From: Methylobacterium terrae | Lineage (GTDB): Bacteria > Pseudomonadota > Alphaproteobacteria > Rhizobiales > Beijerinckiaceae | Assembly: GCF_003173755.1 (NCBI RefSeq) | Contig: NZ_CP029553.1 | Coordinates: forward strand, 4,964,001 to 5,028,000 | Direction of reading: 5' to 3' | Length of the DNA: 64,000 nucleotides | Shown: positions 1 through 64,000 of the stretch, piece by piece | Numbering within the stretch: the stretch's first letter is position 1 | Layout of the letters: each line of letters begins with the position of its first letter | Translations under genes and position numbers: made by a program | Notes under the pieces: model-generated | What the model was told of the DNA's origin: nothing | The model's input: the letters and a program-made list of their open reading frames with translations, nothing else | Databases searched by the model: none

Positions 1-128
1 TCTGCAAGTCCTCTGCCGAGGTTGGTGACCGGAGCGGTGGCACAGCGCAGGGACCCCCGCAAGCCCGACCTCGCGCAGCGGCTGCAAACTGCCTATAGCT
101 CGCGCATGATCAAGGGGAGGGCACCGGC

Positions 129-779
129 ATGACCGGGGGTAGGAAGCGGACGAAGCCCGAGGTTGGCGAGCGGCCGGCGCCGCAGGAGACGGCAGGGACC
201 GTGATGGCCCTCGACCTCCCGCCGTCGCCCGACCTCTCGCCCGAGATGCGGGCCTATTTCGACAAGTGCCGGGAGAAGATCGGCTTCGTGCCGAACGTGC
301 TCCTCGCCTACGCCCACGACAGCGCCAAGCTCGAGGCGTTCGCGGGCCTCTACAACGACCTGATGCTGGCGCCCTCCGGCCTGTCGAAGCTCGAGCGCGA
401 GATGATCGCCGTCGCGGTCTCGAGCGTGAACCGCTGCTACTACTGCCTCACCGCGCACGGCGCCGCGGTCCGCAGCCTCTCGGGCGATCCGGTGCTGGGC
501 GAGATGATGGCGATGAACTACCGTGCCGCCGACCTCTCGCCCCGCCACCGCGCCATGCTCGACTTCGCGGTGGCGCTCACCGAGGCGCCCTGGACGATCG
601 AGGAGGAGGACCGCGAGGCCCTGCGCGATGCCGGCTTCTCCGAGCGCGACCTGTGGGACATCTCGGCGGTGGCGAGCTTCTTCAACATGTCGAACCGCAT
701 GGCCTCGGCGGTCGACATGCGCCCCAACCGCGCTTACCACGCTGAGGCCCGGACCGCGCCCGGCCCGGACGAGGCGTGA
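129..779 (+). CDS. Peroxidase-related enzyme, AhpD/carboxymuconolactone decarboxylase fold
   Basis: A 216-residue protein of the AhpD-like superfamily, probably the uncharacterised peroxidase-related branch. The core carries the expected redox pattern NRCYYCLTAH, with Cys103, Cys106 and His110, preceded by a conserved Glu in a LEREMIAVAVS helix. The family uses the CxxC pair and a proton-relay Glu/His to reduce peroxides with a thiol donor in the cytoplasm; the physiological substrate is unknown. The ATG at 129 is preceded by a strong GGGGAGGG ribosome site. A second ATG at 204 (MALDLPP) matches where many homologues begin, so the first 25 residues, which are basic and low-complexity, may be an extension. 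The gene appears monocistronic; the next plus-strand gene is lipB. Confidence 0.85.
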   Translation: MTGGRKRTKPEVGERPAPQETAGTVMALDLPPSPDLSPEMRAYFDKCREKIGFVPNVLLAYAHDSAKLEAFAGLYNDLMLAPSGLSKLEREMIAVAVSSVNRCYYCLTAHGAAVRSLSGDPVLGEMMAMNYRAADLSPRHRAMLDFAVALTEAPWTIEEEDREALRDAGFSERDLWDISAVASFFNMSNRMASAVDMRPNRAYHAEARTAPGPDEA

Positions 780-1137
780 CCGCGGCCGGTCGCCCGGTTG
801 CGGCCGTGTCGGCTTGACGCCAACGGCCCGGGATGCCCGGCGCTCCGGGCCGTTGGCCTATCTCGCATTGTCGATGCCGAGCCGGAGGCTTGGTGACAAT
901 GCGAGAGCGGGACCAAAAGTCGTCTTCGACGACCGCTGTTACGAGCCGAACGGGATCGTCGGCTGCCCCGCGAGAACCCGGCATTCAGGCATGCATCCAG
1001 CCTCCGCTCGTCGAGGACGGCGGACTGGGGTCGTCGAGGGATTCGGGGGATGTGACCGGCTGCGGTCCAGTGTGTCGCGTCGCCACTCGACAGGAAAAGC
1101 CTGTCAGGGGATCCGATCATCCCGCCCTGCGGCAGGA
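780..1137. other. Gene-free stretch between the peroxidase gene and tRNA-Leu
   Basis: No convincing coding sequence was found on either strand; the open frames here resemble only antisense or high-GC artefacts. The stretch holds a 12-bp perfect inverted repeat (861-906) followed closely by a small GTCGTC-TTC-GACGAC hairpin at 919-933. These could belong to a small RNA or to transcription termination of the flanking gene. Confidence 0.5.
861..906. repeat. 12-bp perfect inverted repeat with 22-nt spacer
   Basis: The left arm TCTCGCATTGTC (861-872) is exactly reverse-complementary to GACAATGCGAGA (895-906). No T-run follows in either direction, so this is not a standard intrinsic terminator. 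A second perfect 6-bp hairpin lies 12 nt downstream at 919-933. Confidence 0.7.
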
Positions 1138-1222
1138 TGGTGCGGCCGAGAGGACTCGAACCTCCACTGGTTGCCCAACTAGCACCTCAAGCTAGCGCGT
1201 CTACCAATTCCGCCACGGCCGC
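1138..1222 (-). tRNA. tRNA-Leu (anticodon GAG), copy 1
   Basis: The minus strand folds as an 85-nt class II tRNA with a 7-bp acceptor GCGGCCG/CGGCCGC, discriminator A and an encoded CCA end. The D arm has TGGTAGA, the anticodon stem CTAGC/GCTAG encloses loop TTGAGGT giving anticodon GAG (codon CUC), and the T arm has GGTTCGAGTCC. The variable arm is the long type expected for leucine. The sequence is identical to the copy at 1399-1483. Confidence 0.97.
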
Positions 1223-1398
1223 GGATGTTGCCGGACATCGAAAAACGGTCCAGCCTTCTGAAAAACAGCTTCACAGTATCGGACACGAAGACCGCTCAGC
1301 GGCGAGTGCCCCGGCAACCTCGTTCGACGTCTGGTCTCGGTGAGGGGCGAGATCGTCGCGTCGAGTTCGGTGTCCATCCCGCCCTTCGAGAGGACGGA

Positions 1399-1483
1399 TG
1401 GTGCGGCCGAGAGGACTCGAACCTCCACTGGTTGCCCAACTAGCACCTCAAGCTAGCGCGTCTACCAATTCCGCCACGGCCGC
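1399..1483 (-). tRNA. tRNA-Leu (anticodon GAG), copy 2
   Basis: This is identical over all 85 nt to the tRNA-Leu(GAG) at 1138-1222, including the encoded CCA, the GAG anticodon and several flanking bases on each side (GGA before TGG and GGA after the 5' end). It lies 176 bp away in the same orientation, so a local tandem duplication is the simplest origin. Being upstream in the minus direction, it may be co-transcribed with the other copy. Confidence 0.97.
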
Positions 1484-1606
1484 GGAGTGCTTCGTCTCGC
1501 CGGAAGCGGCGGGGCGGGGGTGAGACCCGTCCGAAGCGAGGCTGCGAATACCAGTCCCCTCCCGGGGACGCAAGCGCCCCGATGCGGATCCGGCGAACAA
1601 TCTGGC

Positions 1607-1921
1607 CTAGAGGGCGTCCGAGAGGGCGCCCAGCAGGGCGGCGCCGCCGTCGCCGATGCGGATGCCGGGCTCGCGCACCACCTCGGCCTTGCGGATCAGC
1701 TCGGTCACCTCCACGGAGATGCGGTTGCCCGTGACCACGATCTGGCCGCGGGCGATCGGGTGGTTGTTGGCGAGGATCTCGACCATATCGCTGTCGGTGG
1801 AATCGAGCTCGATCACCGCGCCGCGGCCCATGCGCAGCAGCATGTGGATCGGCATCCGGGTCCGCCCGAGCACGACCGCGAGGTCCACCTTGAGAATGTC
1901 GAGTACCGCCAACGGACGCAC
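1607..1921 (-). CDS. fliN: FliN-family flagellar motor switch protein
   Basis: A protein of about 104 residues consisting almost entirely of a SpoA/FliN (surface presentation of antigens) domain. Hallmarks are an N-terminal VDLAVVLGRTRMPIH, then MGRGAVIELD, ANNHPIARGQ and a VTGNRISVEV strand. FliN forms the C-ring of the flagellar switch with FliM and FliG and binds CheY-P at the cytoplasmic face of the motor. No other flagellar gene is in the window, so this is an orphan copy or separated from the main cluster. The start is uncertain: GTG at 1921 was taken, but TTG at 1912 has an AGGGTGGG element at better spacing. It is divergent from lipB with about 50 bp between the starts. Confidence 0.82.
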   Translation of the reverse strand: MRPLAVLDILKVDLAVVLGRTRMPIHMLLRMGRGAVIELDSTDSDMVEILANNHPIARGQIVVTGNRISVEVTELIRKAEVVREPGIRIGDGGAALLGALSDAL

Positions 1922-1972
1922 CCACCCTGACCACGAGACGATGCCCCGACAATCCGATCTTATGGTGAAGCC

Positions 1973-2698
1973 TTGGTAAACGACCGGCTCGGAACCACCC
2001 CGGGCAGTTTCCTGCCCGCGCCCGGAAGCCCCCCCGTCGAGTGGGTGGTGCGCGATCCCCTGCTCGACTACCGCGAGGCCGAGGCCGCGATGGAGGAGCG
2101 GGCCGCGGCGATCGCGGAAGGGCGCGCGCTGGAGCGCGTCTGGCTCGTCGAGCACCCGCCGCTCTACACCGCCGGCACCTCGGCGAAGGAGGCCGACCTG
2201 GTGGCGCCGGAGCGCTTCCCGGTCCACCGCACGGGGCGAGGCGGGCAGTACACCTATCACGGCCCCGGGCAGCGGGTGGCCTACGTGATGCTCGACCTCA
2301 ACCGGCGGCGGCCGGACCTGCGCGCCTACGTGGCCGCCCTCGAGGCCTGGCTGATCGCCACGCTCGACGCCTTCACGGTGCGGGGCGAGCGGCGCGAGGA
2401 CCGGGTCGGCGTCTGGGTGCGCCGGCCGGAGAAGGGGCCGGGCGTCGAGGACAAGATCGCGGCGATCGGCATCCGGGTGCGGCGCTGGGCGACCTTCCAC
2501 GGCATCAGCCTGAACGTCGAGCCGGACCTGTCGCACTTCTCCGGCATCGTGCCGTGCGGCGTGCGCGAGCACGGCGTCACCAGCCTCGTCGATCTCGGCC
2601 GGCCGGTCACCCTGCCGGAGGTCGACGCGGTGCTGCGGGGCCGCTTCGAGGCGATCTTCGGGCCGACGATCCTCGTCGACGACGATGCCCGGGCGTGA
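1973..2698 (+). CDS. lipB: Lipoyl(octanoyl) transferase LipB
   Basis: A 241-residue octanoyltransferase that moves octanoate from acyl-carrier protein onto lipoyl domains of 2-oxoacid dehydrogenases and GcvH in the cytoplasm. The family motif [12 protein letters not shown] is at about 90-100, the catalytic Lys161 lies in EDKIAAIGI, and the thioacyl-forming Cys195 lies in [11 protein letters not shown]. Length is typical for the family. The chosen start is TTG at 1973 (MVNDRLG), because homologues have a similar leader before the VEW segment; the first in-frame GTG codons are inside that segment. Three hairpin-forming repeats begin at the base after the stop codon. Confidence 0.92.
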
Positions 2699-2785
2699 GG
2701 CGCACGTGACCGTGCGCCGTGTCTTCCGAGGGGCGCGCGTGATCGCGCACCGTTTTATCCACTCCGCGCGCGTCACCGCGCGCCG
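2699..2785. repeat. Three tandem hairpins at an exact 33-bp period downstream of lipB
   Basis: Three palindromes start at 2699, 2732 and 2765. Unit 1 is a perfect 8-bp stem GGCGCACG/CGTGCGCC with loop TGAC. Unit 2 keeps 7 of 8 pairs with loop TGAT, and unit 3 keeps 7 of 8 with loop TCAC. The pair A2704-T2713 in unit 1 is replaced by G-C in units 2 and 3, so the stem is preserved by compensatory change. The array sits between the lipB stop and the histidine-kinase start. It could attenuate or stabilise lipB mRNA or bind a protein; neither is shown. Confidence 0.75.
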
Positions 2786-2895
2786 TGGTTTCCACCCCGG
2801 CCGGACTTGCTCTAGAGTGCCGGGCGAGACCGCGTCGGCGCCCCGACCGCGGCAGGACGCGCGGCCCCGGCCCGCGCCACCACGGAGGTCCGCCC

Positions 2896-4029
2896 GTGCC
2901 GGATGTCCCCGCGCCCATGCCGGCCGCTGAGACGCCGGAGGAGGCCGGGACCCTGCGCGCCGCCCTGGCCGTCGCACCCCTGCCGTCCCTGCTGGTCGCG
3001 CCCGGCCCCGAGGGGGCGGTGCGCTTCGCCAACCCGGCCGCCGCGTCCCTCCTGGGGGAGGGGGTCCATGCCCTCGCGTCCCTCGGCGCCGAGCCTGAGG
3101 CCGAGGCGGCCCTGCGGGCGCTCCTGTCGTCCGGCGGGCCGGCCGGCGCCGAGGTGCTCCTGCGCCGCCGCGACGGCGCGACGCTCTGGGCGCTCGTCCA
3201 CCTCTCGCCGGTGCGGGAGCCGGGCTGCGCCGGCCTGGTCCAGGTCGTCGAGACGTCCCGGTGCCGCGACCTCGAGGCGGCGCTCGCCCTGGCGCAACGG
3301 CGGGAGGCGCTGGGCCAGCTCACCAACGGCGTCGCGCACGAGTTCAACAACCTGCTGCAGATCCTGGTCGGCTACGTCGACGGCCTGCGCCGGCGCCTCG
3401 GCGACCATCCGGACGCCTTCGTGCAGCGGGCGCTCACCCGCTCGACCGACGCCGCCGAGCGCGCCTCGGCGCTCACCCGCCATCTCCTGACCTTCTCGCG
3501 CAAGCACCGGCCGGAGCCGCGGCCGGTCGATCTCAACGCGCTCCTGCGCGGCTCCCGCGAGCGGGCGGTGGGGCTCCTCGGGGACGGCGTCGCCCTCGAT
3601 CTCGATCTCGCCGAGGACCTGTGGATCGCCTGCATCGACCCGGTCCAGACCGAGCTGGTCCTGCAGATCCTGCTGCGCAACGCCGCCGAGGCGATGCCGT
3701 CGGGCGGGCGCGTCACGATCGCGACCTGCAACCACGGCGGCGAGGGCGTGGCCGCCGACGGGGCGGCGGGGCGCCACGTCGTGCTGAGCGTGACCGACGG
3801 CGGCGCCGGCATGGCGCCGGAGATCCTGGCCCGGGCGCTGGAGCCGTTCTTCACCACCCGCGAGCCCGGTCGCGGCACCGGCCTCGCCATCCTCAACGCC
3901 GTGGTCAAGCGCCAGAACGGTGCCGTTGCGCTCCGCAGCCGACCGGGCGAGGGCACCTGCGTGCGCATGACCTTCCCGGCGGCGGAGGCGCCGCGGTCGC
4001 GGTCGCAACGAAGTGCCGACGCTGACTAA
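2896..4029 (+). CDS. PAS-domain sensor histidine kinase (soluble)
   Basis: A 377-residue kinase with an N-terminal PAS-like domain (about 20-125), a HisKA dimerisation helix with the phospho-acceptor His149 in GVAHEFNNLLQ, and a HATPase domain (about 245-362). The HATPase domain has N262 (LLRNAAEAM), a G1 box DGGAGM, an F box EPFFTT and a G2 box GRGTGL. The HEFNN form of the H box is typical of the HWE-unrelated, NtrB-like/PAS kinases of alphaproteobacteria. No transmembrane segment or receiver domain is present, so it should sense a cytoplasmic cue; no response regulator is adjacent. The GTG at 2896 was chosen for the GGAGG site 7 nt upstream; an upstream in-frame start would add a low-complexity Arg/Pro leader. 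Confidence 0.88.
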   Translation: MPDVPAPMPAAETPEEAGTLRAALAVAPLPSLLVAPGPEGAVRFANPAAASLLGEGVHALASLGAEPEAEAALRALLSSGGPAGAEVLLRRRDGATLWALVHLSPVREPGCAGLVQVVETSRCRDLEAALALAQRREALGQLTNGVAHEFNNLLQILVGYVDGLRRRLGDHPDAFVQRALTRSTDAAERASALTRHLLTFSRKHRPEPRPVDLNALLRGSRERAVGLLGDGVALDLDLAEDLWIACIDPVQTELVLQILLRNAAEAMPSGGRVTIATCNHGGEGVAADGAAGRHVVLSVTDGGAGMAPEILARALEPFFTTREPGRGTGLAILNAVVKRQNGAVALRSRPGEGTCVRMTFPAAEAPRSRSQRSADAD

Positions 4030-4217
4030 TCCCGAGCAGCGCAAAAATTTATCGCTTGGCAGATCTGGCGCCGATCGGTGACTCTTCATCGGGTGTGGTG
4101 ACAAACGGGTAGGCATCCGGCGCGATGCCTCCCTTCTACTGCGCCACCCACGCCCCCATATGTGCGATGGGGGAGAGACGCCCCGGACCGGTGATTGCGC
4201 GAGGCTGAGACGAACCG

Positions 4218-5192
4218 ATGATGACCACCTTCACCCGCGGCCGCCGCACGGCGGTGGCCTTCGGCCTGGCGGCCCTGATGGCCGTGGCGGCGACGGCCGG
4301 CGAGGCGCGTCCCGGCGGCGGCGGCTCCGTCGGCTCGCGCGGCTCCAAGACCTATTCGGCGCCGCCCCCGACCGCGACCGCCCCCGGCGCCCCGGCGCCG
4401 ATGCAGCGCTCGATGACCCAGCCCGGATCCCAGATGGGTGCCGCGGCGGCGCCGCAGCGGCGATTCGGCGGCGGCTTCTTCGCCGGCCTGCTCGGCGCGG
4501 GCCTGCTCGGCGCGCTGATCGGCGGCGGCTTCTTCGGCGGCCTCGGCGGCATCGCCTCCTTCCTCGGCCTGCTGCTCCAGGTCGGCCTGCTGGTCGGCGT
4601 GGTCATGCTCGCCCTGCGCTTCTTCCGTCGCCGCAGGCCTGAGCCGGCGATGGCGGGTGCCTACGAGCGCAGCGGCCCGGCGGCCGGCCCGGGCGGTCCC
4701 CTCGGCGGCATGGGTGGCGGCTTGGGTGGCGGCTTGGGCGGCATGCTCGGCGGCGGCGCGGCCGCGCAGCAGGCCCGCCCGGCCACGCGCGACGAGGTCG
4801 GCATCACCCCGCAGGACTTCGACGCCTTCGAGCGCACGCTGGGCCAGGTCCAGCTCGCCTACGGCGCCGAGGACGCCGCCACCCTGCGTCGCCTCACCAC
4901 GCCCGAGATGTTCGGCTACTTCGGCGAGGAGATCCGGGCCAACACCGCCCGCGGCGTCGTCAACAAGATCGCCGACGTGAAGCTGCAGCAGGGCGACCTC
5001 GCCGAATCCTGGCGCGAGGGCCCGGTGGACTACGCCACGGTGGCGATGCGCTACACCCTGCGCGACGCCGTGATCAACCGCGCCAACGGTCAGGTCGTCG
5101 AGACCAACCCGCCGGAGGCCACCGAGGTCTGGACCTTCCTGCGCGAGCGCGGCGGCCAGTGGGTGGTCTCGGCGATTCAGCAGACGCGGTAA
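4218..5192 (+). CDS. Secreted/membrane Tim44-like domain protein
   Basis: A 324-residue protein with an N-terminal signal-like segment (about 1-28), a low-complexity Gly/Pro/Ala region, a strongly hydrophobic Gly-rich stretch (about 82-133) likely forming one or two membrane passes, a second Gly-rich linker, and a C-terminal Tim44-like domain (about 195-324). The C-terminal domain is shared with mitochondrial Tim44 and mL45 proteins. In bacteria such proteins are mostly uncharacterised and may act at the membrane in protein handling. It stands alone, with 188 bp of leader and a strong intrinsic terminator 44 bp after the stop, so it is probably monocistronic. Confidence 0.8.
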   Translation: MMTTFTRGRRTAVAFGLAALMAVAATAGEARPGGGGSVGSRGSKTYSAPPPTATAPGAPAPMQRSMTQPGSQMGAAAAPQRRFGGGFFAGLLGAGLLGALIGGGFFGGLGGIASFLGLLLQVGLLVGVVMLALRFFRRRRPEPAMAGAYERSGPAAGPGGPLGGMGGGLGGGLGGMLGGGAAAQQARPATRDEVGITPQDFDAFERTLGQVQLAYGAEDAATLRRLTTPEMFGYFGEEIRANTARGVVNKIADVKLQQGDLAESWREGPVDYATVAMRYTLRDAVINRANGQVVETNPPEATEVWTFLRERGGQWVVSAIQQTR

Positions 5193-5235
5193 CGGCGCGA
5201 GGCGGGGAGCCATCTCCCCGCCTCCCGTGGCAGAG

Positions 5236-5266
5236 CCCTCGATCCCGCGCGGATCGGGGGTTTTTT
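5236..5266 (+). terminator. Intrinsic terminator of the Tim44-domain gene
   Basis: A 10-bp stem (CCCTCGATCC with GGATCGGGGG, one T-G wobble) encloses loop CGCGC and is followed directly by six T residues. This is the clearest rho-independent terminator in the window and ends the plus-strand gene at 5192. Confidence 0.9.
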
Positions 5267-5420
5267 CGATTCGGAATGATCGTTTCCCGGTCGCTGCTCG
5301 GTTTCCTCGACCTCCACTACACCCGCTTGATCACCTCGGGGCCGTGCAGCGGAGCCCGGAATGACGAAGCGGGTGTGGATCGAGGCGCCCGATCGGCGGC
5401 CCTCGTCGCCGAGCCGGCTC

Positions 5421-6257
5421 TCAGAGCACCCGCGCCATCTTCACGAATCCCTCCACCGGCACCTCCTCGGCCCGCGCCGTCTCCGGGATGCCGGCAGCGG
5501 CGAGCAGGAGCCCTGGCTCCGGCGTCGCGGCCTTCAGGCTCTGGCGCAGCATCTTGCGGCGCTGGCCGAAGGCGGCCCCGGTCACGGCTTCGAGGGCCCG
5601 GACCCGGCAGGGCAGGGGCTCGGGTCGCGGCACCAGCCGCACCACGCTCGACGTCACCTTCGGCGGCGGCACGAAGGCGGAGGGCGGCACGTCGAACAGG
5701 AGCTTGGCCTGCGTGCGCCAGCCGCAGAGCACGCCGAGCCGGCCGTAATTCGCCCGGTCGCCCTCGTCGGCGACGATGCGCTCGGCGACCTCGCGCTGGA
5801 ACATCAAGGTCAGCGAGTCCCACCACGGCGGCCAGGCCTCCGCCGTGAGCCAGCCGGTGAGGAGCTGGGTGCCGACATTGTAGGGCAGGTTCGCGACGAT
5901 GCGGGCCGGGCCCTCGCCGATCAGCGGCCGGGGATCGAAGGCGAGCGCGTCGGCCTCCACCACCTCCAGCCGGCCGGGATAGTGGGCTGCGATCTCGGCG
6001 AGCGCCGGCAGGGCGCGGGAATCGCGCTCGATCGCGATCACCCGTGCCGCGCCGTGCATCAGCAGCGCGCGGGTCAGGCCGCCGGGGCCGGGACCGACCT
6101 CGACCACCGTCACGCCCTCGAGCGGCCCTGCCGCGCGGGCGATCCGCCCGGTGAGGTTGAGGTCGAACAGGAAGTTCTGGCCGAGCGACCGGCGGGGCAT
6201 CAGGTCGTGGGCCTGGACCACCTCCCGCAGGGGCGGCAAACCGTCCGGGGCGCTCAC
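5421..6257 (-). CDS. rsmA: 16S rRNA (A1518/A1519-N6)-dimethyltransferase RsmA (KsgA)
   Basis: A 278-residue enzyme that dimethylates two adjacent adenines near the 3' end of 16S rRNA late in 30S assembly. It shows SLGQNFLFD near 24-32, the SAM-binding VGPGPGG at about 55-60, and the catalytic NLPYNV at 123-128, followed by a basic C-terminal domain with [14 protein letters not shown]. The GTG start overlaps the pdxA stop by 4 nt (GTGA), implying translational coupling. The gene closes the minus-strand lptF-lptG-lptD-pdxA-rsmA operon. apaG and apaH, which follow in enteric bacteria, are not present. Confidence 0.96.
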
Positions 6258-7276
6258 GCCGATACTCCCTGCGGGGCACGGGTCAGCCGCCCGGCGAGCT
6301 TGAGGGCCGCCACCAGGCTGTCGGGCCGGGCGAGGCCCTGGCCGGCGATGTCGAAGGCGGTGCCGTGGTCCGGCGAGGTGCGCAGGAACGGCAGCCCGAG
6401 GGTCACGTTCACGCCGTCGTCGAAGGCGAGCGTCTTGATCGGGATCAGCGCCTGGTCGTGGGTCGGGGCGAGCGCGACGTCGTAGGTGGCGCGGGCGCGG
6501 GCGTGAAAGAGCGTGTCCGCCGGGTGCGGGCCGGTGATGGCGATACCCTCCGCCCGCAAGGCCTCGACCGCGGGAGCGAGCACGTCGCGGTCCTCGGTGC
6601 CCATCGTGCCGGCCTCGCCCGCGTGCGGGTTGAGCCCGGCGAGCACGAGGCGCGGAGCGGACAGGCCGAAGCGGGTGCGCATGTCGCGCTCGACGATCCG
6701 GGCGGTCTCGACCACGAGGTCGGCGGTCAGCAGCTCGGGTACCCGGCGCAACGGCACGTGGATGGTCACCGGCACTACCGCCAGCTCCTTCGACCACAGC
6801 AGCATCACGGGCGTCGGCGGGGCCGCTCCGGGCGCGGCGGCGAGCGCCGCCAGGTACTCGGTATGGCCGGGATAGCGGAAGCCCGCCTCGTAGAGGACGT
6901 GCTTGGCGATCGGGTTGGTGACGAGGGCGGGCGCGCGGCCGGCCCGCACCAGCCGCACCGCCTCGTCGATCGACGCGACGGTGCCGGCGGCGCTCGCCGG
7001 ATCGGGCCTGCCCGGCTCCGCCGCGACCGTGAGGCCGTCCGGCAAGCGCACCACCGGCAGGGCGCGCCCGAACGCCTCCGCGGCCGTCTCGGGCGTGACC
7101 GCGGCGAGCGGCACCGGAAGGCCGAGCCGGGCGGCGAGGCCTGCGAGGAAGTCCGGATCGCCGATGACGAAGAACGGCGCCAGGCCGTGCTCCTCCCGGG
7201 CGAGCCAGGCCCGCAGGGTGATCTCCGGGCCGATCCCGGCGGGATCCCCCTGTGTCAGCGCGAGGGCTGTGGTCAT
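6254..7276 (-). CDS. pdxA: 4-hydroxythreonine-4-phosphate dehydrogenase PdxA
   Basis: A 340-residue NAD-dependent dehydrogenase of pyridoxal 5'-phosphate synthesis (DXP-dependent route). It oxidises 4-phosphohydroxy-L-threonine, whose product feeds PdxJ. It begins [18 protein letters not shown], the family signature, and contains [18 protein letters not shown] and a metal-binding [10 protein letters not shown] segment. The ATG at 7276 was chosen because the GDPAGIGPE motif should lie close to the N terminus; an in-frame upstream extension lacks homology. It lies 97 bp downstream of lptD. In many Proteobacteria surA occupies this gap, but there is no room for it here. Confidence 0.95.
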
Positions 7277-7373
7277 CGCGGGAAACCCGTCTGGTGGTGG
7301 CGCGCCCCGCGCCATGGCATCCCGGCTCCCGCCGGGCAAGCGCCCGGGGCGCGCCCGCCCCGGGCGCCCCGCG

Positions 7374-10037
7374 TCACCGGGCCGTCGCGATGCCGTCCGC
7401 CGTCGTGGTGGTGCTGAGGTTCTGGCGGAAATTCGCCTCGCCGAGGGTGCGCAGCTCGATCCGCAGCAGGAAGGTGCGGTTGCGCTCGCGCAGGCCCGAC
7501 GCCGTCTCGATCGGCGACGACAGGTAGTTGAGCGAGATCGTCGTGCACTCGTCGCGGTAGCCGAAGCCGAGGCCCGACGACGAGACGTAGAACTTGTCGG
7601 CCCGGTCGTAGGTCGGCGCGGTGCCGACCGGGTTGAGGAAGTAGGCCTGGGCCGCCGAGGCGTAGAACTCGCGCACCTGGAGATAGTGCGAGAGATCGAA
7701 CAGCACCGAGCCGGTGACGAACCAGTTCGGCGTGATGTTGTAGAGCGCCGAGGCCTGCAGGCCCTCGCGGCGGCGGTCGAAGCCGAGCTCGGGCTGCGCC
7801 TCGTAGCGGGCGTAGATCAGCGAGGTCTCGAGCGGCAGGAAGGGTGCGAACTTCGCCGTGATGCCGCTCTCGAGGCGCTTCAGCGCGAAGGTGGCGTTGT
7901 CGAACCGGGCCCGGGTGATGAAGCTGATGTTCTGGTTCGGCGAGACCTGGAAGCGCGAGACGAAATCGGAGCGGGTGGTCTCCAGGCCGGAATCGCGGCC
8001 GACATTGGCGATGTCGCCGCGCCGGAACGAGTTGACGCCGCCGAGCGCGATCGACTCGCCGAACATCGCGTTCATGTAGAAGCCGTTGCGGCCGGTGATC
8101 GAGTACTCGGCGCCGAGATTGGCGCGCACGCCGCCCTCGACCCGGTCGTAGCCGGAGAACTTGTCCCACTCGAACAGCGACGTGTCGTCGAAGACGAGGC
8201 TCTGGGCGTCCTCGTTCGGCAGGCGGCCGATGCGGGTCTCGCTCGGCCGCGCGATCACCTGGGCGATCGGCGAGACGGTATGGATGCCGAGCGGCCCCAT
8301 ATCGGCGACGAAGGGGTAGCGGTACTCGAGGCCGACCGCCGGCATCACCCGGCCGGAGAAGTTCGACTCCGGCGAGAACAGGTTGGTGACCTCGTTGTTC
8401 TGGTAGCCGGTCGTGCTCGGGTTCACGAAGAACGCGTCGCCGCGCAGGTACGCGAAGGGCTGCCAGCGCTGGCCGAACTCGTCCGTGAAGGTGCGCCGCC
8501 ACGACACCTGGGCGGTGGCCCGGGTGGTGTCGCCCGCGAGCCCGCTCACCAGGCATTGCCCGCGCTCGAACACCGAGCAGGTGCTGTAGAGCGGGAAGGT
8601 GATGCCGTTGACGCTCGGGCTGAGCAGGTAGGTCCCGGTGCGCGGGATCTGGGTGTACTGCGTCGCGTCCCGGGTCAGGTGCTGGAAGTTGGCCTGGAAC
8701 CGCACCTCGCCGCCGATCGGGTCGGGCCCGTCGCGGCGCTTGTCGTAGTCGATCACCGGGGCGACGATCGGCTGCTGCTTCTGCCAGTCGAAGGTCGACA
8801 GGCCCTTGAAGTAGTAGCCCCGCGCCTCGAACCACGAGCGGTCGCCCTGACCGATCAGGAAGGCGGTGGACACCGCCTCGCGGAAGTAATCCGTGGTGAT
8901 CGACTGGTTGCGGATGCGGTAGTTGTCGAGGAACCACTTGTCGGTGACGCCGACCACGTCCCAGCCGGCGCGCCAGTTCTGGGCGAGGTAGAATTGTCCC
9001 GCCGATTCGATCGAGCCGCGGAAGTCGCGGTCGCCCGAGCCGAGCGGCCCGGGCAGGAAGGCGCTCGGGGTCGACTGGAAGATGCCGCTGACCCGGATGT
9101 TGTAGAAGCCGTTGGCGAGGCGCTGGCGCCACTCGGCCTGGCCGAGCACGCCCTGCTTCGACAGGAAGGTCGGCTCGACGGTGAGGTCGTAATCGGGCGC
9201 GATGTTCCAGAAGAACGGCGTGCCGATGCCGTAGCCGAGCACGTTCGAAGACACGAAGTGCGGCGCCAGGAAGCCGGTGTCGCGCCGCACCGTCGGGTCG
9301 GGCGAGTAGAAGTAGGGCAGGTAGGCGACCGGGATGCCGGCCACTTCGAGGTAAGAATCCTCGTAGTAGATCCGGCGCTCCTCGTTGTTGTGGATGATCC
9401 GCGCCGCCTTGACCTGCCACAGGGGCGGCCGCTCAGGATGGTCCTTGCACGGCTCGCAGGCCGTGTAGGTGCCGTACTCGAAGGTCGTGGTCTGGCCCTC
9501 GACGCGCTCCGCCCGCGGGGCGGAGAACCGCACCCGGGCCGGGCGGCCGCGCTGCTCGATGGTCTGCTGGATGCGCAGCGAATCGATGAAGCCGGACTTG
9601 AAGTCGTCGGTCAGCTCCATCCGGTCGCCGGTGACCACCGCGCCGGTCTCGTCGGTGAGGCGGACGTTGCCTTCCGCGAAGACCCGGCCGGTGTTGCGGT
9701 CGTAGCGCACGCGGTCGGCCAGCAGGGTGCGCGGGCCGTAATGCAGCTCGGCATTGCCGACCGCCGAGACCGTGTTGCGGTCGTTGTCGTAGACGAGCTC
9801 CTTGGCCTCGACGAGCAGCCGCTCGCCGCTGCCCTTCGCCGCGTTCCGGGCCGAGCCGGCCGCGAGGCGGTCGTTGAGCGTCCCTTGCGCGCGCGCAAGG
9901 TCGCTCGCGCCCACCGTGACGGCGGCGGCCAAGAGAACCGTCAGGGATCCCGTGACCGCGGCATCCGCGGCCTTACGCACGACTCGACCCATCCCCGCAC
10001 CCGCTATGCCCGAACCCTGTCTCCGGAGGTTGGGCAT
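7374..10037 (-). CDS. lptD: LPS-assembly outer-membrane protein LptD
   Basis: An 887-residue protein that with LptE inserts lipopolysaccharide into the outer leaflet of the outer membrane. It has an N-terminal signal sequence ending near AQG, a periplasmic OstA/LptA-like beta-jellyroll (about 70-200), and a long C-terminal beta-barrel rich in alternating aromatic strands. A short TACEPCKDH segment supplies two cysteines near the jellyroll-barrel junction. The ATG abuts the lptG stop codon exactly, with a GGAGGA ribosome site inside the end of lptG, so that start is preferred over a second Met 15 codons later. It is the third gene of the lptF-lptG-lptD-pdxA-rsmA operon. Confidence 0.95.
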   Translation of the reverse strand: MPNLRRQGSGIAGAGMGRVVRKAADAAVTGSLTVLLAAAVTVGASDLARAQGTLNDRLAAGSARNAAKGSGERLLVEAKELVYDNDRNTVSAVGNAELHYGPRTLLADRVRYDRNTGRVFAEGNVRLTDETGAVVTGDRMELTDDFKSGFIDSLRIQQTIEQRGRPARVRFSAPRAERVEGQTTTFEYGTYTACEPCKDHPERPPLWQVKAARIIHNNEERRIYYEDSYLEVAGIPVAYLPYFYSPDPTVRRDTGFLAPHFVSSNVLGYGIGTPFFWNIAPDYDLTVEPTFLSKQGVLGQAEWRQRLANGFYNIRVSGIFQSTPSAFLPGPLGSGDRDFRGSIESAGQFYLAQNWRAGWDVVGVTDKWFLDNYRIRNQSITTDYFREAVSTAFLIGQGDRSWFEARGYYFKGLSTFDWQKQQPIVAPVIDYDKRRDGPDPIGGEVRFQANFQHLTRDATQYTQIPRTGTYLLSPSVNGITFPLYSTCSVFERGQCLVSGLAGDTTRATAQVSWRRTFTDEFGQRWQPFAYLRGDAFFVNPSTTGYQNNEVTNLFSPESNFSGRVMPAVGLEYRYPFVADMGPLGIHTVSPIAQVIARPSETRIGRLPNEDAQSLVFDDTSLFEWDKFSGYDRVEGGVRANLGAEYSITGRNGFYMNAMFGESIALGGVNSFRRGDIANVGRDSGLETTRSDFVSRFQVSPNQNISFITRARFDNATFALKRLESGITAKFAPFLPLETSLIYARYEAQPELGFDRRREGLQASALYNITPNWFVTGSVLFDLSHYLQVREFYASAAQAYFLNPVGTAPTYDRADKFYVSSSGLGFGYRDECTTISLNYLSSPIETASGLRERNRTFLLRIELRTLGEANFRQNLSTTTTADGIATAR

Positions 10038-11126
10038 TCAGCCGTCCTCCAGGTGCAGAAGCGCGAGCGTTCCGAGAAGACTCCCTACCACGGCCGGGAA
10101 CCACGCCGCCACCGGCGCCGCGACCAATCCAGAGGCTCCTAGGCCCTCCATCACCTGCCGCGCCACGTAGAGGACGAAGCCCGCCGCGACGCCGCCCAGC
10201 ACCATCTTGCCGATGCCACCAAAGCGGAAGAACCTTAATGAAACCGATGCCGCCACCAGCACCATCGCCAGGAACAGCACCGGGCGGGCCATCAGCACGT
10301 CGTACTGCAGGCGGTAACGCGTGGCGTCGAGTCCCGCCCGCTCGGTCCGGGCGATCGTCTGGTTGAGTTGCCAGAAAGGCACGGATTCCGGCGGGGTGAA
10401 GCGCTGGCGCACCTGCGAGGGGTCGAGCGTCGAGGCGATCAGGTAGGTGTCGTAGCTCTGCGGCTCCTGATCGAGCCCCTGGACGCGCACGTCCTGCAGC
10501 TCCCAGTAGCCGTCGTGCAGGATGGCCCGGGCCGCCTGCATCTGCTGGCTGAAGGCGCCGGCCTCGTCGAAGGTGAAGACCGCGACGCCGGCGAGCGTGG
10601 TGGTGCCCTCGATCGCGGTCTCGGCCCGGATGATCGCCTGGCCGTCGAGGCTGCGCTGGCGGATCCACAGGTCCTTGCCGGAGCCCGCCTTCGAGGAGCG
10701 GGCGAAGATCTTGGCCTCGATCTCGGTCGAGCGCTGCTTCAGCTCGGCCGAGACCGGGTTGTAGACCCCGACCGTGAAGGCGCCGATGCCGAGCGCCACG
10801 AGCGCGCCGGGCTGGAGGAACTGCCAGGCCGAGATGCCGGCGGCCCGCGCCACCACCAGCTCGAGCTTGCGGCTGAGCTGGAGGAGCGCCGCCATGGCGC
10901 CGAACAGGATCGCGAAGGGCAGGACCTGCTCGGCCACCGCCGGGGTGCGGAAGAGGGCGAGCCGCGCCATCACGGCGGCCGAGGCGCCCTCGGCGTCGCC
11001 GGCACGCCGCATCAGCTCGACGAAGTCGAGGGTGTAGACGAGGGCGAAGACCGTGAGGAAGACCCCCAGGATCATGCGCAGGAAGCGCGCCGCCAGGTAG
11101 CGGCCGAGGGTGACGCCGATCAGCAT
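10038..11126 (-). CDS. lptG: LPS export ABC transporter permease LptG
   Basis: A 362-residue inner-membrane permease with about six predicted transmembrane helices and a large periplasmic beta-jellyroll between helices 3 and 4 (about 130-265). With LptF and the ATPase LptB2 it extracts LPS from the inner membrane and passes it to LptC-LptA. The N-terminal GRYLAARFLRMILG and the C-terminal FRFGGIGKMVLGG segments are typical of YjgP/YjgQ-family permeases. It starts 4 nt after lptF and ends directly at lptD. lptB and lptC are not in the window. Confidence 0.95.
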   Translation of the reverse strand: MLIGVTLGRYLAARFLRMILGVFLTVFALVYTLDFVELMRRAGDAEGASAAVMARLALFRTPAVAEQVLPFAILFGAMAALLQLSRKLELVVARAAGISAWQFLQPGALVALGIGAFTVGVYNPVSAELKQRSTEIEAKIFARSSKAGSGKDLWIRQRSLDGQAIIRAETAIEGTTTLAGVAVFTFDEAGAFSQQMQAARAILHDGYWELQDVRVQGLDQEPQSYDTYLIASTLDPSQVRQRFTPPESVPFWQLNQTIARTERAGLDATRYRLQYDVLMARPVLFLAMVLVAASVSLRFFRFGGIGKMVLGGVAAGFVLYVARQVMEGLGASGLVAAPVAAWFPAVVGSLLGTLALLHLEDG

Positions 11127-11130
11127 GGCC

Positions 11131-12303
11131 TCAACCCGCCCGCATCCGCATGCCCCGGACCGGCAGCGCCCCCGAGAGGCGGCGCAGCCGGACCGCGACG
11201 GCGGCGTTGAAGGCCCGCACCCGGTTGCCCTGGTAGGCGACGAGGAGCGAGAGCGCGATCGCGATGAGCGGCGCGGCGTAGACCGCCGTGACGGCGGCCT
11301 GGCTGCGCACCGCCGCGCTCGAGGCGGCGAAGCCCGCGATGCGCAGGGCGACCACGGCGGCGATCGCGCCCGCGACCGCGAGCCCGCGGCCCTGCCGGGT
11401 GGTGCGGGGGTCGCCGAGCGCCGCGAAGGCGATCAGCCCGAGCGCCAGGGGATAGAGCCAGGAGGAGAGCCGGTCGTGCAGCTCGGCCCGGAAGCGGCCC
11501 TTGGTCAGCTTGTAGTAGGTCTCGTTGGCGTCCGGGAACATGAGCTGCACCGTCGAGCGCTCGCGCGGCTTGTAGATCGTGTCGGCGTCCGGCGGGGTGA
11601 AGGCCGCCAGATCCACGGCGTAGCGCTGGAAGGTGATGATCGACGAGTCGCGGCTGCCGGGCTGCTGGCGGTTGATGCTGCCCTTCTCGAGCACGAGGTA
11701 GGTCTGCCCGTCGAGGTCCACCGCCTGGCCGCGCTCGGCGAGGTAGACCACCGTCTTCCCGGCCTCGCGCCGGTCCTGCATGAAGATGCCGAGCAGCGCC
11801 CCGTTCGGCGCCCGCTCGCGGAAGTGGAAGGTGATGCCGCTGTCCAGCGTCGTGAACTGCCCCTCCTTGACCACGTTGGCGATGAAGTCGCCGCGCACGC
11901 GGGTGAGCACGTCGCGCAGCTCCTGGAAGCTCGACGGCATCACCTGGATGGTCAGGAAGCCGATCGCCGCGCTGACGACGAGGGCCAGCGTCAGGAACGG
12001 CCGCATCAGGTGGCGCGGCGACATGCCGGCCGCGCTCATCACGATCAGCTCGGAATCGCCGTTGAGCTTGTTCAACGCGTAGACCACCGCGATGAACAGC
12101 GCGACCGGCGCGATCACCGTGATGAGGGTCGGCAGCGACAGGCCGGTGATCAGGAAGAAGATCAGCAGCGTCTGGCCCTTGGCGGTGATCAGGTCCAGCT
12201 CGCGCAGGGCCTGCGTCACCCAGATCACGCCGGTGAGGCCGATCAGGCACGACAGGAACGCCCCGAGGGCGATGCGGAAGATGTATCGCTCGATCTGCTT
12301 CAT
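11131..12303 (-). CDS. lptF: LPS export ABC transporter permease LptF
   Basis: A 390-residue YjgP/YjgQ-family permease, partner of LptG. It opens with MKQIERYIFRIALGAF, has three N-terminal transmembrane helices, a periplasmic jellyroll (about 130-280) and three C-terminal helices. Segment ALNKLNGDSELIVMSAAG matches the coupling-helix region that contacts LptB. The ATG at 12303 was chosen over an in-frame upstream extension of low-complexity Gly/Arg sequence. It is the first gene of the operon and is divergent from pepA across 280 bp, the arrangement usual in many Proteobacteria. Confidence 0.95.
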   Translation of the reverse strand: MKQIERYIFRIALGAFLSCLIGLTGVIWVTQALRELDLITAKGQTLLIFFLITGLSLPTLITVIAPVALFIAVVYALNKLNGDSELIVMSAAGMSPRHLMRPFLTLALVVSAAIGFLTIQVMPSSFQELRDVLTRVRGDFIANVVKEGQFTTLDSGITFHFRERAPNGALLGIFMQDRREAGKTVVYLAERGQAVDLDGQTYLVLEKGSINRQQPGSRDSSIITFQRYAVDLAAFTPPDADTIYKPRERSTVQLMFPDANETYYKLTKGRFRAELHDRLSSWLYPLALGLIAFAALGDPRTTRQGRGLAVAGAIAAVVALRIAGFAASSAAVRSQAAVTAVYAAPLIAIALSLLVAYQGNRVRAFNAAVAVRLRRLSGALPVRGMRMRAG

Positions 12304-12472
12304 CGGCCGGCTGCGGTCGGGCCCCCTCCCGCTCCGATGCTGGTTAGGCGCCCCCCGCCGGCCGCACAAGCATCGGGGGCCCTCAAGCACGGCAAGTGCG
12401 GCCTTTTGCGGGCGGGCGCGCCCCGAGGGTCACAGGTCCTGGTCACGGATCGGGCCGGTCCGCCGGAGGTGG

Positions 12473-12522
12473 CCGGGTGCGCACCCGGTCGCGTTGCGCT
12501 CGAAGGCGTCCCACCGCTACAC
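12473..12522 (+). promoter_or_regulatory. Possible pepA control region: 16-bp palindrome plus weak promoter-like boxes
   Basis: In the lptF-pepA divergent gap, CCGGGTGCGCACCCGG (12473-12488) is a perfect 16-bp palindrome. Immediately downstream, TTGCGC (12494-12499) and CTACAC (12517-12522) are separated by 17 bp and resemble weak -35 and -10 boxes pointing to pepA. Assignment is by eye only, and such pairs arise easily by chance. Confidence 0.25.
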
Positions 12523-12583
12523 AGGACCGACGCGGCGCCCATCGTGAGACGCGCGATCCAAGGAACGGGACGAAAGCAACGCC

Positions 12584-14095
12584 ATGGCGGACGGCATCAG
12601 CATCGAGATCGAATCCCTCGCCGCGTCGGGGGCGCTGCCCAAGCCCGGCGGCGACCTCGTGCTGTTCGTCGGCGAGGACCTCGCCTTGTCGCCGCGGGCG
12701 GCCGAGATCGCCGGGCCCGGCGCGGCCGAACTCGTGGCGCGCGCCGCCGGCGTCGAGCGCTTCAAGGGCAAGGCCTCGAGCGCCCTCGTGATCACCGCCC
12801 CGGCCGGCCTCTCCGTCGAGCGCCTGGTGGTGATCGGCACCGGCTCCGACGACGCGGCCTCCCGCGACTGGGCGACGCTCGGCGGCTTCGTCGCCGGCAA
12901 GCTCGGCAGCCGGTCGGCGACCGTGGTCCTCGAATGGCCCGGCACCGCGCCGGGCTCCGACGAGGTCGCGGCCTTCTCGCTGGGTGCGCGGCTTCGCGCC
13001 TACAAGTTCGACCGCTACAAGAGCAAGAAGTCGCCCGAGGGCGAGGAGAACGGCGGGAGCGGGCGCCTGACCCTGCTGGTGCCCGAGAATGCCGGCCTGA
13101 AGAAGGCGCTTCGCGGCGCCGAGGGGCTGGCCGAGGGCGTGATCCTCGCCCGCGAGCTCGTCAACGAGCCGCCGAACGTCCTCGATCCGGAGGAGTTCGC
13201 CCGCCGCGCCGCGGCCCTCGAGAAGCTCGGCGTCGAGATCGAGATCCTCGACGAGAAGGACATGAAGAAGCTCGGCATGCGGGCGCTGCTTGCCGTCGCG
13301 CAGGGCTCGGCCAAGGAGGCCCGGGTCGTCGTCATGCGCTGGAACGGCGCCGAGGACGCCTCCGAGGCGCCGGTGGCCTTCATCGGCAAGGGCGTGACCT
13401 TCGATTCCGGCGGCGTCTCCATCAAGGGGAGCGGCGGCATGGAGGACATGAAGGGCGACATGGCGGGCGCCGCCTGCGTGGTCGGCCTGATGCACGCGCT
13501 GGCGAGCCGCAAGGCCAGGGTGAACGCGCTCGGCGCCATCGGCCTCGTCGAGAACATGCCCGACGGCAAGGCCCAGCGCCCCGGCGACATCGTGACATCC
13601 CTGTCGGGCCAGACGATCGAGATCATCAACACCGACGCGGAGGGCCGCCTCGTGCTCGCCGACGTGCTCTGGCACGTGCAGCAGACCTACAAGCCCCGCT
13701 TCATGATCGACCTCGCGACCCTGACGGGCGCGATCCTGGTGGCGCTCGGCCAGGAATTCGCCGGCATGTTCTCGAACAACGACGAACTCGCCGGGCGCCT
13801 CTCGGCGGCGGGCGAGGCCACCGGCGAGAAGGTCTGGCGCATGCCGCTGGCGCCGGGCTTCGACAAGCTGATCGAGTCGAAGTTCGCCGACATGAAGAAC
13901 ACCGGCGGCCGCCACGGCGGCTCGGCGACGGCGGCGCAGTTCCTGAAGCGCTACGTCAACGACGTGCCGTGGATCCACCTCGACATCGCCGGGGTGGGCA
14001 TGGGCTCGCCGGCGACGGAGACCAACCGCTCCTGGGGCTCGGGCTGGGGCGTGCGCCTCCTCGACCGGCTCGTGCGCGACCACTACGAGGCGTGA
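12584..14095 (+). CDS. pepA: Leucyl aminopeptidase PepA (M17)
   Basis: A 503-residue cytosolic dizinc aminopeptidase. The C-terminal catalytic domain carries [14 protein letters not shown] with the first metal-binding Lys/Asp, [10 protein letters not shown], and the family signature [12 protein letters not shown], which supplies Asp and Glu ligands plus the catalytic Arg. PepA removes N-terminal residues from peptides and in some bacteria also binds DNA. It starts at ATG 12584 after an AAGGAACGGGACG region. Its stop overlaps the GTG start of the next membrane protein by 4 nt. In many Proteobacteria holC follows pepA; here that place is taken by an unrelated membrane protein. Confidence 0.96.
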
Positions 14096-14814
14096 GCGCC
14101 GCCGCCGGCGCCCTCGCGGGCGCCGCTCCGACGATCCCGGCCCGCCGGTCCGGGTGGCTCGCCGCCCTCGCGCCCCTCGCGGCGGCGCTCGCCGCGGTGG
14201 CGCTCGCCGCCGCCGCCGGCACCACGCAAGCGACCCTCGACGCGGCGGGCCTCGGCCAGTGGGCCTACGGCTTCTTCGCCGAGCGCTACCCGTTGTTCTT
14301 CGCCGCCATCGCCTACGGGGTGGCGCGGGCGGCGCTCCTGCCCCTCGAAGCGCCGGGCTGGCGCGGCTGGCTCGGTGCGCTCCTCGGCCTCGCCCTGGTC
14401 CTCGCCCTGTCGCTGCACCCGACCTATGGCGGGCTCGTGCTGAGGGCCGGCTTCTCGGTCGGCGGCGTCGCCTTCCTGTCCGGCCAGACGATGACGGTGG
14501 CGCAGGGTCTCGGGGCGTGCGTGGCGGCCGTGGTCTTCGGGAGCGCCCTCGGGCTTCCCGCCCTCGCCGCCCGCGGCCTGCCGCGGCGGGGAACCCGGCG
14601 CCGCGCCCTCGTCCGCGGGCTCCTGCGCTTCGCCGCCCTCGCCTGGGCCCTCTTCGTGCTCGCGGCCGCGCGGGATCTCGGCCTCGCGGGCTTCCCGCGC
14701 CTGCCGCTCGGCGCCCAGGCGCCGCTCGCCCTCGGCCTCGCCCTCGCGGCGTTCCTGCCCCATGCCGTCCTGGGGCTTCGCAGCTCGGTTGAAACCGCCC
14801 CTGGGACTCGCTAA
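14092..14814 (+). CDS. Hypothetical multi-pass membrane protein coupled to pepA
   Basis: A 240-residue protein of unrecognised family, dominated by Ala and Leu, with about six hydrophobic segments (roughly 20-43, 60-80, 90-106, 120-155, 180-198 and 208-228) separated by short Arg-rich loops. The GTG start shares 4 nt with the pepA stop (GTGA), so it is probably translationally coupled, although pepA itself is soluble. No catalytic or transport motif was seen. The strong hydrophobic periodicity and the coupling argue that it is a real gene, but extreme GC bias makes long open frames common here. Confidence 0.6.
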
Positions 14815-14871
14815 CCCGAGGGGCAGCCGGAGGCCCACAAGAGGCGTCCGGCACCGGGGAGGACGGAGTTC

Positions 14872-16602
14872 ATGGGCCAGGAGTTCCTGGGCAAAGGGTC
14901 GAGCGCGATGGATCCGAACACCCCGCCGCGGCCCTGGCTCGCCGCCTATCCGGCCTCCGTCCCGGCCGAGATCGAGACGGACCGCCTCGGCACCCTGGTC
15001 GACCTGATCGAGACCGCCACGCGGCAATTCGCCGACCGCCCGGCGATCACCTGCTTCGGGGCCTCCCTGACCTTCGCGGACCTGCGGCGCGAAGGCGAGG
15101 CGATGGCGGCCTGGCTCCAGGGCGAGGGCATCGGCAAGGGCGACCGGGTCGCCCTGATGATGCCGAACGTGCCGGCCTTCCCGATCGCCCTCGTCGGCGT
15201 GCTGCTCGCCGGCGCCACGGTCGTCAACGTCAACCCGCTCTACACCCCGCGCGAACTCACCCACCAGCTGCGCGATGCCGGCGCCCGGGTGCTGGTGGTG
15301 CTGGAGAATTTCGGCCGCACGGTCGCCGAGGCGCTGCCCGAGCTGCCGGGCCTCGAGCGCGTCGTGGTGGCGGGCGCTGGCGACGGGCTCGGGCTGAAGG
15401 GCTCGCTCGTCACCCTGGCGGCGCGCCACCTCAAGAAGGCGGTGCCGGCCTTCGATCTGCCGGAGGCGCGGCGCACGGGCTTCAAGGCGGCGCTGGCGGC
15501 CGGGCGCAAGGCGACCTTCCGGCCGGTCGCGGTGTCTCCCGACGATCTCGCCTTCCTGCAATATACTGGCGGCACCACCGGCGTGTCGAAGGGGGCGATG
15601 CTCACGCACCGCAACGTCGCCGCCAATGTCGAGCAGAGCCGGGTGTGGTTCGGCATGCGCGACGACGAGGGCCCGGGCCGGGTGATGGTGACGGCGCTGC
15701 CGCTCTACCACATCTTCGCGCTGACCTGCTGCTTCTTCTTCATGCTGCGGCTCGGCGCCTGCTGTCTGCTGGTGCCGAACCCGCGCGACATCCCCGGTTT
15801 CGTCGCGCTGCTGCGCAAGAGCCGGTTCACCAACCTGTCGGGCGTCAACACGCTGTTCAACGCGCTGCTGAACCACCCCGACATCGGCAAGGTCGACTGG
15901 TCGCGGCTCGAACACGCCATCGCGGGCGGCATGGCGATGCAGGGGCCGGTGGCCAAGCGCTGGAAATCCGTCGCCGGCAAGCCGGTGATCGAGGGCTACG
16001 GTTTGTCCGAGACCTCGCCCGTGGTCTCGATCAACCCGCCGACCCTGCACGACTGGTCCGGTACCATCGGCTACCCGGTCTCCTCGACCGAGGTCTGCAT
16101 CCGCGACGCCGCCGGCACCACCCTGCCGGCGGGCCAGCCCGGCGAGCTCTGCGTGCGCGGGCCGCAGGTGATGGCCGGCTACTGGGGAAGGCCCGACGAG
16201 ACCGCCCGGGCGATGACCCCGGACGGCTTCTTCCGCACCGGCGACGTCGCGGTGATCGAGCCCGACGGGCAGGTCCGCATCGTCGACCGGATGAAGGACA
16301 TGATCCTGGTCTCCGGCTTCAACGTCTACCCGAACGAGGTCGAGGACGTGCTCGCCGCCCATCCGGGCGTGCTCGAGGTGGCGGTGGTGGGCGAGCCCGC
16401 GGCGGAGACCGGCGAGAGCGTGGTCGCCCACGTGGTGCGCCGCGATCCCGACCTCACCGCCGAGGCCCTGCGCGCCTACGCCCGGGAGGGCCTGACCGCC
16501 TACAAGGTGCCCCGCCGCTTCGTCTTCCGCGACAGCCTGCCGAAGACCAATGTCGGCAAGGTGCTGCGGCGGGCGCTGCGGGAGGGGGAGGCGGTGGGGT
16601 AG
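14872..16602 (+). CDS. fadD: Long-chain-fatty-acid--CoA ligase
   Basis: A 576-residue adenylate-forming enzyme activating fatty acids to acyl-CoA via acyl-AMP. The P-loop-like motif YTGGTTGVSKGAM is at about 235-247, followed by YGLSETSP, the hinge region with FFRTGDVAV and VDRMKDMILVSGFN, and a C-terminal lysine motif PKTNVGKVLRR. FadD-type ligases act peripherally at the inner membrane, feeding beta-oxidation or phospholipid synthesis. The ATG at 14872 has a GGGGAGGA site upstream; a second Met 12 codons later is an alternative. Whether medium- or long-chain acids are preferred cannot be read from sequence. Confidence 0.9.
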   Translation: MGQEFLGKGSSAMDPNTPPRPWLAAYPASVPAEIETDRLGTLVDLIETATRQFADRPAITCFGASLTFADLRREGEAMAAWLQGEGIGKGDRVALMMPNVPAFPIALVGVLLAGATVVNVNPLYTPRELTHQLRDAGARVLVVLENFGRTVAEALPELPGLERVVVAGAGDGLGLKGSLVTLAARHLKKAVPAFDLPEARRTGFKAALAAGRKATFRPVAVSPDDLAFLQYTGGTTGVSKGAMLTHRNVAANVEQSRVWFGMRDDEGPGRVMVTALPLYHIFALTCCFFFMLRLGACCLLVPNPRDIPGFVALLRKSRFTNLSGVNTLFNALLNHPDIGKVDWSRLEHAIAGGMAMQGPVAKRWKSVAGKPVIEGYGLSETSPVVSINPPTLHDWSGTIGYPVSSTEVCIRDAAGTTLPAGQPGELCVRGPQVMAGYWGRPDETARAMTPDGFFRTGDVAVIEPDGQVRIVDRMKDMILVSGFNVYPNEVEDVLAAHPGVLEVAVVGEPAAETGESVVAHVVRRDPDLTAEALRAYAREGLTAYKVPRRFVFRDSLPKTNVGKVLRRALREGEAVG

Positions 16603-16678
16603 CGCGCCGCCGCTCCGAAGCCTCGCCCCCCCTTCGTGCGGCGCTGTTCGAAAAAAGGAGAGGTGCGGGTTTCCCCCC

Positions 16679-16700
16679 CTCTCCCCGCCCGCGGGGAGAG
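16679..16700. repeat. Solitary copy of the 22-bp CTCTCCCC palindrome
   Basis: CTCTCCCCGC-CCGCGGGGAGAG forms a near-perfect 22-bp palindrome. The same palindrome bounds the long-hairpin elements at 22627, 22849 and 48417. It lies between the convergent ends of fadD and soxZ and could act there as a bidirectional mRNA end structure. Confidence 0.85.
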
Positions 16701-16764
16701 GAGAGACCCGCGCCCTCCTGCTCCCGGCACGGCTCCGTCGCCGAGGGGAGGGCTCGAGTCCGGT

Positions 16765-17085
16765 TCACCCCACGGTGATCCCCATCTCCTCCGTCTGCGA
16801 GAACCCGTTGTCGCCCGTCCAGGTGAAGCGCAGCGTCCCGGTCCTCGTCGCGACGGTGGTGAAGGTCAAGTAGGGGTTCGCCGCGCTCGCGGGCGACAGT
16901 TCGGCGCGGAACACCTCCTCGCCGTCGTAGGTGCAGACGAACTCGGTGATGATGTTGCGCGGAATCAGGCGGCCGTCCGGGCCGGGGCGGTAGCCGGTCT
17001 CCATCGGGTGCGAGATCAGGGTCTTGACCTCGATCACCGCACCGGGTTTCGCGGTCTTCGGCAGGTTGATGAGGGCGCGGGCCAC
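16765..17085 (-). CDS. soxZ: SoxZ sulfur-carrier chaperone/partner
   Basis: A 106-residue protein matching SoxZ, a small immunoglobulin-like beta-sandwich that pairs with SoxY in the periplasm and guides its sulfur-carrying C-terminal arm into partner enzymes. Recognisable segments are VIEVKTLISHPMETGYR, NIITEFVCTYDGEEVF and a C-terminal TFTWTGDNG-type strand (here RFTWTGDNGFS). It has no signal peptide, as is usual for SoxZ, which is exported with SoxY. The GTG start lies 4 nt after the soxY stop with a GAGGG ribosome site inside soxY. It is the last gene of a seven-gene operon. Confidence 0.9.
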   Translation of the reverse strand: MARALINLPKTAKPGAVIEVKTLISHPMETGYRPGPDGRLIPRNIITEFVCTYDGEEVFRAELSPASAANPYLTFTTVATRTGTLRFTWTGDNGFSQTEEMGITVG

Positions 17086-17089
17086 GGCG

Positions 17090-17557
17090 TCAGCCCTCCA
17101 CGCAGGCGGCGAGGGTCACGATCGCGTCGGCGGTCGCGGACCAGAAGGTGCCGTCGCTGAGTGCCGCGATGGCCGTGATGGTCTGGGAATCGGCCAGCCG
17201 GATCCGGGTGTTGATTGCGGCGCGGCCGGACCGGGGGCCGAGATGCAGCGTGACCACGTGGGGCTGCGGGTTCTTGTCGTTGAACACCGCGATCCGGCGC
17301 ACGTGGTCGTCCTCGCTCATCGGGCTCTCGACGGCGATGGCGAGCGGCACGGTGTTGCCGTTCTCGACCAAGGGCGGCATGTCGAGGTGGATCCGGCCGG
17401 CCCGGACCGTCGCACCGCCGGTAAAGCGACGGATCGCCTCCACGGTCGCCTCGCGGGTCGGGCGGATGATCGCGGCCGCCCCCGGGCGGACCAGCGCCAG
17501 GGTCACGAGGCCGGCGGCTCCGGCGAGGATGGTGCGGCGGTGGATCTCGGCCGTCAT
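17090..17557 (-). CDS. soxY: SoxY-type thiosulfate/sulfur carrier protein with atypical C terminus
   Basis: A 155-residue exported protein with a twin-arginine-like leader (HRRTILAGAAG) and a SoxY beta-sandwich. In canonical SoxY, sulfur intermediates are carried on the Cys of a C-terminal GGCGG arm. Here the chain ends TLAACVEG, so a single Cys (residue 152) is retained close to the end but the glycines around it are changed. That keeps carrier function plausible while altering the flexible swinging arm. The ATG overlaps the soxX stop by 4 nt. SoxB, SoxA and SoxCD, which normally act on the carrier, are not encoded in the window. Confidence 0.82.
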   Translation of the reverse strand: MTAEIHRRTILAGAAGLVTLALVRPGAAAIIRPTREATVEAIRRFTGGATVRAGRIHLDMPPLVENGNTVPLAIAVESPMSEDDHVRRIAVFNDKNPQPHVVTLHLGPRSGRAAINTRIRLADSQTITAIAALSDGTFWSATADAIVTLAACVEG

Positions 17558-18000
17558 GGCGTCGCGGCCCCTCCCTTCAGGGTGACGAGATAGGCGATCA
17601 CGTCCTCGATCTCGCCCGCTTCTAGCACCGGCCGGCCGCGCCAGGCGCTTGCGACCCGCGTGCCGTCGGTCCGGTAGTAGGAGGGCATCAGGGACGCCGG
17701 GTTCAAGACGCGCCCGTCGACGAGGCGCAGGCGCAACCGCCCCGCGGACAGCCGCGCCCCGACATCGGCGAGGTCCGGCCCGAGGTCGCCCGACGGCGCG
17801 GTGCCGCCGAGGCCGGTATGGCAGAGCGGGCACAGGCCCTTGCGGGTGTCGGTGGCGATGGCCCGGCCGCGTTCCGCGTCTCCGGTCCGGCCGTCGAGCG
17901 GGTCCGGGATCGCGTCGCCGACGATGGTCACCGGGCTCGGAGGCGTCTGGGCGTGCGCGGACTGCGTCAGGGCGAGGAGCACGGCGAGCCCGCGCCTCAC
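17554..18000 (-). CDS. soxX: SoxX-like monohaem cytochrome c
   Basis: A 148-residue protein with an N-terminal signal peptide ending near AHAQ, one haem c motif CPLCH and a distal SoxX-type segment NPASLMPSYYRTDG whose Met is the likely sixth haem ligand. In Sox systems SoxX pairs with dihaem SoxA to attach sulfur substrates oxidatively to SoxY. No soxA lies here, so SoxX may instead take electrons from the neighbouring flavoprotein or molybdoenzyme. GTG start overlaps the fccB stop by 4 nt, and its own stop overlaps soxY. Confidence 0.85.
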   Translation of the reverse strand: MRRGLAVLLALTQSAHAQTPPSPVTIVGDAIPDPLDGRTGDAERGRAIATDTRKGLCPLCHTGLGGTAPSGDLGPDLADVGARLSAGRLRLRLVDGRVLNPASLMPSYYRTDGTRVASAWRGRPVLEAGEIEDVIAYLVTLKGGAATP

Positions 18001-19289
18001 CCGAACACCGCGGCGGTGATCGTGCGGTACCAATCCTCGGCGTAGGCCGCCTCCTGCCGGCGTACCTCGCCGCCGGCATCGAGCGGGCTGGTGCCGCCGG
18101 CACCCTCGACGTCGGCGAGCACGCCGTTCGCCGGGTGGTACACGCCGGCGACCGAGATGCCGTAGCCCGGCGCGACGAGGCTGTAGCAGGTGTTGACGAG
18201 CTTCGGGGCCGCGGGCTTCCGCTCCGCCAGGAGGTCGATCACCGCCTCGGCGCAGACCTTGCCCTGCGCATTGGCCGCGAAGGCGGATTTCGGCATCGCG
18301 CCCGCGATGGCGGCGTCGCCGATGACGTGGATGCGCGGCACGAGGCGCGATTCGAAGCTGACCGGGTCGATCGGGCACCAGCCGGAGCGGTCGGCGACGC
18401 CGGCGGCCGTCGCGATCGGGGCGGCGCGCTGGGGCGGGATGATGCAGGCGACGTCGGCCTTGTGGGTCGCGAAGTCCGTCGCGACGCTCATCGCGCGGGA
18501 ATCGACCGAGGCGACCTGGCCCCCGGCGGCGAGAGGCACGTATTCGAGCACGTCGGGATAGAGATGGGTCCACGCCTGCTCGAACAGCTTCTGCTTGGAG
18601 AAGGTGTCCTTGGCGTCGAGCACGATCAGCTTGGCGCGGGGTTTGCGGGTCTTGAGGTAGTAGGCGATCAGGCTCGCCCGCTCGTAGGGGCCGGGCGGAC
18701 AGCGGTAGGGATTGCCCGGCACCGACAGCACCACCGTGCCGCCCTCGGGCATGGCGGCGAGCTGCCGGGCGAGCCGCTCGGTCTGCGCGCCCGCCTTCCA
18801 GGCATGGGGCATCGCCTGCGAGGCCGCCTCGTCGTAGCCCGGCAGGGCATCGAAGCGGAGCGCGATGCCGGGCGAGAGGATCAGCCGGTCGTAGTCGAGG
18901 GTCCGCCCGTCGGCGAGGCGCACCTGCCGGGCGGCCCCGTCGACCGCCTCGGCGCTGGTTCGCGCGATCGTGACCCCGCTCGCCCGCAAGTCCTCGTAGC
19001 CGAACGCTTGCGCCGACATCGGCCGCAGGCCCGCGATCACCTCGTTGCTGAACGGGCAGGCCCAGTAGGTCTCCGCCGGCTCGACCAGGGTGACGGTGAG
19101 GCCCGCCCGCTGCAGGATCCGCGCCGCGGTGGCGCCGCCGAAGCCGCCGCCGACCACGACGACGCGCCCGGGGGCTCCTTGCGCCAGGGAGGGACGGGGG
19201 AGGGCGGCGGCGGCGAGCCCCGCCAGCACCGCCCGGCGGCCGATCACGGTCGCTTGCCGCGTCACTTGCCGGATCACTTGGCGCGTCAC
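17997..19289 (-). CDS. fccB: Flavocytochrome c sulfide dehydrogenase flavoprotein subunit (FccB/SoxF type)
   Basis: A 430-residue Tat-exported flavoprotein (GRRAVLAGLAAA leader) that oxidises sulfide, or a related reduced-sulfur group, in the periplasm and passes electrons to a cytochrome c. It has the FAD-binding VVVGGGFGGATAA, YWACPFSNEVIAG, and the two redox-disulfide segments YRCPPGPYERASLIAYYL and GWCPIDPVSFES. All of these match flavocytochrome c rather than generic NADH oxidases. The likely GTG start shares 4 nt with the stop of the preceding cytochrome c gene. That junction lies in a 12-bp tandem repeat offering alternative GTG starts at 19277 and 19265, so the exact N terminus is uncertain by a few residues. 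Confidence 0.9.
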   Translation of the reverse strand: MTRQVIRQVTRQATVIGRRAVLAGLAAAALPRPSLAQGAPGRVVVVGGGFGGATAARILQRAGLTVTLVEPAETYWACPFSNEVIAGLRPMSAQAFGYEDLRASGVTIARTSAEAVDGAARQVRLADGRTLDYDRLILSPGIALRFDALPGYDEAASQAMPHAWKAGAQTERLARQLAAMPEGGTVVLSVPGNPYRCPPGPYERASLIAYYLKTRKPRAKLIVLDAKDTFSKQKLFEQAWTHLYPDVLEYVPLAAGGQVASVDSRAMSVATDFATHKADVACIIPPQRAAPIATAAGVADRSGWCPIDPVSFESRLVPRIHVIGDAAIAGAMPKSAFAANAQGKVCAEAVIDLLAERKPAAPKLVNTCYSLVAPGYGISVAGVYHPANGVLADVEGAGGTSPLDAGGEVRRQEAAYAEDWYRTITAAVFG

Positions 19290-19297
19290 TTGCCGCC
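19253..19297. repeat. 12-bp tandem repeat across the cytochrome c / fccB junction
   Basis: Units at 19253, 19265 and 19277 read CTTGCCGCGTCA, CTTGCCGGATCA and CTTGGCGCGTCA, with a partial fourth from 19289. On the coding (minus) strand each unit carries AAGTGA, reproducing the overlapping stop-start. The repeat encodes VTRQ-VIRQ-VTRQ at the FccB N terminus. Confidence 0.85.
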
Positions 19298-19555
19298 CCC
19301 CGCGATCCACTCGGCGATCGCCCGGCTCTCGCCCTCCGAAAAACCCTTGGCGATGCGGTTCATCACCGTGGCGGGCTTCGCACCCGTCCGGAACGCCGCC
19401 AGCGAGGCCGCGATGTCCTCGGCCGAGTGGCCCGACAGGCTCGGCACCGCCCCGCCCGGGGGCCCGTGGCAGCCCGAGCAGGACGAGGCGCCCGGCGGCG
19501 AGGCCGCCGCCGGGCCCGCGAGCACCAGGAGCAGGAGGAGGGGAACGCTCCTCAC
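19286..19555 (-). CDS. Small class I cytochrome c (FccA-like position)
   Basis: An 89-residue exported monohaem cytochrome with a hydrophobic signal peptide (residues 1-19) and a single haem-binding motif CSGCH (in SSCSGCHGPP). A distal MNRIAKGFSEGES region contains a possible Met axial ligand. It sits directly upstream of fccB, the position of the cytochrome partner in flavocytochrome c, and directly downstream of the molybdoenzyme large subunit, so it could accept electrons from either. GTG start overlaps the preceding stop by 4 nt. Confidence 0.85.
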   Translation of the reverse strand: MRSVPLLLLLVLAGPAAASPPGASSCSGCHGPPGGAVPSLSGHSAEDIAASLAAFRTGAKPATVMNRIAKGFSEGESRAIAEWIAGGGK

Positions 19556-21735
19556 GCGCGCTTCAGGTCCGTGCGGCTCGCCGGGATCTGCCGCACGCGC
19601 TTGCCGGTGGCGGCGAAGACCGCGTTGAGGACGGCCGGCGCCGCCACCGCGATCGTCGGCTCGCCGACGCCGCCGATGAAGCCGCCCGACGGCATCAGGA
19701 TCGCCTCCACCGCCGGCATCTCGTCGAGGCGCAGGACCGGGTAGGTGTCGAAGTTGGTCTGCTCGATGCGGCCGTCCTTCACCGTGCACTCGCCGTAGAG
19801 CGCCGCCGACAGCCCGTAGACGAACGAGCCGGCGACCTGCGCGTCGATCTGCTGCGGGTTGATCGCCACGCCGGGATCGGTGGCGGCGACGATGCGGTGG
19901 ACCTTCACCTTCCCGTCGTCAGCCACCGAGACCTCCGCCGCCGCCGCCACGTAGCTGCCGAAGCCCATGATCTGGGCGAGGCCCCGGTGCAGGCCGGCCG
20001 CCGGCTTCGTGTCCCAGCCGATCCGCTCGGCCACCGCGTTCAGGACGGCGAGGTGCTTGGGGTGCTTCCCCATCAGCTTGCGCCGGAAGGCGAGCGGGTC
20101 CTGTCCGGCCGCGTGCGCCACCTCGTCGAGGAAGCATTCGAGGTAGATCGCGTTCGGGTTGGTGTTCACCCCGCGCCAGAAGCCCGGGATGATCGGCGGG
20201 TTGCGCATCGCGTGGTCGATGAGCAGGTTCGGGATCGTGTAGCCGATCGCGGCTTCCGCCCCGCCGGGGTTGAGGCCCTGGAACACCACCGGGTCCTTGC
20301 CGTCGGGCCCGAGCCGTCCCGGGATGATGCCGGCCAGGATCGACTGGCCGGAGATCCGCATGTGCAGGCCGGTGAGGTTGCCGGCCTCGTCGAGGGCCGC
20401 CCGCATCCGGCACTGGGTGACCGGGTGGTAGCGGCCGTGGGTCATGTCCTCCTCGCGGGTCCAGATCAGCTTGACCGGGGTGCCGGGGAGTTCACGCGCG
20501 ATCAGCACCGCCTGGCGCACCCAGTCGTGGGTGGCGCCGCGCCGGCCGAAGCCGCCGCCGAGATGGATCTTGTGGACGTCGCATTGCCGCGCCGAGAGGC
20601 CGGAGGCCTCCGCCGCCGCGGCGAGCGCCGCCTCGCCGTTCTGGGTCGGGGTCCAGACCTCGCACCTGTCCGGCGTCCAGCGCGCCGTGGCGTTCATCGG
20701 CTCCATCGTGGCGTGGTTCTGGAACGGGTAGGCGTAGGTCGCCTCGACCACCCTGGCGGCGCCCTTCAGGGCGGCCGCCGCGTCCCCGCCCTTGTTGCCG
20801 ACGAAGGCCTCCGGCGCGTCGAGCCCCTCGCGCAGGGTCGCGGCGATCGTCTCGCTCGACACCCCGGCGTTCGGACCCTCGTCCCAGACGATGGTCAGCG
20901 CCTCGACGGCCTTCTTGGCGCGCCAGAACGTGTCGGCGACGACCGCCACCGCGCTGTCGCCGACCCGCACCACCTTGCGCACGCCGGGCATCGTCTCGAC
21001 CGCCGCCGCATCGACGCTCCTCACCGTGCCGCCGACCACCGGGCAGTCGCGGATCGCGGCGTTGAGCAGGCCCGGAAGCCGGAGGTCGATGCCGTAGACC
21101 TGCGAGCCGTCGGTCTTCTCCAGCGTGTCGAGGCGCTTCACCGGGTGTCCGGCGATGATCCAGTCCTTCGGATCCTTGAGGGCTACGTCCTTCGGCGGCT
21201 CCATCCGGCCGGCCGCGGCCGCGACCTTGCCGAAGGTCGTGGAGCGGCCCGAGGCCGGATGGCCGATGACGCCCTTCTCGACCCGGCACTCGCCGGGCGG
21301 CACGCCCCATTCCTGCGCCGCCGCCGCGACCAGCATGGTGCGGGCGGCGGCACCGCCCTGGCGCACCGCGACGTAGGATTCGCGGATGCCGCGGCTGCCG
21401 CCGGTGGAGAAGTCGCCCCAGACCCGGCCGCGGGCGAGGTTCTGGCCCGGCGTCGGGTACTCGGTCGTGACCCGGGCCCAGTCGCAGCCGAGCTCTTCCG
21501 CCACGAGCTGGGCGAGGCCGGTGAGCGTGCCCTGGCCCATCTCCGAGCGGGCGATGCGGATCACCACGGTCTCGTCCGGGCGCACCACCACCCAGGCGTT
21601 GATCTCGGGCGGGGCCCCGGCGGGGGCCGCGGCGGCCCCCGGCAGGTCGAAGCCGAGGGCGAGGCCGCCGGCCGCGGCGGCGGAGCCGGCGAGGAAGAAG
21701 CGGCGGGAGAGGGCGGGGGAGACGGTCGTGGTCAT
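19552..21735 (-). CDS. Xanthine-oxidase-family molybdopterin-binding subunit (isoquinoline 1-oxidoreductase IorB-like)
   Basis: A 727-residue Mo-containing hydroxylase/dehydrogenase large subunit. It begins with a twin-arginine leader (SRRFFLAGSAAAAGG), placing the enzyme in the periplasm. Family landmarks include SEMGQGTLTGLAQLVAEEL, the FGRRGATHDW loop that contacts the cofactor, and the C-terminal GGVGEPTIAVAAPAV with the catalytic Glu692. The architecture without FAD or NAD domains matches IorB and nicotinate-dehydrogenase-like enzymes that donate electrons to cytochromes. The substrate could be an N-heterocycle or an aldehyde; sequence alone does not tell. ATG at 21735 has a GGGAGG site, and the gene is 12 nt from the 2Fe-2S subunit gene. 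Confidence 0.88.
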   Translation of the reverse strand: MTTTVSPALSRRFFLAGSAAAAGGLALGFDLPGAAAAPAGAPPEINAWVVVRPDETVVIRIARSEMGQGTLTGLAQLVAEELGCDWARVTTEYPTPGQNLARGRVWGDFSTGGSRGIRESYVAVRQGGAAARTMLVAAAAQEWGVPPGECRVEKGVIGHPASGRSTTFGKVAAAAGRMEPPKDVALKDPKDWIIAGHPVKRLDTLEKTDGSQVYGIDLRLPGLLNAAIRDCPVVGGTVRSVDAAAVETMPGVRKVVRVGDSAVAVVADTFWRAKKAVEALTIVWDEGPNAGVSSETIAATLREGLDAPEAFVGNKGGDAAAALKGAARVVEATYAYPFQNHATMEPMNATARWTPDRCEVWTPTQNGEAALAAAAEASGLSARQCDVHKIHLGGGFGRRGATHDWVRQAVLIARELPGTPVKLIWTREEDMTHGRYHPVTQCRMRAALDEAGNLTGLHMRISGQSILAGIIPGRLGPDGKDPVVFQGLNPGGAEAAIGYTIPNLLIDHAMRNPPIIPGFWRGVNTNPNAIYLECFLDEVAHAAGQDPLAFRRKLMGKHPKHLAVLNAVAERIGWDTKPAAGLHRGLAQIMGFGSYVAAAAEVSVADDGKVKVHRIVAATDPGVAINPQQIDAQVAGSFVYGLSAALYGECTVKDGRIEQTNFDTYPVLRLDEMPAVEAILMPSGGFIGGVGEPTIAVAAPAVLNAVFAATGKRVRQIPASRTDLKRA

Positions 21736-21747
21736 GGTGGCCTCCCG

Positions 21748-22215
21748 TCAGCCGCGGCCGGTCTCGCCGCCCTCGGCGGCGAGGGTGATGCCGGCGAGCA
21801 CCCGGTTGTAGGTGCCGCAGCGGCAGATGTTGGTGATCTCCTGGCGGATCTCCGCCTCGTTCGGCTTCGGGTTCTGCGCCAGCAGGGCGGCGGCGGCCAT
21901 GATCATGCCGGACTGGCAGAAGCCGCATTGCGGCACGTCGAGCGCCGCCCAGGCCTTCTGCACCGGGTGCGAGCGGTCGGGGCTCAGGCCCTCGATGGTG
22001 ACGATCTTCTGGCCCGGCTCGACGCCCGAGACCGGCAGCGAGCAGGACCGCACCGCCTGCCCGTCGATATGGACCGTGCAGGCGCCGCACTGGGCGATGC
22101 CGCAGCCGTACTTGGTGCCGGTGAGGCCGACCTGCTCGCGGATCACCCAGAGCAGCGGCGTGTCGGGCTCCGCCTCGACCTCGCGCACGGACCCGTTCAC
22201 GTTCAGGCGTATCAT
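21748..22215 (-). CDS. 2Fe-2S subunit of the molybdoenzyme (IorA-like)
   Basis: A 155-residue protein with a plant-ferredoxin-type cluster (Cys38, Cys43, Cys46, Cys58 in YGCGIAQCGACTVH and SCS) and a second [2Fe-2S] domain (Cys97, Cys100, Cys131, Cys133 in QCGFCQSGM and CRCGTY). It has no signal peptide, as expected if exported in complex with the Tat-tagged large subunit. It relays electrons from the Mo centre to a cytochrome. The ATG at 22215 was chosen since the family begins a few residues before LNVNG; it is the first gene of the seven-gene operon ending at soxZ. Confidence 0.9.
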   Translation of the reverse strand: MIRLNVNGSVREVEAEPDTPLLWVIREQVGLTGTKYGCGIAQCGACTVHIDGQAVRSCSLPVSGVEPGQKIVTIEGLSPDRSHPVQKAWAALDVPQCGFCQSGMIMAAAALLAQNPKPNEAEIRQEITNICRCGTYNRVLAGITLAAEGGETGRG

Positions 22216-22288
22216 GGGCGTTTCCGTTGTCGGTCTTGGGGATTGGGCGGCCGCGTGGGGCGCCGCCCTCGGGCGATGGGTTCGCACC

Positions 22289-22303
22289 TTGTAGTGATAA
22301 CAA
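22289..22303. promoter_or_regulatory. Possible operator upstream of the molybdoenzyme-sox operon
   Basis: TTGT-AGTGATA-ACAA is an imperfect inverted repeat (TTGTnnTGAnnACAA) 74 bp before the first start codon, in locally AT-richer sequence. It resembles binding sites of small helix-turn-helix repressors. No regulator gene is adjacent, so the call rests on position and symmetry only. Confidence 0.25.
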
Positions 22304-22338
22304 CTTCAGGGCGACGAGCTGCGTCTGTCAATTGACGG

Positions 22339-22599
22339 ATGCGCGAGCGGAGCGGGGCGACTGGGGATGGCGTGCCGTCGCGCAGGTTGCCCGACGGGCT
22401 CGGCCTGATCGGCCCGTCGTCGCTCCACGCGCCGTACGGGGTGCGGGAATACGGGGTGATCGACGCTCAGGAGCGCGGGGCCGAGGCAGCATAGGACGGC
22501 GCCTACCGCGACGTGACGGACGTCTCCCGGAATGCGGCGCTTCGAGCGGCGGTGGGGGAACTCGCGGCCGTCACGGTGCCGCTCGCGGAGCTCGGCTGA
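22339..22599 (+). pseudogene. Possible decayed small gene interrupted by an in-frame TAG
   Basis: An ATG at 22339 opens a 51-codon frame ending at a TAG. The same frame continues for a further 34 codons (DGAYRDVTDVSRNAAL...) to a TGA at 22597-22599. The second part looks protein-like, but no family was recognised. It could be a pseudogene remnant or chance open frame in GC-rich DNA beside repeats. Confidence 0.22.
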
Positions 22600-22626
22600 C
22601 GGTCGTCGGAGCAGGCGCGGGTTCCC

Positions 22627-22817
22627 CTCTCCCCGCGGGCGGGGAGAGGGCCGTGGTCCCGTACAGGGACCAGGGCAAGCGGAGGCGCAGCCGAAGCGAG
22701 GGTGAGGGGGTGTTGCCGGATGAGGCTCCTTCGGGCGACACCCCCTCACCCTCGCCTTGCGGGCTCCCCGACGACCCGACGAGGGGTCATCGGGCCTCTC
22801 CCCGCCCGCGCAGGACT
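22627..22817. repeat. Long-hairpin repeat element, copy 1 (~190 bp)
   Basis: It begins with the CTCTCCCC...GGGGAGAG palindrome (22627-22648), continues to a GAGGGTGAGGGGGTGTT arm and a short core, then the complementary ACACCCCCTCACCCTC arm. It ends with a partial copy of the bounding palindrome (CTCTCCCCGCCCGCG at 22796-22810). The two halves are approximately reverse-complementary, so the whole can fold as one long stem. Same plan as the copies at 22849 and 48417. Confidence 0.8.
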
Positions 22818-22848
22818 GTCCGGGGAAATGAAAAGACGCGAGTCTCCC

Positions 22849-23039
22849 CTCTCCCCGCGGGCGGGGAGAGGCTTGAGTACCCCTTGTCGGGTGCTCAAGG
22901 AGCCCGCAGGGCGAGGGTGAGGGGGTGTTTCCGGAAGAGTCTCACTCGTCGAGACCCCCTCACCCTCGCTCCGGCTCCGCCTGCGCTCCTTTCACCCCCG
23001 GCAAGGGGGGCGAAAGCCTCTCCCCGCCCGCGGGGAGAG
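22849..23039. repeat. Long-hairpin repeat element, copy 2 (191 bp), with partial copy after it
   Basis: It is bounded by full 22-bp palindromes at 22849-22870 and 23018-23039, with inner arms GAGGGTGAGGGGGTGTT and CCCCCTCACCCTCGC around a short core. Apart from small gaps, the left half aligns with the reverse complement of the right half, so the element is one long imperfect hairpin. A further half-palindrome (CCCGCGGGGAGAGGGG) lies at 23081-23096. The rest of the stretch up to 23200 holds no recognisable gene. Confidence 0.85.
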
Positions 23040-23200
23040 GAGGGAATCCGTGCCATTCTTTTCCCCGGACAGCCCTGCCGCCCGCGGGGAGAGGGGGAAC
23101 TCTGCGCCAGACGCATCATCCGACGACCGACGTTCGCAGAGCGAAGTGGTGAGCGCCGCACAACGTGCGAACCGATCGACTCAATGGGGGGGCCGTACCC

Positions 23201-25090
23201 TCATGTCCGCTCCGCCACCGTCTTGCCCCCGTGCTTCTGGCGCAGCGCGTCGATCTGCTCCTCGGCCTGGCGGAAGGCGGCGAGGGCTTGGCCCGTCAGC
23301 TCGCGGGCGCTCGGCAGGCGGATCTTCATCGGGTCGACGAAGCGGCCGTTGATCGCGACCTCGTAGTGCACGTGCGGGCCCGTCGAGAGGCCGGTGGTGC
23401 CGACCGCGCCGATCACCTGGCCGAGGCGCACCCGGGCGCCCGGCGCGACGCCGCGGGCGATCCGGGCCATGTGGTTGTAGGCGGTGGTGTAGCCGTTGGC
23501 GTGCTGGATCTCGACCCGGTTGCCGTAGCCGGAGCGGGCGCCCGCCGACACGATGGTGCCGTCGCCGGTCGCCATGATCGGGGTGCCGCGGGTCGCCGCC
23601 CAGTCGACGCCGTTATGCGGCCGGTAATAGCCGAGGATCGGGTGCAGGCGGGCGCCGAAGGGCGAGGAGATCCGCCCCTCCGCCACCGGGCGCCGCATCA
23701 GGAATTTCTGGCTCGAGCGGCCGTTCGGGTCGAGGTAGTCGATCTCGCCCGAGCCCGGCACCCGGTAGCGGTAGAGGCCGAGGGTCTCGTCGTGGATGCG
23801 CAAGGCCACGTAGAGGAGCTCCGGCCGGGCATCCTCGTCCTCGGTGAAGAACAATTCGGCCCGGTCGCCCGCCCCGGTGCGCTGCTGCAGGTCGGTGGAG
23901 GTGGCGAGCGCCATGACCATCTCCTCGATGATCGGGCGCGGCACGCCGTTCTTGAGCGCGGTGCCGTAGAGGCTCTCGTAGAGGGTGACGCCGGTTTCCT
24001 CGTCGTCGTCCGGCGCGGTGCCCGGCCGGGGCGGCGCCACCGAGACGAAGGCGCCGCGGTCGTTGGCCGCCACGATCTCCTGGATGCCGTCCTCGCCGTA
24101 GAGCGTGACGCGGGCGATGCCGCGGGCCTCCGGCGCGTGCCCGTCGCCCTGCGGGGCGATGAGCAGGCGCACGTGCTGGCCCTCGGGCAGGTCGCCCTTC
24201 GCCCGGGCGCTCAAGGCGGCGAGCATGGCGGAGAGCCGCGCCGGCTCGGCGCCGTTGCGCTTCAGGAGATCCTCGAGGCCCTGGTCCTTGGCCAGCACGA
24301 GGTCGCGCTCCTCGAACAGCGGCGGGCCGGGCTGGCCCGCGGCCGGGCCGCCGGTGCCGGTCTCGGCGATCTCGGTCAGGTTCTCGGGGAGGATCCGCAC
24401 CTCGATGTTGCGGAAGCGCGCCTCCGCGGCGGATTCGTCGGGCAGGGCGGCCGGCCGCAGGGCGCGGGAAAGCAGGCGCTCGGCCGGGAAGGCCGGCGGC
24501 AGCGTCCCGCCCGCGAGCGTCAGCGTCTCGGCCACCAGGGCGTCGACCTCGGCATCCGCGAGGGCGGGGGCGCCGTCCTCGATCGGCGCCTCGGCGAGCG
24601 GGCTGCGCACCAGGGTGACGGCGGTCTCGGCCGGGTCCGAATCGCCCTCCTGGGGCGGCGGCGCCTCGATCCGGGCGCTGCGCAGGGGATCGAAGGGCGG
24701 CACCGGCACGTCGGGCGCGCGCAAGGGCAGCTCGGTGGCGATCTGCACGTAGGAATGGACGCGGATCACCTCGCGGTCGCCGGCGCGCTCGGTCATCGGT
24801 GCCTTGAAGGCGGTCTTCGCCGCGACGATCATCTCGTCGCGCACTAGCCGGTCGCCCTTGCGGGCGACGTCGCCGCTCCCGCCCTCGCCGTGGGGCGTCA
24901 CCGCCCGCTCCGGGGGCGCCGCGACGATGCCGTCGGCGGCGGCGAGGTAGAGCGCGACGCCGATCAGGCCGGCGCCGGTGACGCCGGTGAGCAGGCTGCC
25001 GGCGAGCCAGCGCAGGTTGAGGGCCTGCCGGGGCGCCGCCGTCGCGGCGGAACCGGGGAGGGAGGGCGCGTCGACGAACACTCTCGGCAA
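23201..25090 (-). CDS. M23-family (LytM) cell-wall endopeptidase, membrane-anchored
   Basis: A 629-residue protein with one N-terminal transmembrane segment (about 29-52), a long variable periplasmic region with a LysM-like or opacity-type stretch, and a C-terminal M23 domain. Zn ligands and catalytic residues are visible in PFGARLHPILGYYRPHNGVDWAA (His and Asp, separated by spacing typical of the family) and in GPHVHYEV (His573 and His575). Such enzymes cut peptidoglycan cross-bridges or act as regulators of cell-wall hydrolases. The start is uncertain: TTG at 25090 or GTG at 25081; neither has a clear ribosome site. Confidence 0.85.
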   Translation of the reverse strand: MPRVFVDAPSLPGSAATAAPRQALNLRWLAGSLLTGVTGAGLIGVALYLAAADGIVAAPPERAVTPHGEGGSGDVARKGDRLVRDEMIVAAKTAFKAPMTERAGDREVIRVHSYVQIATELPLRAPDVPVPPFDPLRSARIEAPPPQEGDSDPAETAVTLVRSPLAEAPIEDGAPALADAEVDALVAETLTLAGGTLPPAFPAERLLSRALRPAALPDESAAEARFRNIEVRILPENLTEIAETGTGGPAAGQPGPPLFEERDLVLAKDQGLEDLLKRNGAEPARLSAMLAALSARAKGDLPEGQHVRLLIAPQGDGHAPEARGIARVTLYGEDGIQEIVAANDRGAFVSVAPPRPGTAPDDDEETGVTLYESLYGTALKNGVPRPIIEEMVMALATSTDLQQRTGAGDRAELFFTEDEDARPELLYVALRIHDETLGLYRYRVPGSGEIDYLDPNGRSSQKFLMRRPVAEGRISSPFGARLHPILGYYRPHNGVDWAATRGTPIMATGDGTIVSAGARSGYGNRVEIQHANGYTTAYNHMARIARGVAPGARVRLGQVIGAVGTTGLSTGPHVHYEVAINGRFVDPMKIRLPSARELTGQALAAFRQAEEQIDALRQKHGGKTVAERT

Positions 25091-25217
25091 TTCTGGCGTG
25101 AGAACGGGAGGGGCCCCCGGGGCGATCGCCGGATGGCGAATCCCCGGGGGCGGATGAACCCCGCTTGGCGCCAGGACCTTGACGGTTTTGAGACGGACCG
25201 ACGGGCCCGCCCCGACG

Positions 25218-27314
25218 TCAGGCCGCCCGCACCGTGGCGAGGAAGCGCGCGACCTCGGCCGAGAGCGTCTCGGATTGCCGCGACAGCTCGGAGGACGCCG
25301 CCAGCACCTGCGTCGCCGCAGCGCCCGTCTCCTCGGCCGCGCCCGCGACCGCCTCGATGGTGCGGGTCACCGCGCTCGTGCCGGAGGCCGCGTCGGCGAC
25401 GTTGCGGACGATCTCCCGGGTCGCCGCGCCCTGCTGCTCCACCGCCGCGGCGATTCCCACCGACACCCGGTCGATCTCCGAGATCCGGCCCGTGATCGCC
25501 TCGATCGCCGCGACCGCGTCCCCGGTCTTGCCCTGGATCCGGCCGATCTGGCCCGTGATCTCCTCGGTCGCCTTCGCGGTCTGGCCGGCGAGTTCCTTGA
25601 CCTCGGCGGCCACCACCGCGAAGCCGCGACCCGCCGCGCCGGCGCGGGCCGCCTCGATCGTGGCGTTCAACGCCAGCAGGTTCGTCTGCGCGGCGATCGA
25701 CGAGATCAGCCCGACCACGTCGCCGATGCGCGCGACCGCCTCGCTCAGCTCGCGCATGTGCCCGGCGGTGCCGGCCGCCTCGCCGACGGCGTTGCGGGCG
25801 AGCGCGGCCGAGCCCGAGACCTGGCGGCCGATCTCGGTCACCGAGGCGCCGAGCTCCTCCGCCGCGGCCGCGACGGTGCCGACATTCTCGGCGGTCCGGC
25901 CGGCCGCGGTGGCGACGGTGGTGGAACGGCCCGCGGTCTGGCTCGCTCCCTCCGACATCACCGCGGCGGTGGCCTGGAGCTCGGTCGCCGAGGCGGCGAC
26001 CTGCCCGATCACGCCGCCGACGGCGTGCTCGAAGGCATCGGCCATCTGGTGCATGCCGGCCTTGCGCTGCTCCTCGGCCGAGGCGCGGGCGAGCGCGGTC
26101 TCCTCCTCCAGCGCACGGCTGCGGATCAGGTTGTCCTTGAACACCTGCACGGTGGCCGCCATCGCGCCGATCTCGTCGGCGCGCCCCATCGCCGGCACCG
26201 CGACGGTCGCGTCGCCGCGCGCGAGGGCCTGCATCGCCCCGGTCATGCGCCGGATCGGGAGCGCGATGCGGAGATGGACCACGGCGCAGGCCAGGCCCAC
26301 GAGCACGAGCGCCGCCGCGCACAGGGCGGCGTTGACGAGGAGGCGCCCCTGCGCCGCCTCGGCGGCGGCGTCCGCCGCCGTCACGCCGGCGCTCAGGGCC
26401 TCGTTCGCCACCGCGACGATCGTGTTGAGCCGCGGGGTCACGAATTTCTGCCACTCGGGCAAGGTCATCGCGGCCTCGGCGCCGGGCGTGAAGGCGCGCA
26501 GGTTGCGCTGGAGCGCCGTCGTCACCTCCGGCGCGAAGTAGGTCGCCCGCGCGATCGCCACCGCCGTCGCGATGGCGGGCGGCAGGTCGGCGGTCGCCGC
26601 TTCGACGAGCTTCCACGTCGCCTCGTAGCGGCCGCGCAGGGCCAGCACCGCCTCGGCCTGCTCCGGCGTCAGCGGGTTCCGGCTCGACAGGACGGTGTTG
26701 ACCATCACGGCGAGCGAGCCGGCGGTCGCCCGGGTCGCCCAGGCGTTGTTCTTGACGCCGGTCAGGAGGCGGGTCTCGGGGTCGAGCCGGGCCATCCGCC
26801 GCTCGAGCACCGTCGCGACCCGCTCGAGGCGGGCCAGCACGCCGTCGCCGGTCTGCAGCACGAGCGGCGCCAGGGCCTTGTCGCGGGCGCCCGCGTCGAG
26901 CCCGTAGGCGTCGTCGGCCCTGGCCCGCAGGGCGCGCTGGTCGCGGTAGCCGGCATCGAGCGCCGTCAGCGCCTCGCGCAGGCCGGGCACGTCGAGATCG
27001 GCGGGGGCGGTCAGAAGCGCCTGGAGCGCGGCGTCGACCCGCCCGCGATGGCCTTCGATGACCTTGCGCATCGCCGCGACCTGATCGCCCGACAGGCTCA
27101 ACGTCGCGGCGGTGTCGCCGCGCTCGGAGCGGAAGGCCTGCATGGCCTCGAGGATGCGCTGGTCGAGCTTCGCCGCGGCGGCGACGGTCTGCGCGTGGCG
27201 GTGGCTGGTCCACGCGGTGACGACCCCGTTGAGCGTCATCGCCCCGACGATCGCCCCGAGCGCGAGCGTGATCCCGAGCACCAGGGCCCGGATGGACAGC
27301 AGCGATTTCACCAC
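25218..27314 (-). CDS. Methyl-accepting chemotaxis protein
   Basis: A 698-residue transducer with an N-terminal transmembrane helix (about 9-30), a large all-helical periplasmic sensor of about 270 residues, a second transmembrane helix (about 310-332), a HAMP domain (starting [14 protein letters not shown]) and a C-terminal signalling domain. The signalling tip has the conserved hairpin [20 protein letters not shown] and a following [15 protein letters not shown]. It should sense a periplasmic ligand and control CheA. Two adjacent GTG codons (27314 and 27311) are possible starts behind a GGGGG ribosome site. No che genes are nearby, so it is an orphan receptor; its ligand is unknown. Confidence 0.92.
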
Positions 27315-27607
27315 GACCCCCGATCTGCCGGAACCCGGCGAGGGTTCCGTTGAAAAACTCGGGCGATGTGGCGACAATTTGCTTAATGAAGGTCTAACGT
27401 TGGCGCCGAATGCCTGATCTGTCATGTATTCGACAGGCGGGTGTAAGGGGATCCAAGAGAACGGCAGGGTTTGCGCAGGAAATGTGCAGCAATGCTGCGA
27501 GACGGCAGCGGGGAAGAGCGCCGAGCGCCCTCGGGACGGGGATGCGGGCGCGCCCGGGGAGGCGGCCCGCATCGCTCCTTGACGAGATTCCCGGTCGCCG
27601 GACGACC

Positions 27608-28060
27608 TCAGGCCAGCATCGACTTCACGAGCGCGCTCGCCTTGCCGAAATCCATCCGGCCGGCATACGCCCCCTTGAGCGCCGCGATGACCTTGCCCAT
27701 GTCCTTGGGAGAGGCGGCGCCGGTCTCCGCGATGGCGGCCTGGATCGCCGCGCGGGTCTCGTCCTCGTCCATCTGCCGGGGCAGGAACGTGGCGATGATC
27801 GCGGCCTCGGCCCGCTCGCCCTCGGCGAGCTCGGGGCGGCCGCCCTGGTCGTAGACCGTCGCGGATTCGTTGCGCTGCTTGATCATCTTCTGGAGCAGGG
27901 CGAAGATCTCCTCGTCGACGAGGGGCTCCTTGGCCAAGCCGCGGGCCTCGATGTCCTTGTCCTTCAGGGCGGCCTGGATCAGCCGGACGGTGGCGAGCTT
28001 CGCCTTGTCGCCGGCCTTCATGGCCTCCTTCATCTCGGCGGTGAGGCGCTGGCGCAGCAT
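27608..28060 (-). CDS. yqeY: GatB/YqeY domain-containing protein
   Basis: A 150-residue helical protein of the GatB/YqeY family, related to the tail domain of the Asp/Glu-tRNA amidotransferase GatB. It contains the family pattern [16 protein letters not shown], a central [14 protein letters not shown] and the C-terminal [22 protein letters not shown] role in tRNA-dependent amidation or tRNA binding is inferred from family only. The ATG at 28060 has AGGAG 7 nt upstream. It is divergent from carA, sharing a 176-bp intergenic region, a linkage common in alphaproteobacteria. Confidence 0.92.
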
Positions 28061-28236
28061 GCCGGTCTCCTGATGTCGTCGCGTGGGGCAAGTCGTGCCG
28101 GATAAGGCACTTGAAAGGCGAGGCACTTGAGGGGATACCGGGGCATCCCCAGATTGACCGGGCCGCCGCCGGCCTCGTAAACAGCCGGCCGCGCCCGTCG
28201 GCCGTGCCCGGCCGCGACATAAGCGAGTTCAATATC

Positions 28237-29451
28237 ATGCTGCAAGACGACGCGGCCGCTCCCGCGCAACCCGAAGGCTGGGCCGAGCCCGTCGCGACCG
28301 CCCTCCTGGTGCTCGCCGACGGCACGATCCTGGAGGGTTTCGGCATCGGTGCCACCGGCGAGGCCGCCGGCGAGGTCTGCTTCAACACCGCGATGACCGG
28401 CTACCAGGAGATCCTGACCGATCCGTCCTATGCCGGGCAGATCGTCACCTTCACCTTTCCCCATATCGGCAACGTCGGCACCAACGACGAGGACCTCGAG
28501 AGCCTCGACGCGGCGCCGGCCTCCGGCGTGCGCGGTGCGGTGATCGCCTCGGCCGTCACCAACCCGTCGAACTGGCGCTCGTCGCGCCACCTCGACGGCT
28601 GGCTGAAGGCCCGCGGCATCGTCGGCATCACGGGCGTCGACACCCGCGCGCTCACCGCCCTCATCCGCGACCGCGGCATGCCGAACGCGATCCTGGCCAA
28701 CGACCCGGCGGGCCGGTTCGACCGCGAGGCCCTGACCGCCAAGGCCGCCGCGCTGCCGCCGATGGAGGGCCTCGACCTGGTGCCGCCGGTGACGAGCCGG
28801 GAATCCCAGGCCTGGGGCGAGACCGCCTGGCAGCACCCCGCCGGCTACGGCAGCCGGGCCCCGGGCGAGGGCCTCAAGGTCGTGGCGATCGATTACGGCG
28901 TGAAGCGCAACATCCTGCGCCTGCTGGCCAAGGCCGGCTGCGACGTCACCGTCGTGCCGGCCACCGCCAGCGCCGAGGAGGTCCTGGCGCTCAAGCCCGA
29001 CGGCGTCTTCCTGTCGAACGGCCCGGGCGATCCCGCGGCGACCGGCGCGTACGCGGTGCCGGTGATCCGCGCGCTCCTCGACCGGAAGGTCCCGACCTTC
29101 GGCATCTGCCTCGGCCACCAGCTGATGGGCCTCGCCCTCGGTGGCCGCACGGTGAAGATGAGCCAGGGCCATCACGGGGCCAACCACCCGGTGAAGGACC
29201 GCACCACCGGCAAGGTCGAGATCGTCTCGATGAACCACGGCTTCGCGGTCGACCCGGACAGCCTGCCGGCCAACGCCGTCGAGACCCACGTCTCGCTGTT
29301 CGACGGCTCGAATTGCGGCCTGTCGCTCACCGACCGCCCGGCCTTCTCGGTGCAGCACCACCCGGAGGCCTCGCCGGGCCCGCAGGACAGCCACTACCTG
29401 TTCGACCGCTTCGTCACGCTCATGCGCGAGACGAAAGGCAGCAACGCGTAA
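28237..29451 (+). CDS. carA: Carbamoyl-phosphate synthase small subunit CarA
   Basis: A 404-residue glutamine amidotransferase subunit supplying ammonia to CarB for arginine and pyrimidine synthesis. The N-terminal CPSase domain has [20 protein letters not shown], and the class I glutaminase domain has the nucleophile Cys in FGICLGHQ and the His-x-Glu pair in [11 protein letters not shown]. The ATG at 28237 was chosen as the first good start giving the usual length; an earlier in-frame start would add about 40 basic residues. carB is not adjacent, which is common in this order. Confidence 0.95.
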
Positions 29452-29464
29452 CTCCGAAAAAGGT

Positions 29465-29484
29465 TGCGGCCGGATCCGGCCGCA
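29465..29484. terminator. 20-bp perfect palindrome after carA, possible transcription end structure
   Basis: TGCGGCCGGA-TCCGGCCGCA is a perfect 20-bp palindrome 13 bp after the carA stop. It is preceded by AAAAAGG and followed by GCCACAAAAAAC, so in the minus direction it is a hairpin followed by ACCTTTTT. On the plus strand no T-run follows, making it a weak or factor-dependent end for carA. Confidence 0.45.
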
Positions 29485-29589
29485 GCCACAAAAAACCCGA
29501 ACTCGCGGCCGATTCTCCCGGCCGTACACCGCCCTGGAGCGACGACGACCGAAACGATCGTCGCGGGGCCGCGATTCGGGGCTTAGCCA

Positions 29590-29961
29590 GTGACCGACCA
29601 CGCCGCGACCGACAGCTTCTCGCGCCTGCACCGCACCTTCACCACCCATCTCGGCATCGCCGTGGGCCTGGCCTGGGTCACGACCCTGGCGGCGGCGATC
29701 CAGGCGCCGTGGGTGCGCAACATCCGCGCGCTGATGGACCCGATGGCGAGCCGCGTCGAGAGCACCTGGTCGTTCCTGTTCGCGATGCCGGTGGTGCTGA
29801 CGCTCGCCTGGCTCGGCGCCTTCTACGGCCGCGAGACCCTGCGCGAGCTGCGCGCCCTGCCGAACGACGCCGCCGAGTTCGCGCTGGCCGCCCTCGTCGC
29901 CTTCGCGGTGTTCTACCTCTCGATCGACCGGGCCGTGTCGGTCCTGCTGATCGGCGGCTGA
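29590..29961 (+). CDS. Hypothetical small membrane protein
   Basis: A 123-residue protein of unrecognised family with three hydrophobic stretches (about 22-40, 62-80 and 96-118) consistent with three transmembrane helices, the last followed by a short tail. Start taken as GTG at 29590. It ends 6 nt before the methyltransferase gene, so the two are probably co-transcribed. No motif suggests a function. Confidence 0.65.
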   Translation: MTDHAATDSFSRLHRTFTTHLGIAVGLAWVTTLAAAIQAPWVRNIRALMDPMASRVESTWSFLFAMPVVLTLAWLGAFYGRETLRELRALPNDAAEFALAALVAFAVFYLSIDRAVSVLLIGG

Positions 29962-29967
29962 CGATCG

Positions 29968-30687
29968 ATGGTCGCATCCTGGCGCGAGTTCTGGGATCGC
30001 GACACCCCGATCTACGTCAACGCGCGCCACAAGGTCCGGCACTATGCCGGGCTCGCCGAGGAGATGGCGGCCCTGGTGCCCCATCGCGACGCCGTGGTGC
30101 TCGACCACGGCTGCGGCGAAGCCCTCTCCGCCGACCGGATCGCTGAGGCCTGCGGCCGGCTCCTCCTCTGCGAGGCGTCGCCGCGCCAGCGCAAGGCCCT
30201 GGCTGCCCGCTTCTCCGATCATCCCGGAATCGCCGTCCTCGCGCCGGAGGACGTCGCGACCCTGCCGCCCGGCAGCCTCGACCTCGTCGTGGCGAATTCC
30301 CTGGCGCAGTACCTCACCGGGGCTGAACTCGATGCCTGCCTGCGAGACTGGCGCCGCGCGCTCAAACCCGGCGGCTGCCTGATCCTCGCCGACGTGATCC
30401 CGCCCGAGCTCGGCGCCGTGGCCGATGCCGCGGCGCTCCTCGCCTTCGCCCGGCGCGAGAACTTCCTCGCGGCGGCCGTTCTCGGCCTCGCCCGCACCCT
30501 GCTCTCCGATTACCGCGGCCTGCGCCGGCGGCTCGGGCTGTCCCGCTACGGCGAGGCCGCGATGCTGGCCCGGCTGCGGGCCGCCGGCTTCGAAGCCGAG
30601 CGGATGCCACGGAACCTCGGGCACAACCAGGGGCGGATGGCATTCGTGGCGCGGGTCGGGACGGCCCCGCCTCCAAAGCGGCCCTGA
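29968..30687 (+). CDS. Class I SAM-dependent methyltransferase
   Basis: A 239-residue Rossmann-fold methyltransferase. Motif I is VVLDHGCGEALSAD (about 43-56), the post-I acidic residue lies in LLLCEASPRQ, and motif IV-V is DLVVANSLAQYL, followed by LKPGGCLILADV. The N-terminal segment FWDRDTPIYVNARHKVRHY is characteristic of a group often linked to lipid or quinone-like substrates, but the acceptor is not predictable. ATG at 29968, following the small membrane protein gene by 6 nt. Confidence 0.82.
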   Translation: MVASWREFWDRDTPIYVNARHKVRHYAGLAEEMAALVPHRDAVVLDHGCGEALSADRIAEACGRLLLCEASPRQRKALAARFSDHPGIAVLAPEDVATLPPGSLDLVVANSLAQYLTGAELDACLRDWRRALKPGGCLILADVIPPELGAVADAAALLAFARRENFLAAAVLGLARTLLSDYRGLRRRLGLSRYGEAAMLARLRAAGFEAERMPRNLGHNQGRMAFVARVGTAPPPKRP

Positions 30688-30714
30688 GAATTCTGCAGCA
30701 CGCTCGGTCGCTCG

Positions 30715-31883
30715 TCAGGACACTTGCTCAACCGTGACCGGCATCGCCGTCTCGACCAGCCGCGTCCAGTATGCGACACCGTAGGGGATCGCAGCGTCGT
30801 TGAAGTCGTAGCCCGGGTCGTGCAGCCCGGCGGTGTCGCCGTTCCCCAGGAGCGCGATGTTGCCCGGGCGCTCGTCGAGCATGAAGGCGAAGTCCTCCGA
30901 GCCCATGAGCTGCGGGTGATCGCCCACGACGGCATCCAGAGGCCCATCACGGTCCGCGCCGCCTCCACCGCCAGCACCGTCTGTGCCGGATCGTTCACGA
31001 CGGCCGGATAGAGAACTCGAAATAGGACGTTCGCCGTCGCGCCGTAGGATGCCGCGATACCCTCGGCGAGGTCGGTGATGCGTCGCCGAACGGTGTCGCG
31101 CACCTCCGGCTCGAACCAGCGGGCGAGGCCGCGCATCTCCGCGTGACTGGCGAAGGTGCCTCCCGGCTGGCCGCCCTGCAACGAGCCGACGGTCACGACC
31201 GCGCCTTGCAGTGCCGGCACGTTGCGCCCGACGATCGTCTGCAGCCCGATCAGGATGGCGGCGGCGGGCAGCAGGGTGTCCACTCCGGCATGGGGGCTGG
31301 CCGAATGCGCGGTCCGGCCGTCGAGCGTGATGCGGAAGCTCGCGACCGCGGCTCCGAAAGGGCCGGGACGCGTGGCGAAGCGACCGACGGCCAGGCCGGG
31401 CTCGTTGTGAAGCGCGAAGACTCTCTCGATCGCCCAGCGCGTCATCAGGCCGTCGTCGCACATCGCCTTCGCGCCGGCCTGGCCCTCCTCGGCCGGCTGG
31501 AAGATCAGCACGGCTGTGCCGTCGAAGTCGCGGGTTCCGGCGAGATGCTTGGCTGCCCCAAGCAGCATCGCCGTATGGCCGTCATGCCCGCAGGCATGCA
31601 TCCGGCCGGCGATCGTCGAGGCGTGAGGCAGGCCGGTCGCTTCCTCGATCGGGAGCGCATCCATGTCGGCGCGCAGGCCGATCACGCGGCCGGACTCCCG
31701 GCTCCGGCCATGGATCACGCCGACGACACCGCTCCTGCCCACGCCTTCGATCACGCTGTCGCATCCGAACGAGCGCAGTTTCCCGGCGACGAAGGCCGCC
31801 GTGCGTGGAAGGTCGTAGCCGAGTTCGGGATGGGCGTGCAGCTCGCGCCGCCAGATCGCGACCTCGTCCGTCGTCTCGATCAC
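30715..31883 (-). pseudogene. M20-family amidohydrolase with a -1 frameshift
   Basis: The reading frame from GTG 31883 (GGGAGG site 6 nt upstream) encodes the N-terminal three quarters of an M20 peptidase/hippurate-hydrolase-like protein: LRADMDALPIEE, GRMHACGHDGHTAMLLGAA, a dimerisation domain and AARTVMG. The family continuation, DAVVGDHPQLMGSEDFAFM through PGYDFNDAAIPYG, is in another frame that ends at 30715. The switch occurs at a GGG run complementary to 30943-30945. One additional G would restore a full-length protein of about 389 residues. It may be a genuine inactivating deletion or a homopolymer sequencing error; all metal-binding motifs are otherwise intact. Confidence 0.85.
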
Positions 31884-32146
31884 GTCACGCCTCCCGATAC
31901 CGGTCTCGGTGAGAGGCCCCACGCCTGGATAGCCGCGCCGCGGAGTCCCAAGGTCACCCTGCCTCTAGGGAAACATAGCCAGCCTGTCCGCGGACGCCAC
32001 GTGGAAAAGTGATTCTACTCGTATCCGACCGAGTTTCGAATCCGGTTAGCGATGTACGGGGCGCCGGGGGACCATCCTGGCGGACCAGGCGATACGTGGA
32101 CGGGGCCGCGCCCGAAACCCGTCGTGCGAAATCGTGCGATCAGCCC

Positions 32147-32641
32147 TTACAGCGCCTGGAACATCACCAACGCATCCACATACCCATGCTCCGGATGCCG
32201 AAACGCCAGCGGCAGCCGCCCGACAGTCTCGAAGCCGAGCGAGTGCCACAGCCGCACCGCCCGCTCGTTGGTGCTGACGACGAAGTTGAACTGCATGCCG
32301 CGATAGCCGCGCGCGCGGGCGTGAGCGAGCGAGTGCTCGGCCATCCGACGGGCGATGCCCCGGCCCGTCGCCCCGGCGCGGGTCATGTAGCCGCAATTGC
32401 AGACGTGGCGGCCGCCGCCGGCCTGGTTCGGCCGCAGGTAGTAGGTGCCGAGGATCTCCCCCGTCTCCTCGGCGACGAAGGTCTCCTTGTCCGGACCCGT
32501 CCAGTAGGCGAGCGCCGCCGCCTCGCTCATGTCCGGGTCGAGGGTGTAGGTCTCGGCCGCGCGGATCACCGGTCCGATGATCGACCAGATGGCGGGGGCG
32601 TCCTCGGGGCGGGCAGGGCGGATCAGCATGGGAGCGCTCAT
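32147..32641 (-). CDS. GNAT-family N-acetyltransferase
   Basis: A 164-residue GCN5-related acetyltransferase. The acetyl-CoA-binding loop is GATGRGIARRMAEHSLAHA (Q/R-x-x-G-x-G/A form), preceded by a beta-bulge NCGYMTRA and followed by FNFVVSTNERAVRLWHSLGFETVGRLP, where the Asn and the aromatic-Gly-Phe wedge are typical. The group resembles amino-acid or small-molecule acetylases of unknown substrate. ATG at 32641 was chosen to begin MSAPMLIRPAR, the usual start of the first beta strand. Confidence 0.88.
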   Translation of the reverse strand: MSAPMLIRPARPEDAPAIWSIIGPVIRAAETYTLDPDMSEAAALAYWTGPDKETFVAEETGEILGTYYLRPNQAGGGRHVCNCGYMTRAGATGRGIARRMAEHSLAHARARGYRGMQFNFVVSTNERAVRLWHSLGFETVGRLPLAFRHPEHGYVDALVMFQAL

Positions 32642-32766
32642 AGAGCCACCGGCGCCGCGACGGAAGCGCGACGGCTCGGTCGAGCGATATTTCGCCGCGC
32701 GCGCCTTGCCGTCGGTCCCCCTCCGCCGAGGTGATGACACGCAAGGAACTCACACGGAGAACCGGG

Positions 32767-34080
32767 ATGACGCTGTCGCGTCGCTCCCTCATGGCCGGCG
32801 CGGCCATCCTCGCCGCGTCCGGGCGCGCCCGGGCCGCGGCCGACGCCGACGTCGTGGTGATCGGCGCGGGCGCCGCCGGGCTCGCCGCCGCGGCGGCGAT
32901 CCGGCGCGGCGGCCACAGCGTCGTCGTGCTGGAGGCGCGCGACCGGATCGGCGGGCGCGCCTTCACCGACACGTCGCTCGGTACCGGGCGCAGCTTCGAT
33001 GCCGGCGGGCAATACGTGCACTGGGCCGAGCGCAACCCGTGGCGGGAGATCGCCCGGGCGGCGCGCGTGCGCACCAGCGACGACGCCACCAGCCCCTGGC
33101 CGGTCCTGGTGAAGGACGGGGTCCGGGCGAGCGAGGCCGAGCGGCGCCAGCGCCGGGCCGGGTTCGGTCGGGTCAGCAGCCTGCTCGATCATCCCGCCGC
33201 ACCGGACCGCTCGGTCGCCGACGCGGTCGCGGGCGAGGACGAGGCGGCCCGGGCCGCCGCGACGGGGCTCACCCGCCTCACCCTCGGCGAGGAGCCGGAC
33301 CGGGTCTCAACCGCCGATTACGATCAGCTCTGGTCCGGCGACGACATCTGGGTCGACGGCTACGGCGCGCTGGTGGCCGGCCACTACGCCGACCTGCCGG
33401 TGCGGCTCGGCACCCCCGCCACCGCGATCGACTGGCGCGGGCCGGGCGTCGCGGTCGAGACCCCGCGCGGCACCCTGCGGGCGGCCTGCGCGGTCGTGAC
33501 GGTGCCGGTCGGCGTGCTGGCGGCGGGGCATCTACGCTTCACGCCCGACCTGCCAGCGGCGACGGCCGAGGCCTTGGACGGCTTAAGGATGGGCGCCTAC
33601 ACCAAGATCGGGCTCGCCCTCGATCCGGGGCGCCTGCCGGGACAGGACCTGCGCGACGCGGTGATCCTGCGCAGCGGCACGCCGGGCCTCACCGCCTATC
33701 TCGAGATGCAGCCGTTCGGAAAGCCGCTGGCGGTGCTCCATTGCGGCGGCGACGGCGCCCGCGCCCTGTGCGAGGCCGGGCAGGGTGGCGCCCTGGCCGC
33801 GGCGACCGATCACCTCGTGAGCGTCTTCGGCAGCGGAATCCGCCCGGCGGTCACGGCGGGCCGGCTGGCTGCCTGGTGGACCGACCCGTTCGCGCGGGGC
33901 AGCTACTCGATTGCCCGGCCAGGCCACCTCTCCGCCCGCGAGGCCCTGCGCCTGCCGGTGGCCGACCGGATCTTCCTGGCCGGTGAGGCCGCGGCGGGCG
34001 GAGGTGCGATGACGGTCGGCGGTGCGACACTCGACGGCGAGCGGGCGGCGGCGGACGTCCTGAAGCGCTTAGGGTCGTGA
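32767..34080 (+). CDS. Tat-exported FAD-dependent amine oxidase-like oxidoreductase
   Basis: A 437-residue flavin monoamine-oxidase-family protein with a twin-arginine leader (SRRSLMAGAAILAAS), an FAD-binding VVVIGAGAAGLAAAAAI, the LEARDRIGGRA motif and a C-terminal FLAGEAAAGGGAMTVGGA that clamps the flavin. It should oxidise an amine or related donor in the periplasm. GGAGA lies 6 nt before ATG 32767; an upstream GTG at 32731 has no ribosome site, so the shorter form was chosen. It is divergent from the acetyltransferase gene. The substrate is unknown. Confidence 0.86.
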   Translation: MTLSRRSLMAGAAILAASGRARAAADADVVVIGAGAAGLAAAAAIRRGGHSVVVLEARDRIGGRAFTDTSLGTGRSFDAGGQYVHWAERNPWREIARAARVRTSDDATSPWPVLVKDGVRASEAERRQRRAGFGRVSSLLDHPAAPDRSVADAVAGEDEAARAAATGLTRLTLGEEPDRVSTADYDQLWSGDDIWVDGYGALVAGHYADLPVRLGTPATAIDWRGPGVAVETPRGTLRAACAVVTVPVGVLAAGHLRFTPDLPAATAEALDGLRMGAYTKIGLALDPGRLPGQDLRDAVILRSGTPGLTAYLEMQPFGKPLAVLHCGGDGARALCEAGQGGALAAATDHLVSVFGSGIRPAVTAGRLAAWWTDPFARGSYSIARPGHLSAREALRLPVADRIFLAGEAAAGGGAMTVGGATLDGERAAADVLKRLGS

Positions 34081-34131
34081 ATCCCCCGAGCTCATGAATC
34101 CTCCGGGGTCATGAAGTCCCGGGATCGCGCC

Positions 34132-34488
34132 TCAATGCAGCGTCAGCCGCGGGCCCGCATCCGGCTGCCGCTCCCAGGCCTGGACCAGGCGGCCGGCGAC
34201 GCCGCCGTCGCACAGGCGGCTGCTGAGGTCGCAGAAGGCGCGCTCGCTCACCGCGAAATCGGTCGCCGTCTCGGCGTCGTCGGGCTCCTCGTCGGTCGAG
34301 GCGGTGAAGCGGTCGAAGGCGGCCGACATCTCGGCGAACGCGAAGGCGACCGGCATGGTCCGGAAGACCGTGGCGCCGTCGTCGTCGAGGTCACCGGTAT
34401 CGAGGTCGCGCATCCGCACGACGTAGCCGTCGGCATGCTCGACGATCTCGTACTGCCAGTGCCGGCCTTCGCAGGCTGCCAGGATCAT
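34132..34488 (-). CDS. Hypothetical acidic protein
   Basis: A 118-residue acidic protein of no recognised family, with N-terminal alternating segment WQYEIVEHADGYVVRMRD followed by a Phe-rich helix VAFAFAEMSAAFDRF and an acidic linker. No signal peptide or membrane segment. It is flanked by a convergent amine-oxidase gene and a secreted small protein gene; codon use is like its neighbours. No function can be offered. Confidence 0.6.
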   Translation of the reverse strand: MILAACEGRHWQYEIVEHADGYVVRMRDLDTGDLDDDGATVFRTMPVAFAFAEMSAAFDRFTASTDEEPDDAETATDFAVSERAFCDLSSRLCDGGVAGRLVQAWERQPDAGPRLTLH

Positions 34489-34611
34489 CGCGTCCTCCGT
34501 CTCGCGTCGGTGAACGAATGCCGGGGCGACCCCGAGGGTTCCGGCGCGGCAGGTCGCGGGCTCGCGATTCTCGACGAAGGAAGGAGGCCGCCTCCGCCCG
34601 ACGGAGGGACC

Positions 34612-34872
34612 CTACCGCCGGCCGTACCCGACCTCGTAGGCGGCCCGGCCGCTCACGCGCAGCGAGGTGTCGTTGCCCAGATCGATGAAGCCGGGCGCGG
34701 TGGCCCGGACGGGGGCGGGGGGCGCCTCGCGGCATTCTGGCCGGTCGGGCAGGCGCACGCCGGGCGGGGCGTCCTGCGGGCACAGGCGGGGTCTCGAGGC
34801 GTTGCGCTCGCCCGCCGCGGCCGGCAGGGCGGCGGCCGTCAGCAGGAATGCGGCGAGGAGGCGTGCGGTCAC
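34612..34872 (-). CDS. Small secreted protein with porin-like C-terminal segment
   Basis: An 86-residue protein with a cleavable signal peptide (about 1-20, ending AAAG) and two Cys residues in LCPQDAPPGVRLPDRPEC. The C-terminal GFIDLGNDTSLRVSGRAAYEVGYG resembles the first strand of rhizobial porins (segment split here for description: GFIDLGNDTS, LRVSGRAAYE). It may be a truncated or miniaturised porin-derived protein. GTG start at 34872. Confidence 0.6.
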   Translation of the reverse strand: MTARLLAAFLLTAAALPAAAGERNASRPRLCPQDAPPGVRLPDRPECREAPPAPVRATAPGFIDLGNDTSLRVSGRAAYEVGYGRR

Positions 34873-34940
34873 GGCGTCGGGGCTCCGGAACGGGTCGGAC
34901 GTCAGGATAGCGCCTCGCGCGCCTCGGTGCGAACGTCCCG

Positions 34941-36071
34941 TCAGCGTCGGCGCTGGCCCATGTCGGCGGGGGTCACCGACAGGGTGATCGCGCGCCCGTC
35001 GCGCTCGACCTGGAGCGGCACGCTGCGCCCGAGGCCGAGGGATTCGAGGGCGGCCGTCAGGTCGGCCAGCCGGCGCACAGGGCGGCCGTTCACCCCCATG
35101 ATGATGTCGCCGAGGTCGCCCGTCGCCGGATCGACGCCCTGGAGGCCGGCGGCCGCGGCCGGAGAGCCCGGCAGCACCCGCACCACCACGATGCCGTCGA
35201 TGCCGAGCCGCGCCGCCGCGTCCTCGTTCGCCGCCACGATGCCGATACCGGGACTGGGGGTGCGGCCGGTGCGGATCAGGTTCGGCACCACCCGGTTGAC
35301 CACGTCGACGGGGATGGCGAAGCCGATGCCGGCGCTGGCGCCCGAGGGCGAGAAGATCGCCGTGTTGACGCCGATCAGGCGCCCGGCGGAATCGAGCAGC
35401 GGCCCGCCGGAATTGCCCGGGTTGATCGCCGCGTCGGTCTGGATCACCCCGGAGAGCTCGCGGCCTTCCGCCGTCGGTAGCCGGCGCTGGAGCGCGCTCA
35501 CCACCCCGGTCGTCAGGGTGTGGTCGAGGCCGAACGGGTTGCCGATCGCGTAGGTGAACTGCCCGACCTTCAGGTCGGCCGAGGTGCCGATGGCGATCGG
35601 CGGCGGCGCGGACGCGACGCGCCCGAGCCTCAGCACGGCGAGGTCGTAGTTCGGGTCGGTGCCGGCGAGCGTCGCGGGCACCACCTCGCCGGTGGAGAGC
35701 CGGACCTGGATGTCGCCGCCGCCCTGGATGACGTGGTTGTTGGTGACGATGTGGCCGGCCGCGTCCCAGACGAAGCCCGAGCCGGTCTGCTCGCCCCCGC
35801 CCTGGCGGGGCTCGCCGGTCTCGGGATCGAACGTCACCGCACCCTGCCGCGCCTTCGCGAAGACGTAGACCACCGAGGGGGCCGCGCGCTCGAACAGGGC
35901 CACGGTCGAGGCCTCGATCGGCGAGAGGTCGCCGCGTGCCGTCACCGCCCGGGGCGTGTCGGCGGAGAACAGCAGGCTCGTGACGTAGGGCTGCGCCACG
36001 AACAGCGCGAGCAGCACCAGGGCGGCGGTCAGGGCGACCCGCAGGAAGCGATCCGGCACCGGTCTCGTCAC
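34941..36071 (-). CDS. HtrA/DegS-type S1C serine protease, membrane-anchored
   Basis: A 376-residue trypsin-like protease with a single N-terminal membrane anchor (about 10-30), a protease domain bearing the triad His in TNNHVIQ, Asp in NYDLAVLRLG and Ser in GNSGGPLLD, and one C-terminal PDZ domain (about 280-372). A single PDZ and an anchor make it DegS-like rather than DegP-like, suggesting periplasmic quality control or signalling. The GTG start overlaps the stop of the DUF817 gene by 4 nt (GTGA), so the two are coupled. Confidence 0.9.
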   Translation of the reverse strand: MTRPVPDRFLRVALTAALVLLALFVAQPYVTSLLFSADTPRAVTARGDLSPIEASTVALFERAAPSVVYVFAKARQGAVTFDPETGEPRQGGGEQTGSGFVWDAAGHIVTNNHVIQGGGDIQVRLSTGEVVPATLAGTDPNYDLAVLRLGRVASAPPPIAIGTSADLKVGQFTYAIGNPFGLDHTLTTGVVSALQRRLPTAEGRELSGVIQTDAAINPGNSGGPLLDSAGRLIGVNTAIFSPSGASAGIGFAIPVDVVNRVVPNLIRTGRTPSPGIGIVAANEDAAARLGIDGIVVVRVLPGSPAAAAGLQGVDPATGDLGDIIMGVNGRPVRRLADLTAALESLGLGRSVPLQVERDGRAITLSVTPADMGQRRR

Positions 36072-37048
36072 TCCAGGGTGGAACCGGCCGGGCGAGGCGC
36101 GGCCGTGGCTTGCGGGGATGTGGGCCGGGCGGGCGCCGCGTCAACGTCTGCCGCAACGTCGGCGAGCGCCTTCGGGCGGCTCACCAGGGCCACAAGCGTG
36201 TAGGAGATGATCATCAGAAGGAACCAGGAGCCGAACTTTTGCGGCGACACTGCCGCCCACCCGCCGGCCTGATGCGGGTAGATCCACCCGCGCGTCGCCG
36301 TGCCGATGTTCTCGGCAAACCAGATGAACAGGGTGACGAGGAGCAGGCCGAGGAGGAGCGGCATGCGCCGGTAGACCCGCCAGACCCGGAAATGAATGAC
36401 GGCCGGGCCGAACAAGGCGGCCGCCGCCGCGAACAGGGCGAGGCGCAGGTCCGTCACGACGTGCTGGGTGAAGAAGTTGAGGTAGATCGCCGCCGACAGG
36501 ATCACGAGGGCCGGGAGCGGCGGGTGGCGGGTGAAGCGGAAATCGAACAGGCGCCAGACCCGGGCGAGGTACGAGCCGACGCTGGCATAGAGGAAGCCGG
36601 TGAAGAGCGGCACGCCCCCGAGGCGAAGCCAGCTCGGCTCCGGGTAGACCCAGGAGCCCATCTTGGTCTTGAACAGCTCCATGGCGGTGCCGACGACGTG
36701 GAAGACCAGGATGACCTTCGCCTCCTCCCAGGTCTCGAGGCGGAAGGCGAGCATCGCGACCTGGATCGCGATCGCCGCGAGGGTCAGGACGTCGTAGCGG
36801 GCGAGCGGCGCGCCGGCCGGCCAGGCGAGGTGGGTGAGGATCAGGAGCCCGCACATCGCCCCGCCGAACAGGCAGGCCCAGCCCTGCTTCACCCCGAAGC
36901 GCAGGAACTCGTAGAGGCCGGCGGCGACCGGGCCCCGGGCGCGCGCCCGGTCCCCCAGCCGCTCCTCGGCCGCCGTGAAGGCCGCGAGCGGCGCCCAGAG
37001 CCGCGCGGCGCTGTCAGACGGCCGGGGACCCGGCAAGGTTGCAGGCAT
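36068..37048 (-). CDS. DUF817-family integral membrane protein
   Basis: A 326-residue protein with about eight hydrophobic segments and strongly conserved aromatic loops such as FKTKMGSWVYPE, LYASVGSYLARVWR and ENIGTATRGWIYPHQ, matching the DUF817 family. Members are multi-pass membrane proteins of unknown activity. It precedes the HtrA protease gene and shares a 4-nt overlap with it, hinting that the pair acts in membrane or envelope quality control, but no experiment supports this. It is divergent from the small secreted gene at 37097. Confidence 0.85.
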   Translation of the reverse strand: MPATLPGPRPSDSAARLWAPLAAFTAAEERLGDRARARGPVAAGLYEFLRFGVKQGWACLFGGAMCGLLILTHLAWPAGAPLARYDVLTLAAIAIQVAMLAFRLETWEEAKVILVFHVVGTAMELFKTKMGSWVYPEPSWLRLGGVPLFTGFLYASVGSYLARVWRLFDFRFTRHPPLPALVILSAAIYLNFFTQHVVTDLRLALFAAAAALFGPAVIHFRVWRVYRRMPLLLGLLLVTLFIWFAENIGTATRGWIYPHQAGGWAAVSPQKFGSWFLLMIISYTLVALVSRPKALADVAADVDAAPARPTSPQATAAPRPAGSTLE

Positions 37049-37096
37049 GCGGATGGGTCTCTAGGCTCGTGGCCCTCCCCATACGAAAGGTTCGGA

Positions 37097-37432
37097 ATGC
37101 TCCGCAAGCCGCCGCTGTCCCGTCTCGCCCTCCTTGCTCCCCTCGCGCTCGCCGCCCTCTCGGGGGCCGCCGAGGCCTCGCCCCGCGACCGCCGGGCGGA
37201 GGCCTGTACCCGCGCCCGGAGCGAGGCTGAGCGCCAGGCGCTCGGCTGCTGGCGGCTGCGGCAGGAGGCCGGCCGCGGCCAGCGCATCCATGGCGGCGCG
37301 GCGGTCGCGGAGTTCTACGCCACCGTGCCGGTGGAGCGGGAAGCGGCGGGGGCGAAGGCCGACCAGAGGCGGCGCGATTGGGCGCGGGCGCGGGCCCGCG
37401 GGAGCGTCGCGGGTGCCGACGAGGCGCGCTGA
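37097..37432 (+). CDS. Hypothetical secreted small basic protein
   Basis: A 111-residue protein with an N-terminal signal peptide (about 1-27, ending AEA) and a basic mature part with two Cys ([17 protein letters not shown]). ATG at 37097 lies after an AAAGGTTCGGA region. No family is recognised. It is 48 bp from the divergent DUF817 gene start and 94 bp before methylmalonyl-CoA mutase. Confidence 0.6.
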
Positions 37433-37526
37433 TCGCCGGTCCTCCGACCTTCCACCCATTGGCCGCCGCGGCACCGGCGCCTATAAGTCGGCGTTGAGGA
37501 ACGCCAGCCACGAGAGCCCCAGGCCG

Positions 37527-39701
<2,175 letters not shown>

Positions 39702-39784
39702 GGCGGTGGAGCGATTGCGCGGATCGTTAGGACTCCGCTGACCAAGACGCGCTACAAGGCGGGTCCACCGATCGGACCCCGCCC

Positions 39785-41695
39785 TTGCGCTATCCGCCCC
39801 ACCTGCTCGAAGAGATCCGCTCCCGGCTGCCGGCCTCCGAGGTCGTCGGGCGGCGCGTGCGCCTCAAGAAGGCGGGGCGGGAATGGCGCGGCCTGTCGCC
39901 GTTCAACGCCGAGAAGTCGCCCTCGTTCTACGTCAACGACCAGAAGCAGTTCTATCACTGCTTCTCGTCCGGCAAGCACGGCGACATCTTCACCTTCGTG
40001 ATGGAGACGGAAGGGGTCTCGTTCCCCGAGGCCGTCGAGCGGCTGGCCTCCGAGGCCGGCGTGGCGCTGCCGGCGCCGAGCGAGGCGACGCGCGAGAGCG
40101 AGACCCGGCGGCGCGGCGCCCTCGAGGTGATGGAACTCGCCTGCACGTTCTTCGAGGAGCAGCTCGCCGGACGGGCCGGGGCCAGGGCCCGCGACTACCT
40201 CGCCGGCCGCGGCCTCGACGGCGAGATCCGCCGCACCTTCCGCCTCGGCTACGCCCCGCCCGAGCGCTACGCCTTACGCGACCATCTCGCCGCCCGGGAC
40301 GTGCCGGCCGAGATGATGGTGGAACTGAACCTGCTGACCACCGGCGACGACATCAAGGTCCCGTTCGACCGCTTCCGCGATCGCGTGATCTTCCCGATCC
40401 GCGACGTGCGGGGCAAGGTCGTGGCCTTCGGCGGCCGCGGCATGAGCCCGGACGCCAAGCCCAAATACCTGAACTCCTCCGAGACGCCGCTCTTCCACAA
40501 GGGGCGGATGCTCTACAACCACCACGCGGCGCGCAAGCCCGCCCACGAGACCGGCCGGGTGATCGCCGTCGAGGGCTACGTCGACGCGATCGCCATGACG
40601 CTGGCCGGCCATCCCGAGGTGGTGGCCTCGCTCGGCACGGCGCTCACCGAGGATCAGCTCGGCCTGCTCTGGCGCATGGCCGACGAGCCGATCCTGTGCT
40701 TCGACGGCGACGGTGCCGGACGGCGCGCCGCGTATCGCGCCCTCGATGTGGCTTTGCCGGCACTCCAGCCGGGAAAATCGCTCCGCTTCGCCCTGATGCC
40801 GGAGGGCCAGGACCCGGACGACCTCCTGCGCACCGGCGGACCCGGGGCCATCGACCGGGTGCTCGACGGCGCCCGACCCCTCGTCGACGTGCTGTGGTCG
40901 CGCGAGACCGAGATGAGCCCGGTCGACACGCCGGAGCGCCGCGCCGGCCTCGCCCAGCGCCTGCGCGAGATCGTCGGCGGCATCCGCGACGAGACCCTGA
41001 AGCGCTACTACCGCGACGACATCGAGGCCCGCCTGCGGTCCTTGAGCCCCAATGGCGGCGCCCGCCGCGAGGGCGGGGGCGAGCGCCCGTACCGGGAGCG
41101 CACGCCCTTCGTGCCGCGCGGGCGCGGGGCGCCGCCGGCGCCGGTCTCGCCGCGCCTCACCGCTCGGGCGAGCCCGCTCCTCGCCCGCTCGTCGCTGTTC
41201 TCCGGCGGCTCGTCCTCGCGCGAGGCCTTGATCGTCGCGGCGCTCCTCGTCCATCCCGAGCTTCTGGCCCGCGAGGCGGAGGAACTGGCCGAGGTCGAGT
41301 TCGAGGGGGCGGATGCCCGGGCGCTGCGCGGCGCGCTCCTCGATCTCGCCGCCGAGGGCGGAGCGGGCGACGCCACCTATCTCGACGCGCGCCTGGAGCG
41401 GGCCGGGCTCGCCGCCGCGTCCGGCCGCATCGCCGGCCTGGTGCGGCCGGGCGACCGCTGGATCCTCGATCCCCACGCGGATCCGGTGCGGCTGGAGGAC
41501 GCGCTCCGGCAGGCCGTGATCTTGCACCGCAAGGCCGGAACGCTACATAGCGAACTCCGGGCCGCCGAACGCGCCCTGGCCGAAGAGGAGACGGAGGCCA
41601 ACTTCGCCTGGCTGCGAGACGTGAAGACCCGTCTCTCCGTCGTGGCGGGTGCAGAGGGCGAGGCGGAGACGGCCGACGAGACGGAATCGTCCTGA
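39785..41695 (+). CDS. dnaG: DNA primase DnaG with degenerate zinc-binding domain
   Basis: A 636-residue replication primase that makes RNA primers at the fork and docks on DnaB. The TOPRIM domain has VIAVEGYVDAIAM (catalytic Glu) and CFDGDGAGRRAAYRA (Asp pair). In the N-terminal CHC2 zinc ribbon, canonical CPFH and CFGC become SPFN (Ser38, Asn41) and CFSS (Cys59, Ser62), leaving one of four ligands, so zinc is probably not bound. Similar loss occurs in other Hyphomicrobiales. Start TTG at 39785 begins MRYPPHLLEEI, the usual N terminus. It precedes rpoD, the classic dnaG-rpoD linkage without rpsU. Confidence 0.94.
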   Translation: MRYPPHLLEEIRSRLPASEVVGRRVRLKKAGREWRGLSPFNAEKSPSFYVNDQKQFYHCFSSGKHGDIFTFVMETEGVSFPEAVERLASEAGVALPAPSEATRESETRRRGALEVMELACTFFEEQLAGRAGARARDYLAGRGLDGEIRRTFRLGYAPPERYALRDHLAARDVPAEMMVELNLLTTGDDIKVPFDRFRDRVIFPIRDVRGKVVAFGGRGMSPDAKPKYLNSSETPLFHKGRMLYNHHAARKPAHETGRVIAVEGYVDAIAMTLAGHPEVVASLGTALTEDQLGLLWRMADEPILCFDGDGAGRRAAYRALDVALPALQPGKSLRFALMPEGQDPDDLLRTGGPGAIDRVLDGARPLVDVLWSRETEMSPVDTPERRAGLAQRLREIVGGIRDETLKRYYRDDIEARLRSLSPNGGARREGGGERPYRERTPFVPRGRGAPPAPVSPRLTARASPLLARSSLFSGGSSSREALIVAALLVHPELLAREAEELAEVEFEGADARALRGALLDLAAEGGAGDATYLDARLERAGLAAASGRIAGLVRPGDRWILDPHADPVRLEDALRQAVILHRKAGTLHSELRAAERALAEEETEANFAWLRDVKTRLSVVAGAEGEAETADETESS

Positions 41696-41875
41696 CGCCA
41701 CGCGCCGCTTGCGGCTTGACGCCGGACTAGTTAACGGCAAGTCCATCGAATGGCTTGCACATTTGCGTGAGATCCTGGGGCGGCTCGTGCGCCGTCCGAC
41801 GAGACATCACGGTGCCGGCACGGCGGGAGCCTCCCCCGCCCGGGCACTGCCGACACCGGGAAGCATAGGCTGAGC

Positions 41876-43873
<1,998 letters not shown>

Positions 43874-43891
43874 GTTCTGCGAATGCCAGGC

Positions 43892-43928
43892 AAGAAGGCC
43901 CGGGAGGTACCGCCTCCCGGGCCTTCTT
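43892..43928 (+). terminator. Terminator hairpin after rpoD
   Basis: A 16-bp perfect stem (arm 43892-43907, starting AAGAAGGCCCGGG, complementary arm 43913-43928) encloses the 5-nt loop TACCG. The 3' arm ends in CTT and is followed by CGTTATGG, so the T-run is weak, but stem strength and position 19 bp after the rpoD stop support a terminator. Confidence 0.8.
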
Positions 43929-44059
43929 CGTTATGGTGACGGGGCCCCGATCCGCGTCGCCGCGCCCCGCACTGGCGTGCCCGGGGTCGAGGGCCGGGGG
44001 GGGTCGGTTGCCCACTGCCAAGCCTTGCCGTCCCGCCCCGCAGCGCCCATGTCAGAGCC

Positions 44060-45307
44060 ATGTCCGATCAGCCTCGCCTCAACTCCGCCCCGACGCCCAC
44101 GGCTGCGGCGGACGGGTCGGAGGCGAGCGACATCCCGATCGGCCTGTTTCGCGACTGCGTGGCCCTGCGCGACTGGCTGCTCAGCGAGGGCGCGCGGCTG
44201 CCGGAATCCGGCGACCTCCTCGCCGGCATGGCCGAGCGGCTGAACGACCTCGGCGTACCGGTCGACCGGGCCACCACCGCCATCGACGCGCTGCACTCGG
44301 ATTATTCCGGCGTCGGCCGGTTCTGGACCCGGGAGGACGGCGTCAGCTTCCGCCTGTTCCCGCACGGCGAGGCCAGCGAGCAGGCGCTCGCCCGCTCTCC
44401 CTTCGCGCAGGTCTTCGCCACCGGCCAGTGGCTGATCCTCGACCTGCGCGAGACGCCGGACGACCTCTACAGCATCGTCCCGGAGCTTAAAGGCGCGGGC
44501 TACACCCACTACATCACCGTGCCGCTGTTCTTCACCAACGGCACCAGGAACGGCGTCACCTTCGCGACTCGCGATCCGCGCGGCTTCGGCGACGACGACC
44601 TGGCGATCCTGCGCTTCATCGTGCCGACCCTGTCGGCGGTGATGGAAATGCGCGGCCTCAACGCGCGGCTCGACCACGTGCTCAGGGTCTATGTCGGCGA
44701 CGGGCCGCACCAGGCGATCCTGGCCGGCTTCATCCGTCGCGGCCAGGTCGAGCGGATCCGCTCGGCGATCCTGTTCGCCGACATGCGCGGCTACACCCAC
44801 CTCACCGACGCGCTCACGCCCGAGGCCTCAGTCGAACTCCTCAACACCTATTTCGACTGCCTGGTGCCCCCGATCGAGAGCGAGGGCGGCGAGGTCCTGA
44901 AGTACATGGGCGACGGCCTGCTGGCGATCTTCCGCGAGAGCGGCGACGACCTCGGCGGCGCGGCGCAAGGGGCGCTCACCGCCGCCCAGGCCGCGCTGCG
45001 CCGCGTCGAGGAGGCGAACCGCGCCGGGCGCTTCCCGACCCGCATCGAGATCGGCATCGCGCTCCACCACGGCGAGGCGGCCTACGGCAACGTCGGCTCC
45101 GGCGCGCGGCTCGATTTCACGGTGATCGGCCGCGACGTGAACCTGGCCAGCCGACTGGCCAAGCTCAACAAGGTCCTGTCCGAGCCGCTCCTGATGTCGA
45201 AGCCCTTCGTCGACTTCCTGTGGGGCGACCCCGAATTGCTCGGCACCCACCCCCTCGACGGCATCGCCGAGGAGATGGCGATCTACCGCCCGGGAAAAGG
45301 CGGTTGA
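44060..45307 (+). CDS. Class III adenylate/guanylate cyclase with N-terminal sensory region
   Basis: A 415-residue soluble cyclase. Residues about 20-210 form a GAF-like sensor-type region, and about 235-400 form a class III catalytic domain. The metal-binding Asp residues lie in [12 protein letters not shown] and [11 protein letters not shown]. Substrate-ribose and transition-state residues appear in [15 protein letters not shown], where Asp and Asn/Arg positions are intact, so catalysis is likely. It should make cAMP or cGMP in response to a cytoplasmic signal. It precedes the TPP riboswitch of the thi operon but is separated by that leader, so a link with thiamine is not implied. Confidence 0.9.
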
Positions 45308-45363
45308 CCGAAGGCGGTTGACGAAGGCGGGTCGGCTCGCCAAATTCCGGCCGTTCCAGGGAG

Positions 45364-45464
45364 ATCCCCGGCAAGGGGCTGAGACACCGCTGGACTGGGG
45401 CCTTTTCGCCCCGGTCGGCGCGGAAATCCTTCGAACCTGATCCGGCTCATACCGGCGTAGGGAT
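45364..45464 (+). promoter_or_regulatory. TPP riboswitch (THI box) upstream of thiO
   Basis: The sequence pairs ATCCC (45364-45368) with GGGAT (45460-45464) as stem P1. The conserved THI-box elements are GGGGCTGAGA (45375-45384) and ACCTGATC (45435-45442), followed by CCGGCTCATACCGGCGTAGGGAT (split: CCGGCTCATACC, GGCGTAGGGAT). These are the invariant pyrimidine- and pyrophosphate-sensing loops. It lies 83 bp before the thiO start and should repress the thi operon when thiamine pyrophosphate is abundant. Confidence 0.96.
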
Positions 45465-45546
45465 TGGACAGGGTCGTCGAGACCCCCGCGCATCATCCGG
45501 CAACCGGGCGCAGTCCACTCTCTTCGGGCCACCGCGGAGACGAAGG

Positions 45547-46743
45547 GTGCACGCGCAGACGATCGGGCGGCGAGGCGGACCGGGCCCGACTTCGGACAGC
45601 GACCGGCTGCCGGAGCGGGCCGATGTCGCGGTGATCGGCGCCGGGCTGATCGGGCTCTCGGTCGCGTGGCGCCTCGCGAGGGCGGGCCTCGCGGTCGCGG
45701 TGATCGAGCGGGGCAAGGCCGGCGACGGCGCCAGCCTCGCGGCCACCGGCATGCTGGCGGCGGCGGCCGAGCACGAGCCCGGGGGCGAGGCCCTGTCGCC
45801 GCTCTGCCTCGCGAGCCAGCGCCTCTGGCACCCGTTTCGCGACGAGCTCGAGGCCGAGTCGGGCCTGACTCTCGATTACCGCCGCGAGGGCACCCTCGTC
45901 ATCGCGCTCGGCCGCGACGAGGTCGAGCGCCTGCGCTTCCGCCACGACCTGCAGCGCCGCGACGGGTTGTCCGCCGAGTGGCTGTCCGGCCCGGCGGTGC
46001 GTGCCCGCGAGCCGGGCCTGCGTCCCACCGTCACCGCCGGACTGTTCTGTCCCGATGACCACCAGGTCGACCCGGCCCGGGTGATGGCGGCCCTGCGGCA
46101 GGCCGTCCGGGCTGCCGGCGGTCGTCTGGTCGAGGGCTGCACCGTCACCGCGCTCGCCCGCGAGGGCGGCCGGGTCACCGGCATCGAGACGACGTCGGGT
46201 GCGTTGCGGGCCGGCACCGTCGTGCTCGCCTCCGGCGCCTGGGCCGGGGAGGGGAACCTGGTCCCCGACCTCGCCCTGCCGGTGCGCCCGCTCAAGGGCC
46301 AGTCGATGGCGCTGCGGATGACGCCGCGCAGCGGCATCCTCTCCCACGTGGTCTGGACCGAGCAGGTCCACATGGCGCCGAAGGGCGACGGCACGCTGAT
46401 CGTCGGCGCCACCGTGGAGGAGACCGGCTTCGACCCGAACCTCACCGCCGGCGGCCTCTACGCCCTGCTGGAGGGCGCCCGCCGGGCGCTCCCCGGGGTG
46501 GAGGAGATGCAGGTGGCGGGCGTGTGGAGCGGCTTTCGCCCGACCTCCGACGACGACGCCCCGATCCTCGGCGAGGCCGTGCCGGGCCTCGTGCTCGCCG
46601 CCGGCCACCACCGCAACGGCTACCTCCTGGCGCCCGTCACCGCCGAGGCCGTGTCGACCCTGATCCTGCGCGGCGAGACGCTGCCGGTGGCCGCTCCCTT
46701 CGGCCTCGCCCGGTTCGCCGCGCACCCTGGAGAACCCGCATGA
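45547..46743 (+). CDS. thiO: Glycine oxidase ThiO
   Basis: A 398-residue FAD oxidase that converts glycine to iminoglycine (dehydroglycine), a precursor for the thiazole ring of thiamine. The Rossmann motif VAVIGAGLIGLSVAWRLARAG is near 27-48 (stated as VAVIGAGLIGLS plus VAWRLARAG), and the C-terminal substrate/FAD segments include WSGFRPTSDDDAPILGE and AGHHRNGYLLAPVT. GTG at 45547 is supported by an upstream GGAGACGAAGG region. Its stop overlaps thiS by 4 nt, in a thiO-thiS-thiG-thiE operon under the TPP riboswitch. thiC is not in the window. Confidence 0.93.
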   Translation: MHAQTIGRRGGPGPTSDSDRLPERADVAVIGAGLIGLSVAWRLARAGLAVAVIERGKAGDGASLAATGMLAAAAEHEPGGEALSPLCLASQRLWHPFRDELEAESGLTLDYRREGTLVIALGRDEVERLRFRHDLQRRDGLSAEWLSGPAVRAREPGLRPTVTAGLFCPDDHQVDPARVMAALRQAVRAAGGRLVEGCTVTALAREGGRVTGIETTSGALRAGTVVLASGAWAGEGNLVPDLALPVRPLKGQSMALRMTPRSGILSHVVWTEQVHMAPKGDGTLIVGATVEETGFDPNLTAGGLYALLEGARRALPGVEEMQVAGVWSGFRPTSDDDAPILGEAVPGLVLAAGHHRNGYLLAPVTAEAVSTLILRGETLPVAAPFGLARFAAHPGEPA

Positions 46744-46952
46744 AGCTCCACGTCAACGGCGAGCCCCGCGACAGCGAGGCCGCCACCCTCGACGCCCTGT
46801 GGCGCGACGAGACCGCCGACCTCGAACTCGCCGGCCCGCAGGGCTTCGCCATCGCGCTCAACGGCGCCGTGGTGCGCCAGCGCGACTGGGCCGGCACGGC
46901 GCTCAGCGAGGGCGACCGCGTCGAGATCGTGCGCGCCATGCAGGGCGGCTAG
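46740..46952 (+). CDS. thiS: Sulfur carrier protein ThiS
   Basis: A 70-residue ubiquitin-like protein beginning MKLHVNGEPRDSEAATL and ending in the obligatory Gly-Gly (VRAMQGG), where thiocarboxylate is formed and delivered to ThiG. ATG overlaps the thiO stop by 4 nt. Its activating enzyme ThiF/MoeB is not in the window. Confidence 0.94.
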   Translation: MKLHVNGEPRDSEAATLDALWRDETADLELAGPQGFAIALNGAVVRQRDWAGTALSEGDRVEIVRAMQGG

Positions 46953-46976
46953 ACACCAGACACCCGGAGACATCCC

Positions 46977-47756
46977 ATGACCGAGACTCACGACGATCCC
47001 TTCGTCATCGCCGGCACGAGCCTGTCCTCGCGCCTCCTCATCGGCACCGCCGGCTACCCGACGCAGGCCATCATGAGCGAGGCGGTGCGGGCGAGTGCCG
47101 CCGAGGTGGTGACGGTCTCGATCCGCCGGATCTCGCTCCACGGCCACGGCTCGGACACGGTCGCCCGCCTGAAGGGCGCCCGCTTCCTACCCAACACCGC
47201 CGGCTGCGAGACCGCCCGCGACGCCGTGATGACGGCGGAGCTCGCCCGCGAGGCCCTCGGCACCGACTGGATCAAGGTCGAGGTGATCGGCGACCGCGAG
47301 ACGCTCTATCCCGACGTCGCCGAGACCATCGAGGCCACCCGCCAGCTGGTCGAGTCGGGCTTCACGGTGCTGCCCTACTGCAACGACGATCCCGTCGTGT
47401 GCAGCCGCCTCGCCGACCTGGGGGCCGCCGCCGTGATGCCGATGGGCTCGCTGATCGGATCGGGCATGGGGGTCGCCAACCCGGCGAACCTCGAGCTGAT
47501 CTGCCGGCGCTCCCCCGTCCCGGTGATCGTGGACGCCGGCATCGGCACCGCCTCCGACGCGGTGATCGCGATGGAGCTGGGCGCGGCCGCAGTGCTCCTC
47601 AACACCGCCGTCGCCAAGGCCGACGACCCGGTCCGGATGGCCCGCGCCATGCGCCACGCCGTCGAGGCCGGCCGCCTCGCCCATCTCGCCGGCCGCATCC
47701 CGCGTCGCGCCCGGGCCGAGCCGTCGAGCCCGCAGCTCGGCCTCGTCGGCTCGTGA
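46977..47756 (+). CDS. thiG: Thiazole synthase ThiG
   Basis: A 259-residue TIM-barrel enzyme that joins deoxyxylulose 5-phosphate, dehydroglycine and the ThiS thiocarboxylate into the thiazole phosphate moiety. The Schiff-base lysine is in [10 protein letters not shown], and the phosphate-binding glycines in [15 protein letters not shown] and [15 protein letters not shown]. It begins 24 nt after thiS. The stop overlaps the GTG start of thiE by 4 nt. Confidence 0.95.
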
Positions 47757-48349
47757 GCCTGCCCGCCCGCCTGCTGATCGTCACCGACCGGCACGGCTGC
47801 CCCGAGCCCCTCGATGCCCGCGTCGCCGCCTGCCTGAGCGCCGGCGCCCGCTGGATCTGGCTGCGCGACCGCGACCTGCCGGCCCCGGAGCGGGCGGCGC
47901 TGGCCGAGACCCTGGCCGGGCTTGTCGCGGGCGTGGGCGGGGCGCTGACCATCGGGCGCGACGTGGAGCTGGCGGCGCGGGTCGGCGCGGCGGGCGTGCA
48001 GCTCGGCGCGGCGGCGGATGTGGCGGCGGCCCGGGCGCGGCTGGGACAGGGGGCGCTGCTCGGCGTCTCGGCGCATTCGCTGGCAGACGTCCGGGCCGCG
48101 CGGGAGGCGGGGGCGGATTACGTGACCCTCAGCCCGATCTTCTTGACCGCCAGCAAGCCGGGGTACGGACCGGCCCTGGGGCTCGCCGCTGTGCGCGAGG
48201 CGGCCGCGATCCTACCGGTCGTGGCGCTGGGCGGCATCGACCCAAAGACGGCGCCGGCCTGCCGCGGCGCGGGCGCCGCCGCCGTGGCGGTGATGGGAGC
48301 GGTGATGCGGGCGCCGGAGGTCGGGGGGGTGATTTCCGCCCTCGCCTGA
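47753..48349 (+). CDS. thiE: Thiamine-phosphate synthase ThiE
   Basis: A 198-residue TIM-barrel enzyme that couples hydroxymethylpyrimidine pyrophosphate with thiazole phosphate. Motifs include [11 protein letters not shown] for the pyrimidine/pyrophosphate site, [10 protein letters not shown], and the phosphate loop [19 protein letters not shown]. Sequence is closer to the shorter ThiE/TenI-like branch of alphaproteobacteria; a TenI-like aromatase function cannot be excluded by sequence. GTG start overlaps thiG by 4 nt. It is the last gene before a long-hairpin repeat. Confidence 0.85.
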
Positions 48350-48416
48350 CGCCACCGCGCTCTCCCGACCCGGATCCCCCTCAATCGACCTTGAAAGAAG
48401 TGGCGCGGGTTTGCTC

Positions 48417-48608
48417 CTCTCCCCGCTCGGCGGGGAGAGGGCTGTGTCCTCGTCCAGGGGACGCAGCGAGGCGCAGCCTCGGGTGAGGGGGTATTTCCGG
48501 ATGAGGCTCCTCCGGCACCACCCCCTCACCCTCGCGGCGAACCTGCGGTTCGCTGCGGGCTCCCTGAGCCCCTTCGGAGCTCAGGCCTCTCCCCGCCCGC
48601 GGGGAGAG
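48417..48608. repeat. Long-hairpin repeat element, copy 3 (192 bp)
   Basis: It is bounded by CTCTCCCCGCTCGGCGGGGAGAG (48417-48439) and CTCTCCCCGC-CCGCGGGGAGAG (48587-48608). Inner arms are CGGGTGAGGGGGT and ACCCCCTCACCCTCG around a core with CCGGATGAGGCTCCTCCGG. It has the same plan and length as the copies at 22627 and 22849. It lies between thiE and the minus-strand gene at 48581, and the latter ends inside its right edge. Confidence 0.85.
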
Positions 48609-48955
48609 GGGGACACCCGCGCCTCCCCCTCCCGCAGCCTCGCCCTGATCCGCCGCCGCACCCGGCGCCACCGACCCTGCTCGACCGCCTCGCCGCGAAC
48701 CCAGGCCGCGTGCTCCTCCCCGAACGCCCATCCCTCCGGATCCTCGGGATGCTCGCGCATCACCGCCTCCGCGAGCGCGTCGATGTCCGCGCGAGGGATC
48801 AGGCAGGGGAGGAGGCGTCCTTCGACGAGCGCCCAGCCGATCCCGAGCGCGACGAGGGAGGCGACTGCGGCGATCTTTGCATATTTGAGGCTTGCCCAAT
48901 GCCAGTCGATCATCGCCGGAGGCCTATTGAAATCGACGTCGAGATTATCACGCAT
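48581..48955 (-). CDS. Hypothetical membrane-anchored protein whose C terminus runs into the repeat
   Basis: A roughly 124-residue protein with one transmembrane helix (about 26-46, AKIAAVASLVALGIGWAL) and a C-terminal domain of charged residues. The final residues RVSPSPRGRGEA are encoded by the bounding palindrome of the long-hairpin repeat, so the natural stop may have been replaced or created by the insertion. Starts possible at ATG 48955 and ATG 48913; the latter begins MIDWHWASLKY next to the helix. No family is recognised. Confidence 0.5.
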   Translation of the reverse strand: MRDNLDVDFNRPPAMIDWHWASLKYAKIAAVASLVALGIGWALVEGRLLPCLIPRADIDALAEAVMREHPEDPEGWAFGEEHAAWVRGEAVEQGRWRRVRRRIRARLREGEARVSPSPRGRGEA

Positions 48956-49065
48956 TATGCGGCGCAATAAATAGGAACTAAATTACGAATATGGTGTTAT
49001 TCGTAATGTGATTTCCTTCAGTTTTTGGTGCCGGCCATCCGACGGATGGTTCATGGAGGTGCAGC

Positions 49066-49314
49066 GTGTCGCTTGCGATCATCTTCGGAACGAACCTGCG
49101 TCACCATCGGAAACTCAAGGGGCTGACACAGTCCGCTCTCGCCGATCAGATTTCGCTCTCGACAGAAATGATCAGCAAGATCGAGCGCGGCGTCGCGTCG
49201 CCATCCTTTGCGAATGTCGAGAAGCTGTCGGAGGTATTAAATGTCCCCGAGGTCGCGCTGTTTGGGGCCTGCCTGGCCGTTTCAGGCAGCGGAGAACGGG
49301 GTCAGGTATTATAG
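49066..49314 (+). CDS. XRE-family transcriptional regulator
   Basis: An 82-residue helix-turn-helix protein of the Cro/C1 type. The HTH reads KGLTQSALADQISLSTEMISKIERG (split: KGLTQSALADQISLS, TEMISKIERG), a classic recognition helix, followed by PSFANVEKLSEVLNVPE. GTG start at 49066 has GGAGGT 5 nt upstream. The surrounding 48.9-49.5 kb is noticeably AT-richer than the rest of the window and lies next to a tRNA gene, which suggests a laterally acquired fragment. No partner toxin or phage gene is seen. Confidence 0.85.
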   Translation: MSLAIIFGTNLRHHRKLKGLTQSALADQISLSTEMISKIERGVASPSFANVEKLSEVLNVPEVALFGACLAVSGSGERGQVL

Positions 49315-49347
49315 AGAATTCAAAATAAGATATCTCGTTTGAATAAT

Positions 49348-49377
49348 GAGCAGCTGATGCGAGTGGATAAGCTGCTC
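49348..49377. repeat. 8-bp inverted repeat downstream of the XRE gene
   Basis: GAGCAGCT (49348-49355) and AGCTGCTC (49370-49377) are perfectly complementary across 14 nt, within AT-rich DNA just after the regulator gene. It may end transcription or be an operator-like site; no T-run follows. Confidence 0.45.
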
Positions 49378-49520
49378 ACGGCCTTTATGGCCAGATTGAC
49401 TGGCACCTCTCCCGGCATCGATCTCATCCTGAGGTAGAGGATAGGAGGTCGGAATTGGCCAGCAGCAAAAACAGATGCTGTTTCAATGACGGCATAATGA
49501 TTTAGCTGAATGCCGTGCAT

Positions 49521-49606
49521 TGGTGCGGACGGCGGGACTCGAACCCGCACGACCAGAGGTCGCAAGATTTTAAGTCTCGTGCGTCTACCGATTCCGCCAC
49601 GTCCGC
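49521..49606 (-). tRNA. tRNA-Leu (anticodon UAA)
   Basis: The minus strand folds as an 86-nt class II tRNA with acceptor GCGGACG/CGTCCGC, discriminator A and encoded CCA. The anticodon stem CGAGA/TCTTG (one G-U) encloses CTTAAAA, giving TAA (UAA). The T arm is GGGTTCGAGTCCC. It borders the AT-richer XRE patch. Confidence 0.97.
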
Positions 49607-49664
49607 CAAGGGCGCTGCCCTGCCGCACCGGGTTAGCCGGGGGCAGGGCGCAGATCAAGGCCCC

Positions 49665-50900
49665 TCACACCGGCGCGAGCGGCCGCCAGCCGTAGAGCCA
49701 GGCGTAGCGCTCGGTCATCTGCGCGGGTCCCATCCGCCCCATCACCACGTCGCGGGCGGCCGAGACCAGGGGGCCGGCGTGGTAGATGCGGCCGTTGCGG
49801 CGGGCATGGGCCTGGATGGTGCGCACCCGCTCGGTCCGGGCGCGGGAATAGGCCGCGAGCGCCCGCGGCACCGGCTGGCCTGGACCGAGGCAGGCGGCGA
49901 GCACCGCGGCATCCTCGATCGCGAGCGCGGCGCCTTGCGCAAGGAACGGCAGCACCGGATGGGCGGCGTCGCCGAGAAGCGCGATCCGGTCGCGCGCCAT
50001 CGGGCGCGCCGCCGGCCGGTCGACGAGCGACCAGACGAGCCAGGATCCGGGCCGGGCGAGCAGGCCGGCGAGCGGCGGGGCGGCATCGCTGAAGGCGGCG
50101 CGCAGGCGGGCGGGCTCGCCGCGGGCGCCCCAATCGTCGCTGCTTCCCTTGTCCGGCACCACCGCCACGAGGTTGAGCCGGCGCCCGCCGTTGATGGGAT
50201 AGTGCACCACGTGCCGGCCGGGGCCGAGCCACAGGCCGGTCTCGTCGGCCAAAAAGTCCGGCGGCACCGCCTCGCGGGGCAGGGTGGCGCGCCAGGCGGC
50301 CTCGCCGCGGGGGCGCAAGGAGCCCCGGTCGAGGGTGGACCGCAGGGCGGAGCGCACGCCGTCGGCCGCCACCACGAGGTCGGCCGTCAGGGTCTCGCTG
50401 CGGCCGCCGTCGCTCGCGAGCGTCAGGGTGACGCTCTTGGCGCTCTCCTGCACTCCGGTGACGGCGCGGCCCACGAGCAGGCGGATGCCCGGCCGGCCGC
50501 GGGCGGCGTCGAGCAGGATGGTCTGGAGGTCGGCCCGGTGCACCACCCAGTAGGGCGCGCCGAAGCGCTCGCGCATCGCGTCGCCGAGCGCGATCTCGCC
50601 GATGTCGCGGGCGGTCGTGAGGGCGCGGATCCGCACCCGGGCCGGCTCGCCGGCGACGCGGCGCAGCGGCATCCCGAGACCGAGATCGGTCAGGATCCGG
50701 CTGGCATTGGGCGAGAGCTGCAGGCCGGCGCCGACCTCGCTGAAGGCGGTGCGCCGCTCGACGAGCGTGACGTCGTGGCCCCGCGCGCTCAGGGCCAGGG
50801 CCGCCGTCAGCCCGCCGATGCCGGCCCCGACGATCGCGACGCGCAGGCCCGGCCGGTCCGGGACCGGAACGGGGCCCGGCGGTGAGGTCCCTGGCGCCAA
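49665..50900 (-). CDS. FAD-dependent aromatic-ring monooxygenase family protein
   Basis: A 411-residue class A flavoprotein monooxygenase related to salicylate hydroxylase and 3-hydroxybenzoate 6-hydroxylase. It has the Rossmann motif [18 protein letters not shown], the middle DG motif LVVAADGVRSALR, and the C-terminal GD motif RIALLGDAAHPVLPFLAQGA. It should hydroxylate an aromatic or related substrate using NAD(P)H; the substrate is unknown. Start TTG at 50900 lies directly after the zinc-finger gene stop, with which it likely forms a short operon. Confidence 0.85.
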   Translation of the reverse strand: MAPGTSPPGPVPVPDRPGLRVAIVGAGIGGLTAALALSARGHDVTLVERRTAFSEVGAGLQLSPNASRILTDLGLGMPLRRVAGEPARVRIRALTTARDIGEIALGDAMRERFGAPYWVVHRADLQTILLDAARGRPGIRLLVGRAVTGVQESAKSVTLTLASDGGRSETLTADLVVAADGVRSALRSTLDRGSLRPRGEAAWRATLPREAVPPDFLADETGLWLGPGRHVVHYPINGGRRLNLVAVVPDKGSSDDWGARGEPARLRAAFSDAAPPLAGLLARPGSWLVWSLVDRPAARPMARDRIALLGDAAHPVLPFLAQGAALAIEDAAVLAACLGPGQPVPRALAAYSRARTERVRTIQAHARRNGRIYHAGPLVSAARDVVMGRMGPAQMTERYAWLYGWRPLAPV

Positions 50901-50903
50901 GGC

Positions 50904-51161
50904 TTACTCGGCGGCGAGGCGGGCGCGGTCGTCCCAGACGCTCGAGGCCGGCTCCGCCGTGCCGGCCTTCAGGCTCGGCTTGTAGCGGTACAGGGTCGAG
51001 CAGTACTGGCAGATGATCTCGTGGTCGGCGCCCATGTCGAGGAAGACGTGGGGATGGTCGAACGGCGGCAGCGCGCCGATGCACATGAACTCCTTCGAGC
51101 CGACCTGGATGACCGGAACGCCGTCCTGGTTGTGGAAGTGCGGGACCGCCTTGTCTGCCAT
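50904..51161 (-). CDS. CHCC zinc-finger domain protein (NDUFS6-like)
   Basis: An 85-residue protein with a zf-CHCC fold: the metal residues are in KEFMCIGA, DHPHVFLDMG and IICQYCSTLYRY (Cys, His, Cys, Cys). The fold resembles the C-terminal zinc domain of the complex I accessory subunit NDUFS6, conserved in alphaproteobacteria. It is 3 nt upstream of the flavin monooxygenase gene; this linkage is frequently conserved in the order, though its meaning is unclear. Confidence 0.92.
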   Translation of the reverse strand: MADKAVPHFHNQDGVPVIQVGSKEFMCIGALPPFDHPHVFLDMGADHEIICQYCSTLYRYKPSLKAGTAEPASSVWDDRARLAAE

Positions 51162-51340
51162 CGCGAGAGGATTCCTGGCTGCCGGGCCGGCTTGTGGCCC
51201 GCGAGATCTCGGGCTCTCCTAGCCCCTCGGGGCCGCCGCGCCTAGGGGTGCGGGCGGGCGGCGCGCATCCGCCGCCGTTTGGTCACGGTCTTGCGACATC
51301 GGGGCGCCCGACAAGTCCAACGACCGAAAGAGGATCGCCC

Positions 51341-51688
51341 GTGACCCGCTTCCTGCCGAGGCTCGCCGTTCTGGCTGCCCTCACCGGCGCGACGATGCTC
51401 GGCGCCCCCGCCGCCCAGGCCCAGAGCCGCACGATGGTCGGCGCCGGCGCCGGCGTGGTGGCGGGCGCCCTCGTCGCCGGGCCGGTCGGCGCGGTGGTGG
51501 GCGGCGTCGTCGGCGCGGCCTGGGGCGAATCGTCGAGGCGCCCGCGCCGGACCGCCCGCCGGGTCCGGCGCTCCCCGTCCATGCACCGGGCCGCGGCGCG
51601 GCCGATGCGCGTGGCGCAGCGCGCCCCGGTTCCCGCTCCGGCGTCCGCCGCACCGCCACGGTCGCGGGCCTGGGTCGATCCGCGCTGA
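51341..51688 (+). CDS. Secreted protein with glycine-zipper segment
   Basis: A 115-residue protein with a signal peptide (about 1-27, ending AQAQ) and a glycine-zipper-like hydrophobic hairpin (VAGALVAGPVGAVVGGVVG). The remainder is basic and Arg/Pro-rich. Glycine-zipper proteins are often envelope associated. GTG at 51341 has an AGAGGA site upstream. Function unknown. Confidence 0.7.
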   Translation: MTRFLPRLAVLAALTGATMLGAPAAQAQSRTMVGAGAGVVAGALVAGPVGAVVGGVVGAAWGESSRRPRRTARRVRRSPSMHRAAARPMRVAQRAPVPAPASAAPPRSRAWVDPR

Positions 51689-51715
51689 AGGGGCGTCACC
51701 CGCTTCGTCCCCGGC

Positions 51716-51775
51716 TTCCGGATCCTAGGCTCCCGGGTCCTTGGCTTCCGGGTCCTTGGCTTCCGGGTCCTTGGC
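51716..51775. repeat. 15-bp tandem repeat (about 4 copies) upstream of map
   Basis: Units start at 51716, 51731, 51746 and 51761. The last two are identical TTCCGGGTCCTTGGC, the second differs at one base and the first at three. The array ends 67 bp before the map start. A 15-bp period does not alter reading frame if translated, but it is probably in the untranslated leader. Confidence 0.85.
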
Positions 51776-51842
51776 TTCGCGGCGGGAAGCGCCTACATCG
51801 AGGGCATCCAGAGCGCCGCCAGCAGCAGATCCCGGGCCCCCG

Positions 51843-52673
51843 ATGAGTCGTGACGAGCAGAGTGCGGTGAAGGACGGCCGCCGGCAGGAGCCCCCGATCC
51901 ACGGCCCCGAGGCCTTCGAGGGGATGCGCAAGGCCGGCCGGCTGACCGCCGAGGCGCTCGACCTGCTGATGGAGGCGGTGGCGCCCGGCGTCACCACCGA
52001 GGCCCTCGACCGCCTCGCCTACACCTTCGCGATGGACCACGGCGCCTACCCGGCCTCGCTGCACTACCGCGGCTACCCCAAGTCGATCTGCACCTCGATC
52101 AACCACGTCGTCTGCCACGGCATCCCGAACGACAAGCCCCTGCGCGAGGGCGACATCGTCAACCTCGACATCTGCCTCATCGTCGAGGGCTGGCACGGCG
52201 ATTCGAGCCGCATGGCCTATGTCGGCGAGGTGCCCCGCAAGGCGGCGCGCCTGTGCGACATCACCCACGAGGCGATGATGCGCGGCATCGCGGCGATCAA
52301 GCCCGGCGGCACCACCAACGACATCGGCGCGGCGATCCAGGCCTTCGCCGAAGCGGAGCGCTGCTCGGTGGTGCGCGACTTCTGCGGCCACGGCCTCGGC
52401 CGCACCTATCACGACGCGCCCACCATCCTGCACTACGTCGAGCCGAGCTACAGCGTCGCCTTGCGCCCCGGCCAGTTCTTCACCGTCGAGCCGATGATCA
52501 ATCTCGGCCGCCCGGCCGTGAAGGTCCTGGCCGACGGCTGGACCGCCGTCACCCGCGACCGGTCGCTCTCGGCCCAGTTCGAGCACACCGTGGCGGTGAC
52601 CGAGACCGGCGTCGAGATCTTCACGCTCTCGCCCAAGGGGCTGGACAAGCCGCACGACACCGCCGCCGCCTGA
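51843..52673 (+). CDS. map: Methionine aminopeptidase (type I)
   Basis: A 276-residue dimetal peptidase that removes initiator Met from nascent proteins. Metal ligands are seen in [17 protein letters not shown] (two Asp), [13 protein letters not shown] (His), VEPMINLG (Glu) and the final Glu in QFEHTVAV. The ATG at 51843 (MSRDEQ) was preferred; an in-frame upstream start would translate the 15-bp repeats. It precedes radC by 11 nt, so the two are probably one operon. Confidence 0.95.
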
Positions 52674-52684
52674 CGGTCCTCGCC

Positions 52685-53425
52685 ATGGCTCGCCCGCCCC
52701 GCACCACCCCCGGTTTCGCGGAGGCGGGCGGGCCTGCGCCCGCACTCGGCAAGGCTGAGGAGCCGCACTACCACGGCCACCGCGACCGCCTGCGCGCCCG
52801 CTTCGCGCAAGGGGACACGCTGCCGGACTACGAGTTCCTGGAGCTGGTGCTGTTCCGCGCCATCCCGCGCCGGGACGTGAAGCCGATCGCCAAGGCGCTG
52901 ATCGCCCGCTTCGGCAGCTTCGCCGAGGTGATCAGCGCCCCCGCCGAGCGGCTGCTCGAGATCGACGGCATCGGTCCTTCGGTCGTCACCGACCTCAAGA
53001 TCATGGAGGCGGCCGGCCGTCGGCTGGCCCGCGGCGCGGTGGCCGAGCGCACCCTGCTCTCGTCCTGGGCCGCCGTGATCGACTATTGCCGCGCCGCCAT
53101 GGCCTTCGCGCAGCGCGAGGAGTTCCGCCTCCTCTTCCTCGACAAGCGCAACCGCCTGATCGCCGACGAGGTGCAGGGCCGCGGCACCGTCGACCACACC
53201 CCGGTCTATCCGCGCGAGGTGGTGCGCCGGGCGCTGGAGCTGTCGGCCACCGCCCTGATCCTCGTTCACAACCATCCCTCGGGCGATCCGACCCCGTCCC
53301 AGGCCGACATCAAGATGACCCGGGACATCGTCGCGGTGGCCGGCCCCCTCGGCATCGTGGTCCACGACCACATCATCGTCGGGCGCGACGGCCATGCGAG
53401 CTTCCGCGGGCTGAAGCTGATCTGA
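52685..53425 (+). CDS. radC: RadC-family JAB/MPN domain protein
   Basis: A 246-residue protein with an N-terminal helix-hairpin-helix-like region ([13 protein letters not shown]) and a C-terminal JAMM metal motif (Glu in [15 protein letters not shown] and [14 protein letters not shown]). Although named for DNA repair, the family function is unresolved; the metal site suggests a hydrolase or nucleic-acid-related role. ATG at 52685 sits 11 nt after map. Confidence 0.94.
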
Positions 53426-53634
53426 GGGCGCCCTCGGCGCGCCTGCGCGGCCTGCCGTCGGACTTGGCTTCGGACTTGCCGAAAATTTGAGCAAAGTTGC
53501 GCCGTTCGCGGCGCCTCCCGCACCCCCCGGCCTGACCCTGCGCGAAGTCGTGGGGAGCCCTCGCGCGAAGGACGCATTTCCTTTGCCTTGGCCCCCGTCT
53601 TGCGTCTAGCTTCGGGGCAAACAGAGGGACGCCC

Positions 53635-55074
53635 ATGCCGCTCAGTGCGTTCGACGAGATGACGGGAATCCAGGAGAGCGGACTGGACCCGGCCGCCGTG
53701 CGCGAGGCGTACGCGGCGCTGAAGACCTGGCTCGACAATACCCCGCCCGAGCATTTCGATACGCGGCGCAGCCAGGCCGAATTGTTCTTCCGCCGGATCG
53801 GGATCACCTTCGCGGTCTACGGCGACAACGAATCGACCGAGCGCCTGATCCCGTTCGACATCATCCCGCGGGTGCTGACCAAGCCCGAATGGGGCTTCCT
53901 CGAGCGCGGCCTCAAGCAGCGCGTCACCGCGATCAACCTGTTCCTCGCCGACATCTACGGCCCGCAGGAATGCATCAAGGCCGGGATCATCCCGGGCGAC
54001 CTCGTCTACCGCAACCCGCATTACCGGCTGGAGATGCGGGACTTCGAGGTGCCGCACGGCAAGTACGTCCATATCGCCGGCATCGACATCGTGCGCACCG
54101 CTGAGGACCAGTTCTTCGTGCTGGAGGACAATGCCCGCACGCCGTCGGGCGTCTCCTACATGCTGGAGAACCGCGAGGTGATGCTGCGGCTCTTCCCCGA
54201 GCTGTTCTCCAAGCACCGGGTCTCGCCGGTCGAGGCCTATCCGGACGCGCTGCTGGCCACCCTGCGCAGCGTGGCGCCGATGCGCGCCGCCCGCGACCCG
54301 TCGGTGGTGCTGCTGACCCCGGGCCGCTTCAACTCGGCCTTCTACGAGCACTCGTTCCTGGCCGACAAGCTCGGCGTCGACCTCGTCGAGGCCTCCGACC
54401 TCTTCACCAAGGACGACGTGGTCTACATGCGGACCACCGAGGGGCCGCGCCGCGTCGACGTGATCTACCGGCGCATCGACGACGACTTCCTCGATCCCCT
54501 GGTGTTCCGGCCGGATTCGGTGCTCGGCGTGCCGGGCCTGATGAGCGCCTACCAGAGCGGCAGCGTGACCCTCGCCAACGCGGTGGGCACCGGCATCGCC
54601 GACGACAAGGCGGTCTACAGCTACATGCCGGAGATCGTGCGCTTCTTCACCGGCGAGGAGCCGATCCTGCACAACGTGCCGACCTGGCGCTGCCGCGAGA
54701 AGGATTCGCTCTCCTACGTCCTGTCCAACCTCGGCGACCTCGTGGTCAAGGAGGTCAACGGGTCCGGCGGCTACGGCATGCTGGTCGGGCCCCACGCCAG
54801 CAAGCGTGAGATCGAGGAGTTCGGCCGCAAGCTGCGCCACGCGCCGGACGGCTTCATCGCCCAGCCGACGCTGGCGCTCTCGACCTGCCCGACCTTCGTC
54901 GCCTCCGGGGTCGCGCCGCGCCACGTCGACCTGCGGCCCTTCGTGCTCTCGGGCGCCGACGAGATCCGGATCGTGCCCGGCGGGCTGACCCGCGTTGCCC
55001 TGAAGGAGGGCTCGCTCGTCGTCAATTCGAGCCAGGGCGGCGGCACCAAGGACACCTGGGTGCTCGACGGCTGA
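53635..55074 (+). CDS. Circularly permuted type 2 ATP-grasp protein
   Basis: A 479-residue protein of the circularly permuted ATP-grasp family (DUF404/DUF407 type). Visible segments are RRIGITFAVYGDNESTERLIPFDIIPR, FVLEDNARTPSGVSYMLENR and NGSGGYGMLVGPHAS (the last resembling a nucleotide-binding glycine loop). Split motifs given only as short pieces: AVYGDNESTE, LEDNARTPSG, VKEVNGSGGYG. Such enzymes are predicted to ligate carboxylates to amines in peptide synthesis. RBS AGAGGGAC precedes ATG 53635. It begins the four-gene Anbu cluster. Confidence 0.9.
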   Translation: MPLSAFDEMTGIQESGLDPAAVREAYAALKTWLDNTPPEHFDTRRSQAELFFRRIGITFAVYGDNESTERLIPFDIIPRVLTKPEWGFLERGLKQRVTAINLFLADIYGPQECIKAGIIPGDLVYRNPHYRLEMRDFEVPHGKYVHIAGIDIVRTAEDQFFVLEDNARTPSGVSYMLENREVMLRLFPELFSKHRVSPVEAYPDALLATLRSVAPMRAARDPSVVLLTPGRFNSAFYEHSFLADKLGVDLVEASDLFTKDDVVYMRTTEGPRRVDVIYRRIDDDFLDPLVFRPDSVLGVPGLMSAYQSGSVTLANAVGTGIADDKAVYSYMPEIVRFFTGEEPILHNVPTWRCREKDSLSYVLSNLGDLVVKEVNGSGGYGMLVGPHASKREIEEFGRKLRHAPDGFIAQPTLALSTCPTFVASGVAPRHVDLRPFVLSGADEIRIVPGGLTRVALKEGSLVVNSSQGGGTKDTWVLDG

Positions 55075-55161
55075 TCCGCCGCTCGCCTTTCGAGAACGGG
55101 ACCGAGCCGGCCGTCCGGCCCGGTCCACCCGCACCCCACAGCGTGAGCCCTGAGCCCCGCC

Positions 55162-56106
55162 ATGCTCTCCCGCACCGCCGACAACCTGTACTGGCTCTCG
55201 CGCTACGCCGAGCGCGCCGACTTCGTCGCCCGCATCCTCGACGCGGCGCTCCGCCTCTCCGCCCTCCCGGCCAATTACGGCGGCTCCGACGCCAACGAGT
55301 GGGAATCGGCGCTGGCCTCGGCCGGCAACATCGAGCTGTTCCGCCCGCTCTACGACAGCGTCAACGAGCACACCGTCCGGGACTTCCTGGCCTTCAGCCC
55401 CAACAACCCGTCCTCGATCCGCTCCTGCCTGCAGACCGCCCGGGAGAACGCCCGCAGCGTGCGCACGGCGCTGACGAGCGAGATGTGGGAGGCGATCAAC
55501 GAGGCCTTCCTGCACCTGCGCAGCTTCGAGGGACGGGACATGACCCGGGAGGAGTTCGCGCGCTTCCTCGACTGGGTGAAGGGCGTGTCGCTCGCCTTCG
55601 ACGGCTCGGCCTACCGCACGATGCTGCGCAACGACGGCTACTGGTTCACCCGGCTCGGCGTCGCGATCGAGCGCGCCGACAACACCGCCCGCATCCTCGA
55701 CGTGAAGTACCACGTGCTGCTGCCCGAGACCGAGCGGGTCGGCGGCAGCCTCGACTACTTCCAGTGGACCACGATCCTGCGCGAGGTGTCGGCGCTCACC
55801 GCGTATCACTGGGTCTACCGGGAGAGCATCAAGCCCTGGCTGGTGGCCGACCTCTTGATCCTCAACCGCGAGATGCCGCGCTCGCTCGCCAATTGTTACG
55901 AGATGCTGGTGAACAACCTCGACCGCATCGCCGACGCCTACGGCCGCCGGGGGCCGAGCCAGCGCCTCGCCCGCGGCATGCTGGCAAAGCTCGACGACGT
56001 CACGGTGGACGAGATCTTCGCCTCCGGCCTGCACGAGTTCATCGAGGATTTCATCGCCGAGAACAACCGGCTCGGCGCGGCGATCGTCGAGCAGTACCTG
56101 GGCTGA
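55162..56106 (+). CDS. Alpha-E (DUF403) domain protein
   Basis: A 314-residue all-alpha protein of the alpha-E family, starting MLSRTADNLYWLSRYAERAD. It is rich in conserved helical Arg and Glu, for example SRYAERADFVARILD, REMPRSLANCYEML and RLARGMLAKLDDV. The family is almost always encoded beside circularly permuted ATP-grasp proteins and transglutaminase-like proteins, and probably assists or modifies that ligation system. No catalytic residue can be assigned. Confidence 0.9.
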   Translation: MLSRTADNLYWLSRYAERADFVARILDAALRLSALPANYGGSDANEWESALASAGNIELFRPLYDSVNEHTVRDFLAFSPNNPSSIRSCLQTARENARSVRTALTSEMWEAINEAFLHLRSFEGRDMTREEFARFLDWVKGVSLAFDGSAYRTMLRNDGYWFTRLGVAIERADNTARILDVKYHVLLPETERVGGSLDYFQWTTILREVSALTAYHWVYRESIKPWLVADLLILNREMPRSLANCYEMLVNNLDRIADAYGRRGPSQRLARGMLAKLDDVTVDEIFASGLHEFIEDFIAENNRLGAAIVEQYLG

Positions 56107-56219
56107 CGGCCCCCCGCGCGGGTGCCCGACTCCCGTACGGTTTCGCCCTCCCGCGGGATGGTGTACAGCACCGCCCCGCACGGCTTAAGCTTCAGCGTGA
56201 CAGCGAGCGTCGCGACACC

Positions 56220-57113
56220 ATGCGCATCCGCGTCGTCCACGAGACGGTCTACCAGTACGACAGCCCGGCCCGGGGCCTGATCCAGATGCTGCGGCTGACC
56301 CCGCGCGACCATGACGGCCAGCACGTGCGCGCCTGGCGCATCGAGCCGACGGTGGACGGCCGCCTGAGCCGGCGCGAGGACGGCTTCGGCAACGTCGTCC
56401 ACGTCTTCAGCGCCGACGGCCTGGAGGAGGCCCTGACCATCCGGGTCACCGGCGAGGTCGAGACCACCGAGACCCACGGCGTGATGCGCGGCATCTCCGA
56501 GTGGCTGCCCGATCCGTTCTACCTGCGCGAGTCGCGCTTCGCCGTCGCCGACGAGGCGATCCGGGCCTTCGCCGACGACGCTGCGGCGGGCGGCAACGAT
56601 CCCCTCGACCGTCTTCACCGCCTGCTCGCCGGCGTCCACGGCGCGGTCGAGTACGCGCCGGGCCCGACCGGCGCCGCCACCACCGCGGCCGAGGCCTTCG
56701 CGTTGCGCAAGGGGGTCGGGCAGGACCTCGCCCACGTCTTCATCGCGGCGGCGCGCCACCTCGAGATCCCGGTGCGCTACGTCTCGGGCTATTACTGGCG
56801 CCCCGACGCGGCCGAGCAGGAGGCCGGTCACGCCTGGGTCGAGGCCCGGGTGCCGGATCTCGGCTGGGTCGGGTTCGACCCCGCCCACGGCATCGCGGTG
56901 ACCGAGGCGCACCTGCGGGTGGCGATCGGCCTCGACTACCTCGACGCCGCCCCGGTCCGCGGCAGCCGCACCGGCGGCGGCACCGAGACGATGATCGTGC
57001 GGGTGCGCGTCGACGACGCGAGGGCCACGAACCGGGAGGCCGCGGACGAGGAAGCCGGGGACCGGGCGCCCGCGGCGCCGGCGGGGCGGGCCCAGGTTCA
57101 GTCTCAGGGCTGA
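56220..57113 (+). CDS. Transglutaminase-like protein lacking the catalytic Cys
   Basis: A 297-residue protein with an N-terminal beta-domain and a transglutaminase-like core (about 155-245). The normal nucleophile pattern GVCQDFAH reads GVGQDLAH, so Cys is replaced by Gly167 (codon GGG at 56718-56720, two substitutions from a Cys codon). The His204 (AGHAWVEA) and Asp220 (GWVGFDPAHG) of the triad are kept. Fold, structural core RYVSGYYW and genetic context are retained, so it may bind rather than cleave or cross-link a peptide. ATG at 56220; it follows the alpha-E gene. Confidence 0.9.
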   Translation: MRIRVVHETVYQYDSPARGLIQMLRLTPRDHDGQHVRAWRIEPTVDGRLSRREDGFGNVVHVFSADGLEEALTIRVTGEVETTETHGVMRGISEWLPDPFYLRESRFAVADEAIRAFADDAAAGGNDPLDRLHRLLAGVHGAVEYAPGPTGAATTAAEAFALRKGVGQDLAHVFIAAARHLEIPVRYVSGYYWRPDAAEQEAGHAWVEARVPDLGWVGFDPAHGIAVTEAHLRVAIGLDYLDAAPVRGSRTGGGTETMIVRVRVDDARATNREAADEEAGDRAPAAPAGRAQVQSQG

Positions 57114-57270
57114 CGGCATCCCGTGACGGCCTTGTGTGGCCCCGCCGCGATAGCGGCGGGCCACCTCACCCGGCGGCAGCCGAGGGGGCTGGATTCGCCG
57201 GACGGGCTGCGCCAGGGTGGCGCCGCGCGCGGTGACGGACCGCCTGCCTGAGATCGCCGGGGGCGGTGAG

Positions 57271-58020
57271 ATGACCTATTGCGTCGGGATCCTGGTGGAG
57301 GAGGGTCTCGTCATGATCGCCGACACCCGCACGAATGCGGGGCTCGACGACATCTCGACCTACCGCAAGCTCCACATGTTCACGAAGCCGGGCGAGCGGG
57401 TGCTGGCGCTGGCCTCGGCCGGCAACCTGTCGGTGACCCAGTCGGTGCTCTCGCTCCTGACCGAGGGCGTCGAGGATCCCGATACCGGTAAGCCCGAGAC
57501 GATCTACGACGCGCCGACGATGTTCCGCGCCGCCCAGCTCATCGGCCGCGCGATCCGCAAGGTGCGGGCGATCGAGCGCGCCGGATTCGAGGCGGCGCAG
57601 CTGCGCTTCGAGGTCTCGTTCCTGTTCGGCGGCCAGATCGGCGACGGGCCGATGCGGCTCTACATGATCTACTCCGCCGGCAACTTCATCGCCTGCAGCC
57701 AGGACGCGCCCTTCCTGCAGATCGGCGAGCACAAGTACGGCAAGCCGATTCTCGACCGCGCCGTGACCTACCGGACCGACATCTACGACGCCCTCAAGGT
57801 CGGCCTGGTCTCGATGGACTCGACCATGCGCTCGAATCTCGGCGTCGGCCTGCCGATCGACCTCACGGTGATCCGCCGCAACACCTGCGACACCGAGGTC
57901 TCGCACCGGATCGAGGCCGGCGAGCCCTACTTCCACGACCTGCGCGAGCGCTGGTCGGCGGCGCTCAGGGCGGCCCACCGGGCGATCCCGCGGCCGCCTT
58001 ATGGGCCTGGGACGAAGTAG
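57271..58020 (+). CDS. Anbu-type proteasome-related peptidase
   Basis: A 249-residue Ntn-hydrolase of the Anbu (ancestral beta-subunit) family, related to the 20S proteasome beta subunit and HslV. After Met removal the nucleophile is Thr1 (MTYCVGI), with Asp17 in MIADTRTNAG and Lys32 in YRKLHMF completing the catalytic set. The ATG at 57271 puts Thr at position 2 of the encoded chain, as required. It is the terminal gene of the ATP-grasp/alpha-E/transglutaminase-like cluster. Known Anbu assemblies are open-ring, self-assembling peptidases without ATPase. Natural substrates are unknown. Confidence 0.93.
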   Translation: MTYCVGILVEEGLVMIADTRTNAGLDDISTYRKLHMFTKPGERVLALASAGNLSVTQSVLSLLTEGVEDPDTGKPETIYDAPTMFRAAQLIGRAIRKVRAIERAGFEAAQLRFEVSFLFGGQIGDGPMRLYMIYSAGNFIACSQDAPFLQIGEHKYGKPILDRAVTYRTDIYDALKVGLVSMDSTMRSNLGVGLPIDLTVIRRNTCDTEVSHRIEAGEPYFHDLRERWSAALRAAHRAIPRPPYGPGTK

Positions 58021-58074
58021 GGGACAGCCTCGGATCGCTGTCCGACACGGGGACGGTCAGGGGACGATCACGCC

Positions 58075-58536
58075 ATGTCCGATCTCTCCATCCGACCCGT
58101 CGATCGCACCGATCTGCCATGTCTCCTCGACCTGTACGTCCACCTTGACCCGGACGGTGCGCGCTGCTCGCTTGATGACGCTGTCGCCGTCATCGACCAG
58201 CTATCGCGCTACGAAGGCAGCGTCATCCTCGTGGGGGCGGTCGGAGATGCACTAGTCACGACCTGCACGCTTGTCGTGATACCGAACCTCACCCGGGGGG
58301 CTAAGCCTTATGCGCTGATCGAGAACGTCGTCACCCACGCCGATCATCGGGGAACGGGGTTCGGGCGCACAGTCCTGAGCGCGGCCGTCGAACGCGCGTG
58401 GGAGGCTGGGTGCTACAAGGTCATGCTGATGACCGGTTCGAAGAAGCCGTCCACGCTCGCCTTCTACGAGGCAGCCGGTTTCGAGCAAACCAAGACGGGC
58501 TTCCAGATCAGGCGGGCACCAGCGCGGCGGGAATGA
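58075..58536 (+). CDS. GNAT-family N-acetyltransferase
   Basis: A 153-residue GCN5-related acetyltransferase with acetyl-CoA loop THADHRGTGFGRTVLSAAVE (Q/R-x-x-G-x-G), preceded by ALIENVVTH and followed by the MLMTGSKKPSTLAFYEAAGFEQ wedge. It begins 54 bp after the Anbu gene and is codirectional. Codon use is slightly less GC-extreme than its neighbours. It could modify a product of the cluster, but the family is common and the link is unproven. Confidence 0.88.
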   Translation: MSDLSIRPVDRTDLPCLLDLYVHLDPDGARCSLDDAVAVIDQLSRYEGSVILVGAVGDALVTTCTLVVIPNLTRGAKPYALIENVVTHADHRGTGFGRTVLSAAVERAWEAGCYKVMLMTGSKKPSTLAFYEAAGFEQTKTGFQIRRAPARRE

Positions 58537-58939
58537 TGGCGCGTGTGCACTCAAGTCAGCGTGATTTCCATTTCGTATAACGATATAGGTCCTTTTGAGA
58601 TCTAGCTGGCATGATGAAACTATATCACATTCATATTGCCGCTCGCAAAATTACTTGCCTTGCTAGAGCGTAGATCTGAGAGCGTGCGCGTTATAGTTTT
58701 GTATATTCGTGATATGGAATGCAAGATATTTGAGTTGAAGGAAAAATTTATCCTCTTTGAAGCATAGATGCCATTGCTCATCCGTTTCCAGTGGACCCAT
58801 GCATAGCCAGGTTAATCGAGCTTGGAGCTTGAGCTAACCCTCGACAAGCTCAGGCTCCATCGCGCGGCGCGAGATCATGCTGCCAAGCGGGAGCGCAGTC
58901 GCGCGTCCCGCCCCTCAACGGTCGGCGCCCCGCCGGCCC
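58537..58939. other. AT-rich gene-free stretch with terminal hairpin
   Basis: About 250 bp from 58550 to 58800 is far more AT-rich than the rest of the window, with no convincing reading frame; a 20-codon frame at 58611 has no ribosome site. The final part holds a 13-bp stem (58823-58835 with 58847-58859, one wobble pair, 11-nt loop) facing the 3' end of the minus-strand Trm112 gene. It could be a laterally acquired remnant or a small-RNA region. Confidence 0.5.
58823..58859. terminator. Hairpin downstream of the Trm112-like gene
   Basis: A stem of 13 pairs (arm TTGGAGCTTGAGC..., complementary arm ending GGCTCCA) has one T-G wobble and loop AACCCTCGACA. It sits about 80 bp after the minus-strand stop at 58940. 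No T-run follows, so the terminator call is tentative. Confidence 0.4.
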
Positions 58940-59143
58940 TCAATCCGCCAGCGGACGCGCCTCCTCTGGCAGCATGATCGGGATGCCGTCGCGGATCGGG
59001 TAGGCGAGCTTGGCCGAGCGGCTGATCAGTTCCTGGCGGCCGGAATCGTACTCGAGGCGCTCCTTGGTCAGGGGGCAGACCAGGAGCTCGAGGAGCTTCG
59101 GGTCGATGCGGGTGGCATCGAGGGAAGCGGGGGAATCGGTCAT
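58940..59143 (-). CDS. Trm112-family small zinc-ribbon-like protein
   Basis: A 67-residue protein of the Trm112/YcaR family: [21 protein letters not shown] then [20 protein letters not shown] (short pieces: [23 protein letters not shown]). In other organisms Trm112 activates methyltransferases, and bacterial homologues are mostly of unknown role. One Cys is retained where pairs are usual in eukaryotes. It lies 48 bp downstream of the Lon-N gene in the same orientation, likely one operon. Confidence 0.9.
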
Positions 59144-59191
59144 GACGGTCCTTCCGAATGGTCCGGCGGACGCTGTAGCGCAAAGCGCCGC

Positions 59192-59860
59192 CTATTGCAG
59201 CGTCGGCTCGCCGCCCGATCCCCGCACCAGCTCCATCTCGGTCACGGCGATCAGCACCTCGGCCCGGGTCTTGAGGTCGGGCGCTTCCAGCATCGCCTGC
59301 TTCTCGCGCGGCCCGAACGGGCTCATCATGCAGAGCGCGTTGACCAGGGCCTCGTTCGGCGCCTCCTCGATGCCGGCCCAGTCGACCTTGAGGTCGTTGG
59401 CGTCGACGAAGTCGCGGAGCGCCTTCAGGACGCCGGCGCGATCCACCGCGTCCTCGCCGGCGCGGGCGTGGAAGTCGCTCTCGAACGGCGCGAAGCTCAC
59501 CTTGCAGCGGCGGTAGCCGGTGGTGGTCGACAATTCCTCCTCGACCCGGAACCGGGCGATGCCGGTGAGCGAGATCAGGTAGCGGCCGTCGCCGGTCTCG
59601 GCGAACTGGGTGACCCGGCCGGCGCAGCCGACGCGGAAGAGTTTCGGCGAGAGCGGGGTCTCGCCGGACTCGGCGTCGGGCTGGATCATGCCGATGACCC
59701 GGTCGGTCCGCAGCGCGTCGTCCACCATCGCGAGGTAGCGCGGCTCGAAGATGTTGAGCGGCATCTGGCCCCGCGGCAGCAGCAACGCGCCGGGGAGCGG
59801 AAAGACCGGGATCACGGCCGGGCAGTCGGCCGGGCCCTTGTAGGCGACGTTCATGCTCAT
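59192..59860 (-). CDS. Lon-protease N-terminal (LAN) substrate-binding domain protein
   Basis: A 222-residue stand-alone Lon N-terminal domain: AVIPVFPLPGALLLPRGQMPLNIFEPRYLAMV, a VGCAGRVTQFAETGDGRYLI strand and a C-terminal helical bundle. No ATPase or protease domain is present. The family is conserved in alphaproteobacteria next to thioredoxin-like genes, as here. It may deliver substrates or act as a small adaptor; this is inferred from the fold. ATG at 59860 (MSMNVAY). Confidence 0.92.
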   Translation of the reverse strand: MSMNVAYKGPADCPAVIPVFPLPGALLLPRGQMPLNIFEPRYLAMVDDALRTDRVIGMIQPDAESGETPLSPKLFRVGCAGRVTQFAETGDGRYLISLTGIARFRVEEELSTTTGYRRCKVSFAPFESDFHARAGEDAVDRAGVLKALRDFVDANDLKVDWAGIEEAPNEALVNALCMMSPFGPREKQAMLEAPDLKTRAEVLIAVTEMELVRGSGGEPTLQ

Positions 59861-60004
59861 CGGCGTCGCTCCCGCGCGAAACGAAGGGCGTCCCGGGCCC
59901 CCTCGTCTCGGGCCCGGGATCGCAACTGACGTTCTAGGGCGCCAGCCTCCGGCGGGGATACCTGTCCGGCGTAAATGCCGCGCCGGGCAGGACTTTCGCG
60001 GGCC

Positions 60005-60928
60005 TTAGGAGAACATCAGGGTCGACAGCTTGCGCCGGCCGCGGATGGTCATCGGGTCCATCGGGCCCCAGGCCTCGAACAGCTGCAGCAGCTGCTTGCG
60101 GGCGCCGTCCTCGTTCCACGCGCGGTCGCGGCGAACGATCTCGATCAGCTGGTCCACCGCCTCCTGCTGCTTGCCCTTGGCGTTGAGGCCGAGCGCGAGG
60201 TCGAAGCGGGCCTGGTAATCGGCCGGATCGGCGTCGATCCGCTGCTGCAGGCCGGCGAGGTCGCCGAGCGAGGCCGCCTGGTCGGCGAGCTCGATCGCCG
60301 CCCGCACGGCGGCGATCGCCGGGTCCTTGGCGGCCTCCGGCGGCGCCGCGTCGAGGAAGCGGCGGGCGCCCTCGAGGTCGTCGCGGTCGAGGAGCAGGCG
60401 GGCGAGGGCCGCGATGGCGCCGGCATGGCCCGGCTCCTGGCCGAGCACCGCGGCGTAGATCTCGGCGGCGGCGTCCGGATCGCCGGCCTCGGCGGCGGCC
60501 TGCGCCTCGGCCATCAGGTCCTCGACCGCCGTCGGCCCCAGCGGGCCGACCAGGCGCTCGATGAAGGCCTTGACCTGGCTCTCGGGCAGGGCGCCCATGA
60601 AGCCGTCGACGGGCTGGCCGCGCTGGAACGCGATCACCGCCGGGATCGACTGGATGCCGAGCTGGCCGGCGATCTGGGGATGCTCGTCGATGTTCATCTT
60701 GACGAGCTTCACCTTGCCGCCGGCGTCCTTGACAGCCTTCTCGATGATCGGCGTGAGCTGCTTGCACGGCCCGCACCACGGCGCCCAGAAATCGACCAGC
60801 ACCGGCTGCTGCAGGGATTCCTGCATCACGTCCTGGCGGAAGGTCGCGGTGGTGGTGTCCTTGATCAGGGCGCCCGCAGGAGCATGACCGGCGGGGGTCT
60901 GGCCGGCCGCGGGAGTGTCGGTAAGCAT
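60005..60928 (-). CDS. Thioredoxin-TPR co-chaperone-like protein (CnoX/YbbN type)
   Basis: A 307-residue protein with an N-terminal thioredoxin domain (about 22-125) carrying the redox-active motif WCGPC (in FWAPWCGPCKQL). The C-terminal half consists of tetratricopeptide-like helices (about 140-290). The redox-active CGPC differs from the inactive motif of E. coli YbbN, suggesting combined reductase and holdase activity. It lies upstream of the Lon-N and Trm112 genes on the same strand. ATG at 60928. Confidence 0.92.
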   Translation of the reverse strand: MLTDTPAAGQTPAGHAPAGALIKDTTTATFRQDVMQESLQQPVLVDFWAPWCGPCKQLTPIIEKAVKDAGGKVKLVKMNIDEHPQIAGQLGIQSIPAVIAFQRGQPVDGFMGALPESQVKAFIERLVGPLGPTAVEDLMAEAQAAAEAGDPDAAAEIYAAVLGQEPGHAGAIAALARLLLDRDDLEGARRFLDAAPPEAAKDPAIAAVRAAIELADQAASLGDLAGLQQRIDADPADYQARFDLALGLNAKGKQQEAVDQLIEIVRRDRAWNEDGARKQLLQLFEAWGPMDPMTIRGRRKLSTLMFS

Positions 60929-61175
60929 CGATGACCTCGGGAGAACGGCCTTCACGTCGCGAGCCCAGATGGCCCGCCGAACAGATGGGGTAGACCGGCG
61001 GCCCCGACCAGGGCAAGGCGCGCGGAGCCGGTATCGCGACGGCGAGAGGCTGGATCGCGAGTGCCGCCGCCCGCTCCTTCGCAGGCCGCATCCCGTGACG
61101 TAGGGTGCGCCGGCCGCCCGGACCGCGCACGGATGCGCCGGCCCGGACGCGGCACGCTCCGAGAGACGCCCCTCC

Positions 61176-63170
61176 ATGCGGATCCCGCTCCTCCTCGCCG
61201 CGGCAGCCCTCCTCGGCGCCCTCTGTGGGTCTTCCGCTGCGGCCCCGGTCGAGATCCGGGTCGCCGCGGAGGGCGCGCGGCCCGGGCCCGGCGGCGTCGC
61301 GACCCTCGATGCGGCCCTGGCCGAGGCCCGTCGCCGCCGCGCCCGCGACCCCGGCGCGGCGATCGTGGTCGCGCTCGCCCCCGGCACGCACCGCCTGGCG
61401 CAGGCCGTGCGCCTCGGCCCCGAGGATGGCGGCAGCGCCGGGGCGCCGCTGGTGATCCGCGGGCCCGCCGACGGGTCGGCCCGCCTCGTCGGAAGCCTGC
61501 GCCTCGCTCCGGTCCCGCTCGATCCGGGTCTCGCCGCCCGCCTGCCCGCGGCGGCGCGGGGCCGGGTGCGGGCCTACCGGCTGCCGCCGGCCGCGCGGGC
61601 GCCGGCGCGGATCCAGGACCCGATCGTCCTCAACGGGCCGCCCTCCCTCCCGGCCTTCGAGGTCTTCGACGACGAGGGCCCGATGCACCCGGCGCGCTGG
61701 CCCGCCGAGGGCTTCGCCGGGGCGCGGGACGGCGACGGGCCGGCCTTCACCCTGGCCGACGCTCCCGCCTCCCTGCGCGACGAGCCCGACCTGTGGGCGG
61801 AGGGCTACTGGCGCTGGGGCTGGCTGTTCGAGGCGCTGCCGGTGGTCCGAGCCTCGCCGCGGGGGCCGGGCGCGCGCCTCACCCTCGAGCGCACGCCCTA
61901 CGAGGGCATCCGCGCGAAGGCGCCGTTGCGCCTCGTCCACCTGCTCGCCGGCCTCGACCGGCCCGGCGCCTGGTGGCGCGACGCGCGCAGCGGCACCCTG
62001 CTCGCCTGGCCGCGGGGCGGCGAGGCGGTCGAGGTCTCGGTCGCCGAGACGCTGCTCTCCGCTGACGGCGCCTCCCACCTGCGGATCGAATCCCTGCGCC
62101 TCGCCATGGCCCGCGGCGACCTGGTGAGCGTGCGCGGCGGGCGCGACGTGGTGATCGCCGACAGCGTGCTCGGCCCCTCCGGCGGACGCGGCGCGGTCTT
62201 CTCGGGCGCAACGGAGGGCGGCGTGACGCGCAGCGACCTCTCGGGCGCTGGCGCCGAGGCGGTGGTGCTCACGGGCGGCGAGCGCCGCACCCTGACCCCC
62301 GGCGGCCTGTTCCTGCGCGACAGCCGGCTGACCGGGTACGCCCGGCGCCGGCCGACGCAGCACCCGGCCGTCGCCCTCGACGGGGTCGGGGCCGAGGTCG
62401 CGGGAAACTACATCCACGATTCGCCGGCCTACGCGGTCCATCTCCGCGGCAACGACCACCGGATCACCGGCAACGAGATCGCGAACCTGCTCGCCGGCGC
62501 CACCGATACCGGCGCGATCTATGCCGGCCGCGACTGGACCGCGCGGGGCAGCGTGATCGCCGGCAACTTCCTGCACGACGTCCGGGGCGATGCCGGGCAC
62601 GAGGTCAAGGGCGTCTACCTCGACGACATGGCGAGCGGCTTCACGATCGCCGGCAACCTCTTCCTGCGGGTCGACCAGCCGATCTTCATCGGCGGCGGGC
62701 GCGACAACCGGATCGAGGGCAACGTCCTCGTCGCCTCGAGCCCGGCGCTCCACGTCGATTCCCGCGGGCAGACCTGGGCCCGCGACGCGGTCGCGGATCC
62801 GCAGTCGGAGCTGCGCGCCGCCTACGCGGCGATGCCGGTGGAGTCGGGGCCCTGGCGCGCGCGCTATCCGGGATTGCCGGGCCTGCTCTACGACCGACCG
62901 GGCGTCGCGACCGGCAACGTCGTCACCGACAACCTCATGGCCCTGAGCGCGCCGTTCCGCTTCACCGACGGCGGCAGCCAGGCGGAGCAGACCCTCGCGC
63001 GCAACCGCGGCCCGGCCCATCCCCCGCCGAACCTCGCCGACCTCGCGCAGGCCTCCGTGAAGCCCGAGGATTTCGCCACGCTCGCCGACGGCACCGGGCT
63101 CAGGCTGCCGACGATCCCGTCCGCCCGGATGCGCCGGTCCCTGCTGGCCGGGGCGCCTTTCGGGCGCTGA
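61176..63170 (+). CDS. Secreted right-handed beta-helix (pectate-lyase-like) protein
   Basis: A 664-residue exported protein with a signal peptide (about 1-23, ending SSAAAP), a pectate-lyase-superfamily opening region, and repeated short strands typical of a parallel beta-helix, such as AGNYIHDSPAYAVHLRGN and ITGNEIANLLAGATDTGAIY. Such proteins bind or cleave polysaccharides, here possibly an exopolysaccharide. The 3' 71 bp overlap the convergent WecG/TagA glycosyltransferase gene, which supports a link to surface polysaccharide. Catalytic residues could not be assigned. Confidence 0.82.
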   Translation: MRIPLLLAAAALLGALCGSSAAAPVEIRVAAEGARPGPGGVATLDAALAEARRRRARDPGAAIVVALAPGTHRLAQAVRLGPEDGGSAGAPLVIRGPADGSARLVGSLRLAPVPLDPGLAARLPAAARGRVRAYRLPPAARAPARIQDPIVLNGPPSLPAFEVFDDEGPMHPARWPAEGFAGARDGDGPAFTLADAPASLRDEPDLWAEGYWRWGWLFEALPVVRASPRGPGARLTLERTPYEGIRAKAPLRLVHLLAGLDRPGAWWRDARSGTLLAWPRGGEAVEVSVAETLLSADGASHLRIESLRLAMARGDLVSVRGGRDVVIADSVLGPSGGRGAVFSGATEGGVTRSDLSGAGAEAVVLTGGERRTLTPGGLFLRDSRLTGYARRRPTQHPAVALDGVGAEVAGNYIHDSPAYAVHLRGNDHRITGNEIANLLAGATDTGAIYAGRDWTARGSVIAGNFLHDVRGDAGHEVKGVYLDDMASGFTIAGNLFLRVDQPIFIGGGRDNRIEGNVLVASSPALHVDSRGQTWARDAVADPQSELRAAYAAMPVESGPWRARYPGLPGLLYDRPGVATGNVVTDNLMALSAPFRFTDGGSQAEQTLARNRGPAHPPPNLADLAQASVKPEDFATLADGTGLRLPTIPSARMRRSLLAGAPFGR

Positions 63171-63930
63171 GCGCGTCGCGGGCCGCGATCAGGAGGAAGC
63201 GCGGGATGGTGTCGAGGTAGCGCCGCCACAGGCGCCGCGGCTCGCGGGCGACCCGGTAGGCCCATTCGAGGCCCGCCACCTGGAGCATCCGCGGCGCCCG
63301 CGGGATGCGGCCGGTCGCGACGTCGAAGGCCGCGCCGACGCCCATGGCGATCGTGCCCGGCAGGTGGGCGGCGTGGGCCGCCATGAACAGTTCCTGCTTC
63401 GGCGTGCCGAGCCCGACCCAGACGATCTGCGCCCCCGAGGCGCGGATGCGCGCGCGCATCGCCTCGGTCTCGGCGGCGTCGAGAGCGCGGAAGGGCGGCG
63501 TCTCGATCCCGGCGACCTGCAGCCCCGGCACCCGGGCGCGCATCGTCGTCGCGAGCAGGTCGGCGACGCCCTCGCCCCCGCCGAGGAAGTAGTGGCGCCA
63601 GCCCTCCGCCGCCCCGGCCCGGCAGACCGCCTCGACCGCCTCGATGCCCGGCACCTGCTGCATGGCGGAGAGCCCGCGCCAGCGCCCGATCCAGCTCAAG
63701 GGGCGGCCGTCGGCGCAGACGAGGAGCGCCTCGTGGTGGGCGGCGCGAAGGCCCGCCTCCCTCTGCGCCCGCACCACGCCGTGGGCGTCGCGAAAGACCA
63801 CGAAGGTACCGGCCTGCCCCGGCCCGGCGGCGAGCCGCCGCCCCACCGCCGCGATCAGCCCGTCCATGTCGGTGGCCGAGACCGGCACGCCGCCGATCTC
63901 GAAGGAGGGGACGAGGGGGTCGTGCGCCAT
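63100..63930 (-). CDS. WecG/TagA/CpsF-family glycosyltransferase
   Basis: A 276-residue GT26-family enzyme that transfers a hexose or ManNAc-type sugar to a lipid-linked acceptor in extracellular polysaccharide synthesis. Motifs include FVVFRDAHGVV, VCADGRPLSWIGR and the conserved VWVGLGTPKQELFMAAH with GVGAAFDVATGRIPRAP. The 3' end overlaps the convergent beta-helix gene by 71 bp. The C-terminal Ala/Gly tail past RLWRRYLDTIPRF is likely dispensable. Confidence 0.92.
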   Translation of the reverse strand: MAHDPLVPSFEIGGVPVSATDMDGLIAAVGRRLAAGPGQAGTFVVFRDAHGVVRAQREAGLRAAHHEALLVCADGRPLSWIGRWRGLSAMQQVPGIEAVEAVCRAGAAEGWRHYFLGGGEGVADLLATTMRARVPGLQVAGIETPPFRALDAAETEAMRARIRASGAQIVWVGLGTPKQELFMAAHAAHLPGTIAMGVGAAFDVATGRIPRAPRMLQVAGLEWAYRVAREPRRLWRRYLDTIPRFLLIAARDALSARKAPRPAGTGASGRTGSSAA

Positions 63931-63933
63931 GAA

Positions 63934-64000
63934 TCAGGTTCCTGTCGGTGAAAGGGACGCGTCGGCCGCCCGGGCGGCGACGGCGTCGCGGTAGATCTCG
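63934..64000 (-). CDS. 3' end of a gene continuing beyond the window
   Basis: The minus strand from the window edge encodes EIYRDAVAARAADAS... ending at a TGA (63934-63936), 3 bp before the glycosyltransferase gene. A C-terminal EIYRDAV is common in group 1 glycosyltransferases, which would fit an exopolysaccharide operon, but too little is visible to name it. Confidence 0.4.
   Translation of the reverse strand, partial: EIYRDAVAARAADASLSPTGT

Follow-up and report, generated by a model that had tools for sequence, protein, structure and literature searches.

Which process would be served by sox genes that are joined to a molybdenum hydroxylase rather than to soxB and soxCD? The question is raised by seven tightly packed minus-strand genes of Methylobacterium terrae, which run from position 22215 to position 16765 of the window, the whole 64,000-nucleotide stretch of DNA that we analysed. 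A preliminary description of this DNA had seen in them a dedicated functional unit acting on organic sulfur. Our comparisons indicate that the gene set is probably a separate route for sulfur compounds outside the cell membrane.

The seven-gene locus

From 5′ to 3′ on the minus strand, the genes follow each other in the order iorA, iorB, fccA, fccB, soxX, soxY and soxZ. The first (21748..22215, 155 aa, with an ATG at 22215 and collinear in relatives) encodes an IorA-like [2Fe-2S] subunit matching PF01799 (E 8.8e-28) and PF00111, and the second (19552..21735, 727 aa) an IorB-like molybdopterin subunit matching PF02738 and PF20256, with a Tat-type leader (SRRFFLAG). A small monohaem cytochrome c resembling FccA (19286..19555, 89 aa, overlapping iorB by 4 nt) just passes PF13442 with 27.6 bits (cut-off 27). 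The FCSD flavoprotein gene fccB (17997..19289; PF21706, E 4.2e-45, and PF09242, E 2.6e-26) could start at GTG 19289, 19277, 19265 or 19247; a tandem repeat lies at its start. The monohaem cytochrome c encoded by the soxX-like gene (17554..18000) carries LCPLCH and ASLMPSYY in its translation and, with 60.5 bits, falls 0.5 bit short of the TIGR04485 cut-off of 61. The two last genes encode a SoxY-type carrier (17090..17557) and SoxZ (16765..17085), the latter matching PF08770 and passing the TIGR04490 cut-off (84.3 against 76 bits). Apart from the type of SoxY, these identities agree with the preliminary description; it was also right about the tight packing, but it counted five tight junctions where all six are tight (+12 nt, four overlaps of 4 nt and +4 nt, given the uncertain start codon of fccB). 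When compared with five close relatives, the seven genes gave dN/dS values of 0.09-0.37, indicating that purifying selection acts on all of them.

The window IorAB fits the IorAB type of the xanthine-oxidase family, to judge by its [2Fe-2S] and MoCoBD_1/2 subunits, its catalytic glutamate and its Tat-type leader. IorB harbors GGGFGRR and the catalytic-type GVGE motif, whose glutamate (E692) is invariant in all ten aligned IorB sequences, and both motifs occur in 93/93 IorB loci; a Tat-type motif was recognized by pattern in 75/93, and the window has one. The nearest solved chain is 8gy3_C, the large subunit of an aldehyde dehydrogenase. The same subunits, Tat-type leader and GVGE motif are found in isoquinoline 1-oxidoreductase and in the AldFGH-type enzyme of 8gy3. 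Unlike these enzymes, the window operon lacks a multihaem cytochrome subunit of its own, and SoxXYZA is the regular partner.

The SoxY arm, SoxA and the classical Sox pathway

The protein first described as SoxY is SoxY-like, since it matches PF13501, but it is not a SoxY of the thiosulfate type. In profile searches it remained under the cut-off of the true-SoxY family TIGR04488 (101.2 against 125 bits) and passed that of TIGR04487 (216.8 against 172 bits), which identifies it as a "SoxY-related AACIE arm protein", a family name that carries no function. Its carboxy-terminal arm reads AACVEG. An arm of the form (A/S/P/G)-A-C-x-(E/D) was present in all 84 operon SoxY loci (82 distinct), while all 24 canonical loci (14 distinct) had GGCGG, and the operon SoxY sequences form one side of a 100/99 branch in the SoxY tree. 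Our comparison adds to this family its association with IorAB and SoxA.

The preliminary description had the operon lacking soxA, which is correct for the locus itself and not for the genome or the system. A SoxA over the TIGR04484 cut-off (179 bits) lies away from the window operon (G000:C1:6082231-6082785). This copy, the sole SoxA found in the genome, is split over two reading frames, which points either to an assembly error at this place or to an impaired system in this M. terrae strain. Among the related operons whose sequence extends far enough, nearly all have soxA after soxZ, open and adjacent in most relatives and unlinked in the window's own clade, and we regard it as a regular further member of the system on these comparative grounds. 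Two CxxCH motifs were found in 75/75 operon SoxA loci and RRxRxC in 74/75, the remaining one being ended by a contig edge. SoxA has kept arginines near its cysteine, which leaves room for an anionic substrate, for instance thiosulfate. In the best SoxA tree the operon-type sequences do not group as a single clade (two changes; one in 73% of bootstrap trees).

Neither SoxB nor SoxC was found over cut-off in the window genome, where the best matches had 128 bits (cut-off 550) and 156 bits (cut-off 420), respectively. The earlier view that the partners for thiosulfate oxidation are missing thus holds for SoxB and SoxC, though not for SoxA, and a full sox set that might use this SoxYZ from elsewhere in the genome was not detected. 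Among 50 IorB-bearing genomes, SoxB passed its cut-off in 16 (34 being below it), SoxC in 21, and neither did in 29. The system shares with the classical Kelly-Friedrich system (SoxXA-YZ-B-CD) the SoxYZ carrier, the periplasmic location and the link to cytochrome c, and probably the SoxX and SoxA cytochromes; it differs in its SoxY arm, in the SoxB and SoxC that the genome lacks over cut-off, and in including a molybdenum hydroxylase of another family.

A closer likeness, by gene types, is the "second sox cluster" of Starkeya novella, soxX2Y2Z2A2F2 (Snov_1982-1977), which accompanies a xanthine-oxidase-family molybdenum enzyme (Snov_1975/1976) and likewise combines SoxX, SoxY, SoxZ, SoxA and SoxF without SoxB or SoxCD (PMC3797975). 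In M. terrae, by contrast, SoxA is detached and FccAB stands between IorB and SoxX.

IorAB could also substitute for SoxCD and oxidise inorganic sulfane sulfur that derives from thiosulfate or sulfide and is carried by SoxYZ, with another hydrolase, for instance a SoxH-like protein, releasing sulfate or sulfite. The molybdenum enzyme in the place of SoxCD and the kept active-site cysteine of SoxA would suit this proposal, as would a SoxH-like gene in the window genome (163 bits, below the TIGR04558 cut-off of 300) and the statement that SoxH replaces SoxB in Sulfurimonas (PMC11237559). Nevertheless, we consider it quite improbable: canonical SoxB also occurs in 16 of the 50 IorB-bearing genomes and a plain replacement is thereby contradicted, the operon has no hydrolase gene, and next to the arm cysteine an acidic residue takes the place of glycine. 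A soxY2 mutant of Bradyrhizobium japonicum reportedly kept growth on thiosulfate, which would also speak against it if that soxY2 is of the AACIE type. Finally, the expression reported for the second S. novella cluster on thiosulfate was very low (PMC3797975).

A co-inherited core with optional FccAB

We confirmed 586 IorB loci and kept the best 80, of which 63 had at least 5.2 kb of downstream sequence. The arrangement IorB-SoxX-SoxY-SoxZ-SoxA was found in 58 of these 63; three others, from the window's clade, lack only the adjacent SoxA, and two have no sox genes nearby. IorA was seen in 57 of the 58 complete loci, a contig end cutting it in the last (L109). When a 398-genome sample of the phylum was searched from SoxY instead, 14 genomes besides this one passed the TIGR04487 cut-off, and all of them have the whole core. 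These six genes, iorA-iorB-soxX-soxY-soxZ-soxA, recur as a core across Alpha- and Betaproteobacteria, the streamlined Polynucleobacter (genomes of 1.7-2.1 Mb) included, and fccAB is an optional extra. In a panel of 61 related genomes, an IorB ortholog (E at most 1e-190) occurred in 15 and in none of the remaining 46. The 15 consist of the 14 genomes that pass the TIGR04487 cut-off and of G055, where SoxY is a divergent representative of that type and scores below it. One genome (G035) has retained both halves unlinked, the IorAB-FccAB half lying at 3.40 Mb and the SoxXYZA half at 7.63 Mb. The conserved order and co-occurrence bear out the dedicated unit proposed earlier. Because the order is conserved across many genera and the dN/dS values are low, it is not due to chance. 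We conclude from these comparisons that IorAB-SoxXYZA is very probably one inherited periplasmic system, to which FccAB is an add-on and which has no need of SoxB or SoxCD.

These data bear on the possibility that the genes are spare or decaying sox duplicates, which would be without function or would only assist a canonical Sox system encoded at another place. Such a reading would agree with the S. novella cluster, a set of duplicates for which no function was evident in that organism, which was barely expressed on thiosulfate and which, by the suggestion of its authors, has no functional significance (PMC3797975), and with the two-frame SoxA of the window genome. It appears to be largely refuted by comparative data, and we hold it very improbable, given purifying selection on all seven genes, retention of the core in the small Polynucleobacter genomes, co-retention of unlinked halves in G035, and the lack of a SoxB over cut-off in 34 of the 50 genomes with IorB.

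The window FccB aligns with 5n1t_A (E 5.3e-128) and has the FCSD central and flavin-binding domains as well as the redox cysteine pair of the flavoprotein, in RCPP and TCY. It thereby resembles known FccAB and SoxF, from which the locus differs in its small cytochrome and in FccAB being optional in the wider system. Among the complete loci (from the best 80 of 586), FccB was found near 32/58 and not seen nearby in 26/58; in the phylum sample it accompanied the core in 10/14 TIGR04487 genomes and was not found nearby in four. An fccA-like cytochrome precedes FccB in most loci with FccB between IorB and SoxX. Both cysteine motifs are present in 49/53 FccB matches across operon loci, the other four lacking one or both. 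The adjoining FccB proteins stand at differing positions and fall into two divergent lineages at least, more probably into three, which fits a recurrent need for sulfide chemistry.

FccAB is thus, on this distribution, an optional add-on and not the core step that the preliminary description had made of it. That model has IorAB act as a hydroxylase on a free compound such as a thio-heterocycle or thioaldehyde; FccAB would oxidise the released sulfide and SoxYZ would accept the sulfur. The chemistry of the IorAB family and the many loci and genomes with FccB are in its favor. However, FccB is optional where SoxA is nearly universal, the Polynucleobacter core has no adjoining FccB, and beyond the core no neighbour is common to a majority of loci, the most widespread being an ABC ATPase type, which occurs at 24 loci in varying positions; the model seems rather unlikely to us. 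Moreover, that SoxA is intact in relatives argues that SoxAX loads a substrate on SoxYZ, as opposed to plain acceptance of sulfur from FccB.

Possible chemistry and significance

In our reading, the set is a separate SoxAX-SoxYZ carrier system for which a molybdenum hydroxylase works, most likely on carrier-bound organosulfur. As to its chemistry, we tentatively propose that SoxAX loads an organosulfur compound on the SoxY arm and that IorAB oxidises the adduct, with FccAB optional. SoxAX, its active-site cysteine being kept, would link a reduced sulfur compound oxidatively to the cysteine of the arm, in the manner known from thiosulfate oxidation; what is loaded would probably be an organic thiol or sulfide and not thiosulfate. 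IorAB, exported via its Tat-type leader, could then hydroxylate the carbon of the bound adduct with water, whereupon the C-S bond would open and leave a persulfide on SoxY. Electrons would pass to c-type cytochromes and, where present, FccAB would handle sulfide or persulfide sulfur. IorAB would occupy the place that SoxCD and SoxB have in the classical pathway. The loaded compound, the contact of IorAB with the arm and the leaving product are what we infer. That a widespread periplasmic pathway exists in which a xanthine-oxidase-family enzyme splits carbon from sulfur on organic thiols or sulfides tethered by SoxAX is somewhat doubtful.

The usual substrates of molybdenum hydroxylases are small, free molecules that have sp2 carbons, which counts against a tethered adduct, and we know of no precedent for their action on one bound to a protein. 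Other observations against the mechanism are the two-frame SoxA, the SoxA arginines, the failure of operon-type SoxA to form a single clade, the many loci without FccB found nearby, the four FccB matches short of one or both cysteine motifs, and Inquilinus limosus, which has IorAB (71%) without AACIE-SoxY over cut-off, together with the view of the S. novella authors (PMC3797975).

It is also conceivable, though unlikely, that IorAB is a periplasmic dehydrogenase of the ordinary sort, for aldehydes or heterocycles, and that SoxXYZA and FccAB maintain or protect it, either by replacing a lost sulfido ligand of the molybdenum with sulfur borne on SoxYZ or by removing poisoning sulfur species. 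XdhC-type chaperones normally mature this enzyme family, in the cytoplasm and before export, which speaks against such upkeep. The strict pairing of IorB with SoxXYZA and the aldehyde dehydrogenase nearest to IorB would fit, and the molybdenum of xanthine-oxidase-family enzymes does bear a sulfur ligand (as stated in PMC2997495). A precedent is offered by fused SoxYZ-like carriers that stand, together with a rhodanese protein and SoxH, next to PQQ alcohol dehydrogenases and for which maturation or protection was proposed (PMC12997753 and PMC11237559). This quinoprotein-associated carrier (TIGR04557; SoxYZ-S2/S4 of PMC11237559) is likewise associated, as a thiol carrier of the SoxYZ type, with a periplasmic dehydrogenase and not with thiosulfate oxidation, but it is a fused YZ protein beside PQQ enzymes and SoxH, whereas the window has separate Y and Z, SoxX, SoxA and a molybdenum hydroxylase, and neither SoxY (65.3 bits) nor SoxZ (37.5 bits) reaches the TIGR04557 cut-off of 140. 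Against the upkeep reading, no SoxY match lies near the four other IorB-like loci compared in the window genome, and SoxAX with repeated recruitment of FccAB seems costly for upkeep.

Because soxA, soxX, soxY, soxZ and fccB are annotated in them, genomes that carry the operon may be listed among the oxidisers of thiosulfate or sulfide; possible H2S use has been inferred from SOX genes in Polynucleobacter (PMC3308952). The operon can be distinguished from canonical sox at once by its IorAB neighbour and by an arm of the form (A/S/P/G)AC-x-(E/D). A gene set suggested to be functionless in one organism is strictly co-inherited in the sampled genomes, which makes its function directly testable. 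Since the operon occurs both in genera of the soil and plant type and in Polynucleobacter of freshwater, the substrate of this proposed carrier system would bear on the turnover of organic sulfur in the environment.

Operon layout and carrier type

As the preliminary description had stated, the minus strand of the window, bases 4964001-5028000 of the genome, holds seven genes between 22215 and 16765, in the order IorA-like, IorB-like, FccA-like small cytochrome c, FccB, SoxX-like, SoxY-like and SoxZ, and the six junctions between them are spaced by +12, -4, -4, -4, -4 and +4 nt. The two flanking genes, which were named from their translations as acyl-CoA-ligase type (14872-16602) and peptidase type (23201-25090), look unrelated to the operon. 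Searches of positions 16000-23500 returned no RNA families or promoters, and one terminator-like site was observed where 1.8 were expected. A 22-base near-palindromic repeat, for which no copy is expected by chance, occurs at 16679, 22627, 22849, 23018 and 48587; since one copy lies just 3′ of soxZ and three lie upstream of iorA, the operon is flanked on both sides by what, counted within the window, looks like a REP-type element. The fccA/fccB junction holds four copies of a 12-base tandem repeat (19249-19296), the extra units being missing in M. terricola and M. platani. Two tRNA-Leu(gag) genes also lie near each other on the minus strand of the window (1138-1222 and 1399-1483).

The carrier is not the thiosulfate SoxY. 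The window SoxY, whose closest named relatives are from Methylobacterium, scored 216.8 bits (cut-off 172) against TIGR04487, the "SoxY-related AACIE arm protein", and 101.2 bits, under the cut-off of 125, against the true SoxY family TIGR04488. Its C-terminus reads AACVEG. Among the SoxY of IorAB loci, Ala precedes the arm Cys in 84 of 84 (82 distinct sequences, L035/L080 and L044/L083 being identical pairs) and the residue at Cys+2 is Glu (75) or Asp (9), these and the other arm and motif counts given here being of loci and not of independent events. An 85th SoxY-like match, on L130, belongs to a different gene and was left out, the contig being cut before it reaches the SoxY of the operon. 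GGCGG is the C-terminus at each of the 24 canonical SoxY loci that were extracted, which hold 14 distinct sequences. A SoxY tree was built from 37 operon rows and 15 canonical ones, two pairs of the latter being identical, and a branch with a support of 100/99, present in 100% of bootstrap trees, has all operon-type rows on one side; the SoxZ tree splits the two types less sharply (one change in 63% of bootstrap trees). With an acidic residue beside the arm thiol where the classical arm has Gly, we infer that doubly negative thiosulfate would be disfavoured.

Conservation and co-inheritance

The seven-gene order was expected to be kept in relatives, and this held for 11 of the 13 other Methylobacterium carriers, where all seven genes are collinear, the exceptions being G011, interrupted by contig ends, and G035, which has two loci. 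Across genome contigs, at least 586 relatives of IorB were confirmed, and the best 80 loci, which were kept, come from Methylobacterium, Enterovirga, Microvirga, Bosea, Mesorhizobium, Bradyrhizobium, Belnapia, Siccirubricoccus, Reyranella, Pseudorhodoferax, Methylibium, Roseateles, Duganella, Massilia and others, including one Rokubacteria MAG that carries the complete operon. The motifs GVGE and GGGFGRR were present in IorB at 93/93 loci, and its nearest solved chain by sequence is 8gy3_C, an aldehyde dehydrogenase large subunit. At least 5.2 kb of downstream sequence was available for 63 of these best 80, and in 58 of them IorB is followed by SoxX, SoxY, SoxZ and SoxA (IorA being cut by a contig end in L109). 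Three loci of the window clade (L078-L080) have all except an adjacent SoxA, and two, L116 from Inquilinus and L151 from Reyranella, have no sox genes nearby. Reyranella has a complete operon at another locus, and no AACIE-type SoxY over the cut-off was found in Inquilinus. SoxXYZ could still be seen in 7 of the 17 loci of the best 80 with short downstream sequence. In addition to its full operon, Reyranella (L151, L182) bears a second IorAB-FccB without sox genes, and on the Rokubacteria contig L183 the first IorB-like gene is followed about 9 kb downstream by another.

When sampling was seeded with SoxY, TIGR04487 exceeded its cut-off, which would miss divergent members such as that of G055, in 15 of the 398 genomes sampled from the phylum. 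The core IorA-IorB-SoxX-SoxY-SoxZ-SoxA occurs in all 14 carriers other than the window genome, and with FccB in 10 of them. Four of the 14 are Polynucleobacter under one genus code, whose streamlined genomes measure 1.7-2.1 Mb and carry just the six-gene core (L207-L210); the SoxY of G309 matches a P. ibericus protein exactly. A search of 108 loci placed purU near the operon in these four alone, where it is convergent with soxA, and PurU was accordingly rejected as a partner that could name the substrate.

Orthologs of IorB (E ≤ 1e-190) occur in 15 of 61 genomes, namely the 14 with TIGR04487 over the cut-off and G055, and in none of the remaining 46, although the kinship of these genomes means that they are not 61 independent trials. 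The G055 SoxY is divergent (129 bits, arm GACVDGG) and adjoins IorAB and SoxA. In G035 both halves of the system are kept more than 3 Mb apart, IorAB-FccAB at 3.40 Mb (L181) and SoxXYZA with nitrile hydratase at 7.63 Mb (L032). Such split loci, together with the wide taxonomic spread, are the stronger argument for co-inheritance than the count of 15 in 61. Chance neighbourhood was ruled out by the 58/63 IorB loci (from the best 80 of at least 586), the 14/14 SoxY-seeded genomes and the 15/61 co-occurrence.

No transporter or catabolic gene from which a substrate could be read is common to most loci; dipeptide-type ABC transporters, named from translations, occur near some, at varying positions. 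A response-regulator and sensor-kinase pair, also named from translations, lies near the operon in L101, L148, L150, L151, L152 and L094. The pair, divergent from iorA in Mesorhizobium, is a candidate regulator of the operon.

SoxA and the relation to classical Sox

The operon was also described as lacking soxA, which is true of the window locus but not of the genome. SoxA was found on the same contig at about 6.082 Mb (L029:10088-10788), where it adjoins the genes for nitrile hydratase alpha and beta. Thirteen other Methylobacterium genomes exceed the TIGR04487 cut-off, and in 10 of them SoxA lies directly 3′ of SoxZ. It is on another contig in the close relatives G012, G015 and G020, again adjoining nitrile hydratase alpha and beta genes. 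SoxA, over its cut-off in 30 of 61 related genomes, is a member of the operon's system. In G035 the nitrile hydratase genes directly follow SoxXYZA, which suggests an ancestral SoxXYZA-nitrile hydratase arrangement broken at different points. As a general partner nitrile hydratase was rejected: of the loci that a search with its genes covered, only those of the window genome, G012, G015, G020 and G035 have it next to SoxA. The alpha subunit beside SoxA scored 301.6 bits against the nitrile hydratase family (cut-off 250), and its identity as thiocyanate hydrolase was discarded at 187.6 of 291 bits.

The window genome's SoxA is split, its N-terminal part in one reading frame and the remainder in another, which may be a sequencing error or a real lesion. 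Its larger piece has a dN/dS of 0.27 against G020, and the gene is open in the three close relatives with the same nitrile hydratase neighbours. Operon-type SoxA carries two CxxCH motifs in 75/75 loci and RRxRxC around the active Cys in 74/75, and that of G035 aligns along its length with the solved diheme SoxA 1h31. The SoxA tree separates the types less clearly than that of SoxY (one change in 73% of bootstrap trees, two in the best tree), and it is blurred by the very long branches of two canonical rows, L046 and L048.

What sets the locus INDEPENDENCE from classical Sox is found in the genome as a whole, a single contig of 6.16 Mb, where the reported absence of SoxB and SoxC was borne out by best matches of 128 bits (cut-off 550) and 156 bits (cut-off 420), respectively. 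Of 50 IorB-bearing genomes, representing 50 of the best 80 loci of at least 586, SoxB was over the cut-off in 16, SoxC in 21 and neither in 29, these absences being upper bounds since many of the assemblies are drafts or MAGs. The set includes L102, where the sequence breaks off within the operon, and Inquilinus (L116), which has IorAB and SoxC, lacks SoxB and AACIE-SoxY over the cut-off, and leaves 49 when removed. Among the 14 Methylobacterium carriers, SoxB was over the cut-off in 4. That this SoxYZ serves a canonical Sox system in trans was rejected, SoxB and SoxC being under the cut-off in the window genome and SoxB over it in only 16 of the 50. A soxY2 mutant of Bradyrhizobium japonicum reportedly kept growing on thiosulfate. 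Elsewhere in the window genome (G000:C1:3855194-3863540), a SoxYZ-like match (44 bits) and a SoxH-like gene (163 bits, under the cut-off) are separated by about 7 kb and together resemble the quinoprotein-associated carrier set.

Proposed chemistry and earlier records

The window FccB aligns with 5n1t, both cysteines included, and of the 53 FccB matches at operon loci 49 have both cysteine motifs, three have one and one has neither. FccB separates IorB from SoxX in some loci and follows SoxA in others, or it sits on the opposite strand or, once, upstream; in a tree that keeps L047, probably not an FccB, the differently placed proteins are divergent lineages. The opposite-strand FccB of Bosea groups with a SoxF-type protein near a canonical cluster (100/100), where long branches meet. 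That a sulfide enzyme was recruited repeatedly points towards chemistry with sulfide or persulfide.

Compared with classical Sox, the system keeps the loading enzyme and the carrier, and a Mo-hydroxylase occupies the position of the enzymes for release and oxidation. In the simplest reading that joins these parts, SoxAX would load a substrate on the SoxY arm and IorAB would act on the loaded adduct. Since Mo-hydroxylases of the IorAB family hydroxylate carbon, this adduct most likely contains carbon, which IorAB would hydroxylate, and SoxY would keep a persulfide after the C-S bond is cleaved. Thiophene carboxylate is said to offer a precedent, a Mo-hydroxylase starting the release of sulfur from an organic ring. 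The serious rival is that SoxXYZA serves IorAB and not the reverse, a role like the one that PMC12997753 proposes, in the text available to us, for fused SoxYZ-like carriers next to PQQ dehydrogenases. Under the reading in which IorAB acts on the SoxAX-loaded adduct, the system would handle organosulfur.

The available text on Starkeya novella (Kappler et al. 2013, PMC3797975) describes a second sox cluster, soxX2Y2Z2A2F2, which comes with a Mo enzyme of the xanthine-oxidase family and lacks SoxB and SoxCD. There, transcript levels on glucose, methanol and thiosulfate were very low, the SoxAX and SoxYZ proteins were undetected and one SoxF-like subunit was low, and the authors proposed that the cluster has no functional significance or needs other conditions. 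For Polynucleobacter, the accessible part of Hahn et al. (2012, PMC3308952) reports three SOX clusters, of which one with four genes is suspected to be the operon's SoxXYZA. SoxY has been classified into four clades with six arm signatures, and the AACIE arm is not named in the portion available of that classification (PMC11237559). Literature searches on AACIE and SoxY-related returned nothing relevant, and the sole paper found with both iorB and soxY in its accessible text is a Tat study. The gene set itself had thus been seen in S. novella, while its distinct carrier type, conservation, regular pairing and spread were not found described in the literature searched. The operon is a real, conserved Sox-derived system, probably functional, and most likely one that would handle organosulfur on a carrier.
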